Virus record (IMG/VR): IMGVR_UViG_3300037153_000498 | Location: 1 to 30,653 of that record | Length of the DNA: 30,653 nt | DNA from: a virus | Reading direction: 5' to 3' (one strand) | Shown: one piece after another, positions 1-30,653 of the stretch | Layout of the letters: every line of letters starts with the position of its first letter | Position numbering within the stretch: the first letter of the stretch is position 1 | The notes under the pieces: generated by a model | Database searches by the model: none | Told to the model about the DNA's origin: nothing | What the model saw: the letters and a program-made list of their open reading frames with translations, nothing else | Made by a program: the position numbers and the translations under genes

Positions 1-165
1 TGTCCAACTTCCTAGGGCAGGTTTGACCTGACAATGAGGACCGTGCACTTCCGGGCCTGTACCCGATGCGGCTGGCCAACCTGGGTCGGACTCGATGGCG
101 ACCGGATGGCGCTGCTGGTGGTGGCCGACTACGCGCCGATCACAGCAGCGGCCGAAGTGCAGGCC
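1..165. repeat. Terminal direct repeat, left copy (circular overlap)
   Basis: The first 165 bases recur at 30489-30653 with a single difference (G at 39 against A at 30527, synonymous in an Arg codon). This marks a circular molecule or a terminally redundant genome opened inside a gene. A single-base difference is odd for a purely assembly-made overlap and may reflect population variation. Confidence 0.93.
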
Positions 166-417
166 AAGCTGGAAGGCCGGGGGTCATTCATCATGAAGCT
201 GACCCGGCCACTGCGGATGCAGCGCAGGGATCGCTGGGGCATCGCCAGCTTCCCGGCCGGGCAGCACAGTCAAGGCCCCGGCCGGGTTCGGTATGTCGTG
301 CTGGCCGAACACCGATGTGGCATGACCCTGCCGGTGGACGATCCCGGGCTGGTGTCATTGATCATGCTGGATCAGCCCGGGCCTGCTCGGGTCATTCATC
401 AGGAATGCCCTTACTGA
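34..417 (+). CDS. Cys-rich small phage protein, unknown function
   Basis: A 127-aa protein. Its N-terminus has a CxxC pair (ACTRCGW, residues 9-12), with further cysteines near the C-terminus (EHRCGM and QECPY), a pattern suggesting a structural zinc site. The start at 34 is chosen because the same ATG and reading frame are preserved in the terminal copy at 30522, where the only base change is silent. The shadow frame starting at 66 lacks the Cys pairs. It lies first in the rightward late-side block, 34 bp before the HNH gene, with the iteron-rich gap immediately upstream. I have the impression that similar proteins occur near the terminase end of actinophage genomes, but I cannot name a function. 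DNA binding through a zinc ribbon is one possibility and is not shown. Confidence 0.75.
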   Translation: MRTVHFRACTRCGWPTWVGLDGDRMALLVVADYAPITAAAEVQAKLEGRGSFIMKLTRPLRMQRRDRWGIASFPAGQHSQGPGRVRYVVLAEHRCGMTLPVDDPGLVSLIMLDQPGPARVIHQECPY

Positions 418-451
418 CAAGGGATTCACAGATGATCAGCTGCTAGGTATC

Positions 452-1060
452 ATGCGCGCCATCATGTCCAGCAGCCTTAAGCCCGGGGGCAGCACCCGGC
501 AATGGCGCAAGCTGAGGGCAGCCAAAGCTGAGGAACTGAGGCTGGCCGGTGGCCTGCCGTGCTGGCGCTGTGGCCGGATGCTGTACCCCGGTGATCAGTG
601 GTGCCTGGGTCACCTGATCGACCGGGCGTTGGGTGGTGATGATCAACTGCTGGATGTCGAGTGTGCCGATTGCAGCAACCGGTCAGGGGGCAGGCTGGCC
701 CACCAGCTGAAGGCCATGCGACGCAGGCCACGGATGATCAAGGCACCGGTGATGGCCAGGCCAGGGCAACCCTGGCCCGATGATCAAGTGGTCAGGCATC
801 AGCAGATGATCAACGACGCACAGTTGATCAAGGCTCAAAACGATCTTGTCACGCAAATGATCATGAGTGGCCGGCAAAACCATGATCAACAGCCAGACCA
901 TGATCATCCAGCAGCCGGGATTTTTGTCGGCGCGATGCCGGGGACACCTCCGCTGTCCCGTGAACCCCCCACCGGCCATGATCAAATCCAGGTGATCATG
1001 AAACCCCCGATGCCGACTGATATTGATCACGAAGCGGTCAGACGGGCCACATTCAGTTGA
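452..1060 (+). CDS. HNH homing-type endonuclease
   Basis: A 202-aa protein. The N-terminal half carries an HNH core: a CWRCGR zinc pair (about residues 38-41), a GHLIDRALGGDD segment (about residues 55-66) with the His and acidic residues, and an ECADCSNRSGGR segment with the second Cys pair and the Asn. HNH proteins beside terminase genes are common in HK97-type phages, and some are needed for terminase cleavage or packaging. The C-terminal 100 residues are low in structure, rich in Asp, Gln, Met, Ile and His, and encoded by DNA packed with TGATCA, so this tail may be shaped by the DNA motif rather than protein function. An alternative start is at 464. Sure about the HNH domain, unsure about the biological role. 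Confidence 0.85.
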   Translation: MRAIMSSSLKPGGSTRQWRKLRAAKAEELRLAGGLPCWRCGRMLYPGDQWCLGHLIDRALGGDDQLLDVECADCSNRSGGRLAHQLKAMRRRPRMIKAPVMARPGQPWPDDQVVRHQQMINDAQLIKAQNDLVTQMIMSGRQNHDQQPDHDHPAAGIFVGAMPGTPPLSREPPTGHDQIQVIMKPPMPTDIDHEAVRRATFS

Positions 1061-1079
1061 TCTTGGAAGGATTTGATCA
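735..1079. repeat. Dense TGATCA cluster (11 sites in 345 bp)
   Basis: Hand-located TGATCA sites begin at 735, 781, 807, 825, 858, 883, 901, 979, 993, 1024 and 1074. The cluster covers the 3' part of the HNH gene and runs to the next start codon. This is far denser than chance for a GC-rich sequence and denser than elsewhere in the window, where roughly one site per 100-120 bp is seen in the terminase gene. Confidence 0.85.
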
Positions 1080-1504
1080 TGGACTGGTACAGCGGCGAGA
1101 AGACCAACAGTGTGGACCTGAAGATCAACAGCTACTGCTACGTAGACCCCACTCGGTACACCAAGCCCCAGCCCGGTGAGGGCACGGTGCGCTATTACCT
1201 GTATCTGAATCTTGATCTTGCCCTGAAGGCCGGATACCTGACCGGAGTCCTGCGCCTCCGGGCTGTCCGTGAGCCGGTGGAGGATGCCACGGCCTACCTG
1301 GACATCACAGTGACCCGGAAGGACACCAAGATCACCAGCGATGATCTTGATCAGGTGTCGGACACCTTCGAATGGCTGGTGACTCATGAGTGGATCGGCG
1401 CGGCTGATGATGACTATGATCAACTGCGCTGGGACATCAAGGCGGGCCCGGAATTCGATCATGCCGCGATGACCACTCGCTATGCCAAGGCGTTTGCGGG
1501 ATGA
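1079..1504 (+). CDS. Conserved-looking phage protein, unknown function
   Basis: A 141-aa acidic protein (many Asp, for instance AADDDYDQLRWD) with no membrane segment and no recognised domain. The ATG at 1079 is preferred over the upstream TTG at 1073. The GGAAGG at 1065-1070 lies about 8 nt from this ATG, and the intervening bases form the GATC that precedes many starts in this genome. The gene lies between the HNH nuclease and the small terminase, and its stop overlaps the next start (ATGA), so it is co-translated with the packaging genes. A packaging or terminase accessory role would fit the position but is inference. Confidence 0.7.
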   Translation: MDWYSGEKTNSVDLKINSYCYVDPTRYTKPQPGEGTVRYYLYLNLDLALKAGYLTGVLRLRAVREPVEDATAYLDITVTRKDTKITSDDLDQVSDTFEWLVTHEWIGAADDDYDQLRWDIKAGPEFDHAAMTTRYAKAFAG

Positions 1505-1866
1505 CCGACATCCTGCAACTGGCGGCATCGGGCCTCAGCATCGGCGAGATAGCCAGGGCTGCCCAGGTGGACCCGGCTACAGCCGTGATCATGATCAACC
1601 AGGCGATGGCTGACCAGCTGAAGCTGAGCCAGGATGAGGCCCGGCTGTTGGAGTCGGTCCACCTGGACATGATTCGGGCAGCGCTGACCCCCTACGCCAT
1701 GCAGGGCAGCGCCGAGGCTGCCCGAATCCTGGTGCGCGTCCACCAGGCCAAAGCCAGTCTTCTCGATCTTGCCTACGTCACCCCTGCTATCCCGGAGGAC
1801 GGGGGTGAAGATGATCTTGACCGAATCCGCCAGGACCGCGAGGCCAGACGTGCGTCCACGGATTGA
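1501..1866 (+). CDS. terS: Probable terminase small subunit
   Basis: A 121-aa protein starting with a helix-turn-helix-like segment (about residues 7-30, with LSIGEIARAAQVDPAT), followed by helical sequence and an acidic then basic C-terminus. Small terminase subunits bind the packaging start site on concatemeric DNA through such an N-terminal HTH and oligomerise through the helical part. It lies directly upstream of the large terminase and overlaps both neighbours: ATGA with the gene before, and 56 bp with the large subunit. Sequence similarity to a named TerS family was not tested, so the call rests on the HTH, size and position. Confidence 0.65.
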   Translation: MTDILQLAASGLSIGEIARAAQVDPATAVIMINQAMADQLKLSQDEARLLESVHLDMIRAALTPYAMQGSAEAARILVRVHQAKASLLDLAYVTPAIPEDGGEDDLDRIRQDREARRASTD

Positions 1867-3226
1867 ACTGGTCCCACCGTGCCGAAGCACGGCAGCCCCG
1901 GAGGTCTTCAGCCTGCTGGACATGCTGGGGATGCCCCTCTACCCCTGGCAGCGCCGCTTCCTGGTCCAGCTGTTCGCTGAAGATGATCATGGCAAGTGGG
2001 CAGCCCCCCAGGCCTGCCTGATCGTTCCCCGGCAGAACGGCAAGTCATACCTGATGGCTGCCGTGATCATGGCCAAGCTGTTTCTGTTCAACGAACAGCT
2101 GATCACCTTCACAGCCCATCGAGTGGACACAGCCCTGGAGGTTTTCAACCTGGTCGATCAGCTGGCCCGGAGTCACCCGGCTACCCGGAAGCGCATCCTG
2201 CGGACCCGGAGGGCTGGCGGCAAGGAAGCCATCGAACTGACCAACGGGCAGCGGTTCAAGATCATGGCCCGGGCCCGGGGCACCGGCCGGGGTTTCGCCG
2301 GTGACACGGTGATCATGGACGAAGCGCTGGAGCTACGGGACCAGAACAGCATCAACGCGCTACTGCCCACCCTGGCTACCCGGCCCAACAGTCAGCTGAT
2401 CTTCGCCAGCAGTGCCGGGGACCGGGGCAGCGTGGTGCTGGCCGGGGTCCGGTCACGTGGCCATGCCGGGGCCCCACGGCTGCTGTTTGTCGAGTATGCG
2501 GCCGACCCGGACGCTCCGCTGGATGATCATGATCAATGGACGACGGCCAACCCCGGCTGCCCGGACCTGATCAGTTTCGACGCCATCCAGCAGGAACTGG
2601 ACAGCATGTCCGCTGATGGCTTCCGGCAGGAACGGCTGGGCATCTGGGCCGATGAACTGAGCCGGGCAGTGATCCCGGCCCAGGTCTGGCGGGACACCCT
2701 GCGGACCGTCCAGACCCTGCCGGAACCGGGCAGGCTGGGGCTGGCTTTCGATGTGGCTACCGACCGGTCCGCTTCATCGATCATGATTGCCTGGAAGGTC
2801 GCTGATCAGCTGATCCACGTCCGGCTGTCCCGGCACGCGGCCGGGGACAACTGGCTGACCGATGAACTGGCAGCCCTGGCCCAGGCCTGGCAGGTCCCGG
2901 TCACCTTCGATGACGCAGGCCCTGCCAGGGACATCGGAGAGGCCCTGAGGCTACGGGGTGTCGCGGTCGAAGCCGTTGGTGGCCGGGACTTTGCCGCCAG
3001 CTGTGCCCGGCTGGTCAGCGGGCTGACCGGTCAGCTGATCACCCATCACCCGGACCTGGCCCTGGACCAGGCAGCCGGGAACGCCACGGCCAGGAACGTC
3101 GGGGAAGCCTGGGCTTTCGCCAGACGCTCCACTTCCGTGCCGATCAGTCCCTTGACGGCAGCTGCCCTAGCGGTCTGGGCCATTGATCATGTCAAGCCGC
3201 CACGGTCCCGGTTCAAAATCTACTGA
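1811..3226 (+). CDS. terL: Terminase large subunit
   Basis: A 471-aa packaging motor with ATPase and nuclease parts. The Walker A-like segment VPRQNGKS places the key Lys at about residue 78. Walker B is VIMDE with Asp170 and Glu171. The C-terminal nuclease-like half has acidic clusters at FDVATDRS and TFDDAGP. The protein would translocate DNA into proheads and cut concatemers. An in-frame ATG exists at 1769, but 1811 is preferred because GGAGG at 1796-1800 and GGTGAAG precede it and because it reduces overlap with the small subunit. Length is slightly short but normal for actinophage TerL. The downstream portal gene begins 12 bp later. Confidence 0.93.
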   Translation: MILTESARTARPDVRPRIELVPPCRSTAAPEVFSLLDMLGMPLYPWQRRFLVQLFAEDDHGKWAAPQACLIVPRQNGKSYLMAAVIMAKLFLFNEQLITFTAHRVDTALEVFNLVDQLARSHPATRKRILRTRRAGGKEAIELTNGQRFKIMARARGTGRGFAGDTVIMDEALELRDQNSINALLPTLATRPNSQLIFASSAGDRGSVVLAGVRSRGHAGAPRLLFVEYAADPDAPLDDHDQWTTANPGCPDLISFDAIQQELDSMSADGFRQERLGIWADELSRAVIPAQVWRDTLRTVQTLPEPGRLGLAFDVATDRSASSIMIAWKVADQLIHVRLSRHAAGDNWLTDELAALAQAWQVPVTFDDAGPARDIGEALRLRGVAVEAVGGRDFAASCARLVSGLTGQLITHHPDLALDQAAGNATARNVGEAWAFARRSTSVPISPLTAAALAVWAIDHVKPPRSRFKIY

Positions 3227-3238
3227 GGAAGTTTGATC

Positions 3239-4441
3239 ATGACCCTGCCCAGCATCGGTAGCCCCGTGATCACCCAGCCCTGGAGTCAGGTGATCTTTCC
3301 GCCACCCACGGTGTTGCCGACCACACCCCCGATGACTGCTGCCCGGGCCAGGTCCATACCCAGTCTGGCCCGGGTACTGCAACTGATCAGCGGGCTGATC
3401 CGGCAAATGCCGATGGATGACTACCGGGGAGTGGACCCACTGCCCCGGCCACGGATGCTGGAGGCCCCAGACCCGACAGTCGCTCGATCATGGTGGGTCG
3501 GCAATCAGGTCGATGACTACCTGCTGCACGGGAACGCCGTGCACGTGATCACCAGCCGGGATGCCACCGGCTGGCCAGCATCGGCGGCCTGGGTGCCCGC
3601 TGAGTGGATCACCATCACGTGGGATATCGACCGTCCCGGCCAGGCCAGCTACTGGGTGGGTGGGGAACGGCTGCCCCAGCGGGATGTGGTGCATGTCCGG
3701 CGAGGGGCCGACCCCTGGTGCCCTTACCGGGGAGTGGGCTTGGTGGAACAGCACCTGGGCACGCTGACCCGGGTAGCCGCCGAGGAAGCCTACGAAGCAT
3801 CCATCCTGAGTGGGGCAGCTGTCCCGTCTGTGGTGGTGATCAGCCCCAACCCTGACCTGAGTCAGGAAGAAGCCACTGATGCCCAGACCATCTGGGAGAG
3901 CAAATACGGGGGCGACCGACGCAGGCCAGCGGTCCTGCCAGCCGGAACCCAGGTGATGCCACTGTCCTGGAGTCCCACCGATGCCCAACTGAACGAAGCC
4001 CGGAAGCTGTCCCTGCTGGATGTGGCGAACCTGGCCAACCTGGACGGCTACTGGGTGGGTGCCCCGGCATCCAGCTTCACCTACCGGTCCCCGGGCCCGA
4101 TGTATCTAAACCTGATCAGGCAGACGATTGCCCCGATCACCGAAGACTTCGAACTGACCTGGAGTGATGCTTGGTTGCCCCGGGGCCGACGGGTCCGATT
4201 CGACCGGTCTACGGTGCTCCGCGATGATCAAGCCACCGAGGTCAACACCTTGTCGAAAGCCATCACGTCCAAGATCATGACCGTGCCTGAGGCCCGGGTC
4301 TATCTCGGACTGACCCCGGAACCACCCCCGGAACTGGTGGACTCCGAACCGGAACCCCCGGCCATCCCTGGTGAAGACCTGCCGTCCACCACTAGCCCGG
4401 TCACCACCACCGGGGGCCCAGATGATCAGGAAGGAAGTTGA
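3239..4441 (+). CDS. Portal protein (HK97 family)
   Basis: A 400-aa protein that would form the dodecameric ring at the DNA entry vertex. Sequence typical of phage portals is seen around residues 65-130 (DYRGVD, VGNQVDDYLLHGNAV, PAEWITI) and in the later QIDQ-free helical part with LARGY-like replacement by APASSFTYRSPG. The C-terminal 50 residues are Pro/Glu/Thr-rich and probably disordered. The start is the ATG at 3239 rather than the TTG at 3233: GAGGAAG at 3224-3230 lies 8 nt before it, with the GATC in the spacer. It sits in the canonical position between large terminase and prohead protease. Confidence 0.88.
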   Translation: MTLPSIGSPVITQPWSQVIFPPPTVLPTTPPMTAARARSIPSLARVLQLISGLIRQMPMDDYRGVDPLPRPRMLEAPDPTVARSWWVGNQVDDYLLHGNAVHVITSRDATGWPASAAWVPAEWITITWDIDRPGQASYWVGGERLPQRDVVHVRRGADPWCPYRGVGLVEQHLGTLTRVAAEEAYEASILSGAAVPSVVVISPNPDLSQEEATDAQTIWESKYGGDRRRPAVLPAGTQVMPLSWSPTDAQLNEARKLSLLDVANLANLDGYWVGAPASSFTYRSPGPMYLNLIRQTIAPITEDFELTWSDAWLPRGRRVRFDRSTVLRDDQATEVNTLSKAITSKIMTVPEARVYLGLTPEPPPELVDSEPEPPAIPGEDLPSTTSPVTTTGGPDDQEGS

Positions 4442-4443
4442 TC

Positions 4444-5070
4444 ATGCTCGACACCATCACCCTGCGGGCCCCGGAGGTCCGGACCTTCCCGGCACTGGAG
4501 CTACGGGATGCCGAGTCGGACGGCCGATGGCTGACCGGTACGGCAGTGCCCTATGACGAGTGGGCCAACATCGGCTGGTTCCTGGAACAGCACGCGCGGT
4601 CCAGCTTCAGCAAGTCGATCACTGAAGCCGCCCAGAAGCTGCCGCTGTTGCTGTGGCATGACAACCGGTCGTTTCCGGTCGGGATCAGCGATCACTGGGC
4701 CGATGCCGCCGAAGGGCTGCAAGGCCGGTGGAAGATGGACGATAGCGAGGAAGCCAGCCGGGCCGCCGATCTTGCGTCCAAGGGCCTGCTGACCGGGCTC
4801 AGCATCGGCTTTGCCCCGATTCGGTCAGTCTGGCAGTACGTGGAAGATGATCAATGGGACCCGGACTTGGGTCCGGACCATATGGACCGGGTGACCCGGG
4901 TCGAATCCCGGCTGCTGGAGGTCAGCTTGACCCCGACTCCGGCCTTTGCCGGTGCCAAGGTCAGCCTGGTCCGGTCCCGGGTGCATCGGAACCGGACTCG
5001 TGAACCGGGGAAGCCCAGCCCGGAACTGGTCGGCTGGCGGAACTACCTGACCAGCATCAAGCGCGGCTGA
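4444..5070 (+). CDS. Prohead (capsid maturation) protease, HK97/S78 type
   Basis: A 208-aa serine protease that would process the capsid N-terminal delta domain and itself during head maturation. The family pattern is visible: the LLLWHD segment gives the catalytic His at about residue 72, the GLLTGLSIGF segment gives the Ser at about residue 120, and LEVSLTPTPAF follows at about residues 158-168. The ATG at 4444 is chosen over the TTG at 4438 because AGGAAGGAAG ends 6-7 nt upstream. Its stop overlaps the start of a small membrane protein (TGATG). The length fits the family. The position directly after portal and before the capsid gene strongly supports the call. Confidence 0.92.
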   Translation: MLDTITLRAPEVRTFPALELRDAESDGRWLTGTAVPYDEWANIGWFLEQHARSSFSKSITEAAQKLPLLLWHDNRSFPVGISDHWADAAEGLQGRWKMDDSEEASRAADLASKGLLTGLSIGFAPIRSVWQYVEDDQWDPDLGPDHMDRVTRVESRLLEVSLTPTPAFAGAKVSLVRSRVHRNRTREPGKPSPELVGWRNYLTSIKRG

Positions 5071-5231
5071 TGACTGTCCTGACCGTGATCATCGGTGTCT
5101 TCCTGGCCGTGTGGCTGGCCGGGCTGGCTGTGCTGACCTGGCTTGATGTATGGCCCCGGCTGGTGGCCCTGCGGAAGGCCCGGGAGGTCCGGAAGACCGA
5201 TGACCGGTTGATGCATAGCCCCGATGGCTGA
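5070..5231 (+). CDS. Small single-pass membrane protein
   Basis: A 53-aa ORF, MTVLTVIIGVFLAVWLAGLA at its N-terminus, with one clear hydrophobic segment (about residues 3-25) followed by a basic cytosolic-looking tail (LRKAREVRK). It overlaps the protease stop by one base, which implies coupled translation. No family is recognised. The membrane segment followed by positive charges suggests an N-out/C-in orientation by the positive-inside rule. A membrane protein inside the head operon is unusual but is seen in phages. Lysis or superinfection roles are possible and not evidenced. Confidence 0.6.
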   Translation: MTVLTVIIGVFLAVWLAGLAVLTWLDVWPRLVALRKAREVRKTDDRLMHSPDG

Positions 5232-5283
5232 CCCCGTAGCGCTGGTAGCCCCCAGGGCCACATCAGGGCAGCGGCAAGGGCTG

Positions 5284-5320
5284 AAAGTGGCTCAGAACGG
5301 CATACAGGGCCTGTCAGAGG
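5284..5320 (+). repeat. Dispersed intergenic repeat, copy A
   Basis: The core AAGTGGCTCAGAACGGC followed by a near-identical TACAGGG and CCTGYCAG stretch matches 16167-16205 closely. In both places an AGCTGGGTGGTGG block follows within about 25 bp (here 5336-5348). Both copies lie in non-coding DNA at module ends. Confidence 0.8.
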
Positions 5321-5332
5321 CAAGATTGGGCC

Positions 5333-5382
5333 CCCAGCTGGGTGGTGGAACCCCCGAGGACCCCTAGGGCCACCCAGCTGGG
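5333..5382 (+). terminator. Strong inverted repeat, possible terminator or RNA structure
   Basis: The 13-base arms CCCAGCTGGGTGG (5333-5345) and CCACCCAGCTGGG (5370-5382) are perfectly complementary across a 24-nt loop. No T-run follows, so it is either a non-canonical actinobacterial terminator, an mRNA-stabilising structure before the capsid gene, or a protein-binding palindrome, since each arm also contains the palindrome CCCAGCTGGG. Confidence 0.6.
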
Positions 5383-5572
5383 CTGATCAATGACCCGGGT
5401 TTGCTCCAGCCACTTCCAAGATCAGCTGCCCGGGGTTTACACTCCAGCCGTTCCCACGTCGGAGCGCGCCCAGCCGGGCCCGTAGCAGCAGCCGGGCCAA
5501 CAGCCCAGCTGGGGGGCTGGCCACCACCTGGGAAGGCCCATCGTGCCCTTCCATGATCAAAAAGGTGGTGTC

Positions 5573-6883
5573 ATGCCGCGCCCGAACCCAGTGCTTCAGC
5601 GGCTGCTGGAGCAGCGAACCGAGCAGGAAACCTTCATCGATCAGCTTCTTGCCCGGGTGCAGGAAGAAGATCGTGATCTTGTCGATGCTGAGCGCTCCAA
5701 CCTGGAGGCTGCCCGGCAGCGGATCACTGAACTGGATGCCCAGATCAGCCCGCTGGAACAGTTCGAAGCCGTCCGGCAGGCCCATCAGGCAGCCCTGCCG
5801 AACGTCCAGCCCCGGCAGCGGCCAGCTGCCAGCGACCAGGCTCAGCGGGCCCCGCTGACCGTCCGTGATCGAGAACAGCACTACACCAGCCCCGGGGCTT
5901 TCGTAGTGGACTTCATCCGGGCCCGGGGCTACCCGGGGATGGGGCAGGCCCCGGATACCGACGCGCGCCAGCGGATCGGGGCTGCCCTTGGCCGTGACCT
6001 GGATGATGTGCTCCAGGCCCGGGCCATCGTCAACCAGACCACGGCCGACACCCCCGGCCTGCTGCCTGAGTTGATCATCGGCCAGATCAACACTGACCTG
6101 GATGCTTCCAGGCCGCTGATCGCCACCTTCGGGGCCCGGCCACTCGGGGGCATCCCGGGCAAGAAGTTCAACCGGCCGGTGGTCACCCAACACACCCAGG
6201 TAGGTGAGCAGACGGCAGAGAAGACCGAACTGCCCAGCCGACAGCTGAAGATCGATTCCGTGGAATGGTCTAAGCGAACCTTCGGCGGGGCCCTGGATGT
6301 GTCCCGGCAAGACATCGACTGGACCAGCCCGGCAGCCTGGGACGCCATCCTGACTGACCTTCAGGGCATGTACGCGGCCTTCACCGATGACGAGTGCGCC
6401 CAGGACTTCGCTACGGCTGTCACCACCGAAGTGCCGATCAGCGACCCCACGGACATCAAGGCCTGGGTGCAAGCGCTCTACGATGCAGCGGCGGCAGCGG
6501 CTGTCGGTGGAGTCCAGGGCCGGGCCACGGCTGCCCGGCTTCCGAACCACATCTGGGTGAGCATCGATCAGTGGGCTGCCCTGGGTGTGGTGATCGACTC
6601 CATCCGGGTCAGCGGGGTGCAGGCCCTGGCCCCCGGTGCGTCCAGCCCGACCACTTTCGCCGGAGACATCCTGAACGTGGCCAGGACCGTGGTCCCGGGC
6701 TTCCCAGAGGGAACGGTGATCGTCGGCCGGACGGACAAGTTCGAGGTCTATGAGGAACGGATCGGGCTGCTGTCGGCCATCGAGCCGAAGCTGCTGGGTG
6801 TCGAGATTGCCTATGGCGGTTATGCGGCCTGGGGCCCTCTCGACGCCACGTGCTTTGCCAAGGTGGCACCAGCGGGCCCTTAG
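5573..6883 (+). CDS. Major capsid protein, HK97 fold, with N-terminal delta domain
   Basis: A 436-aa shell protein. The first 90 or so residues are charged and helical (LLEQRTEQETFIDQLLARVQ and on), matching the scaffolding delta domain that the adjacent protease removes. The remainder fits the HK97 fold: LPELIIGQI, a central FGGALDVSRQDIDWTSP region, and the C-terminal GGYAAWGPLDATCFAKVAP strand. The ATG at 5573 is chosen over the GTG at 5543 because AAAGGTGG precedes it at proper spacing. The gene ends in a TAG placed directly behind a GGGCCCT slippery heptamer and a stable hairpin. A fraction of ribosomes should therefore make a longer form of about 509 aa. Confidence 0.92.
   Translation: MPRPNPVLQRLLEQRTEQETFIDQLLARVQEEDRDLVDAERSNLEAARQRITELDAQISPLEQFEAVRQAHQAALPNVQPRQRPAASDQAQRAPLTVRDREQHYTSPGAFVVDFIRARGYPGMGQAPDTDARQRIGAALGRDLDDVLQARAIVNQTTADTPGLLPELIIGQINTDLDASRPLIATFGARPLGGIPGKKFNRPVVTQHTQVGEQTAEKTELPSRQLKIDSVEWSKRTFGGALDVSRQDIDWTSPAAWDAILTDLQGMYAAFTDDECAQDFATAVTTEVPISDPTDIKAWVQALYDAAAAAAVGGVQGRATAARLPNHIWVSIDQWAALGVVIDSIRVSGVQALAPGASSPTTFAGDILNVARTVVPGFPEGTVIVGRTDKFEVYEERIGLLSAIEPKLLGVEIAYGGYAAWGPLDATCFAKVAPAGP
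6874..6880 (+). promoter_or_regulatory. Programmed -1 frameshift slippery site in capsid gene
   Basis: The heptamer G GGC CCT fits X XXY YYZ (GGG, CCC, T) exactly in the capsid reading frame and is followed immediately by the capsid stop TAG (6881-6883). Slipping back one base leads into the open -1 frame that encodes a recognisable domain. A perfect hairpin begins 5 nt downstream, the usual distance for a stimulator. Confidence 0.82.
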
Positions 6884-7101
6884 TCGCTACCGGGGCTAAT
6901 GCTGGGACCCCCGGTAGCTGGACACCAGCAGGCAGTGCGGCACCCGCCGATGTGGCAGCCCTGGCAGGGGCCAGCCCTGCCATCGTGGCCAATCCGGCTA
7001 CGCCATGGACCACCGGCCAGTATGTCCAGACCCAGACCGCTTCGACGGCTGGAGAGGCCACCTGGTCCGGGACCGGATGGGTTGGCGGAAGGGCACCGTA
7101 A
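6880..7101 (+). CDS. Capsid C-terminal extension domain, reached by -1 frameshift
   Basis: These 73 codons in the -1 frame begin LVATGANAGTPGSWTPAG and end WSGTGWVGGRAP. The domain is clearly homologous to the in-frame C-terminus of the major tail protein: both have the run ATGA-x-AGTPG-x-WTP, then SP/NPAT-x-W-x-TGQYV, then a WxGTxWxxGxAP end. In established phage biology, small surface domains such as Ig-like modules are often added to capsid or tail proteins by frameshift and decorate the virion, probably for weak binding to the cell surface. An independent gene starting at the GTG at 6850 is less likely, since that start lies inside the capsid gene without a good ribosome site. Expected location: the capsid exterior, in a minority of subunits. 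Confidence 0.8.
   Translation, partial: LVATGANAGTPGSWTPAGSAAPADVAALAGASPAIVANPATPWTTGQYVQTQTASTAGEATWSGTGWVGGRAP
6886..6918 (+). promoter_or_regulatory. Frameshift-stimulating hairpin
   Basis: GCTACCGGGG (6886-6895) pairs perfectly with CCCCGGTAGC (6909-6918) across a 13-nt loop. The stem starts 5 nt after the slippery heptamer, where it would meet the ribosome entry channel during decoding of the slippery codons. Confidence 0.8.
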
Positions 7102-7107
7102 TCGATC

Positions 7108-7434
7108 ATGATCACCACACTGGAGGATGTCCAGGCCTGGCTAGGGCCGGGCTATGACACACCCACGGTCACCCAGGCCTACAACGCCGCTGAGGCCTGG
7201 GTGAGCAAGCGGGTCCGCTACCCAGTGGTCAACCCGCTGGTGGAACCGCCCGAACCCCTGGAAGCCCCGGATGACCTGAAACAAGCCGTCCGGTTCCAGA
7301 CAGCCCGCTACCTGGCCCGACGCAACAGCCCGGACGGCATGGTGGGCCTGGGGGACCTGGGGGTGGCCCGGATTCCGGTCAGTGATCAAGATGTCCAGAC
7401 GTTGATCAATCCCTGGAGAAGGGTGGTCACGTGA
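7108..7434 (+). CDS. Head-tail connector / adaptor protein (gp6-like)
   Basis: A 108-aa, largely helical protein starting MITTLEDVQAWLG. A short DNA-packaging or connector protein with this helical layout (LEDVQAWLG, then TQAYNAAEAWVSKRVRYP, then LKQAVRFQTARYLARR) is typical directly after the capsid gene of HK97-type phages, where it forms the ring below the portal. The start ATG at 7108 lies 6 bp after the frameshift ORF stop and is preceded by CGATC. The stop overlaps the next GTG start (GTGA). The call rests on position, size and helical pattern; no search was done. Confidence 0.7.
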   Translation: MITTLEDVQAWLGPGYDTPTVTQAYNAAEAWVSKRVRYPVVNPLVEPPEPLEAPDDLKQAVRFQTARYLARRNSPDGMVGLGDLGVARIPVSDQDVQTLINPWRRVVT

Positions 7435-7838
7435 TCGACATCTCCGCACTACGGAACCAGCTAGCAGCCATCCTGCTGGCTGCCGTGGGTGATCAGGCCA
7501 CGGTCTACCCGGCAGGCACCACTAGCACCGTGGTCTTCCCGGCCGTGATCATCGGTATGCCCCGCTGGGAGGCCAATACCCAGCCGTGCATGGACACCTT
7601 GTCCTGGCCGATCACCACAGCTGTGGCCCGGCCGGGCAGCAACGATCCCCACGTGATCACTCAGCTTGATCAACTATGGCCGGTGGTGGCGGAAGCACTC
7701 CGGCAGTCGATCAGTGACGATCAAACGATCATGGGCAGCTGCAAGGCCGCCACCGTGATCAGGGCCGATCCCGGATACGTGGCCATCCAGGGGATCGACT
7801 ACCCCGGCCAGACGATCACGCTAGAAACCTACGGATAG
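7431..7838 (+). CDS. Tail terminator / tail completion protein
   Basis: A 135-aa protein with a mixed alpha/beta pattern: MIDISALRNQLAAILLAAVG helix, then YPAGTTSTVVFPAVIIGMP strands, then a DQLWPVVAEALRQS helix and a C-terminal strand ending TITLETYG. This layout is seen in tail terminator proteins that cap the tail tube and join head to tail. The start is GTG at 7431, overlapping the previous stop by four bases with GGAGAAGGGTGG just upstream. It sits directly before the major tail protein, the expected place. Some connector proteins look similar, so the exact ring is uncertain. Confidence 0.65.
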   Translation: MIDISALRNQLAAILLAAVGDQATVYPAGTTSTVVFPAVIIGMPRWEANTQPCMDTLSWPITTAVARPGSNDPHVITQLDQLWPVVAEALRQSISDDQTIMGSCKAATVIRADPGYVAIQGIDYPGQTITLETYG

Positions 7839-7849
7839 GACAGATGATC

Positions 7850-8467
7850 ATGGCATTCCAGCCATATAAGGCCAAGGATGTGGACCTGATCCTTGGTGAC
7901 GAAGTAGACGGTCCCAACTTCAAGTGCCAGCTGAGGTCCGTGGTGCTCACCCCGGACACTGACATCGAACGGATCAAGACCTTGTGCCCATCGGGCCAGT
8001 TCGCCAGTGTCAGCGACCCGGAATGGTCCCTGGAACTGGGTTACCTGTACGGCAAGGATGATTCCGACCCGGCAGCTGCCCTGGCCCGGTTCCTGCTGGA
8101 CAACAGCGGGCTTCAGGTGCCGTTCGTGTTCCGGCCCTGGTCCGGTGATGATCAGGAAGGCTACAAGGGTGTGGTGACCTGTGTTCCGGGCCCCATCGGT
8201 GGCGAGGAAGGCAGCTTCAGCGAGCAGTCCGTGAGTCTGCCGGTGGAAGGCCAGCCCGAACCGCTGACCGCTACGGTGGCCGCGACCGGTGCCACGGCAG
8301 GGACCCCGGGTCAGTGGACCCCGAGTGGGGCAGTCGCACCGGCCGACACCACCGGGATCACGGCCAGCCCGGCCACGGCCTGGTCCACTGGCCAGTACGT
8401 CACCTTGTCCAACGGTGACCACACCTACTGGGACGGGACGGCCTGGCAGGACGGGGAGGCACCGTAG
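7850..8467 (+). CDS. Major tail tube protein with C-terminal surface domain
   Basis: A 205-aa protein. Residues 1 to about 140 look like a tail tube subunit (beta-rich, with VDLILGDEVDGPNFKCQLRS and FVFRPWSGDD). The last 65 or so residues, from ATGATAGTPGQWTPSG to WDGTAWQDGEAP, form the domain also found behind the capsid frameshift. Here the domain is fused in frame, so every tube subunit would carry it on the outside of the tail. The second ATG, at 7850, is preferred over 7844 because of spacing from AGGACAG and the GATC-before-ATG habit of this genome. The next genes are the tail assembly chaperones, which confirms the identity. Confidence 0.85.
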   Translation: MAFQPYKAKDVDLILGDEVDGPNFKCQLRSVVLTPDTDIERIKTLCPSGQFASVSDPEWSLELGYLYGKDDSDPAAALARFLLDNSGLQVPFVFRPWSGDDQEGYKGVVTCVPGPIGGEEGSFSEQSVSLPVEGQPEPLTATVAATGATAGTPGQWTPSGAVAPADTTGITASPATAWSTGQYVTLSNGDHTYWDGTAWQDGEAP

Positions 8468-8470
8468 ATC

Positions 8471-8761
8471 ATGCCTCTGATCAGGTTGAGGCTCGAATAT
8501 GATCTTGCAAATCAGGATGGACCCGGCCGGGTAGTCGCTGATTTGCGGGACATGCGGGCCTGGGAGAAGGCGAACAATGGTCAGCCTTTTGCAGTGGACA
8601 CTCCTGATCTTGGAAGACTGAGCTACCTGGCTTGGCACGCTGCCCGACGCACCGGCCAGTATGCGGGCAGCTTCATGGAGTGGGACGCCATCTGCACCAG
8701 TGTGAGTGATCTTGGTGAGGAGGAAGTAAACCCTACCCAGCCGGGTCCTGGGGATTCCTGA
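8471..8761 (+). CDS. Tail assembly chaperone, short form (G-like)
   Basis: A 96-aa protein with ADLRDMRAWEKANNG and LSYLAWHAARRTGQYAG segments, the usual pattern of the first tail assembly chaperone of actinophages. It lies between major tail protein and tape measure, where lambda-type phages encode G and G-T. These proteins coat the tape measure during tail assembly and are absent from the virion. Its ATG at 8471 follows the previous stop by 3 bp with GATC between. Near the end it carries a slippery heptamer, so it also forms the N-terminus of a longer product. Confidence 0.85.
   Translation: MPLIRLRLEYDLANQDGPGRVVADLRDMRAWEKANNGQPFAVDTPDLGRLSYLAWHAARRTGQYAGSFMEWDAICTSVSDLGEEEVNPTQPGPGDS
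8728..8734 (+). promoter_or_regulatory. Programmed -1 frameshift site in tail chaperone gene
   Basis: A AAC CCT in frame fits X XXY YYZ (AAA, CCC, T). A short CCCAG/CTGGG stem (8736-8740 with 8748-8752) follows closely. The -1 frame is open from here to 8883. The second slip codon pair (CCC T) is the same as at the capsid site. Confidence 0.8.
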
Positions 8762-8883
8762 TCGTATCGCTAGCAGTCCGGTCGGGGCACCTGCCTGATG
8801 AGTGGGCCAGGCAGGACCCCGAGGACATCGCCACGGCGCTGATGATCTTCGATCAGCAGGATCAGCAGCGCCAGGAAGGTTGA
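8734..8883 (+). CDS. Tail assembly chaperone T extension (-1 frame)
   Basis: These 49 codons are read only after -1 slippage at 8728-8734. The peptide runs YPAGSWGFLIVSLAVRSG, then HLPDEWARQDPEDIATALMI, then a Gln-rich end. The combination of a Trp-containing hydrophobic start and a DEW...DPEDIATAL helix is typical of the T part of actinophage G-T proteins. The full product would be about 137 aa (88 shared plus 49). It ends 2 bp before the next start. Ratio control between G and G-T is known to matter for tail length assembly in lambda; the same is inferred here. Confidence 0.8.
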   Translation, partial: YPAGSWGFLIVSLAVRSGHLPDEWARQDPEDIATALMIFDQQDQQRQEG

Positions 8884-8885
8884 TC

Positions 8886-9317
8886 GTGCTGCAACACATC
8901 CAGATACTGGGCCTGACCCAGACCCAGCTGGCCCTGAGGAAGATGGCTCAGGGGCTTCAGCAGTCCGTCCAAGATCAGGAACTACGGATCGCTGAGGCTG
9001 AGGCCAGCCGGATCAAGGCAGCGGCCCACACCCGGCAGGAACGGCTGGCAGCCCGGGGGATCACTGTCCGGCATGGAAGTGATCCCGGTGTCGTGGCCGG
9101 TGGATCGGTTCCGGTCCGGACCAGTCACGGCCGGACCCTGCGGGCCGGGGATGTCTTCTTCGGTGCTGAATTCGGGTCTGACCGCTATCCCCAGTTTCCA
9201 TCCCATCGGGGACGGCAGGGCTACTTCTTCTGGCCGACCATTCGGCATGACGACAAGTCGATCAACCAGGCCTGGGCCGGGGTGCTCGATGATCTTGCCG
9301 AGGACTGGGATCACTGA
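8886..9317 (+). CDS. Tail-module protein before tape measure, unknown role
   Basis: A 143-aa protein. It starts with a helical, coiled-coil-like part (about residues 1-55, with LALRKMAQGLQQSVQDQELR) and ends in a compact domain with GDVFFGAEFGSDRYPQF, GRQGYFFWPTIR and WAGVLDDLAEDW. The frame is open upstream to 8802, but that would run through the chaperone extension. GTG at 8886, with AGGAAGG 6 nt upstream and GATC directly before it, is the better start. Proteins ending in a similar FFGAEFG...FFWPTIR pattern sit just before the tape measure in other actinophages as I recall them. A minor tail or assembly role is inferred from place alone. Confidence 0.7.
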   Translation: MLQHIQILGLTQTQLALRKMAQGLQQSVQDQELRIAEAEASRIKAAAHTRQERLAARGITVRHGSDPGVVAGGSVPVRTSHGRTLRAGDVFFGAEFGSDRYPQFPSHRGRQGYFFWPTIRHDDKSINQAWAGVLDDLAEDWDH

Positions 9318-9319
9318 TC

Positions 9320-12300
9320 ATGGCCATCGCCGAACGGGTCATGCTGGCCAAGTTCACAGCCCAGACAAAGGAATTGACCAAGGGCATATCCCAGGTAAAC
9401 GGCTCGATCAGCAGTGTGTCCACCACCACTGAGAAGACCAACAGCAAGCTGGGTGGAATCGCCAAATCCATGGGCAAGACCATGGTGGTGGCCGGAGCAG
9501 CGGCAGCCACGGCGCTGGTGGCTGTCGGCGGGGCAGCGGTCAAGACCGGGATTAAGACCGCCAGCGCCATGGAGCAGGCCAAGATCAGCTTCACCACCAT
9601 GTTGGGGTCGGCCCAGAAAGCTGATGCCTTCCTGCGGGACCTGGCCAAGTTTGCGGCCGAGACACCATTTGAGTTTCCTGAGCTTCAGACGGCTGCCAGC
9701 AGCCTGGTCAGCGCTGGGATCAACGCTGACAAGGTGATTCCGATCATGCGGACCCTGGGGGATGTCACCAGCGGGATGGGCACCGGGTCGGAGGGCATCA
9801 AGCGCGCCACCGTCGCTCTCCAGCAGATGAACGCTGCCCAGAAGATCAGCGGGGAGGACCTGAACCAGCTACGGGATGCCGGAATCCCGGTCTATGACTT
9901 GCTGGCCAAGGCCCTGGGCAAGTCCAAGGGTGAAGTGGTCAAGCTGGCCCAGTCGGGCAAGCTGGGCAAGGATGCCCTGGACAAGATGATGCAGGCCCTG
10001 GAGTCCGGGAAGGGCCTGGAGCGCTTCAACGGTCTCATGGAGAAGCAATCAAAGTCGCTGGCGGGCATCTGGTCCAACATGAAAGACACCTTCCAGATGG
10101 GGATGGCTAAGGCCGTCCAACCCCTGCTGCCGTTGATCAAGGAAGGCCTGGGCGGGGCCATGAAAGCCCTATCCGGCCTGATGCCCTTTGTACAGAAGGG
10201 ATTTACGGCCTTCGCCAAGGTGGCCCAGCCAGCCCTTGCCGTCATCCTCCCCCTGATCGAAAATATCGGTCCAGCCCTGTCCGGGATGGCCGGTTCCATG
10301 TCCCCGGTGGCCATCGGCTTCAAGCTGATCAGCGGGCTGATGCCGGAACTGGTCAAGCTATTCAAGACCCTGGGCCCGGTGATCATGGACCTGGCCAAGA
10401 TCATCGGCCAGGGGGTGTCGGACGCCATCGCCGCCCTGCTGCCCGTGCTAGCTGAGTTGATCAAGGTACTGGGCCCGGTGTTGGTCCAGGTGCTGAAGGC
10501 CCTGATGCCGGTGGTCGGAACCTTGATCAAATCCTTCGTCAGCCTGCTGCCACCGATCCTCAGCATCATCAAGGCCCTACTTCCGCTGATCCCCGTGGTA
10601 GGCCAGCTGGTGGTGGCACTGGCCCCGCTGTTGCAGATTCTGGCCGAACTGGTGGCCGCTTTCGGCCCGCTGATCGTGGTGGTGGCCCAGCTGATCAGCA
10701 GCATCGTCAGCCAGCTGGTGCCTGCCTTCCAGGCCGTGATGCCGGTGGTGGCACTGGTGGCCAAGATTCTGGGCGAGGGTATCGCCACCGGGGCCAAGAT
10801 CGTGATTGCCATCATCCAGCAGATCGTCAAGGCCTTCACTTGGATGTTCAACGTCCTGGTCGGGGGAAGCATCGTCCCTGATCTTGTGAAGGGCATCCTG
10901 CGCTGGTTCGGCAGGCTGTTCTCCGATGGCACGGCCGTGATCAGGAAGCTGGTTAACACCATCGTCGGGCTGTTCCAGTGGCTGTGGTCAAAGCTGGGGG
11001 CTATCGCGGCTGGCATCCGGGATTCCGTGGTTAGCCGGGTCCGGCAGCTGAGGGACTGGGCCCTAGCTGCCTTCCGTGGCCTCCGGGATTCCGCCAATTC
11101 GATCATGGACACGGCCCGTCGCTGGGTGGTCGGCCGGATGACCAGCCTGCGGGATGGTGTCCGGAGTATGGCCAACAGCGCCAGGGATGCAGCCCTGAAC
11201 GCTTTCCGCTACATCCGGGACAAGGTAGGCGGTATCTTCTCCAGTGCCGTCAGCAACATCAGTAAGGTCTGGGGTGGGCTGAAAAACGTGCTGAAGGCGC
11301 CGATCAGCTTCCTGATCGACACGGTGATCAATAAGGGCCTGATCGGTGCCTTCAACTGGGTGGCCCGGAAGGTTGGGGCCCACACCATCGGGGGCCTGCA
11401 TATCGCCGGATTCGATCAAGGTGGCTGGACTGGCCCCGGCCAGCGTAAGAAGGTCGCCGGTGCCGTGCACGCGGACGAATTCGTGGTCAGGAAGTCCAGC
11501 CGACGCAGATTCGAGGCCTCCCATCCCGGCTGGCTGGACTACCTGAACCGCACCGGCCAGCTGCCCGGCTACGCCACCGGTGGCCGGGTCAACCTCCGGG
11601 GCAAGACCTTCACAGCCCGGTTCGCGGCAGCCATCCAGAATGCCCAGAAGCTGGCCAAAACGATCTTCAGTCTGTTCCAGGGTGGCTTCCGTCCGGCGAC
11701 CAGCTACAGCGGCACCAGCCATGCCAAGGATGCAGTTGACCTTGGTCCGATCAACGCCAAAGTGGTTCGGGCCCTGCGGGCCTCCGGTATCGCGGCCTGG
11801 GACCGGACCGGGATGGGCAACTGGATGCCCCACATCCATGGTGTCCCGCTGCCCGGCTTCGGCACCCCCGGAGGGTCGGCTGTCTGGCAGGCCCAGGACT
11901 ACCTGCGGGGTGGCAACGGCCTAGGTGGACGGGACAACGGGGCCGGGTCCGGCTATCGGCCCTGGCCGATCAGCGGCAGCCAGGCCGCATTCTTCGACCT
12001 GCCCAGCTGGATGGGCAAATTCAAGGATGTCACCAAGTATCTGCGGGACAAGATCGCCGACAGCCTGAAGGCCGACTGGGCAAACAACTGGTGGGCCCAG
12101 ACGATCAGCCACGTGCCCGGAATGATCATGTCCACGGCAGCCACCGGGCTGGGCGACCTGGGCCAGTCGATCAAGGAAGGCTTTAAGGAGAAGTTCAGCT
12201 TCGACTCCGGTGGCTGGCTGCCCCCCGGGGTGAGTCTCGCGGTCAACCGGACCGGTCATCCGGAACCCATCGGCTGGGACCAGCTGGGCCGGGAACCCAG

Positions 12301-12439
12301 CCAGGTGATCACCATCAACGTGCACGGGGCACTTGATCCCGATGCCGTGGCCCGGCAGATTCAACGGCTGCTGGCCGACCACGACAGCCGAAGGGGTGGA
12401 GTGATCATGCCGTCCCGAACCAGGGTGAGCACATCATGA
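9320..12439 (+). CDS. Tape measure protein with M15-peptidase-like C-terminal domain
   Basis: A 1039-aa protein that sets tail length. Residues about 60-250 resemble the conserved N-terminal tape measure domain (MEQAKISFTTMLGSAQKADA, LRDAGIPVYDLLAKALG). Residues about 330-510 are a long series of hydrophobic helices (repeated LLPVL/LIPVV patterns), which may insert into the host membrane. Around residues 785-860 there is SYSGTSHAKDAVDLGP with His801 and Asp807, then WMPHIHGVPLPG with His838 and His840. This arrangement resembles the zinc ligands of M15 (VanY-type) peptidases and would open peptidoglycan during DNA entry; that part is inferred. Its stop overlaps the next ATG. Positions 10243-10291 recur almost unchanged at 19301-19349. 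Confidence 0.93.
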   Translation: MAIAERVMLAKFTAQTKELTKGISQVNGSISSVSTTTEKTNSKLGGIAKSMGKTMVVAGAAAATALVAVGGAAVKTGIKTASAMEQAKISFTTMLGSAQKADAFLRDLAKFAAETPFEFPELQTAASSLVSAGINADKVIPIMRTLGDVTSGMGTGSEGIKRATVALQQMNAAQKISGEDLNQLRDAGIPVYDLLAKALGKSKGEVVKLAQSGKLGKDALDKMMQALESGKGLERFNGLMEKQSKSLAGIWSNMKDTFQMGMAKAVQPLLPLIKEGLGGAMKALSGLMPFVQKGFTAFAKVAQPALAVILPLIENIGPALSGMAGSMSPVAIGFKLISGLMPELVKLFKTLGPVIMDLAKIIGQGVSDAIAALLPVLAELIKVLGPVLVQVLKALMPVVGTLIKSFVSLLPPILSIIKALLPLIPVVGQLVVALAPLLQILAELVAAFGPLIVVVAQLISSIVSQLVPAFQAVMPVVALVAKILGEGIATGAKIVIAIIQQIVKAFTWMFNVLVGGSIVPDLVKGILRWFGRLFSDGTAVIRKLVNTIVGLFQWLWSKLGAIAAGIRDSVVSRVRQLRDWALAAFRGLRDSANSIMDTARRWVVGRMTSLRDGVRSMANSARDAALNAFRYIRDKVGGIFSSAVSNISKVWGGLKNVLKAPISFLIDTVINKGLIGAFNWVARKVGAHTIGGLHIAGFDQGGWTGPGQRKKVAGAVHADEFVVRKSSRRRFEASHPGWLDYLNRTGQLPGYATGGRVNLRGKTFTARFAAAIQNAQKLAKTIFSLFQGGFRPATSYSGTSHAKDAVDLGPINAKVVRALRASGIAAWDRTGMGNWMPHIHGVPLPGFGTPGGSAVWQAQDYLRGGNGLGGRDNGAGSGYRPWPISGSQAAFFDLPSWMGKFKDVTKYLRDKIADSLKADWANNWWAQTISHVPGMIMSTAATGLGDLGQSIKEGFKEKFSFDSGGWLPPGVSLAVNRTGHPEPIGWDQLGREPSQVITINVHGALDPDAVARQIQRLLADHDSRRGGVIMPSRTRVSTS
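10243..10291. repeat. Tape measure segment duplicated at 19301-19349
   Basis: This is the source copy within the hydrophobic helix region of the tape measure gene. It fits the surrounding tape measure protein pattern, so it is probably the original and 19301-19349 the derived copy. Confidence 0.85.
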
Positions 12440-14988
12440 GGCCCAACGCCGACTGCGAGGTCTGGCTAGACGGCAATCCGGCCGCGTGCACCGTGGACAC
12501 CCTGAAGGCCGGGATTCCCACCGTGCTGGAAGGCCTGGCCGTCCACTGGGGCAGGCAGAACCAGCTGGAACAGCCCGACATCGGCACCTGCACCTTCACC
12601 ATGCGGGATGAACGGGCCAGCAGCGATGCCCTGACAATTGCCCACGTCGGCGCGGATGTCCAGGTCTACGCCACCGGGAAGGTGCCCACACCCCAGGACC
12701 AGCCGGTGGTCAATGATGGCGGCTGGGAAATGATCAAGACCGGGGCCCTGCCGACCAATCGGTATCGGCTGATCAGCGGCACCCCGAAGGTGATCGTGAC
12801 CACCACCCAGCACCGTACCGGCCAGCAGGCCCTACGGCTGGCCCCAGGCAGCCCCGTGGTCGATGCCACCAACCTGGCCACCAACCCCAGCATGGAAGGC
12901 GGTGTGCTCACCGGCTGGGCTTCAGCTAACGCTTCCCTGTACCCGGTCATCTTGGACAGTTCGGCACCGATCAGCGGGACTTGCTCAGCCGTGTCCACTC
13001 GGCAGTCGGCCACGATCAACACCACAGCCGCCACCTTCCAAATTACCGGCCAGGTGGGTTCACCTGCCTGGATTCCGATCAGCAACGGCGTTCCGATCAC
13101 CGTGGGGCTTGACCTGAAGGCTGAGCTTGCTAACCGGCAGGTCCGGGTTTCCATGAACCAGTACGACGCTAATGGCACCTTCCTGGCCGCTACCCCTTAC
13201 AGCGTGCCGATTCCCGCCACCGTGGCCGGGCAGGTCCAGCGAATCGTCGTCACGATCACCCCGAACCAGGCGACGGCAGCCCGGGGCTATCTGATCGTTG
13301 CCGTGATCAGCAATTCCGGGAACGTCACCACTGGTGAACGGGTCTGGGTTGACAACCTGATGATCGGTGGTGACGGGACCTACTTTGATGGCAGCACCCC
13401 GGCCGGTGGCGGCTACACCTACCGGTGGACCGGGGCAGTCAACGCATCGACCAGCCAGCGGCTGTCCAGTCAGGTCAAGATCATCTTTCCGCCGCTGCCG
13501 TTCTCCCCCGAAGGTGGCGACCCCACGGCCTGGGATGCCGTGCCTCAGATGTCACCTGGCGATTCCTGGCCGGTGAGTCTCTGGGTCCGGCTGCCAGCTG
13601 GCACCAAGGCCAGCTTGATCACAGCCACCAGCCCCACCCCGTACGCCTCCGATGTCGGCCCGTCCACTGCCCCGGCATCGGAGGTCACCAGCACCGGCAG
13701 CTGGCAGCAAATCACCGGTACGGTGCCCAACTCCAGTGGTGGTATGGCCTGGCCGCTGATCGGGGTTCAGGCCAGCCTGCCCAGCCCCAGCCGTTGGCAG
13801 GACCAGGGCACTACCATCTGGACCGATCATCCGGAAACCTGGCAGGTGGGCTATTCGGATGTCTTCCTGGATGATCTTGTGATTACCGGGCCCCAGACCT
13901 TCAATCGCCGCGTGCTGGTGTTCGCCGGAACGGTCACCGATGTGGTGGTGGAACCGGTCACCGATGATGTGATCACCCTGACCCTGACCGCTGCCGACAT
14001 CGGGGCAGCCCTTCAGAATGACGCTATCGGGGACGAACCCTGGCCCAGCGAGGCCTTGATCATCCGGTCCAACAAGATCACTAGCTTGGCCCACCTTCAG
14101 GTTCCGGTGATCGTGGATACCAACCTTCAGCAGGTCATGATCAGCTATCGGGACGTGGACGCTCAACCGGTGCTGGCCCTGCTGCAAGACCTGGCCCAGT
14201 CCGTGTCAGCCACCCTATGGACCGCCACCCACGGCACAGCGGGCAGCTACTTCTGGATGGAGGACCCTGATGACCGGGTATCGGTCCGGGCCCTTCAGGT
14301 CGATCCGGGCAGTGGGCTGATCACGATCACGGCCAGCAACCGGGATGTGTCCGTGCTGTCGGCCAGTGACATTCTGCGGGACCCGGTGCGGCTGACCCAG
14401 ACAGTCAATGAAGTGATCACCGTGGTGCAAGTGACCTGGCTGGAACAGACCCTGGACGATGAAGGCAAATCGGCCCCCACCGAACGGATCACCACGGTGA
14501 CCGATGATGATGCTGCTGAGCAGTACGGCAGGCGGCGGCTGGGAATCACTACGGACTTGATTGACGACACAGCTGCCAACGAACTGGGCAGCAAGCTGCT
14601 GGCCCGGTCCCGGAAAACCGGCTGGCGCGCCGACAGCTACACCTGGGACACCGGCCGGGTCAAAGATCATCTGGACACGGTGTCCGACGATTCCCGGCAG
14701 GTAGCCCTGATGGACTTGCTGGATGGAGGGACCCGGATCGGTAAGGCCCTGACCTTGATCGACTTGCCCACCTGGATGCCAGCGGACACCATCGCATCGA
14801 TGTACGTGGAAGGCGGCACCTACACCTTCCGGGGGGCCTGGGGACTGGAACTGACGATCAGCCCGGCTCAGGGTCAGGGGCAGTCGGTCCGCTGGGCTGG
14901 CCTTCCGGCAAACGATCAGTGGCAGTGGCAGGACTGGAGTCCTGATCTTCACTGGATGGACCTGTACGGGGTTGCCGGACCGAATTGA
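12436..14988 (+). CDS. Large minor tail protein with carbohydrate-binding-like domains
   Basis: An 850-aa protein directly after the tape measure, overlapping it by ATGA. The start resembles the distal tail/minor tail proteins of actinophages (CEVWLDGNPAACTVDTLKAG, CTFTMRDERASSD). Residues about 145-320 look like a CBM4/9-type beta sandwich (NLATNPSMEGGVLTGW at the start, YFDGSTPAGGGYTYRW at the end), and a second beta-rich insertion covers about residues 350-480. The C-terminal half continues as a baseplate-like protein. It probably sits at the tail tip and binds cell-wall sugars. Domain naming is by eye. Confidence 0.8.
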   Translation: MRPNADCEVWLDGNPAACTVDTLKAGIPTVLEGLAVHWGRQNQLEQPDIGTCTFTMRDERASSDALTIAHVGADVQVYATGKVPTPQDQPVVNDGGWEMIKTGALPTNRYRLISGTPKVIVTTTQHRTGQQALRLAPGSPVVDATNLATNPSMEGGVLTGWASANASLYPVILDSSAPISGTCSAVSTRQSATINTTAATFQITGQVGSPAWIPISNGVPITVGLDLKAELANRQVRVSMNQYDANGTFLAATPYSVPIPATVAGQVQRIVVTITPNQATAARGYLIVAVISNSGNVTTGERVWVDNLMIGGDGTYFDGSTPAGGGYTYRWTGAVNASTSQRLSSQVKIIFPPLPFSPEGGDPTAWDAVPQMSPGDSWPVSLWVRLPAGTKASLITATSPTPYASDVGPSTAPASEVTSTGSWQQITGTVPNSSGGMAWPLIGVQASLPSPSRWQDQGTTIWTDHPETWQVGYSDVFLDDLVITGPQTFNRRVLVFAGTVTDVVVEPVTDDVITLTLTAADIGAALQNDAIGDEPWPSEALIIRSNKITSLAHLQVPVIVDTNLQQVMISYRDVDAQPVLALLQDLAQSVSATLWTATHGTAGSYFWMEDPDDRVSVRALQVDPGSGLITITASNRDVSVLSASDILRDPVRLTQTVNEVITVVQVTWLEQTLDDEGKSAPTERITTVTDDDAAEQYGRRRLGITTDLIDDTAANELGSKLLARSRKTGWRADSYTWDTGRVKDHLDTVSDDSRQVALMDLLDGGTRIGKALTLIDLPTWMPADTIASMYVEGGTYTFRGAWGLELTISPAQGQGQSVRWAGLPANDQWQWQDWSPDLHWMDLYGVAGPN

Positions 14989-15004
14989 TGAGAGGAAGTT
15001 GACC

Positions 15005-15526
15005 ATGGGCACTACGCCGAAACTCGGCATCCCGTACGTGGAACCGGGTGACCAGCTGTCGATCTACCCGACCCAGGACAAGAATCAAGCGCTGGCGGTC
15101 GAGGCATTGATCGCTCTCCCCAACCCGGTGGACACTTATGTTTCCGCTGACCAAACGATCACAGCCACGGCATCGACCGAAACCCCGACCCAGGTGCGGG
15201 TATCCATGACAAACCCACATCCCACCGAACGGATGCTTGCGCTTGTGTGGCAGAACCTCCGCATGGTGCTAGCAGGAACCGGAGGCGCGGGATACTCGCT
15301 CATTTCCATCGTCAGCGGTCCTGCTGCTACCGCCATACCACAATGGGGGCCGGTTATGTCTCCCCAGGCCGTGGAAAGCATGGTTCAGGGTGGCTGGTAT
15401 CTCTGGATTCCGGCAGGCGCAACATGCGTCTTCGGCATCAACGCCTGGAAGACAAGCCAGGTTTCATCAATGGTTATTCGCTATGTTCACAATTCGGTTA
15501 TTCCACAGCGCTATGAAGGCGCCTAG
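15005..15526 (+). CDS. Tail tip or fibre-like protein
   Basis: A 173-aa protein, beta-rich (VSADQTITATASTETPTQVR, LISIVSGPAATAIP, GGWYLWIPAGATCVFGINAW). The N-terminal TTPKLGIPYVEPGDQLSIYP segment resembles the start of fibre and tail-tip proteins of actinophages. GAGAGGAAG lies about 6 nt before the ATG at 15005; the upstream in-frame start at 14972 would overlap the previous gene. The second half is less GC-rich and uses codons rare elsewhere in the window (GTT, TTC, TAT, ATT mixes), suggesting exchange with another phage, as is usual for receptor-binding genes. Confidence 0.65.
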   Translation: MGTTPKLGIPYVEPGDQLSIYPTQDKNQALAVEALIALPNPVDTYVSADQTITATASTETPTQVRVSMTNPHPTERMLALVWQNLRMVLAGTGGAGYSLISIVSGPAATAIPQWGPVMSPQAVESMVQGGWYLWIPAGATCVFGINAWKTSQVSSMVIRYVHNSVIPQRYEGA

Positions 15527-15543
15527 CCAGGAAGGAAACGATC

Positions 15544-15822
15544 ATGGCTTACTGGGATGTGTATTCCCTCAGCGCAGATGCAGACTTCATCAGCCGGGTG
15601 ACAGCGTGTTATGCGGTCGAGACTGTGCAGACCGACCCGGACGCCAACCCACCGGAGTGGGCTGACCAACATCGTTGGGACATGGCAGCGCTGCCGGGAT
15701 TCGGGGATGCCTATGCAAGTGCTGTTGCTAGCGGGGTGCCGGACCCCGGTCGGGACCCGGCAGTGATCAGTGATGCCATGTTGCTCTCGGGTGTGCAGGG
15801 CGTCATGAACCAGGGGGCATGA
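15544..15822 (+). CDS. Small protein of the tail region, unknown function
   Basis: A 92-aa protein starting MAYWDVYSLSADADFISRVT. AGGAAGGAAACGATC precedes the ATG. It has a helical start and a segment PPEWADQHRWDMAALPGFGDAYASA. Small proteins with a similar helical body follow tail fibre genes in other actinophages, as far as I recall, but no function is known to me. It may be a fibre assembly or virion component. Its TGA is joined to the next start in the form TGATCATG. Confidence 0.65.
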   Translation: MAYWDVYSLSADADFISRVTACYAVETVQTDPDANPPEWADQHRWDMAALPGFGDAYASAVASGVPDPGRDPAVISDAMLLSGVQGVMNQGA

Positions 15823-15824
15823 TC

Positions 15825-15908
15825 ATGACACCGGAACGGGCCCTGAGCATTGCCATCCTGGTTATCGTCGTCATCATCTTGATCTTCGTGCTGCTGCAAC
15901 TGGCCTGA
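15825..15908 (+). CDS. Very small membrane protein (27 aa)
   Basis: The ORF consists of MTPERALS followed by an uninterrupted hydrophobic segment (AILVIVVIILIFVLLQLA). Its ATG lies 2 bp after the previous stop (TGATCATG), and the next gene follows 5 bp after its stop. The size and single membrane span suggest a regulatory or pinholin-like peptide in the lysis cassette. It is too short for family assignment. Confidence 0.55.
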   Translation: MTPERALSIAILVIVVIILIFVLLQLA

Positions 15909-15913
15909 CAGCC

Positions 15914-16150
15914 GTGACCGACCGGGACCCGGAAGGCCCCCAGCGATCCAAGCTGGACCGGTGGCTGATCATCCTGAAGCCCTGGCCGCTGCTGGCCGGG
16001 GCTGTCACGTCCATAGCCGCTGCCATCTTGGTGTTGAACACCGAAGGCCGGGCAGCCGAACTGGGCACCGGCCTGGCCGTTCTCGGGGCAGTCTGTGTCG
16101 GGGCCTGGATAGCCCTGCTGGCCGCACACGGCTACCGGGGGCATGACTAG
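15914..16150 (+). CDS. Holin-like two-span membrane protein
   Basis: A 78-aa protein with a charged N-terminus (MTDRDPEGPQRSKLDRW), two hydrophobic segments (about residues 22-40 and 50-70) and a short turn between them. Size, topology and position at the end of the tail genes fit a class II holin, which would permeabilise the membrane and time lysis. The start is GTG at 15914. The endolysin is not adjacent here; the only lysin candidate lies at 23085-23918 in the early operon. The assignment is therefore by topology and place only. Confidence 0.6.
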   Translation: MTDRDPEGPQRSKLDRWLIILKPWPLLAGAVTSIAAAILVLNTEGRAAELGTGLAVLGAVCVGAWIALLAAHGYRGHD

Positions 16151-16166
16151 CCAGCCGGACGGCCTG

Positions 16167-16205
16167 GAAGTGGCTCAGAACGGCCTACAGGGGCCTGCCA
16201 GGGGC
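16167..16205 (+). repeat. Dispersed intergenic repeat, copy B
   Basis: This is a near copy of 5284-5320, with core AAGTGGCTCAGAACGGC. Another shared block, AGCTGGGTGGTGG, follows at 16227-16239. It fills the gap between the convergent holin-like gene and the leftward operon, so a terminator or RNA-processing role is plausible. Confidence 0.75.
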
Positions 16206-16223
16206 CATCGGGGGCTGACCGGA

Positions 16224-16415
16224 CTAGCTGGGTGGTGGCCCTTCCGCCAGCACTTGCGACCGGATCAGCATGACCAGCAACCGGCCAGCTGTCTGGAGCG
16301 TTTCCCGGTCATGGTCACTCAGGGCCCGTTCGCTGGCTAGGGCCACGGCTTCACCTACCCAGATACCGGCCTGACCCAGGGCCTCATTGTGCGCGCGGAT
16401 GTCCAGGGCTGTCAT
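16224..16415 (-). CDS. Small helical protein, last gene of leftward operon
   Basis: A 63-aa, mostly helical protein (NEALGQAGIWVGEAVALASE, then RETLQTAGRLLVMLIRSQVL). Its ATG overlaps the stop of the gene before it (ATGA), the clearest sign that it is real. No family is recognised. It is the promoter-distal gene in the ParB-like operon, and its end overlaps the shared intergenic block near 16227-16239. Confidence 0.55.
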   Translation of the reverse strand: MTALDIRAHNEALGQAGIWVGEAVALASERALSDHDRETLQTAGRLLVMLIRSQVLAEGPPPS

Positions 16416-16591
16416 GGCTTCTCATCCAGGTCGATCACTTGCTTGAAGCTGGCTGCAATCTCCTCAGCCGTCTGGTGAGAGTCCCAGATCATGATTTGGC
16501 AGTCATCGTTGGGGCAGAAGCACTGATGTCCATCAGCCAGGATCAGGTCCGGCAGGCTGTCGCACTCCGGGCAGCGTGGTGTCTTGATCAT
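16412..16591 (-). CDS. Small zinc-ribbon protein
   Basis: A 59-aa protein with a CPEC pair at residues 7-10 and a CFCPNDDC cluster at residues 24-31, a typical four-Cys zinc ribbon, followed by an acidic helix (TAEEIAASFKQVIDLDE). Its start overlaps the stop of the upstream gene and its stop overlaps the next start, so it sits in the middle of a translationally coupled operon. The DNA or protein target is unknown. Confidence 0.65.
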   Translation of the reverse strand: MIKTPRCPECDSLPDLILADGHQCFCPNDDCQIMIWDSHQTAEEIAASFKQVIDLDEKP

Positions 16592-16779
16592 GGTGTCCTT
16601 TCCCAGGCTGGGATACAGGGGATGTTTCGGGGGTGCACCAGCCTGCCCTTCTCGATGGTGGCCCGGTCACCCTTCCTGAACGGTCGATGACACTTGGCAC
16701 AAGTGGTGCCCTCCACAGCCACCTTGGTGGTTCGGTTGCCAGCTGGGGTCACCTTCCGGACGGTCACCGGTTCAGTCAT
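16588..16779 (-). CDS. Small Cys/His protein, possible zinc binding
   Basis: A 63-aa protein beginning MTEPVTVRKVTPAGNRTTKV and carrying TTCAKCHRPFRKGD plus a later HPRNIPC, a CxxCH...H/C layout suggesting zinc. The longer in-frame extension upstream to 17046 would run antisense to the ParB-like gene. The ATG at 16779 lies 6 nt behind GAAGG within the end of that gene and is preferred. It overlaps the downstream start by ATGA. Small zinc-binding proteins of this sort are common in actinophages without known function. Confidence 0.6.
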   Translation of the reverse strand: MTEPVTVRKVTPAGNRTTKVAVEGTTCAKCHRPFRKGDRATIEKGRLVHPRNIPCIPAWERTP

Positions 16780-17644
16780 CGTCATCCTTCGGTAGTAGGG
16801 GCTGTGCAGGCTTCTCCACCACCGGCATCGGTTCACGACCCATCCGATAGATGGCGATTCCCCGGTCCCGGCCTGCCGTCCAGTCATTCCAGGTCTTGAT
16901 CCCGTTGGCCAGGAAGTGGAACGGTCGATCAGCTGTATGGATGGCACCACCTGAACCGGTGTTGGCCAGAATCCAGCGGCGGAAGCTGAGGATGGGTGAT
17001 CCCGGGGGCTGGAGAGCCCCATCTGCCAGCCGCTGGAAGAAGTCATCCCGCTGGGCCGGGTCGGGATCGGACTCAGTGATCACCACGTAAAGCCCGGCAG
17101 CCCAGGTCTTCAATCCCAGCCGATCCATCTGGGCTGCCACCCGGCTGGCCTCCCGTTCCGCTTCCTCCAGTAAAGGTCTTCGGGGCCCCTCCCAGACCGC
17201 CAGGATGTCCGGACTGGTCAGCGGCATCTTGATGCCCTGGGTGGTGCCCTTGATCATGTCGTAGATCAGCACCAGCCGGGCAATCGCCGCCTTCACATTG
17301 ACGTTGGTCAGCCCGCTGATCCTCAGGGTGTCGGCTGCGTTCCGGGCCCGGCCGGTGTCGATCACATCGAAGGTGTTGGCGTCACTGCCCCGGGCCACCA
17401 TGAACCGCTGGGGAGTCCCGGCCAGGATCACGGCAGCCAGCCGATGCTGGCCGTCCAGGATCACCCCTTCGGGGTCGATGGCTATCGCTTGATGGGTCAG
17501 CAGCCAGTTGCCCTTGATCATGTCATGCGCATAGCGCTGGACCCGGGCAACGGACAGGTTCCGCTGGACCACCCCGGCCGATGCGTCCAGCCACTTCTGG
17601 GCCTGCTCGGGGGTGACCAGCTGCTGACGAAACTGCATCGGCAT
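16772..17644 (-). CDS. ParB/Srx-superfamily domain protein
   Basis: A 290-aa protein. About residues 25-75 contain the ParB N-terminal-type core: an N-L-S segment, GNWLLTHQAIAIDPEG and DGQHRLAA (Asp64, Gln66, His67, Arg68), the signature surface of ParB-like nucleotide-binding domains. The rest is helical with no clear HTH of the Spo0J type. It leads a leftward operon and has GGAAG 6 nt before the ATG. A promoter-like pair and three 10-bp repeats lie 57-115 bp upstream, so it may be autoregulated or under repressor control. No ParA partner is seen. Roles in plasmid-like maintenance, DNA modification or regulation are all possible; members in phages are mostly uncharacterised. Confidence 0.75.
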   Translation of the reverse strand: MPMQFRQQLVTPEQAQKWLDASAGVVQRNLSVARVQRYAHDMIKGNWLLTHQAIAIDPEGVILDGQHRLAAVILAGTPQRFMVARGSDANTFDVIDTGRARNAADTLRISGLTNVNVKAAIARLVLIYDMIKGTTQGIKMPLTSPDILAVWEGPRRPLLEEAEREASRVAAQMDRLGLKTWAAGLYVVITESDPDPAQRDDFFQRLADGALQPPGSPILSFRRWILANTGSGGAIHTADRPFHFLANGIKTWNDWTAGRDRGIAIYRMGREPMPVVEKPAQPLLPKDDDD

Positions 17645-17700
17645 CGGTGGCTTCCTTCATCGGGGGAACGAACTGAGGGGCAGCCTACCGACTGGGATGC

Positions 17701-17730
17701 TCACTGGTGCTCACTGGTGCTCACTGGTGC
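17701..17730. repeat. Three tandem 10-bp repeats (operator array 1)
   Basis: TCACTGGTGC occurs three times head to tail (17701, 17711, 17721), preceded by GC so that TGCTCACTGG is also repeated. The 10-bp period places each copy on the same face of the helix. The array covers the expected transcription start of the leftward ParB-like operon. The motif in inverse orientation, AGTGAGCA, forms a second array at 21041-21078. Confidence 0.88.
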
Positions 17731-17731
17731 C

Positions 17732-17759
17732 CCTATACTGGTGGTGAGCCAGGGGCAAA
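17732..17759 (-). promoter_or_regulatory. Candidate leftward promoter for ParB-like operon
   Basis: On the minus strand TTTGCC (17759-17754) and TATAGG (17737-17732) are separated by 16 bp, a reasonable sigma70-type pair. The predicted start would lie inside the operator array just downstream. A degenerate operator-like GGTGAGCC also lies between the two boxes. Confidence 0.45.
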
Positions 17760-17772
17760 GGGGCCTCTGACT

Positions 17773-17811
17773 AGGTATTTCACGAATTGTTCTGGGAATT
17801 ATGAAATACCT
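17773..17811. repeat. 10-bp perfect inverted repeat between ParB-like and integrase genes
   Basis: AGGTATTTCA (17773-17782) and TGAAATACCT (17802-17811) are exact inverse copies separated by 19 bp that contain two GAATT words. The stretch is clearly more AT-rich than its surroundings. The location just upstream of the integrase suits an integrase core or arm site (attP candidate) or a regulator site. Confidence 0.6.
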
Positions 17812-17864
17812 GATCTAACACGAGTTAACCATCTTCCAGGGGCAGCCTCCAGGGGCACACCATC

Positions 17865-17891
17865 CTTGACCGGAGAATTTTCCGGGTCAAG
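17865..17891. repeat. Imperfect palindrome upstream of integrase
   Basis: CTTGACCGGA and TCCGGGTCAAG form a hairpin with a single bulged base and a 6-nt AT-rich loop. It lies 55 bp before the integrase start. It may be an operator or an RNA hairpin limiting integrase expression. TTGACC within it could also act as a -35 element. Confidence 0.5.
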
Positions 17892-17923
17892 ACTGAGCGG
17901 CCAGCCGTCCCGGCAGGTGGAAT

Positions 17924-17948
17924 GATCAAGGAAGGCAGTGGAGACATG
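17924..17948 (+). promoter_or_regulatory. Start-associated sequence, integrase copy
   Basis: GATCAAGGAAGGCAGTGGA ends just before the integrase ATG at 17946. The same 19 bases precede the ATG at 25838, more than 7 kb away. The AAGGAAGG part serves as ribosome binding site, which decides the start at 17946 rather than the ATG at 17922. Confidence 0.7.
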
Positions 17949-19067
17949 GCGTGGACCGAAAGCAAGATCATCGACGGGCAGCCCTGGTATCGGGGCCGGT
18001 GGCGGACGGCCGGGAAGAAGCAGCAGACCGACTGGCTGCCCAGCATCCATCAGGCGGGCTGGCTGGCCGAACTGGCGGAAAAGGGGGAGATAGACCTGAC
18101 CGATGCGGATCGGGTAGCTGACCTGGACCCCAGCCCCGATCCGACCCTGGCCCAGTTCACCCAGCAGTGGCTGGACCGACAGCGGGCCAACGTGCCGGAC
18201 AGCCTGAACATGAACACCTGGAAGTCCTACCGGGGCCGGGTGACTCACTGGACCGGTTCCCCCATCGGCAGGAAGTTGATCAAGAATCTGACCTGGGCCG
18301 ACATCGACAGCTGGCGGCAGCAGCTGGACGGCAGGGCCAGCACGAAGAATCAGGTGATCAAGCTACTGGAGACTGTCTACCGGGATGCCTATCGGCGGGG
18401 CCTGGTCCGGGACCTGATGGCCATCACTGACCAGCGACGCGCCAAAGGCCGGGTAAAGCACGGCTGGAAGCTGGAGGACTGGGAAGAAGACCAGCTGCTG
18501 GCCGCTGCCGAGGACGATCCGGACATGAAGCTGATGATCATGCTGGGTCTGGATGCTGGCCTCAGATGGGGTGAAGTGGCAGCCCTGAAGGTGGGGGACG
18601 TGCGGCTGAGCGACGCCAGCCCCTACCTGATGGTCATGGAGACGATCACCAACGTGACCGAAGTTGGCACGGTCAAGGGCACCAACCATCGTGGTGAGGA
18701 TGAGGAACCCCGCGAGATACCCCTGAGCCCCCGGCTGATCCAGGCCCTGAAGCCCAAGCTGGCAGAAGCCCGGCTGCGGGGTGGCAGGCAAGCCCATCTG
18801 TTCCAGGCGCCCTGGGGTGGGACCGTGCGCTACGCCACCTGGAATCGCTACTTCACCAAGATCAAGATGGCGGCCTTTGGTCACGATGGGGTCCGGCTGA
18901 AGGGCCACGACCTTCGGCGCACCTTCGCTTCCAAGATGGAGGCCCGGGGGCTGTCCGGGTCCCAGGTCCAGTACCTGCTGGGCCACCAGTCGCTGAGCAC
19001 CACCCAGCTGTATCTGAAGCTGGGGGCCAGCGACCGGGCAGCCATGGCCAAGGCCGTGGCCGCATGA
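17946..19067 (+). CDS. int: Tyrosine integrase
   Basis: A 373-aa site-specific recombinase that would insert and excise the phage genome at attB/attP. The catalytic set is complete: Arg207 in GLRWGEVAAL, His321 and Arg324 in GHDLRRTF, His347 in LLGHQSLSTT and Tyr356 in QLYLKL. The N-terminal part (about residues 60-150) matches an arm/core-binding SAM-like domain (QWLDRQRANVPDS, RVTHWTGSPIG). The ATG at 17946 is chosen because of the AAGGAAGG site. It is followed by a strong hairpin terminator. It makes the phage temperate. The attP site was not located, but the AT-rich stretch upstream is a candidate. Confidence 0.95.
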   Translation: MAWTESKIIDGQPWYRGRWRTAGKKQQTDWLPSIHQAGWLAELAEKGEIDLTDADRVADLDPSPDPTLAQFTQQWLDRQRANVPDSLNMNTWKSYRGRVTHWTGSPIGRKLIKNLTWADIDSWRQQLDGRASTKNQVIKLLETVYRDAYRRGLVRDLMAITDQRRAKGRVKHGWKLEDWEEDQLLAAAEDDPDMKLMIMLGLDAGLRWGEVAALKVGDVRLSDASPYLMVMETITNVTEVGTVKGTNHRGEDEEPREIPLSPRLIQALKPKLAEARLRGGRQAHLFQAPWGGTVRYATWNRYFTKIKMAAFGHDGVRLKGHDLRRTFASKMEARGLSGSQVQYLLGHQSLSTTQLYLKLGASDRAAMAKAVAA

Positions 19068-19101
19068 CCCGGGGACGGACCTGAAGCCCCCAGGCCCCAG
19101 C

Positions 19102-19140
19102 ACAGCCCTGCCCCCTATCGCTGGTAGGGGGCAGGGCTGT
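19102..19140. terminator. Bidirectional hairpin terminator after integrase
   Basis: ACAGCCCTGCCCCCTA (19102-19117) and TAGGGGGCAGGGCTGT (19125-19140) form a perfect 16-bp stem with a 7-nt loop, followed by TTCTG. It lies between the convergent integrase and the leftward genes and overlaps the end of the latter, so it probably stops transcription from both sides. Confidence 0.85.
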
Positions 19141-19351
19141 TCTGCGTTCTGGGGCCCGCTGGTGGCTTCCTGGAGGCCTCCAGGGCTGCCCGCACCCAAA
19201 GCACCTGCCAGGGCACCAGATGGACCGGTGCCGTGCAGACGATCCCGTCCCGGGCCGACCAGCAGACGCAGAAGTCGGCAGGCCAGCGGGGCTGCTCGCT
19301 CATCCTCCCCCTGATCGAAAATATCGGTCCGGCCTTGTCCGGGACGGCCAT
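19115..19351 (-). CDS. Small Cys-containing protein at the end of a leftward group
   Basis: A 78-aa ORF. The ATG at 19351 follows the upstream stop directly (TGAATG), suggesting coupled translation, but the first 17 or so codons are made of sequence copied from the tape measure gene in antisense (19301-19349). A second ATG at 19303 (MSEQPRWPADFCVCWSARDG) comes right after GGGGGAGG and may be the true start of a 62-aa protein with a CVC motif. Its end lies within the terminator stem. No function can be given. Coding is plausible but not certain. Confidence 0.45.
   Translation of the reverse strand: MAVPDKAGPIFSIRGRMSEQPRWPADFCVCWSARDGIVCTAPVHLVPWQVLWVRAALEASRKPPAGPRTQNSPAPYQR
19301..19349. 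repeat. 49-bp near copy of tape measure gene segment
   Basis: It matches 10243-10291 at 46 of 49 positions; differences are at offsets 31, 35 and 45. In the tape measure gene the segment encodes ILPLIENIGPALSGMA in frame. Here it lies on the strand opposite to local transcription, so leftward RNA would be antisense to tape measure mRNA. Confidence 0.88.
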
Positions 19352-19624
19352 TCAGTCATGATCATCATCATCCGGGTCATCGTACGGTGGATCGTCATCA
19401 TCGAAGTCCAGCCGGATCGACGTTCGCGGGGGCATCCGGTCGATCAGCACTTGCACGGGCAGTTCGTCGGTCCGGTAGCTGATCACTTCCCAGACATCCG
19501 TCCGGCTGATCGGGTCCCAGCCCTGATAGGCCGTGTCCACAGCCACCGGCACCCCATCGGCGTAGACCAGCCGGACGTTCTCCGGGGGCCTAGGCATCCG
19601 GACCCGGCCCATGACTGCGCCCAT
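19352..19624 (-). CDS. Small acidic protein, unknown function
   Basis: A 90-aa protein with a structured N-terminal part (ENVRLVYADGVPVAVDTAYQ, DVWEVISYRTDELPVQVLI) and a C-terminal tail consisting almost only of Asp and Pro. The acidic tail suggests DNA mimicry or binding to a basic partner, which is speculation. It overlaps the preceding HTH gene by 35 bp and is coupled to the following ORF by TGAATG. An internal start at ATG 19612 (MGRVRMPR) is also possible. Confidence 0.6.
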   Translation of the reverse strand: MGAVMGRVRMPRPPENVRLVYADGVPVAVDTAYQGWDPISRTDVWEVISYRTDELPVQVLIDRMPPRTSIRLDFDDDDPPYDDPDDDDHD

Positions 19625-19928
19625 GATTTCTCCACTCGATGATCCGCCACGGTCGCCAGACGTTGGTCCGGCCGATGGTCTTGTCGGGGGCTGGCATCTG
19701 GCCCCGGGACCGGTAGCTGCTGATCGTGCCCACCTTCAGCCCCAGGAAGGTGGCAATATCCGTCGTGGTCCACCAATCGTCAGTCTCCGGATCGGGGTCC
19801 GGTGCCGGTGCCGGTGCCTTCCCGGCCGTACGGGTGCGTAGCCGCATGGCTTGCTGTCTGACCTTCTGGGCATCGGCTCGAATCCGTTTGGCGTCGGCCC
19901 GGATGCGGTTTGCCCGGGACTCATTCAC
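19590..19928 (-). CDS. MerR/Xis-like helix-turn-helix protein
   Basis: A 112-aa protein. The N-terminal half is a basic, charged helix (RIRADAKRIRADAQKVRQQA), and after a Pro/Ala linker a winged HTH follows: WWTTTDIATFLGLKVGTISS, then YRSRGQMPAPD, then WRPWRIIEWR. This is the arrangement of AlpA/Xis/MerR-type phage regulators. It may be an excisionase, a control protein or the lysogeny regulator. The start is GTG at 19928, which overlaps the stop of the small membrane protein upstream (GTGA). The longer open frame to 20111 would be antisense-like and has no ribosome site. It is one of two HTH candidates for binding the operator arrays. Confidence 0.72.
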   Translation of the reverse strand: MNESRANRIRADAKRIRADAQKVRQQAMRLRTRTAGKAPAPAPDPDPETDDWWTTTDIATFLGLKVGTISSYRSRGQMPAPDKTIGRTNVWRPWRIIEWRNHGRSHGPGPDA

Positions 19929-20059
19929 AAGGTGCCGTCCAGCCGAAGCAAGATCACCACACCGGCTAGCAGTAGCGCCAGCCAGGTGAAGATATCCATG
20001 CCCAGCCAGAAACTGGCCCGGGTCGCTCTCCGATGCAGCCAGAGTTTGATCCTGATCAC
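19925..20059 (-). CDS. Small single-span membrane protein (44 aa)
   Basis: It encodes a basic N-terminus (MIRIKLWLHRRATRASFW) and one hydrophobic segment (DIFTWLALLLAGVVILLRL). The start GTG overlaps the upstream stop by GTGA, and its own stop overlaps the next GTG in the same way. This coupling on both sides is the main evidence. A role in superinfection exclusion would suit a lysogeny-region membrane peptide but is only inference. Confidence 0.6.
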   Translation of the reverse strand: MIRIKLWLHRRATRASFWLGMDIFTWLALLLAGVVILLRLDGTL

Positions 20060-20301
20060 CGGTGCTTCTCCCAGGGCTTGGGGTGGGCCAGCAGCAGCCG
20101 GACCCCCTCATCCTTCGACTCGGTACGGATCAGGGCCTCACTGAAGCCAGTCACCCCGGCATCGAACCCCTGCTGCCAGGACCACCGGCTGGCCTGTTCA
20201 TGCATGATCAGGACCAGGCCGAAGGTCACCATGGCGACCAGGGCCAGCCAGTCAGCGGTTACGGCATCGTAGATCGTCAGGGCAATCACCACCGGCGACA
20301 T
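20056..20301 (-). CDS. Small membrane protein of leftward group
   Basis: An 81-aa protein with two closely spaced hydrophobic stretches in the first 40 residues (VVIALTIYDAVTADWLALVA and MVTFGLVLIM), then a soluble tail (RWSWQQGFDAGVTGFSEALI and on). The ATG at 20301 is preferred to the TTG at 20304. There is no good ribosome site, so the start is uncertain. It is coupled downstream by GTGA. No family is recognised; a membrane-bound immunity function is possible. Confidence 0.55.
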   Translation of the reverse strand: MSPVVIALTIYDAVTADWLALVAMVTFGLVLIMHEQASRWSWQQGFDAGVTGFSEALIRTESKDEGVRLLLAHPKPWEKHR

Positions 20302-20373
20302 CAAAGTAGTGCTGGAGATACCAGCGGGTACGGGGAGACATGATCAAACCTTTCCTTGGGGGATTCGGTTGAG

Positions 20374-20413
20374 GCCCGGTCGGCGGGGATTGTCGTCAGA
20401 CAGCCGACCGGGC
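20374..20413. terminator. Hairpin between leftward genes
   Basis: GCCCGGTCGGC (20374-20384) and GCCGACCGGGC (20403-20413) are perfect inverse copies with an 18-nt loop. It lies downstream of the leftward gene 20450-20887 and could attenuate its transcription before the membrane-protein genes. Confidence 0.6.
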
Positions 20414-20420
20414 TTCAGCC

Positions 20421-20453
20421 TTAGGTTCCCCCGAACCCTTCCGGGGACCCTAA
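20421..20453. terminator. Second hairpin at the end of the 20450-20887 gene
   Basis: TTAGGTTCCCC (20421-20431) pairs with GGGGACCCTAA (20443-20453) with one mismatch across 11 nt. It overlaps the stop codon of the leftward gene. Together with the adjacent hairpin it forms a tandem terminator-like block. Confidence 0.55.
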
Positions 20454-20887
20454 CCCCCGGAAGCCTTCTTGCGCGGCACCCGGGGCCCGGCTTCCATCCG
20501 GGACCACTGCAACCCCCGGACCAGTTCGGCCGCGTTACGCACGTCGGCAGGGATGCCGTGCAGCTGGTAACCGTCCGGGTAGCTGTAGCTGACCGACAGT
20601 CGCCGGAGCGCCGACCAGCGGGCCGACTCGATCACGGCATAGGCCTCTGTCCGTTCCGTGCTGCACCGGGTGCAGACCAGCTTTCGTTCTACGTAACGGT
20701 AGTGGCCCATCCGGGCCGAGGCGCCATCCTGCCCGGCCGTGACCTGATGGAAATTCCGGGCCACCTTCCAGGTGTGCCGGATGTCCCGGCACTGGATGAA
20801 GCGCTCATCAAGATGATCAACGGCGACAGCCAGGGCATCAGCCGTGCTGTCGATGGATGTCAGTTTGGGTCGGCTGGGGGAAACCAT
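20450..20887 (-). CDS. Conserved-type phage protein with a Cys pair, unknown function
   Basis: A 145-aa protein. Visible features are CRDIRHTW (about residues 33-40), a CTRCSTER knuckle (about residues 72-79) and the YSYPDGYQLHG segment (about residues 101-111). The pattern of an RHxW, a CxxC and a PDGY is one I associate with an unnamed actinophage family found in regulatory regions. It is first in its leftward transcript and faces the rightward early operon across the control region, the usual place of a repressor, though no HTH can be seen. Function unknown. Confidence 0.65.
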   Translation of the reverse strand: MVSPSRPKLTSIDSTADALAVAVDHLDERFIQCRDIRHTWKVARNFHQVTAGQDGASARMGHYRYVERKLVCTRCSTERTEAYAVIESARWSALRRLSVSYSYPDGYQLHGIPADVRNAAELVRGLQWSRMEAGPRVPRKKASGG

Positions 20888-21040
20888 GCCGGGACCTTAC
20901 TACGCACAAGGGCACAAAGGAAACCCCTGGTCAGCGTGTCTTCTGAGCCGAATCTGACGATCCCGGAGCACGCGGCCGGGCACCTTACACCCGGGATATG
21001 GGTGAGCACCAGGGGGTAAAGCTTGGCTTCAGGTGGAATC

Positions 21041-21078
21041 AGTGAGCATCGGTGACCATGAGTGAGCATCAGTGAGCA
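21041..21078. repeat. Four tandem 10-bp repeats (operator array 2)
   Basis: AGTGAGCATC occurs at 21041 and 21061, the partial form AGTGAGCA at 21071 and a diverged GGTGACCATG at 21051, all at 10-bp steps. The core is the reverse complement of TGCTCACT in the array at 17701-17730. Both arrays lie in front of oppositely directed operons, as expected of one shared regulator. Confidence 0.85.
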
Positions 21079-21165
21079 GACCACGGCAGACCAGCTGGAC
21101 CAGGGCTTGCGAACGGCCGGGAAGTGGGGGCAGGGTGTTGCCCACTCCCACCTCCCAGGTGGCCT

Positions 21166-21254
21166 ACATCCCTTACGGACAAAGGGAATGTCAGTCACTA
21201 CAGCGTTAGGCCCTACAGGGTCAGGCTGTAAAAACCTAATGCTGTAAGGGATGT
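21166..21254 (+). promoter_or_regulatory. Nested inverted repeats in early leader
   Basis: An outer pair, ACATCCCTTAC (21166-21176) and GTAAGGGATGT (21244-21254), is perfect. It encloses CAGCGTTAGG (21201-21210) and CCTAATGCTG (21235-21244), which pair with one mismatch. The structure ends about 40 bp before the first early gene. A structured 5' leader, attenuator or protein-bound palindrome pair is possible. Confidence 0.6.
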
Positions 21255-21294
21255 GAAAGACCAACCTGTGTAGTCGAGTGCAGGAAAGATGATC

Positions 21295-21552
21295 ATGCCT
21301 GATATCAGCAAGTCCCGGGGCCTGGCCTCCGAAGCGGTCAGCCGCGCCAGCCGGACCCCGAAGGATACCCGGGTCTGGAACCTGACCCCCGAAGATGTGG
21401 CCGAACAGCTGAAGCGGTCAGTCTGGACTGTCCGCCGCTGGATGCATGACGGCAAGCTGGACTACTGGCAGCTGCACCCCGGTGGACCGATGCGGACCTG
21501 CCAGGAAGCGGTCAACGACTTCGTGCACCGGCACCTGACCCGGGCAGGATGA
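21295..21552 (+). CDS. Excisionase-like helix-turn-helix protein
   Basis: An 85-aa protein with a winged HTH of the Xis/MerR-like (HTH_17) kind: LTPEDVAEQLKRSVWTVRRW (about residues 30-49), then MHDGKLDYWQL, then MRTCQEAVNDFV. It is the first gene of the early operon. The ATG at 21295 is chosen over 21289 because AGGAAAG lies at a usable distance only from the second. It may promote excision with the integrase or repress and switch the early promoter. The nearby operator array may be its target. Confidence 0.75.
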   Translation: MPDISKSRGLASEAVSRASRTPKDTRVWNLTPEDVAEQLKRSVWTVRRWMHDGKLDYWQLHPGGPMRTCQEAVNDFVHRHLTRAG

Positions 21553-21554
21553 TC

Positions 21555-21740
21555 ATGACCACGACGTATGACGATGACGAGGACCGCTGCCGGTACTGCG
21601 GAAGCCGGACCCATCTGCACCCACCCTGGTGCCCGTTCCACGATGTCGAACCGGACTGGCTGGACGACTACGTAGACCCCTATGACCTTGATCAGGCCGA
21701 GGACCGCTATGACAACCAGGTTTACGGGGAACCGTCATGA
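21555..21740 (+). CDS. Small acidic zinc-finger-like protein
   Basis: A 61-aa protein with CRYCGS and CPFH (Cys/Cys, then Cys/His) near the N-terminus, enough for one zinc ion, and an Asp/Tyr-rich C-terminus (DDYVDPYDLDQAEDRYD). The second ATG (21555) fits the AGGATGATC leader. It overlaps the next gene by ATGA. The partner and function are unknown. Its strong negative charge makes protein binding likelier than DNA binding. Confidence 0.6.
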   Translation: MTTTYDDDEDRCRYCGSRTHLHPPWCPFHDVEPDWLDDYVDPYDLDQAEDRYDNQVYGEPS

Positions 21741-21985
21741 TCACCAGCCGGACCACCGGCGAGATTGTCCTGCTGATGCTGACCAGCACGGTGGCCCTGC
21801 TGCTGCTGATCGCCGGGCTGGGGGTGACTGTCTTCGAACTGGTCCACCCTGGCCGGGCCGAACTGACCGGAGTAGTGGCCAGTCTGTTCGATGTCATGAA
21901 GGTGATCATCGGTGCCGTGCTTGGATACGCGGCTGGACGGATCGGCCCCGCACAAGGGGCCCGGCACGAAGGGACACTGACATGA
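21737..21985 (+). CDS. Small two-span membrane protein
   Basis: An 82-aa protein with hydrophobic segments at about residues 8-33 (EIVLLMLTSTVALLLLIAGL) and 45-66 (VVASLFDVMKVIIGAVLGYA). It has ATGA overlaps on both sides, so it is firmly placed in the early operon. The two-span layout and size are holin-like, and the endolysin lies 1.1 kb downstream in the same operon, so this is an alternative holin candidate. Confidence 0.62.
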   Translation: MITSRTTGEIVLLMLTSTVALLLLIAGLGVTVFELVHPGRAELTGVVASLFDVMKVIIGAVLGYAAGRIGPAQGARHEGTLT

Positions 21986-22200
21986 TCATCCTGAGTGAGA
22001 TACGGGATGGGGACGAAGTGATCATCCAGGACCCGGACGGCAACCGGGCCCGGGGCACGGTCCACCTGAGCCGGGACCACAAGACCCTGTACCTCCAGGG
22101 ATTCGGCACCCATCTGGAGTTTGCCCGGAAGACAGCCGGGGGCTGGCAGCGGTCGAACCACATCCAGGTGATGGCCCACCAGGAAGCGATGTTCCAGTGA
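21982..22200 (+). CDS. Small beta-rich protein, unknown function
   Basis: A 72-aa protein beginning MIILSEIRDGDEVIIQDPDG and continuing with alternating strands (ARGTVHLSRDHKTLYLQGFG), consistent with a small SH3-like barrel. The start overlaps the previous stop and the end overlaps the RusA start (GTGA). No family is assigned. A nucleic-acid-associated role would suit its neighbours. Confidence 0.6.
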   Translation: MIILSEIRDGDEVIIQDPDGNRARGTVHLSRDHKTLYLQGFGTHLEFARKTAGGWQRSNHIQVMAHQEAMFQ

Positions 22201-22691
22201 CCAGCGACCTGGGGCAGCGGATGGCCCGGGTCGGCCGGGAAATGCGGGAAGCCTTCACACCAGGACCCAGACGGATGATCAAGATTCGGGTGAACGGCAC
22301 CCCGGTAGGCCAGGGTGCGATCCGACGTAGCCCCAACAGCCGGGCTTCCTACCATGCGAACAAAACCCAGCTGATGCCCTGGCGGGACTCGATCATCCAT
22401 GCCGTGGTGGACGCCTGGGGTGGGGCAGCCCCGTGGACCGATGGGGTGGAGGCCCAGGCAGTGTTCGGCTTCCCACACCTGAAGTCTCATTACAAGATCA
22501 ACGGTGAACTGCGGGACACAGCCCCGCTGGCCAAGATCACGGCACCGGACCTTGACCACCTGCAACGCGCGGTGGGTGACGCCATGGCCCAGGCCGGGGC
22601 AATCGTTGACGATGCCCAGATATGCAGCTGGGTGGCCAGCAAGGTCTACACCCAGCACCCAGGACTGGACTTGATCATTCGAAGGCTGTGA
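22197..22691 (+). CDS. rusA: RusA-like Holliday junction resolvase
   Basis: A 164-aa protein. The RusA fold is recognised from IKIRVNGTPVGQGAIRR at about residues 28-44, PDLDHLQRAVGDAM with Asp118 and Asp120, and DDAQI with Asp138 and Asp139, the metal-binding acidic set. The enzyme would cut four-way junctions formed during phage recombination and replication and help resolve concatemers for packaging. The first 27 residues precede the core; an internal ATG (MIKIRV) could start a shorter form. The start GTG overlaps the upstream stop. Confidence 0.87.
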   Translation: MTSDLGQRMARVGREMREAFTPGPRRMIKIRVNGTPVGQGAIRRSPNSRASYHANKTQLMPWRDSIIHAVVDAWGGAAPWTDGVEAQAVFGFPHLKSHYKINGELRDTAPLAKITAPDLDHLQRAVGDAMAQAGAIVDDAQICSWVASKVYTQHPGLDLIIRRL

Positions 22692-22698
22692 TCGGGAA

Positions 22699-23091
22699 GT
22701 GATCAGCCATCGATACCTGTCCACAGCCTGCTACCACCACCACCATCAACGGTGCCGTCAGGTCTGCAAATTCTGTTTTGCCGACTGCATCTGCACTTGC
22801 CACAAGGGAGAAACGATCATGACCCAGAGGCCAGCGGACGATCAGCTGCCACCCCCCACGGTCCAGGAACCAGCGACCCCTGAAGACCTGCAAGCCCAGA
22901 CCATCAGCCAGGCCGACGTGGACGCGCTCCAGATGCAACAGCTGGGGGATGAGTCCCGATGGCCGGAACAGCCCCAGCCGGAGGGCACCGGCCAGAACAT
23001 CGAAGTTGATCACGAAAACACGGCATCACGCGGGCCTCAGGGGCAGCAGGGTGAAGAAGCTGATCAAGAAGGTGATGGTCCATCGTGGTAG
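22699..23091 (+). CDS. Cys/His-cluster protein with disordered acidic tail
   Basis: A 130-aa ORF. From GTG 22699, the first 35 residues contain CYHHHHQRCRQVCKFC and then CICTCH, a dense metal-binding cluster resembling short actinophage zinc proteins. From residue 41 an in-frame ATG at 22819, with GGGAGAAACGATC before it, could begin a second 90-aa product: Pro/Gln/Glu-rich and probably disordered (QLPPPTVQEPATPEDLQAQT and on). Both may be made from one gene. The end overlaps the endolysin start by 7 bp. Confidence 0.6.
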   Translation: MISHRYLSTACYHHHHQRCRQVCKFCFADCICTCHKGETIMTQRPADDQLPPPTVQEPATPEDLQAQTISQADVDALQMQQLGDESRWPEQPQPEGTGQNIEVDHENTASRGPQGQQGEEADQEGDGPSW

Positions 23092-23918
23092 CGGGATCGG
23101 CTGACCAGGCGGTCAGTAACGCCAAGAAGACCAATTACAACGATGTGGGGATGTGCCTCTGGTACACCCAGGAATGGCTGGAGTCCCCACACGCCTACCC
23201 CGATGCCACCACCCAGTGGAAGAATGCCCAGCACCGGCACGCTGGAGACAAGAATCCGCCGAAGGGTGCCCCGGTGTTCTGGACCGGGGGCAGCAAGGGC
23301 TACGGACACGCGGCGATCAGTCTCGGCGGTGGCCGAATTCGGACCATCGATTGCACCTACGGCGGGGTGACCAACGACGCCGACATCAACTGGCCCGGCA
23401 ACAGCTGGGGCCTGCCGTACGCGGGCTGGAGCGAGGACATCGGCGGGGTCGATGTCCCCTGGCTACGGGCCGGTGGAGGGAAGCCAACTGACGAAGGGAT
23501 TCTAGGAATGTCAGACATGGAAAAGTTCAGCCGGGGTGGGGATCAGTCGATCCCGAAAGATGACAACTGGCACCTGCTGAAGATCGATGACGAAGATCAC
23601 TACAGCCTGGTCACCGGTCCGGCCACCTGGCTGGCCACCATCGGGGTGCACGTGGCCAAGCTGCCGTCCGGGGCGACAGCCCAGTTCCGGCTGGCCCGGG
23701 TGATCGACTACTCCGGCGACAAGAAGACCACCGTCGAGTCCTGGTATCCGATCCACGAAGTGCTGGCCACGGCCGGGGATGCCTATTCCACCTTCAGCTT
23801 CACCAACACCCTGGGTGGGGACACCGGGGGTGGCAAGCAAAAGATTCGGCTGTACGTCAAGTGCCCGGAAGGCCCAGCTGTGGTAGCCGGGATCACCAGC
23901 CGGTGTCTCCATGACTGA
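23085..23918 (+). CDS. Endolysin, CHAP-like peptidase/amidase
   Basis: A 277-aa protein. The N-terminal domain has the NlpC/CHAP arrangement: Cys24 in GMCLWYTQEW, then PPKGAPVFWTGG, then His75 in GYGHAAISLG, followed by IRTIDCTYGG. It should cleave host peptidoglycan at lysis. Residues about 150-277 form a beta-rich C-terminal part (WHLLKIDDEDHYSLVTGPAT, KKTTVESWYPIHEV), likely for wall binding or a jelly-roll partner. An ATG at 23510 preceded by CTAGGA could start that part separately. The gene lies in the early operon rather than beside the tail genes, which is uncommon. GTG start. Confidence 0.8.
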   Translation: MVAGSADQAVSNAKKTNYNDVGMCLWYTQEWLESPHAYPDATTQWKNAQHRHAGDKNPPKGAPVFWTGGSKGYGHAAISLGGGRIRTIDCTYGGVTNDADINWPGNSWGLPYAGWSEDIGGVDVPWLRAGGGKPTDEGILGMSDMEKFSRGGDQSIPKDDNWHLLKIDDEDHYSLVTGPATWLATIGVHVAKLPSGATAQFRLARVIDYSGDKKTTVESWYPIHEVLATAGDAYSTFSFTNTLGGDTGGGKQKIRLYVKCPEGPAVVAGITSRCLHD

Positions 23919-24270
23919 CCTGAAGGCCGTAGTGAACATGGCACCAGACGATCTTGACCGGATCGCCCAGGAATTCCGGGACCTGGCCGGGTACGTGGCC
24001 AAGCTGACCGAGGAACTGGAAACCATGAAGACGATCTTGCGAGGCCTGGGCCCGGGTGATCATCCCACCCCCTCCGGGCTGGTGATCAAGGTCCGTCCGG
24101 CCCGGAAGTTCAACGTTCTCCGGGGCCTGTCGATGCTGGACCCGGAGGACCGGGAACGGTGCATGATCAGGCTGCCCGATGCCTCCCTGGTGAAGGAACG
24201 GCTGACCATCGGTCAGGTCAACGACTGCATGGAACCGGGCACTTCCAGGCCGACGATCAAAGTGGAGTGA
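23911..24270 (+). CDS. Small coiled-coil protein, unknown function
   Basis: A 119-aa protein. It begins with a helical coiled-coil-like segment (LDRIAQEFRDLAGYVAKLTE, ELETMKTILRGLG) and continues with a beta-rich half (LVIKVRPARKFNVLRGLSML). It overlaps the endolysin end by 8 bp. It has no Cys cluster and no membrane span. No family is recognised. A GTG at 23932 or ATG at 23938 are alternative starts. Confidence 0.6.
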   Translation: MTDLKAVVNMAPDDLDRIAQEFRDLAGYVAKLTEELETMKTILRGLGPGDHPTPSGLVIKVRPARKFNVLRGLSMLDPEDRERCMIRLPDASLVKERLTIGQVNDCMEPGTSRPTIKVE

Positions 24271-24279
24271 TCAACTGTG

Positions 24280-24519
24280 ATGACTGAGGCCACCAAGCTG
24301 GCCCGGGCCCAGCAGAAGTTCGCCCTGGCCCGGATCAGCCTGCTGAAGCTGGTGGAGCACACCTGCCCTGGTGACCATCGGGTCGTGCCGCACCGGGATG
24401 GTCTGCCCCCGTGGTGCCGGGCCTGTCGCCGGGACCGGTACGGCCGAACCGTGGAAGCCCTGCGGACCGCTTCAGCCCTGCACAAGGAGAGGAGTCAACG
24501 ACGTGTGCGCGCGATGTGA
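24280..24519 (+). CDS. Small zinc-binding protein with Cys/His knuckle
   Basis: A 79-aa basic protein. The central HTCPGDHR...PPWCRACRRDRYGR segment gives a C/H plus CxxC zinc site; both flanks are helical and rich in Arg/Lys. Such knuckles resemble phage DNA-binding or HNH-like remnants. GTG at 24277 or ATG at 24280 is possible; a GGAG lies 13-16 nt upstream. The gene overlaps the following small ORF, whose ribosome site AAGGAGAGGAG lies inside its end. Confidence 0.6.
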   Translation: MTEATKLARAQQKFALARISLLKLVEHTCPGDHRVVPHRDGLPPWCRACRRDRYGRTVEALRTASALHKERSQRRVRAM

Positions 24520-24769
24520 TCAGCTGCCGGAACAGATGCGGGACCTACTGGCTGCCATGTTCGTCACCGGGACCCGGTATGTCGCGGCAGCCGAAGCCGG
24601 AGAGGATGACCAGGCCAATTCGATCATGGACCGGTTCCTGACCCGGGTGCTGGACGAACTGACCCCGGAAGGGGTCCAGGCCATGATGGGAACGCTGATC
24701 TTGATGTCCATGGAGGAGTTGCACCCCTTTTATCACCATGCCCGTGATCGGTATGCCAAGACCAACTGA
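24503..24769 (+). CDS. Small helical protein with N-terminal Cys pair
   Basis: An 88-aa protein starting MCARCDQLPEQMRDLLAAMF. It is nearly all helical and acidic. GTG at 24503 is chosen because AAGGAGAGGAG at 24484-24494 is the best Shine-Dalgarno match in this neighbourhood. The open frame extends upstream to 24371, but that part is a shadow of the previous gene. No family is recognised; small helical early proteins often interfere with host functions. Confidence 0.6.
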   Translation: MCARCDQLPEQMRDLLAAMFVTGTRYVAAAEAGEDDQANSIMDRFLTRVLDELTPEGVQAMMGTLILMSMEELHPFYHHARDRYAKTN

Positions 24770-25223
24770 GCCGCCGCACGGGGAAGGCCGTTACAGCCAT
24801 CAGGGCTGCCGCTGTGAGGTCTGCCGGGCCGACCATGCCCGAGTGGCCCTGGACCGACGCAGACGACGGAAGAAGACCACCGGCGACGCAGGGCTTCCCC
24901 CGGGGGTCCAGCACGGGGTTAATGCCTACGTGAACTGGGGCTGCCGGTGCCCGGTCTGCCGACTGGCCGTCAGCTTGAAACAGCAGGACTATCGAAAGCG
25001 CAAGGCTGATCATGACGGTTCCGACGCTGCCACCCCAGCTGATGCAGCGGGGTGGGGACCCGGGGCTGGTGGCCCGGGAATACCTGGAGACAATCCGGGA
25101 GGCGATAGCCCAGGCCCCCCGGTCCCGCCAGCTGATGATCGGGCCATCCTCTATCGGGGGCAGCTGTTCCCGGAGGCTGGGCTACCAGCTGATGCAGAGT
25201 GCCCGGAGGACCCAGCCCCCTAA
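24738..25223 (+). CDS. Tandem CxC-x2-C zinc-knuckle protein, overlapping the nuclease gene
   Basis: The ORF encodes 161 aa. Two similar modules, GCRCEVCRADHARVALDRRR and GCRCPVCRLAVSLKQQDYRK, are each a Cys cluster followed by a basic helix, as in many small actinophage DNA-binding-type proteins. The function-bearing part ends about residue 95. The remaining 65 or so residues are Gly/Pro/Asp-rich, overlap the first 211 bp of the Cas4-like gene in another frame and may be non-functional read-on. The start may be 24738 or 24753. Confidence 0.6.
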   Translation: MPVIGMPRPTEPPHGEGRYSHQGCRCEVCRADHARVALDRRRRRKKTTGDAGLPPGVQHGVNAYVNWGCRCPVCRLAVSLKQQDYRKRKADHDGSDAATPADAAGWGPGAGGPGIPGDNPGGDSPGPPVPPADDRAILYRGQLFPEAGLPADAECPEDPAP

Positions 25224-25845
25224 CTGGCCAGCCACCGTGGGCACCGGGGTGCACCTATGGCTGGAGGCAGTGTTCGGCGGCACCAGCTTGGACAAGGTGC
25301 CGATGGTGGGGCCCGGCCAGGAACGCTGGGCGGTCGAGACGAAGCTGACCGTGGGTGAAGTCGGCGGGGTTCCGATTCTCGGCACCTGTGACCTGTATGA
25401 CCGGGTGACAGCCACGGTGATCGACCACAAGACCATGGGCAAGACCCGGCTGGCCGACTACACCCGGAAGGGGCCCCCGGAGGTCTACCGGGTCCAGGTC
25501 CAGCTGTACGGGCTGGGCTGGCGCCGGGCAGGCCTGCCGGTGGACACGGTGATGATCAGCTTCCTGCCCCGGGACGGCCAGCTGGACGATGCCTACATCT
25601 GGTGGGAACCGTTCCGGCCGGAGATTGCCCGGCAGGCCCTGGATCGGCTGAACGGGATTAGCCAGCTGGTGCAGACCTTCGGGGTGGCAGCCCTGGGGAT
25701 GTTGCCCACCACCGATGAATGGTGCTTCAGCTGCCCTTACCTCCGGCTGAAGTCAGATGATCTTGGCCGGGGTTGCCCAGGTGACCCCGGAATGTACCAA
25801 CCCAACCTGGGACTAACGATCAAGGAAGGCAGTGGACATGTCTGA
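25012..25845 (+). CDS. Cas4/RecB-type PD-(D/E)XK exonuclease with Fe-S cysteines
   Basis: A 277-aa nuclease. The catalytic motifs are GTCDLYD with Asp127, VIDHK with Asp138 and Lys140, and QLYGLGW with Gln164 and Tyr166. Four cysteines fit an iron-sulfur cluster as in Cas4 and AddB: Cys52 (GGSCSRR), Cys238 and Cys241 (CFSC) and Cys255 (RGC). In phages, such proteins act in recombination by resecting DNA ends together with an annealing partner. The ATG at 25012 is preceded by AAGG and GATC. It overlaps the next gene slightly. No cas1/cas2 is present, so a CRISPR role is unlikely. Confidence 0.85.
   Translation: MTVPTLPPQLMQRGGDPGLVAREYLETIREAIAQAPRSRQLMIGPSSIGGSCSRRLGYQLMQSARRTQPPNWPATVGTGVHLWLEAVFGGTSLDKVPMVGPGQERWAVETKLTVGEVGGVPILGTCDLYDRVTATVIDHKTMGKTRLADYTRKGPPEVYRVQVQLYGLGWRRAGLPVDTVMISFLPRDGQLDDAYIWWEPFRPEIARQALDRLNGISQLVQTFGVAALGMLPTTDEWCFSCPYLRLKSDDLGRGCPGDPGMYQPNLGLTIKEGSGHV
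25818..25840 (+). promoter_or_regulatory. Start-associated sequence, early-operon copy
   Basis: GATCAAGGAAGGCAGTGGA directly precedes the ATG at 25838 and is identical to the stretch before the integrase start. It includes the ribosome binding site AAGGAAGG. Confidence 0.7.
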
Positions 25846-26470
25846 ACGTATCGAGATTGATCAGATCAAGGTCACCAACATCTTGGTGCCGATCATCGGA
25901 ACCAGTCCGTTGATCATGCATAACTGGTCAGAGAAACAGAAGCGGGCCATGCTCCAGGCCCAGCAGGGCAAGCGGGCCATGAAGGATGTTCGGGACCCAG
26001 AGGCCGAATATCAGGCAGCTTTCTACCGAATCGCGCGCGAGGGGCAATCAGATGGCTATGGCTTCCCGGTGACCGGATTTAAGGCTGCCATCGTCGGGGC
26101 TGCCCGGTTCTATGGAAAGTCGATCAAGATGACCGAACTGAAGCAATTTATCTTCATGCGGGGTGTGCTGACAAAGGCTGACCCCCAGCAGCTAGTCGAG
26201 ATTGTCGGCCAGCCAGAAATGCGAGAAGATGTCGTTCGGCTGGGTGGTATGAACCGGTCAGCTGATCTTCGGTATCGGCCGGAATTCAAGCAGTGGAGCG
26301 CCGTGCTGGATGTGACCTTCGTCCAGTCCTCACTGTCTCAAGGATCGGTGCTCTCATTGATCGATGCCGCTGGCCTGGGGGTCGGCGTCGGGGAATGGAG
26401 GCCCGAACGGCGAGGCGAATTCGGGTGCTTCACCATCGATCAATCGAAGGACATCGAGGTTCGAAAGTGA
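25838..26470 (+). CDS. Conserved partner of the Cas4-like nuclease, unknown function
   Basis: A 210-aa protein. It begins with strands that lead into LVPIIGTSPLIMHNWSEK, and later has RDPEAEYQAAFYR, GYGFPVTGFKAAIVGAARFY, ADLRYRPEF and GLGVGVGEWRPERRGEFGCF. The order of these motifs, and the place behind a Cas4-like nuclease, matches a family I recall from actinophages that has no firm function. The shape, with a Gly-rich GVGVGEWRPE loop near the end, is reminiscent of RAMP/Cas7-like folds. A DNA-annealing or binding role in recombination is inferred from the gene pair. The ATG is fixed by the start-associated sequence. Confidence 0.72.
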   Translation: MSERIEIDQIKVTNILVPIIGTSPLIMHNWSEKQKRAMLQAQQGKRAMKDVRDPEAEYQAAFYRIAREGQSDGYGFPVTGFKAAIVGAARFYGKSIKMTELKQFIFMRGVLTKADPQQLVEIVGQPEMREDVVRLGGMNRSADLRYRPEFKQWSAVLDVTFVQSSLSQGSVLSLIDAAGLGVGVGEWRPERRGEFGCFTIDQSKDIEVRK

Positions 26471-26883
26471 ACGCCAGGGAAGCGCTCCGGGACATCTATG
26501 AACGACATGCCCAGCTGACCCCGGCCATCGTGGTCGAGGGAGCCCGGCCGGAGGATGCCCCGCTGCATGATCAATTCGAGTGGGATGATCAAGTAGCGGG
26601 TGAGCGATACCGATTGGTGCAGGCCGGTGACATGATCAGGAAATACAAGATCACCTATGCACACGACAAGGATGGTAGCCCTAGGACCATCCGGGAATGG
26701 GTGTCGGTCAGCCGTCCTGATCAATCCCGGAGCTACATACCGACTGGGGAAGCCGTGATGGACCCATTTACGAAGGAAGCGCTGAAGCGGGAATGCTTGC
26801 GTGAGGCCAGGGCTTTCAAGATCAAATATTCGGCCCTTGACGAGTATGCAGTCATCGTGGCAGGGATGGCCGATACCGGCTAG
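26467..26883 (+). CDS. Conserved phage protein of the recombination block
   Basis: A 138-aa protein starting from GTG (MNAREALRDIYERHAQLTPA) and overlapping the previous stop by GTGA. The segment ARPEDAPLHDQFEWDDQVAG and later AGDMIRKYKITY, EWVSVSRP and ARAFKIKYSAL are characteristic of a small family I recall next to nuclease or annealing genes in actinophages. Function unknown. It is the last gene before the pentamer array, whose start adjoins its stop codon. Confidence 0.7.
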   Translation: MNAREALRDIYERHAQLTPAIVVEGARPEDAPLHDQFEWDDQVAGERYRLVQAGDMIRKYKITYAHDKDGSPRTIREWVSVSRPDQSRSYIPTGEAVMDPFTKEALKRECLREARAFKIKYSALDEYAVIVAGMADTG

Positions 26884-27250
26884 GCAGGTGCGGCGTGGCG
26901 TGGCGGCGGTTCGGCATGGTCGGGTTCGGCCTGGCGCGGCAAGGCAGGCACGGTCAGGTCTGGCCAGGTGTGGCGCGGTCAGGTTCGGCGCGGTTCGGCG
27001 GGGCAAGGCAGGGCAGGCAGGGCAGGGCGCGGCAAGGCAAGGTTCGGCGCGGCTTGGCAAGGCCAGGCTCGGCAGGGCCGGGCAAGGCTCGGCAGGGCCG
27101 GGCAAGGCAAGGCAGGGCAGGCGAGGCCAGGCCAGGCACGGCAAGGCATGGCACGGTGGGGCAGGCATGGTTCGGCAGGGTACGGCGTGGCCAGGCTAGG
27201 CCTGGCAAGGCGAGGCAGAGCAGGGCACGGCGTGGCAGGCAAGGAAAAGG
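26884..27250 (+). repeat. Degenerate pentanucleotide array GGYNN
   Basis: About 70 consecutive five-base units begin with GG, mostly GGC and sometimes GGT, followed by two variable bases (for example GGCAA, GGCAG, GGTTC, GGCGC, GGCCA), with only a few slips in phase. The strand is strongly G-rich. Units 27066-27105 hold an exact tandem duplication of four pentamers. No gene is convincing here: the several open frames on both strands result from the lack of stop words in the repeat. The array ends just before the GGAA repeat and start codon of the putative ssDNA-binding gene. Confidence 0.92.
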
Positions 27251-27256
27251 TCCGAT

Positions 27257-27277
27257 AGGAAGGAAGGAAGGAAGGAA
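27257..27277 (+). promoter_or_regulatory. Extended GGAA-repeat ribosome binding site
   Basis: The tetranucleotide GGAA is repeated five times just upstream of the ATG at 27284. Each unit could pair with the anti-Shine-Dalgarno, giving several overlapping sites. This suggests high or slippage-variable translation of the downstream gene. Confidence 0.7.
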
Positions 27278-27283
27278 CTGATC

Positions 27284-27943
27284 ATGGGATTTGATCTTGG
27301 TGGTGGGGCTGGCGCGTTCAGCTTCGATCATGTGGGCGCGTCGGTCACGGGGAAGATCGTGGAAGTGGCCGAACAGCAGCAGACGGACCTGGACAGTGGG
27401 GAACCGGCTTTCTGGCAGTCCGGTCAGCCGAAGATGATGATCAGGGTGGTGTTGCAGACCACCCTGAAGGACTCGGAGACAGACGACGGCAAGCGGAACG
27501 TCTATCTGCGGGGCAGCCGGAAGCCGGAAGCCCAGTCTTCGCTGTCGGCCGTCATCCAGGCGGTCCTGAAGGCCACCGGCCGGACCGAACTGGACACCGG
27601 GGGCACCTTGACCCTGACCTACATCGGGGATGGCGAGAAGACCAAGATGGCCTACACAGCCCCCAAGCTGTACAGCGCCAGCTATACACCCCCATCGGTC
27701 AACCTGACCGGGCCGGGGGCCCAGCCGCCAGCTGCCCCCCAGATGGCGGCACCCCCGGCCCCTACCCAACCCACGGCCCCGGCCCCGCCAGGGCCTCAGA
27801 ATGGCGCACAGGGCCCCCAGCAGGCTGTTCTGGGCTGGCTGAACGGTCAGCCCGTGACCCCGGACCTGGATGCTGCCTTCCGGGCAGCTGGCAGCGACCC
27901 CCGGACCCAGCCGGGCTGGATCGCCAACCCAGCCGCTGGCTGA
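27284..27943 (+). CDS. Putative ssDNA-binding (OB-fold-like) protein
   Basis: A 219-aa protein. The first 140 residues are beta-rich: ASVTGKIVEVAEQQQTD, QPKMMIRVVLQTTLKDSETD, GKRNVYLRGSRKPEA and LTLTYIGDGEKTKMAYTAPK, consistent with an OB-fold. A Pro/Ala-rich linker (about residues 145-190) and a short C-terminal helical part with a Trp-Ile end follow. The layout of an OB domain with a disordered tail and its position just before the primase-helicase fit a single-strand-binding protein. Recognition is by overall pattern only and a different nucleic-acid-binding role is possible. The start is preceded by the GGAA repeats. Confidence 0.6.
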   Translation: MGFDLGGGAGAFSFDHVGASVTGKIVEVAEQQQTDLDSGEPAFWQSGQPKMMIRVVLQTTLKDSETDDGKRNVYLRGSRKPEAQSSLSAVIQAVLKATGRTELDTGGTLTLTYIGDGEKTKMAYTAPKLYSASYTPPSVNLTGPGAQPPAAPQMAAPPAPTQPTAPAPPGPQNGAQGPQQAVLGWLNGQPVTPDLDAAFRAAGSDPRTQPGWIANPAAG

Positions 27944-27971
27944 TTCATGACCCTGGTGGTGGTGGCCGGTT

Positions 27972-30287
27972 ATGTCCAGCGAACAGTTGGCGCTGACCCT
28001 ATGGGACCTGGGGCTGATGCCGCTGCCGCTGTCGGTGGATGGCAGCAAATCCCCGGCCGTCCCCCGGTGGCGGCAGTGGCAGCACACCCGGGCCACTCGG
28101 GAAGATGTGGCCCGGATGTTCCGGATGATCGAGCATGACGGCCTGGGGCTGATCACCGGCGAGGCCTCCGGGGGCCTCCAGATGATGGAACTGGAAGGCC
28201 GGGCCCTGGCCGAGGGACTGCTGAACCAGCTGGCCGCCGCCTTCCATGTCATCGATGAAGATCAACTGTGGGAGAAGATCAGCAAGGGCTACGTCGAACT
28301 GACCCCCGGGGGTGGACTGCACTACTACTTCCGGGTGATCGACGGCAGCCAGCGGGGCAACACCAAGCTGGCCCGGAGGCCAGCCACCCCGGAGGAACTG
28401 GCCGGGAAGCCGGACGACAAGATCAAGACCTTGATCGAGACACGCGGTCAAGGTGGGTTCACGGTGATCGCCCCCAGTGCCGGACGATCCCACGACACCG
28501 GTGGGGCCTGGCGAGTGGTGACCGGGGACCTGGCTACGCTGCCGGAACTGACCGCCGCTGAGTGTGATCTTGTCTACGCAGTCGCGGCCGGGCTTGATCA
28601 GATGCCCGAACCGGAATCTGCCCCTTCCCCGCCGACCGTGAACGGCAGCGATGATCAACGGCCTGGTGATCAGTTCAACGACCGGGCCAGCTGGATCGAT
28701 GTCCTGGGCCCGCACGGCTGGCAGGTGTTCAAGCGCGGGCCGGGCCAGCTGACCTACTGGCAGCGGCCGGGAAAGACCCATCCGGGGGTGTCGGCCAGCA
28801 CGGGGCTCAATGATCATGATCGACTGTATGTGTTCAGCACAGCCACCCAGTTCGAACCACAGCGGCCCTATGACAAGTTCGGGGCCTACGCGGTTCTCGA
28901 TCATGGTGGGGACCTTCGGGCAGCTGCCCGGGCCCTGAAGTCGGAAGGCTATGGATCGGGGCAGCCCGGCCAGCTGCTGCCCCGACTGGTGATCCCTACC
29001 CCGGTCCCGGGGGAGTCAGCCAACCCTGAAGGCCAGCTTGACCTATGGGACATCCATTCAGTGTTCGGCACCATCCGGGACTTCGCACACAGCCGGGCCA
29101 CGTCGGCCTGGGCAGTGCTCGGGGTCTGCCTGGTCCGGGTGCTGGCCCAGACTCCGCCGTGGGTAGTGCTGCCGCCGATCATCGGAGGCCCGGCCAGTCT
29201 CAACCTGCTGGTCGGGCTGGTCGGCCCGTCCGGGGTCGGGAAGTCATCGGCCATGGCGGTTGCCGACGAAGCGTTGATCATCGATGATCAACGGTTCCTG
29301 GTCCGGCCGTTGGGCAGTGGTGAAGGAATCAGCCGGAGCTACCGGCAGTGGCGGCCCGGAAGCAAGGGTGAGCCAGGCTACTACGAAGTGATCACCGATG
29401 CCGTGATCTTCCGGGCCAGCGAAGTGGACGTGCTGACATCGCTGATGGACCGGGCCGGGGCAACCCTGGGCAGCCAGCTGAAGGTGGCTTTCGATGGTGA
29501 TCAACTGGGATTCGCCAACGCCACGGCTGAACGTCGGGTCTGGCTGGAACCGCATAGCTACCGATTCTGTCTGGTGGTCGGGGTCCAGCCGGAGAAAGCC
29601 CTGGCACTGTTCGCTGATTCGGCCGGTGGCACACCACAGCGGCTGCTGTGGCTGGATGCGCTGGACCGGGGCATTCCGGATCAGCTGGAGGCCCCGGAAC
29701 CGGTGCGGCTGGTCGATCAGGAATGGGTCCGGCTGGGTAGCCGGGTCGTGCTGTCGGTCCCGGCCGACGTGGTGTCATTGATCAAGTCCAGTCACCTGGC
29801 CCGGGTCCGGGGTGACCTGGCCGGGGTGGACGGCCATGACCTGCTGGTCCAGCTGAAGGTGGCCCAGGGGCTGGCCTTCCTGGTCGGCCAGCGAGTGATG
29901 ACCCTGGAGCACTGGGCCTGGGCCGATCAGGTGATGGCGCACAGCAGACAGACCCGGGATGGCATCCAGCAGGCCCTGGAATCGGCCAGGAAGGGCAGGG
30001 AGGACACCAGGGCAAGGGCCGATGCCAGACGGGCCCTGGTGGTCCAGGAAGGGCTGGAGGCCCGGTCGGTGGCCCGGGTAGTCCGGGTGATCAAGACCTA
30101 TCTGGGTAGGAACGGTGGCGAGGCCAGCCGATCCGAAGTCACCCGGGCCCTGGCTGGCCGGGATCGAGAGCACCTGGACGATGCGCTGGAAGCGATGATC
30201 ACTGCCGGGGTGATCACGGTCAGCATGGCTGATCCCCCAAAGCCCGGCCGGGTCAAGAAGGTCCAGCTGATCAGGCTGTGTCATTGA
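27972..30287 (+). CDS. Primase-polymerase / P-loop ATPase fusion (replication protein)
   Basis: A 771-aa protein. The N-terminal 210 or so residues look like a bifunctional primase-polymerase (AEP) domain: KSPAVPRWRQWQ, LGLITGEASGGLQMMELEGR, TPGGGLHYYF and IETRGQGGFTVIAPS in the usual order. A middle region (about residues 240-330) follows. The C-terminal half is an ATPase with GPSGVGKS (residues 418-425, Lys424) and AVIFRASEVDVL as the Walker B-like strand. It would prime and unwind phage DNA. The motif I acidic residues read as MELEG rather than DxD/E, so polymerase activity needs checking. It is the last early gene, followed by the palindrome and iterons. Confidence 0.8.
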   Translation: MSSEQLALTLWDLGLMPLPLSVDGSKSPAVPRWRQWQHTRATREDVARMFRMIEHDGLGLITGEASGGLQMMELEGRALAEGLLNQLAAAFHVIDEDQLWEKISKGYVELTPGGGLHYYFRVIDGSQRGNTKLARRPATPEELAGKPDDKIKTLIETRGQGGFTVIAPSAGRSHDTGGAWRVVTGDLATLPELTAAECDLVYAVAAGLDQMPEPESAPSPPTVNGSDDQRPGDQFNDRASWIDVLGPHGWQVFKRGPGQLTYWQRPGKTHPGVSASTGLNDHDRLYVFSTATQFEPQRPYDKFGAYAVLDHGGDLRAAARALKSEGYGSGQPGQLLPRLVIPTPVPGESANPEGQLDLWDIHSVFGTIRDFAHSRATSAWAVLGVCLVRVLAQTPPWVVLPPIIGGPASLNLLVGLVGPSGVGKSSAMAVADEALIIDDQRFLVRPLGSGEGISRSYRQWRPGSKGEPGYYEVITDAVIFRASEVDVLTSLMDRAGATLGSQLKVAFDGDQLGFANATAERRVWLEPHSYRFCLVVGVQPEKALALFADSAGGTPQRLLWLDALDRGIPDQLEAPEPVRLVDQEWVRLGSRVVLSVPADVVSLIKSSHLARVRGDLAGVDGHDLLVQLKVAQGLAFLVGQRVMTLEHWAWADQVMAHSRQTRDGIQQALESARKGREDTRARADARRALVVQEGLEARSVARVVRVIKTYLGRNGGEASRSEVTRALAGRDREHLDDALEAMITAGVITVSMADPPKPGRVKKVQLIRLCH

Positions 30288-30308
30288 TCATGTCCGGACA
30301 TGATCAAT
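30283..30308. repeat. 26-bp perfect palindrome after the primase gene
   Basis: The sequence from ATTGATCATGTCC to its exact inverse covers 30283-30308 with no spacer. It contains two TGATCA sites and a TGTCCGGACA centre that resembles the iteron half-sites nearby. It overlaps the primase stop codon by a few bases and may act as a terminator, an origin cruciform or a binding site. Confidence 0.85.
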
Positions 30309-30332
30309 CCGGGTCATTGATCACTAGGGATG

Positions 30333-30495
30333 TTGGACAGTTGGACATGTTGGACACGCTAGGTGAGAAAAATGATCAATGACCCCATGTCACTAACATG
30401 CCCCTGACAAGGATGAATATGAATGAACCTCCACTCCGCGTAGCGCGCGAGGATGGTTTGACACCGACGGGTGTTGGACATGTCCAACTGTCCAA
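30333..30495. repeat. TTGGACA / TGTCCAA iteron group, candidate origin or operator
   Basis: TTGGACA occurs at 30333, 30341, 30350 and 30474; its inverse TGTCCAA occurs at 30481 and 30489 (the latter also at 1-7). The 30474 and 30481 copies join into the 16-bp palindrome GTTGGACATGTCCAAC (30473-30488). The spacing of 8-9 bp in the first group is typical of iterons bound by a replication or partition protein. The gap from 30288 to 30412 holds no gene. Confidence 0.78.
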
Positions 30496-30514
30496 CTTCC
30501 TAGGGCAGGTTTGA
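30419..30514 (+). CDS. Possible 31-aa leader peptide
   Basis: A short ORF starts at ATG 30419 (alternative 30413) with CAAGG before it and encodes MNEPPLRVAREDGLTPTGVG and a further 11 residues, ending 7 bp before the ATG of the Cys-rich gene at 30522 (equivalent to 34). The reading frame passes through the iteron palindrome. Close spacing suggests a translated leader, but the size makes chance occurrence possible. Confidence 0.35.
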   Translation: MNEPPLRVAREDGLTPTGVGHVQLSNFLGQV

Positions 30515-30653
30515 CCTGACAATGAGAACCGTGCACTTCCGGGCCTGTACCCGATGCGGCTGGCCAACCTGGGTCGGACTCGATGGCGACCGGATGGCGC
30601 TGCTGGTGGTGGCCGACTACGCGCCGATCACAGCAGCGGCCGAAGTGCAGGCC
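30489..30653. repeat. Terminal direct repeat, right copy
   Basis: A near-identical copy of 1-165 (one mismatch, 30527 against 39). It joins the last gene of the early operon through the iteron region to the first late-side gene, so on a circle the two ends of the window are contiguous. Confidence 0.93.
30522..30653 (+). CDS. 5' part of the Cys-rich small protein (cut by window end)
   Basis: This is the second copy of the first 44 codons of the gene at 34-417, in the same frame and with the same CxxC pair. One codon differs silently. It runs off the end of the window because the contig overlaps itself, so it should not be counted as a separate gene. Confidence 0.85.
   Translation, partial: MRTVHFRACTRCGWPTWVGLDGDRMALLVVADYAPITAAAEVQA

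Follow-up and report, generated by a model that had tools for sequence, protein, structure and literature searches.

The palindrome TGATCA is present 137 times in the 30,653 bp of virus record IMGVR_UViG_3300037153_000498 (the window, which is the whole record; 63.9% GC), at 4.47 copies per kb or about one per 220 bp. This exceeds both codon usage (106 copies in genes, against 51) and what the avoidance of other words would displace into it (122 against 76–78), bearing out an earlier note's suggestion of a positive drive behind the word. RGATCY, CGATCG, GATCTC and most GATCTG have been purged from the same genome, TGATCA has been gained de novo, and the encoded proteins carry its imprint. Textbooks lead one to expect phages to shed palindromes; iteration of TGATCA is the opposite of the avoidance expected of viruses facing restriction enzymes.

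Our preferred reading, held tentatively and at somewhat short of an even chance, is that this phage lineage has TGATCA as its highly iterated palindrome (HIP), the product of a host methylation-linked drive on a GATC context that the hosts' enzymes spare. The enzymes, methylation and benefit we infer would act as follows: restriction enzymes of the host or hosts would purge the sibling GATC words, leaving TGATCA as the form they do not cut; TGATCA would probably be the target of a host methyltransferase with GATC or TGATCA specificity; and a process linked to that methylation would add copies, either by selection for marked (protected) DNA or by repair biased toward the marked word, the mechanism that Elhai put forward for HIP1 of cyanobacteria (PMC4390886). 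The agent would be the host's, because the phage has no recognizable methyltransferase: searches of the window with PF00145, PF01555 and PF02086 found no DNA methyltransferase gene, and a phage-encoded enzyme was accordingly dropped as a candidate. Among 15 records scanned for the same three families (the window, phages with iterated palindromes, and similar ones), only L191 was positive, for PF01555.

The gene content (terminase, portal, protease, capsid, tail, integrase, exonuclease, RusA and primase/polymerase) is that of a tailed, temperate actinophage-type virus, the integrase (17922–19067, + strand; phrog_1) being the reason to regard the phage as probably temperate. Three tandem copies of the 10-bp unit tgctcactgg lie upstream of the integrase gene, at about 17698–17729. 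Positions 1–165 (+ strand) are repeated directly at 30489–30653 (165 bp, 1 mismatch), so that the contig probably closes to about 30.49 kb and the genome is probably complete. At the DNA level, the first 25 kb of the window matched none of 50,697 phages; for the large terminase (1769–3226, + strand), identity to the best phage records listed is about 34%. Two contigs, L001 and L011, are near-identical to the window and differ at too few places to be of use in comparisons. The major capsid protein gene (5543–6883, + strand), 57% identical in L150 and 56% in L012, served as the query for relatives.

The excess, its imprint on proteins and the origin of the sites

Base composition predicts 3.3 copies of TGATCA, about 40-fold fewer than observed, and first-, second- and third-order Markov models predict 9.4, 36.7 and 64.5. 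The genome-wide excess claimed in the earlier note is thus real, as are the nine sites that it had counted in the large terminase gene, in a run from 1984 to 3041 (1984, 2064, 2100, 2310, 2524, 2530, 2568, 2803, there given as 2802, and 3036). Its claim that the word bends codon choice also withstood the codon-shuffled control that it had itself named as a refuter: in 29 curated genes TGATCA occurs 106 times, against 51.0 ± 4.3 after synonymous shuffling within genes and 12.9 after shuffling of codon order. The corresponding figures for the 12 genes with PHROG hits are 66, 31.3 and 8.8. Under within-gene synonymous shuffling of 30 genes TGATCA is the most over-represented 6-mer (106 against 51.9, z 12.4), and under a strand-symmetric 4-mer Markov model it is the top residual word of the window (z 9.0); with strands merged on a mechanical tiling it ranks second of 2080 strand-symmetric 6-mers, behind the overlapping GATCAA (where no curated list was used, genes were tiled by a mechanical choice of ORFs).

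Two features expected of a HIP are present: the palindrome is far over expectation genome-wide, inside genes as well, and its one-base deviants pile up at the outer positions, with the core kept. CGATCA (92) and AGATCA (50) are above expectation; core deviants are near or below synonymous expectation, the exception being TGAGCA (15 against 10.7). An expectation built from 5-mers gives 139 copies (125.5 once the missing GATC classes are allowed for), and its agreement with the 137 observed indicates that the T on the left and the A on the right contribute independently of each other.

The protein sequences are themselves enriched in residue pairs able to hold TGATCA, as follows from the distance between the codon-order (12.9) and synonymous (51.0) expectations; unlike the window, 13 comparison loci have similar values for the two (ratio at most about 1.6, in L023). 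Dipeptides, in the step from 13 to 51, and codon choice, in the step from 51 to the 106 observed, have therefore both been bent. The pairs raised include Met-Ile (2.7-fold), Ile-Met (2.6-fold), Asp-His (2.5-fold), Ile-Lys (2.4-fold) and Asp-Gln (2.0-fold); Ile-Arg (0.96), Asp-Pro (0.90), Asp-Arg (0.77) and Ile-Ile (0.72) are not raised.

The sites are mostly recent de novo gains at weakly conserved protein positions, reached by synonymous and amino-acid changes together. In eight genes compared with 10 relatives, the 185 places homologous to TGATCA sites have a GATC core in 28 cases, TGATCA in 6 and CGATCG in 7, and their commonest distance from TGATCA is three of the six bases; residues at the sites are shared with relatives in 33% of comparisons, and elsewhere the share is 47%. 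CpG decay, which would turn CGATCG into TGATCA by two transitions, was dropped as a main cause: CCGG is raised, and CGATCG stands at only those 7 of the 185 places. In its favor were the window's low CpG (0.74), its high CA/TG (1.31) and its lack of CGATCG.

Purged words and displacement

GATC itself occurs 375 times in the window. Its density, 12.2 per kb, is unremarkable next to the 4.8–11.5 per kb of the 21 actinophage and prophage loci used for comparison and the 14.2 of L081, a 47% GC contig described below. Its contexts are very unequal. Codon shuffling predicts 43.9 RGATCY and 11.7 CGATCG among these copies, and there are none of either; GATCTC is likewise absent (17 expected) and GATCTG occurs 5 times (34 expected), whereas GATCAA (97 against 35) and GATCTT (54 against 30) are raised. 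Asp is written GAT in 46% of cases where C follows and in 45% of all cases. The idea that GATC as such is favored is contradicted by these missing contexts and by GAT being no commoner before C, and GAC cannot be said to dominate strongly elsewhere. The ten GAT-CTT places on which the idea had been based do exist, each within 3 nt of a GATCTT site (28 in all, 18 of them read as Asp-Leu). However, the 65 Asp-Leu pairs are written GAC-CTG 33 times, GAT-CTT 18 times and never GAT-CTG, GAT-CTC or GAT-CTA, so that GAT-CTT is the mark of avoiding GATCTG and GATCTC. Where CA follows, the Asp codon is GAT 35 times out of 42 if T precedes it and 17 out of 20 if C does, but only 3 out of 10 if G does. 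Arg codons in the window are also uneven: CGG accounts for 56% and CGC for only 12%.

Restriction-site avoidance is a known phenomenon in phages (cited in PMC4841201), and the window resembles such cases in that 12 of 37 testable hexamer palindromes, among them GCCGGC, CCGCGG, CTGCAG, GGATCC, GGTACC, CGATCG, GACGTC and GTCGAC, reach no more than a tenth of their expected counts. It differs in that TGATCA moves the opposite way and exceeds what avoidance alone puts out. The earlier statement that restriction would cause avoidance is too simple for a genome that avoids twelve palindromes and iterates another. Several non-palindromic words (CCGCCC, CACCGC, GGAGCC, CAGCTC, GAGATC) are nearly absent as well.

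One possibility is that displacement is the whole story: so many words are forbidden that TGATCA, the remaining legal GATC context, fills up with no benefit of its own. This we regard as unlikely, although displacement contributes. In simulations by synonymous codon swaps in which increases of 75 avoided 6-mers were forbidden, the expectation for TGATCA rose from 57.5 to 76.0, or to 78.3 with codon-junction dinucleotides kept, against 122 observed: displacement accounts for about a third of the codon-level excess and falls short as sole cause. The same simulation also falls short for GAGCTC in the relatives L207 (55 observed, 20.5 simulated) and L220 (50, 18–19), and for GGATCC in mycobacteriophage Akoma (80, 26–30). 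Avoidance and iteration do go together across loci. Over 83 loci, the larger the avoided fraction, the stronger the top palindrome tends to be (Spearman 0.30, p 0.006), and all four with a top-palindrome z > 8, a threshold set after the data were seen, are among the eight strongest avoiders. A second scan served as a replicate: of its 57 new loci, 13 shorter than 7 kb and 7 duplicate contigs were dropped, and over the remaining 37 the coefficient is 0.56 (p 0.0003). But the avoiders L210, L219 and L225 have no strongly iterated palindrome, and the nearest relative, L150, avoids only 1 of 36 palindromes while having a milder TGATCA excess (20 observed, 11.5 synonymous, 4.7 codon-order). Most of the compared TGATCA sites, moreover, did not replace a GATC word, as only 28 of the 185 homologous places have the core.

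Relatives, hosts and precedents

A capsid-profile scan gave 348 confirmed relatives, of which 80 were retrieved; near-identical L001 and L011 aside, none of these exceeds 1.27 TGATCA per kb (the maximum, in L150). Other palindromes are iterated instead. GAGCTC occurs 55 times in L207 (11.6 expected; 4.5 per kb) and 50 times in L220 (16 expected), both with many palindromes absent; the second scan added CTCGAG together with GAGCTC in L236 and L265, CTCGAG in L247, and GCCGGC in L268 and L230. GCCGGC is among the most avoided words of the phage family, and is iterated at 7.8 per kb in L268 and 7.3 in L230. Over 119 loci (like the set of 83, without loci under 7 kb; L010 is in the 83 and not in the 119), the top 6-mer class is palindromic in 20, compared with 3% of classes, a binomial p of 8e-10 that is too small because the loci are related. 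Some of this surplus is a matter of arithmetic, because any half-site bias enters the count of a palindrome twice. Measured against the strand-symmetric 4-mer model, a palindrome leads in 11 of the 119 loci, and among these eleven the window's TGATCA comes second, after L247.

AGCT in some of these phages is nearly confined to GAGCTC: 55 of 58 copies in L220, 57 of 70 in L207, 64 of 83 in L236 and 73 of 93 in L265. In L012 + L142, a related phage, AGCT is absent (43 expected). From the sequences, this pattern suggests an AGCT-cutting enzyme, with GAGCTC shielded by an overlapping mark. GATC is nearly purged (0.6–1.8 per kb) in L218, L219, L211, L189, L212 and L220, and its frequency within the one capsid family spans 0.6 to 14 per kb. 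A scan of 2.9 million viral contigs for three TGATCA copies close together found at least 120 stretches; apart from the window's kin, L081 is the one long standout among the matches listed, where a few short loci (1.3 to 5.5 kb) also ranked high. This metagenomic viral contig of 13.5 kb has 42 TGATCA (3.1 per kb; 36 in the genes compared against 11.4–12 synonymous), and its dipeptide expectation for the word is doubled.

A broader possibility, on the doubtful side, is that many actinophages each carry their own lineage-specific, restriction-type iterated palindrome, as a self-mark set by the methyltransferase repertoire of the host. If so, absent words would record the sites that hosts cut and iterated words the sites that they protect; a word would be gained as other palindromes are lost, strongly enough to rewrite proteins, and L220 would be a nested case, its inner site open to cutting wherever the outer one lacks methylation.

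Word usage in phages often tracks that of the host, and the phage might simply have been ameliorated to an unsampled host with a TGATCA excess of its own. In favor of such a host signature, L150, a suggested isolate genome, reaches 1.27 TGATCA per kb. TGATCA is also mildly over-represented in marine Synechococcus, where it is described as a modest or weak word (Elhai, 2015; PMC4390886). However, the "host chromosomal signature word" proposed in the earlier note was not seen at the phage's density in any of 396 Actinomycetota genomes drawn evenly: the highest density, 1649 copies in 2.8 Mb (about 0.59 per kb, G352), is 7–8 times below the 4.47 per kb of the phage. Pieces of six of these genomes, mostly high-density picks, have at most 18 TGATCA in 20 kb, and at the codon level the word is modestly in excess of synonymous expectation (in G352 15 against 6.4, in G055 14 against 3.9). 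Each relative in the phage family, furthermore, has a different word. Taken with these counts, a host signature is improbable, though a host beyond the sample might match. Searches for the host itself gave little: none of 49 pattern matches was confirmed in a capsid-profile search of genome contigs, a terminase search of genome contigs returned only 9 distant prophages, a capsid search of 396 genomes gave one match, in a 5-kb contig, and the window has no tRNA and no usable att signal.

The closest precedents are the GGATCC of B3 mycobacteriophages and the HIP1 of cyanobacteria; in the open-access literature, searches for palindrome excess in phages with methyltransferases, or for iterated palindromes, found nothing closer. 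Siranosian et al. (2015; PMC4841201) describe an excess of GATC and GGATCC in subcluster B3 and offer no explanation for it. As in the window, these are actinobacterial phages with one GATC-core palindrome in excess genome-wide, but the word is GGATCC, absent from the window. In the B3 phage Akoma, where GCCGGC, GGCGCC and CCCGGG are at about zero, GGATCC occurs 80 times against 22.9 after synonymous shuffling. The iteration is weaker (1.74 per kb, compared with 4.47), there is no dipeptide imprint (codon-order 20, synonymous 23), and the flanks cooperate (1.74) as those of TGATCA do not (0.98). Next to its terminase gene, Akoma (L148, JN699006.1, 1–2717) has genes for two ParB-like nucleases and for a PAPS reductase-like protein; together with the GGATCC excess, these gene similarities hint at a sulfur-type DNA modification. 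For the window, a phosphorothioate idea was set aside, with no match to such a family among the window proteins scanned and nothing direct in the literature.

HIP1 and its alternates in cyanobacteria, for which methylation-directed repair has been proposed, likewise include a GATC-core palindrome far over expectation with deviants mostly at outer positions (Elhai, 2015; PMC4390886). The difference is that HIP1 is described there as the property of a bacterial genome with a matching methyltransferase, whereas the window is a phage with a 6-mer and no such gene found. The preferred reading of TGATCA as a HIP gains from the recurrence of other type II-like palindromes (GAGCTC, CTCGAG, GCCGGC, GGATCC) and from the density of the word both inside and outside ORFs. 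Against it are the independent flanks, which a strictly palindromic recognizer would not predict; the one-off neighbors, which have no clean repair signature, transversions being as depleted as C-to-T changes; and the absence of phage-like densities from the sampled actinobacterial genomes, HIP1 being a host property. If the link to methylation is correct, the methyltransferase specificities of hosts, and hence the hosts, could be read from phage sequence, and such phages would offer a new system in which to test why HIP1 exists in cyanobacteria, a question still unsolved.

Placement of the sites and remaining alternatives

TGATCA is concentrated near the contig ends, with 13 copies in the first kb and 8 in the last 0.65 kb. 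The densest stretch (359–1079; 15 copies in about 720 bp) covers the tail of an HNH-like ORF (452–1060), upstream of the terminase genes; a second (30196–30378; 7 copies) covers the end of the primase/polymerase gene and the non-coding region that follows, and the two would adjoin if the genome is circular. Within the second lies a 24-bp perfect inverted repeat (30284–30307), read from the sequence, with TGATCA in each arm (TTGATCATGTCC/GGACATGATCAA). These features are what might be expected if TGATCA were a much-repeated binding site for some protein of host or phage, be it a nucleoid, segregation or packaging protein or a repressor with stoperator-like sites. Elsewhere, though, spacing is near random (variance/mean 1.14, largest gap 1350 bp), and the word is scattered across coding DNA: 123 copies lie inside ORFs (28.7 kb), compared with 14 in the 1967 bp outside them (7.1 per kb). 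The independent flanks and the use of other restriction-type palindromes by related phages also speak against a binding site, and we give the idea a low probability. The stoperators of L5-type mycobacteriophages are about 13 bp long, asymmetric, and present in tens of copies in short intergenic gaps. They share with TGATCA the repetition of one short word across a temperate actinophage genome; the 137 copies in the window differ in being a 6-bp palindrome mostly inside genes.

Least probable is a neutral repair bias, in which very-short-patch or mismatch repair of the host would turn near matches into TGATCA with no benefit to the phage. The weakly conserved places at which the sites occur would fit, as would the scarcity of TGATTA/TAATCA (1 against 8.8 expected in the window, 0 against 6.8 in L081), but the transversion neighbors TGATAA/TTATCA are equally depleted (1 against 10.1), ATTA and ATAA are rare in general, and C-to-T depletion is inconsistent in the CTCGAG phages. 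Very-short-patch repair was rejected: one-base neighbors are purged in several cases, but the C-to-T depletion that such repair should produce is not consistent.

The non-coding DNA after the 24-bp inverted repeat contains TTGGACA/TGTCCAA repeats in both orientations (30330–30500), and the region from 30284 to 30500 is, on its sequence, a possible candidate for an origin, a cos site or a terminase-binding region. TGATC also stands directly before the ATG of nine candidate gene starts (1079, 3239, 4444, 7850, 9320, 21295, 21555, 25012 and 27284), where it fills the gap between ribosome-binding site and start.

Follow-up and report, generated by a model that had tools for sequence, protein, structure and literature searches.

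Several phages are known to make two products from one capsid gene by frameshifting at its 3′ end, with the shifted product gaining a C-terminal domain. The T3 10B protein and the head protein of Lactobacillus phage A2 are capsid proteins extended by a −1 shift, and among Listeria phages the shift is −1 in A118 and A500 and +1 in PSA (PMC5009743). A comparable arrangement is found in the tail tube of SPP1, where gp17.1 and gp17.1* (3:1) place an FN3 surface domain on a fraction of the subunits (PMC6316719). In both SPP1 (PMC6316719) and the tsh gene of Listeria phages (PMC5009743), the slip occurs on a proline codon directly 5′ of the stop codon, and the shift is +1, with CCC UAA or CCC UGA re-pairing as CCU. 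In the lactococcal 936 phage protein TpeX, a frameshift after the first tail surface domain adds another (PMC6669499). C-terminal extensions common to capsid and tail proteins have likewise been described in the mycobacteriophages Bxb1, LeBron and Wildcat (PMC3029335), and reviews have suggested that frameshift-expressed surface domains originate when a domain happens to land out of frame and selection then acts (PMC5009743).

As we will argue below, the capsid gene of an uncultured soil phage, analysed within a window of 30,653 nt (the whole stretch of DNA, to which all coordinates refer), resembles these systems in several respects and departs from them in others. Its best explanation, to which we assign a probability of roughly 0.87, is programmed −1 frameshifting at the 3′ end of the gene, brought about by a portable unit of slip site, stem and domain. 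The gene and its relevant neighbors are as follows:

4438–5070, + strand: capsid maturation protease gene, upstream of the capsid gene (phrog_80, E = 1.2e-20).
5573–6883, + strand: major capsid protein gene, 436 aa, HK97 fold with an N-terminal helical scaffold-like segment (phrog_2263, E = 1e-41).
7108–7434, + strand: head–tail connector gene, starting 6 nt past the stop codon of the extension (phrog_5938, E = 1.3e-10).
7844–8467, + strand: major tail protein gene, which carries the domain in frame at 8276–8464 (phrog_4574, E = 3.7e-9), the second match to the domain within this genome.

In structure comparisons, the predicted capsid model matches HK97 gp5 and actinophage capsids, and the cultured relatives of the protein are mycobacteriophage capsids at 24–31% identity. 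Between the major tail protein and tape measure genes lies a tail assembly chaperone-like gene (8471–8761), in which an in-frame A AAC CCT (8728–8734), again with the proline codon CCU in the slip site, leads into an open −1 frame with its stop at about 8881–8883. Elsewhere in the window, a tyrosine integrase gene (17922–19067) points to a temperate lifestyle, and the large tail-module protein encoded at 12436–14988 carries a CBM_4_9 carbohydrate-binding domain. No tRNA genes were found in the window, and a host search of 396 genomes from the phylum of a Streptomyces genome gave no match.

The capsid reading frame ends in GCG GGC CCT TAG, the stop codon TAG occupying positions 6881–6883. The original prediction had read here an in-frame GGGCCCT heptamer, an immediate TAG, a 5-nt spacer, a perfect 10-bp hairpin and a 73-codon open −1 frame whose peptide is homologous to another virion protein of this phage, and all of these elements are present as described. 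The features at this site are listed here, with related sequences given by their L numbers:

6832–6838, + strand: a second in-frame G GGC CCT in the same −1 frame, probably incidental (direct reading; destroyed by 6835 C>T in L003).
6874–6880, + strand: G GGC CCT heptamer, fitting X XXY YYZ (direct reading; common to L084, absent in L056 and L067).
6877–6883, + strand: C CCT TAG, the conserved slip core, a proline codon followed by the immediate capsid stop (identical in the window, L067, L056/L122 and L084).
6880–7101, + strand: −1 frame extension, a 73-aa Trp/Gly/Pro-rich domain plus TAA stop (from translation, selection and AF2 modeling).
6886–6895, + strand: 5′ arm of the putative stimulatory stem, GCTACCGGGG (identical in L056 and L067).
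6909–6918, + strand: 3′ arm of the putative stimulatory stem, CCCCGGTAGC (as in L056/L067 except for one G-C to G-U change).

Both G GGC CCT and C CCT TAG are in-frame sites that would allow tRNA re-pairing at −1, and it is the core that is conserved. The GGGCCCT heptamer alone is weak evidence, because the identical copy at 6832–6838 is lost by one substitution in L003, which is another contig of the same phage; moreover, GGGCCCT is present in only two of five frameshift-type junctions. The element common to the junctions is instead a proline CCT with C before and T after, on which the Pro-tRNA can move from CCU to CCC. Of the two signals that were to be compared across related phages, the stem is retained in L056 and L067, and the conserved part of the slip site is the core C CCT TAG, not the heptamer.

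These five junctions are independent of each other, lack a usable start codon and all require a −1 shift (5/5, with +1 in none); their host genes are two capsid genes, two tail-tube genes and one protease–capsid fusion gene. The window junction, in the capsid gene, reads GCG GGC CCT TAG TC GCTACCGGGG; that of L067, whose capsid is 78% identical to the window's, reads GTA ACC CCT TAG CA GCTACCGGGG; and that of L056, which lies in a phrog_792 tail protein gene and was found again in another sample as L122, reads ATC GCC CCT TAG TA GCTACCGGGG. The L084 junction, in a phrog_4574 tail protein gene, is GCG GGC CCT TAG without a matching stem, and the L107 junction, in a phrog_3270 protease–capsid fusion gene, is CCC CCT TTA GCG TAG without a stem. 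C CCT TAG is thus common to four of the five, in two capsid genes and two tail families (phrog_792 and phrog_4574), and the window's capsid gene and the L084 tail gene have 15 nt in common, CCAGCGGGCCCTTAG. The compact slip–stop arrangement of the window is also present in other phages.

Several further observations concern these and neighboring sequences. In L107 (2550–2570), a canonical C CCT TTA heptamer leads into the domain; the L107 gene has relatives among cultured Gordonia and Streptomyces phages, of which the Gordonia one that was checked lacks the domain. The tail protein of L056 (605–1011) and L122 already contains the domain once in frame, and a −1 shift would give access to another copy, so that some of its subunits would bear two. 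The L004 contig, another assembly of the same phage, is identical to the window over approximately 6.7 kb except for five substitutions within 63 bases (window 8272–8334), at the tail protein's domain copy and near the contig end; local recombination, a strain mixture or an assembly edge are alternative explanations for this cluster. Two further candidate junctions were rejected: L228, considered as a +1 junction, proved to be a long gene read in frame, while the L100 domain has start codons of its own and is separated by 71 nt from the end of the upstream frame.

The arms of the stem are exact reverse complements, giving ten perfect base pairs around a 13-nt loop (6896–6908); the structure begins 2 nt past the TAG and 5 nt past the CCT codon, at a distance suitable for a putative stimulatory role. 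A 45-nt fold has an energy of −22.7 kcal/mol (z = −3.1); an 87-nt fold is not unusual (z = +0.7) and prefers a different structure in which the slip site is paired, a pairing that a ribosome on the slip site would prevent. With the peptide and phage codon usage held fixed, a perfect ten-pair stem (G-U allowed) has p ~7e-4 in the window, and the same test gives p of 8e-4 to 1.1e-3 for the L056 and L067 copies. Among 119 parseable copies of the domain, only these three reach 10/10 pairs (G-U allowed) at the exact position, the runner-up having 8. The contrast weakens once stems are permitted at any position close to where the domain begins: a few non-frameshift copies then also reach at least 10 pairs, and the window, L056 and L067 copies come 2nd, 3rd and 5th among 145. 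Minimum free energies relative to synonymous shuffles are modest (z of −1.3 to −2.2). Compared with these pairing statistics, conservation at silent sites is the strongest evidence: all six stem codons are identical in the window, L056 and L067, whereas among the other codons for shared residues 3 of 28 are (hypergeometric p ~6e-5, calculated by hand with the slip codon TTA set aside), which argues for selection on the stem at the RNA level. The three cassettes may share descent, and hence may not represent three fully independent tests. A strong stem is absent in L084 and L107, so the stem is not obligatory. A pseudoknot between the loop and downstream sequence (GCTGG, 6901–6905, with CCAGC, 6925–6929) is possible in the window, but the partner lies elsewhere in L056 and L067, and we do not claim it; an Rfam search of the window gave no match.

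Reading in the −1 frame from TTA at 6880 through 73 codons to TAA at 7099–7101 yields the peptide LVATGANAGTPGSW...VGGRAP. This long open frame overlaps the end of the capsid gene and encodes a conserved domain, which is 60% identical (51% with gaps) to the end of the phage's own major tail protein at 8276–8464. Selection acts at the amino-acid level (pN ~0.25 versus pS 0.6–0.74, against other frameshift copies), and the AF2 model of the domain has a pLDDT of 96.6, so that it is confidently predicted to fold independently. No PDB match was obtained for the domain model (Foldseek best E = 8.6; no match with VIA-align), and Pfam does not recognize the domain apart from a weak DUF2510 match in one member. 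One weak PDB hit, to a fucose lectin (E = 0.03), was set aside. The known frameshift-added domains to which the original prediction appealed are well established (T3, A2, SPP1, Listeria) and often Ig-like, but for the present domain we found no PDB or Ig-type Pfam match, and the absence of a match is not proof of a different fold. The sole viral structure match is the phiCAM major tail protein (BFVD, E = 3.6e-8, rmsd 1.5), and a domain profile matches the R4 major tail protein with homology over the whole domain (E = 1.6e-25). Protein searches of cultured phages place the domain at the ends of Streptomyces R4-like tail proteins; the L056 copy had no match in a protein search of cultured phages, a DNA-level search of cultured phages with the junction found none, and a pattern scan of genome contigs returned 69 stretches, none of which has the domain.

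The wider distribution of the domain bears on the principal alternative, namely that the −1 frame is translated from a start of its own, as a small independent decoration gene, with no frameshift. Scans of viral contigs recovered 145 distinct domain copies, mechanically classified as 88 in frame within longer genes and 49 in small frames of their own, the rest being startless or ambiguous. The majority sit either at the in-frame ends of tail proteins or in small separate genes downstream of the capsid gene. A separate gene is the main rival because, among capsids of the window's family, the domain lies in a non-fused frame behind the gene in 28 phages, needs a frameshift in 2 and is fused in frame in 0. 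An ATG is available in 43 of the 49 separate frames, and the window itself has a GTG at 6850 that is in register with the domain and whose duplex score is at least as good as that of the capsid's own start. However, this GTG sits within the capsid gene and would yield the leader VLCQGGTSGP, and the domain starts directly after the slip, without the leader seen in separate genes. Moreover, ATG, GTG and TTG are wholly absent from the domain's open frame in L056, L084 and L107, yet L056 and L084 have the slip core and L056 also has the stem. Initiation at such a codon is thus excluded in those three and appears unlikely in the window, and we regard a separate gene as improbable overall. In the cultured relatives MooMoo (L030, 5052–5216) and prophiGD91-2 (L029, 5206–5349), a tiny charged gene without the domain lies directly behind the capsid gene; it may be the counterpart of the leader that precedes the domain in the separate genes.

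Slightly less probable again is that a decoration gene recombined out of frame and left the domain frame behind as a relic, with negligible frameshifting and an accidental stem and slip site. Such a history would fit the nearest full-length capsid relative (L005, 56%), which has neither slip site nor domain, and the two frameshift-type copies that lack the stem. It is at odds with the low pN/pS ratio, the uninterrupted frame and the confident fold prediction, with the preservation of stem silent sites among copies whose proteins are merely 65–66% identical (L056 and L067 relative to the window), and with the identical C CCT TAG in four junctions, every one of them −1. An error in assembly or sequencing might also have introduced the break into a gene truly fused in frame, a reading that draws on how common in-frame fusions to longer genes are (88/145), but no such fusion to a capsid of the window's family was found, and homologous junctions occur in L067 and L056/L122. 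Slip, stop and stem are identical in L003 and L004, both other assemblies of the same phage, and the L056 junction is repeated as L122, which argues against sequencing indels; we consider such an error extremely unlikely. The original prediction of programmed −1 frameshifting, by which the capsid protein gains a folded domain, is strongly supported by the comparative sequence evidence, with L067 keeping slip, stop, 2-nt gap, stem and domain, and with the slip reused in two tail genes.

From the sequence anatomy and comparative selection observed here, we infer the slip itself, its frequency and the incorporation of its product, which would proceed as follows. The majority of ribosomes would terminate at the TAG, giving the 436-aa capsid protein. 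Some would stall during decoding or translocation of CCU, held by the stem 5 nt beyond and the stop codon behind it; the 5-nt distance suggests that CCU would be in the A site when the stem is met. The Pro-tRNA would then re-pair one base back, from CCU to CCC, and reading would continue with TTA GTC, producing a 509-aa capsid protein with the C-terminal 73-aa domain. Tandem slippage of the GGC and CCU tRNAs would be possible in the window and L084. In L067 and L056, by contrast, the codons preceding CCU (ACC and GCC) re-pair poorly, so the Pro-tRNA would have to slip on its own, either while it is being translocated or afterwards, when UAG is the next codon. A single slip of the Pro-tRNA at C CCU UAG, helped by the stem and the stop, would be the simplest explanation covering all of these junctions. 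Tandem and single slips give the same protein, and the AGP-LVATG junction is unchanged by the route. A minority of capsid subunits would presumably carry the domain on the outside of the shell; it would very probably stick out from the head, much as its in-frame sister copies are expected to do on tail tubes.

Like the T3, A2 and Listeria capsid genes, then, this gene would yield two products, but the T3 and A2 extensions are Ig-like and the window domain is without an Ig or PDB match. The slip core also differs: that of the A2-like phage BH1 is CCCAAAA (PMC6950654), whereas here it is C CCU UAG, in which the stop follows the proline codon at once. The proline codon directly 5′ of the stop, CCT TAG in four junctions, recalls SPP1 and Listeria tsh, but the shift here would be −1, from CCU to CCC before UAG and with a 3′ stem. 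L056 resembles TpeX in adding another tail surface domain, but the domains differ and the present finding is mainly on the head. Bxb1, LeBron and Wildcat likewise carry one kind of ~70-aa domain on both the head and the tail of the same virion, but the extensions of Bxb1 and LeBron, the two compared, are in frame and do not match the window domain; the R4-like Streptomyces tail proteins have a homologous C-terminal domain, but in frame, and a frameshift was not seen there. The literature searched yielded no account of a phage structural gene with a −1 “shifty stop”, in which the Pro-tRNA moves from CCU to CCC while UAG is the following codon.

Three features would be new here: the domain lies outside the Ig family by the tests used; the slip would take place in the −1 direction on a proline codon next to a stop, accompanied by a conserved stem that the coding sequence of the domain itself supplies; and head genes and tail genes alike make use of the unit. 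On the comparative evidence, slip core, stem and domain appear to be one unit placed behind capsid and tail-tube genes; because signal and domain recur there together, they would offer a reusable means of adding a surface domain to some subunits. That this unit is a mobile recoding cassette, in which the domain's own first codons form the stem and, together with C CCU UAG, turn head and tail genes into two-product genes with a −1 shifty stop inside, is a tentative proposal that we hold at a little under even odds. The finding adds an apparently non-Ig surface domain that is widespread in actinophages, and a compact slip–stop–stem design that should be easily testable. Since the slip core and the domain-codon stem recur behind both capsid and tail genes, it also raises the question of whether recoding signals travel with domains.

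What the first reader, a model, noticed from the sequence alone, without database searches (positions are those of the whole stretch)
26884..27250. About 360 bp of degenerate GGYNN pentamers in an intergenic region
A period of five bases is kept for about 70 units with GG and a pyrimidine fixed and the last two positions free. A period of five is incompatible with protein coding, so the constraint acts on DNA or RNA. The strand is strongly G-rich with GG every five bases. The array lies between the recombination block and the ssDNA-binding/primase genes. Hypotheses: an R-loop- or G-quadruplex-forming replication start, a helical array for a protein reading GG every half turn, or a structured untranslated leader.
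Basis: partly seen in the sequence, partly recalled or inferred. Interest (0 to 1): 0.82.

Follow-up and report, generated by a model that had tools for sequence, protein, structure and literature searches.

The report
Phage VIPR guide-RNA array
The odd stretch of GG-every-five-bases is a set of guide RNAs of a recently described, CRISPR-related phage weapon (VIPR) that phages appear to use to switch off genes of rival phages; this is a new actinophage-like member of that known kind, not an origin of replication.

Summary
26883-27248 holds 67 GGYNN pentamers plus six 4-base GGCA units, far beyond chance. It is the guide array of a VIPR system (Viral Interference Programmable Repeat; preprint PMC13142463, 2026). 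The gene two upstream (25838-26470) is a Vipr: it groups with the solved SUSP1 Vipr (PDB 36pp, profile E 3e-22) and its predicted fold matches Cas7/Csm3 RAMP subunits. A conserved partner gene (26467-26883) sits where VIPR accessory genes sit.

Of 41 related Vipr loci from many phyla, 40 carry such an array beside vipr, always on the vipr strand; the exception is cut by a contig end. The array may lie before, between or after the two genes. GGCA units cut it into guide blocks, and near-identical mycobacteriophages differ by whole blocks. Over 2133 units the NN pairs look like codon positions 1-2, as the published 1-nt-skip code predicts. One relative's guide matches 16 of 16 bases in nine other vipr genes but not its own.

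No target was found for this window's own guides. New member of a known kind.

The parts
25838..26470 (+). vipr gene, 210 aa RAMP (Cas7-like) protein; phrog_4652 (GTG start at 25832 also possible)
   Evidence: Profile of 10 relatives including this protein hits PDB 36pp_D 'SUSP1 Vipr protein', E 3.2e-22; AlphaFold2 model mean pLDDT 88.4, pTM 0.84; Foldseek top hits are Csm3/Cas7 subunits, E from 2.3e-06
26467..26883 (+). probable VIPR accessory gene (vap-like), 138 aa; phrog_15946, function unknown
   Evidence: Family found at 32 Vipr loci including the window; model mean pLDDT 91.7 but no confident fold match in PDB
26883..27248 (+). GGYNN guide array (vrRNA array): five blocks bounded by six GGCA units; starts on the last base of the vap stop codon
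   Evidence: same kind of array at 40 of 41 related Vipr loci
26883..26942 (+). guide block 1 (GGCA, ten pentamers and one 6-base unit)
   Evidence: Segmentation
26943..27011 (+). guide block 2, 13 NN: AC CA CT CA GT GC CA TC GC TC GG AA AG
27012..27115 (+). guide block 3, 20 NN, contains a 20-base tandem duplication (27066-27105)
   Evidence: duplication read directly from the sequence
27116..27159 (+). guide block 4, 8 NN: GA CA CA AC AA AT AC GG
27160..27233 (+). guide block 5, 14 NN: AT TC AG AC GT CA TA CT AA GA AG AG AC GT; its first five NN equal those of the last block of Gordonia phage UmaThurman
27234..27250 (+). closing GGCA unit and short end of the array
   Evidence: 25 of 40 arrays end within 36 bases of such a unit

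Best explanation
This is a phage VIPR locus. The array is transcribed in the direction of vipr and gives guide RNAs (vrRNAs), probably one per GGCA-bounded block. Vipr subunits line up on the RNA, one per pentamer, holding GGY, while the two free bases NN of each unit pair with a double-stranded DNA target that is read as NN, skip one, NN, skip one. The skipped base is usually the codon wobble base. Binding represses genes of competing phages or other mobile elements. Shown here: the Vipr homology and fold, the array anatomy, the fixed linkage and strand, the codon-like NN composition over all relatives, and one relative's guide matching other phages' vipr genes. Taken from the preprint on SUSP1 and P. 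fulva systems: RNA production, RNA binding, DNA recognition, repression. Inferred: one Vipr per pentamer, that this window's system does the same, and what it targets.
For: Vipr homology: (36pp_D). RAMP fold. Array on the vipr strand at 40 of 41 related loci, nothing comparable far from vipr in them and none on the other strand. GGCA blocks of 4+5k bases, most often 8-12 units; the paper gives 9-16 repeats per vrRNA. NN composition fits codon positions 1-2 read forward: log-likelihood -5859 against -6054 for background and -6095 or worse for every other frame and strand, 2133 units. The guide of Sphingomonas soli (L018, 6060) matches 16/16 bases with 1-base skips in the vipr genes of nine other loci, whose wobble bases differ, while its own vipr mismatches. 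Guide turnover: UmaThurman and Pipp share vipr at 88% and the partner at 90% but their arrays are unrelated; Donkeykong and Brocalys have identical vipr and flanks and differ chiefly by two whole blocks, 59+54 bases.
Against: No convincing target for the window guides searched in viral contigs (blocks 2, 4, 5) or, for block 2, in 395 genomes of the class. Window NN composition alone does not settle the reading direction: forward -193.2, reverse -191.5, background -197.1. Outside the S. soli guide, the excess of 1-skip matches among held loci is close to the shuffled background. Block 3 (20 units) and block 4 (8) lie outside the published 9-16. No separate constant 3' tail is seen, unlike SUSP1. 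Expression cannot be tested here.
Confidence: 0.9

Rival explanations
1. The array is a replication start: the G-rich non-template strand forms R-loops or two-tier G-quadruplexes that load the adjacent Prim-Pol.
For: G on one strand, GG every five bases, Prim-Pol gene 0.7 kb downstream.
Against: Arrays follow vipr, not a primase: upstream of vipr in cluster F phages, between vipr and partner in Gordonia phages. In low-GC relatives many units are GTY or GAN, so a G-quadruplex would not form regularly (L020). NN carries codon-like information.
Confidence: 0.03
2. The array is a DNA operator or filament site read in duplex DNA by a protein contacting GG every half turn.
For: Regular spacing; a partner protein of unknown fold is encoded next door.
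Against: Strand is always that of vipr, which a duplex site would not need; Vipr is a RAMP, a fold that binds guide RNA in its known relatives; SUSP1 and P. fulva arrays are expressed as RNAs that co-purify with Vipr.
Confidence: 0.03
3. The array is a structured untranslated leader that regulates the downstream primase operon.
For: The RNA is predicted to fold better than shuffles, z -5.05; it precedes a gene cluster on the same strand.
Against: Position relative to genes is not conserved; blocks are gained and lost whole between near-identical phages. The low folding energy may simply follow from the period.
Confidence: 0.03
4. A neutral microsatellite or expanded simple repeat with no function.
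For: Block 3 contains a 20-base tandem duplication, so slippage or unequal exchange occurs.
Against: GG kept in nearly all units while NN is free; found at 40 of 41 Vipr loci across distant phyla.
Confidence: 0.01

Closest known systems
VIPR systems of phage SUSP1 and a Pseudomonas fulva prophage (PMC13142463; PDB 36pp)
   Same: Vipr RAMP protein, GGY/NN pentamer array beside it, accessory gene, phage-borne; the Vipr of relative phage LESphi2 matches 36pp at E 1.8e-41
   Different: Window array is one continuous run cut by GGCA units, with no separate structured 3' tail; whether its partner gene is one of vap1-6 is unknown. The paper mentions staggered arrays with overlapping vrRNAs, which may be this architecture, but its supplement could not be read
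Class 1 CRISPR-Cas (Cas7/Csm3)
   Same: RAMP fold, by inference protein lined up on guide RNA, several guides in one array
   Different: No identical repeats with spacers, no cas genes noticed beside it, period 5 instead of 6, noncontiguous code
VIPR loci in isolated phages: Gordonia UmaThurman, Pipp, Ecliptus, ODay; Mycobacterium cluster F such as Donkeykong and Brocalys
   Same: Vipr 60-66% identical in the Gordonia phages and 47% in Donkeykong, same partner family, same GGCA-cut arrays
   Different: Gene order (vipr-array-vap in Gordonia, array-vipr-vap in cluster F, vipr-vap-array here) and guide content

Membership tests
VIPR | Vipr protein: RAMP with RRM core and G-loop | tested here: met
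   Profile hit to 36pp_D E 3.2e-22; Foldseek to Csm3/Cas7; conserved GxGxGEWRPxxxGxFG near the C end
VIPR | Array of alternating GGY and hypervariable NN | tested here: met
VIPR | 9-16 repeats per vrRNA | tested here: inconclusive
   Blocks of 11, 13, 20, 8 and 14 units; real RNA ends unknown
VIPR | Accessory vap gene | tested here: inconclusive
VIPR | NN pairs with DNA with a 1-nt skip | tested here: inconclusive
   Supported for the group by codon-like NN and by the S. soli anti-vipr guide; no target for the window's own guides
VIPR | Array transcribed and bound by Vipr | not testable with these tools
   Needs small-RNA sequencing and pull-down
VIPR type I-VII | Type by Vipr phylogeny, array form and vap | not tested
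CRISPR array | Near-identical direct repeats with unique spacers | tested here: not met
   Only degenerate periods 5, 10, 20, 25 with 66-75% matches
Rfam RNA family | Match to a curated RNA family | tested here: not met
   Only one chance-level hit, 14.8 bits against a gathering score of 70

The most novel reading that the evidence does not exclude
The window represents a tail-less, CRISPR-like form of VIPR array: n guide blocks between n+1 GGCA units, where the 4-base unit both breaks the pentamer register and marks guide ends, so that whole guides are gained, lost and exchanged as cassettes between phages. The preprint's staggered arrays may already cover it.
Probability: 0.35. Interest if true: 0.6.

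Novelty: new member of a known kind. Interest (0 to 1): 0.5.

Why it matters
VIPR is a new, minimal RNA-guided DNA recognition system proposed to predate CRISPR. Placing it in isolated Gordonia and Mycobacterium phages with laboratory hosts makes guide processing, targeting and guide turnover directly testable outside the two systems studied so far. The block anatomy gives a simple rule for reading guides from sequence, and two annotated phage 'proteins' appear to be guide arrays.

Tried and rejected
Targets of the window's guides: exact 1-skip patterns for blocks 2, 4 and 5 in viral contigs gave nothing or chance-level hits; blocks 1 and 3 were not scanned there. A lead that block 2 targets a ParB-like gene (22 of 26 bases in L069, in codon frame on the opposite strand) was not borne out: no match in 395 genomes of the class at up to 3 mismatches, and the loci of actinobacterial relatives of that protein match at only 14-16 of 26. 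Block 4 matches 16 of 16 in several unrelated genes, including Acb2-like genes of Pseudomonas-type phages (family named from memory); with 34 hits this is treated as chance. The host could not be named: terminase matches in genomes of the class were at most 39% identical. Guides of two gut relatives gave no convincing target in viral contigs or in 148 family genomes. A match of a Rhizobiales guide (17 of 18) to this window's Prim-Pol gene is expected about 0.3 times by chance over all guides, so it is not claimed. Literature searches for pentamer repeats found nothing until the PDB hit named Vipr.

Full report
Observation. The stretch 26883-27248 is real and far from chance. Self-match at lag 5 is 0.624 against a maximum of 0.406 in 2000 shuffles and 0.428 in 2000 first-order Markov sequences. 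The longest exact GGY chain is 21 units, against 3 elsewhere in the window. Segmentation gives 67 pentamers, six 4-base units (all GGCA) and one 6-base unit. The GGCA units lie at 26883, 26943, 27012, 27116, 27160 and 27234 and cut the array into five blocks of 60, 69, 104, 44 and 74 bases.

Relatives. Blastn of the region against phage records found similar arrays in Gordonia phages UmaThurman, Pipp and Ecliptus and in Mycobacterium cluster F phages. In all of them the array is next to homologs of the two window genes just upstream of the array, but in different orders: vipr-vap-array here, vipr-array-vap in Gordonia phages, array-vipr-vap in cluster F. Tblastn and scans of viral and genome collections brought in Vipr loci from cyanobacterial, Pseudomonas, sphingomonad, rhizobial, clostridial and other sources. 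A detector for GGYNN found an array at 40 of the 41 related Vipr loci (L009-L049) and in the window, always on the vipr strand; the exception, L045, is a contig that ends just after vipr. The same loci contain no comparable stretch elsewhere; other scores stay at the level of shuffles (14 or less) apart from second arrays near vipr. Some of the 41 are near-duplicates (for example L018 and L026, L020 and L021).

Identity. The Vipr-family protein of Pseudomonas phage LESphi2, a relative of the window protein, matches PDB 36pp chain D, 'SUSP1 Vipr protein', at E 1.8e-41, and a profile of ten family members including the window protein matches it at E 3.2e-22. This led to the preprint PMC13142463, which describes VIPR: a phage-borne RAMP protein, Vipr, and vrRNAs of 9-16 YNNGG repeats. 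The NN bases pair with double-stranded DNA with one skipped base between pairs, and natural targets lie mostly in competing phages and satellites. The window protein, modelled with 29 sequences (mean pLDDT 88.4), matches Csm3 and other Cas7-type RAMP subunits in the PDB (best E 2.3e-06, TM about 0.5). The partner gene belongs to a family found at 32 of the loci. It is modelled well (pLDDT 91.7) but has no confident structural match.

Code. Over 2133 pentamers from 34 loci plus the window, NN composition fits codon positions 1-2 of the same loci's genes, read forward (log-likelihood -5859), better than background (-6054) or any other frame and strand. This is what a 1-base skip over the wobble position predicts; other causes of the bias are not fully excluded. 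The clearest single case is the first guide of the Sphingomonas soli locus (L018, 6060): its eight NN match 16 of 16 bases at the conserved EDMVRVGM motif of nine other vipr genes, whose wobble bases differ, while its own vipr has mismatches. A single exact match anywhere in the held DNA has E about 5e-4 for one guide, or about 0.08 over 166 guides; vipr genes make up only about 2% of that DNA. The preprint reports guides against other VIPR systems, so this agrees with it. A Lachnospiraceae guide (L043, 1626) matches 19 of 22 bases in a CI-like repressor of L041 in codon frame, which is suggestive only. Apart from these, matches are near the shuffled background; the raw excess of 1-skip hits is driven by the S. 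soli guide and by contigs that had been fetched with guide patterns.

Turnover. Mycobacteriophages Donkeykong and Brocalys have identical vipr and flanks, and their arrays differ chiefly by two whole blocks of 59 and 54 bases. UmaThurman and Pipp share vipr at 88% and the partner at 90%, with unrelated arrays. Blocks therefore behave as units. Arrays often begin and end with a GGCA-like unit (28 and 25 of 40), a tendency rather than a rule.

Window guides. The NN strings of the four regular blocks are listed. No convincing target was found (see tried and rejected). The host is unknown, so absence of a target is uninformative.

Limits. Transcription, Vipr binding and repression were not tested and rest on the preprint, which has not been peer reviewed in the form read here. 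The supplement (types, staggered arrays, vap sequences) could not be read, so the VIPR type is not assigned and the block anatomy may already be described there.

Noticed in passing
window 1-30653: TGATCA occurs 137 times against 3.3 expected from base composition (41-fold, the most over-represented hexamer), often as TGATCATG (29 times, several at gene junctions) but also inside genes; the related VIPR loci checked lack so strong an enrichment. It may be a host genome signature like HIP1 in cyanobacteria. Counts of paired sites in 297 genomes of the class gave no clear host.
   Followed up: partly
L009 6589-6912 and L010 5982-6368: UmaThurman gene 40 and Donkeykong gene 48 are annotated as hypothetical proteins but their reading frames lie almost wholly in the guide arrays, so they are probably not genes.
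   Followed up: yes
L039 4971-6809: Two vipr genes in a row, each next to its own array; L014, L033, L044 and L046 also carry two arrays.
   Followed up: no
L015 3588-3902: In Pseudomonas phage LESphi2 the pentamer stretches upstream of vipr are separated by sequences that look like hairpins, as expected for vrRNAs with structured tails.
   Followed up: no
window 17698-17730 and 21038-21078: Tandem 10-base repeats TGCTCACTGG and ATCAGTGAGC, sharing the core GCTCACTG on opposite strands, on either side of the integrase region; possible operator sites.
   Followed up: no
window 27164-27188: Block 5 begins with the same five NN (AT TC AG AC GT) as the last block of UmaThurman, with one pyrimidine differing at a fixed position; a shared guide or common origin.
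   Followed up: no
window 27258-27277: GGAA repeated about five times between the array and the next start codon, possibly an unusually long ribosome-binding region.
   Followed up: no
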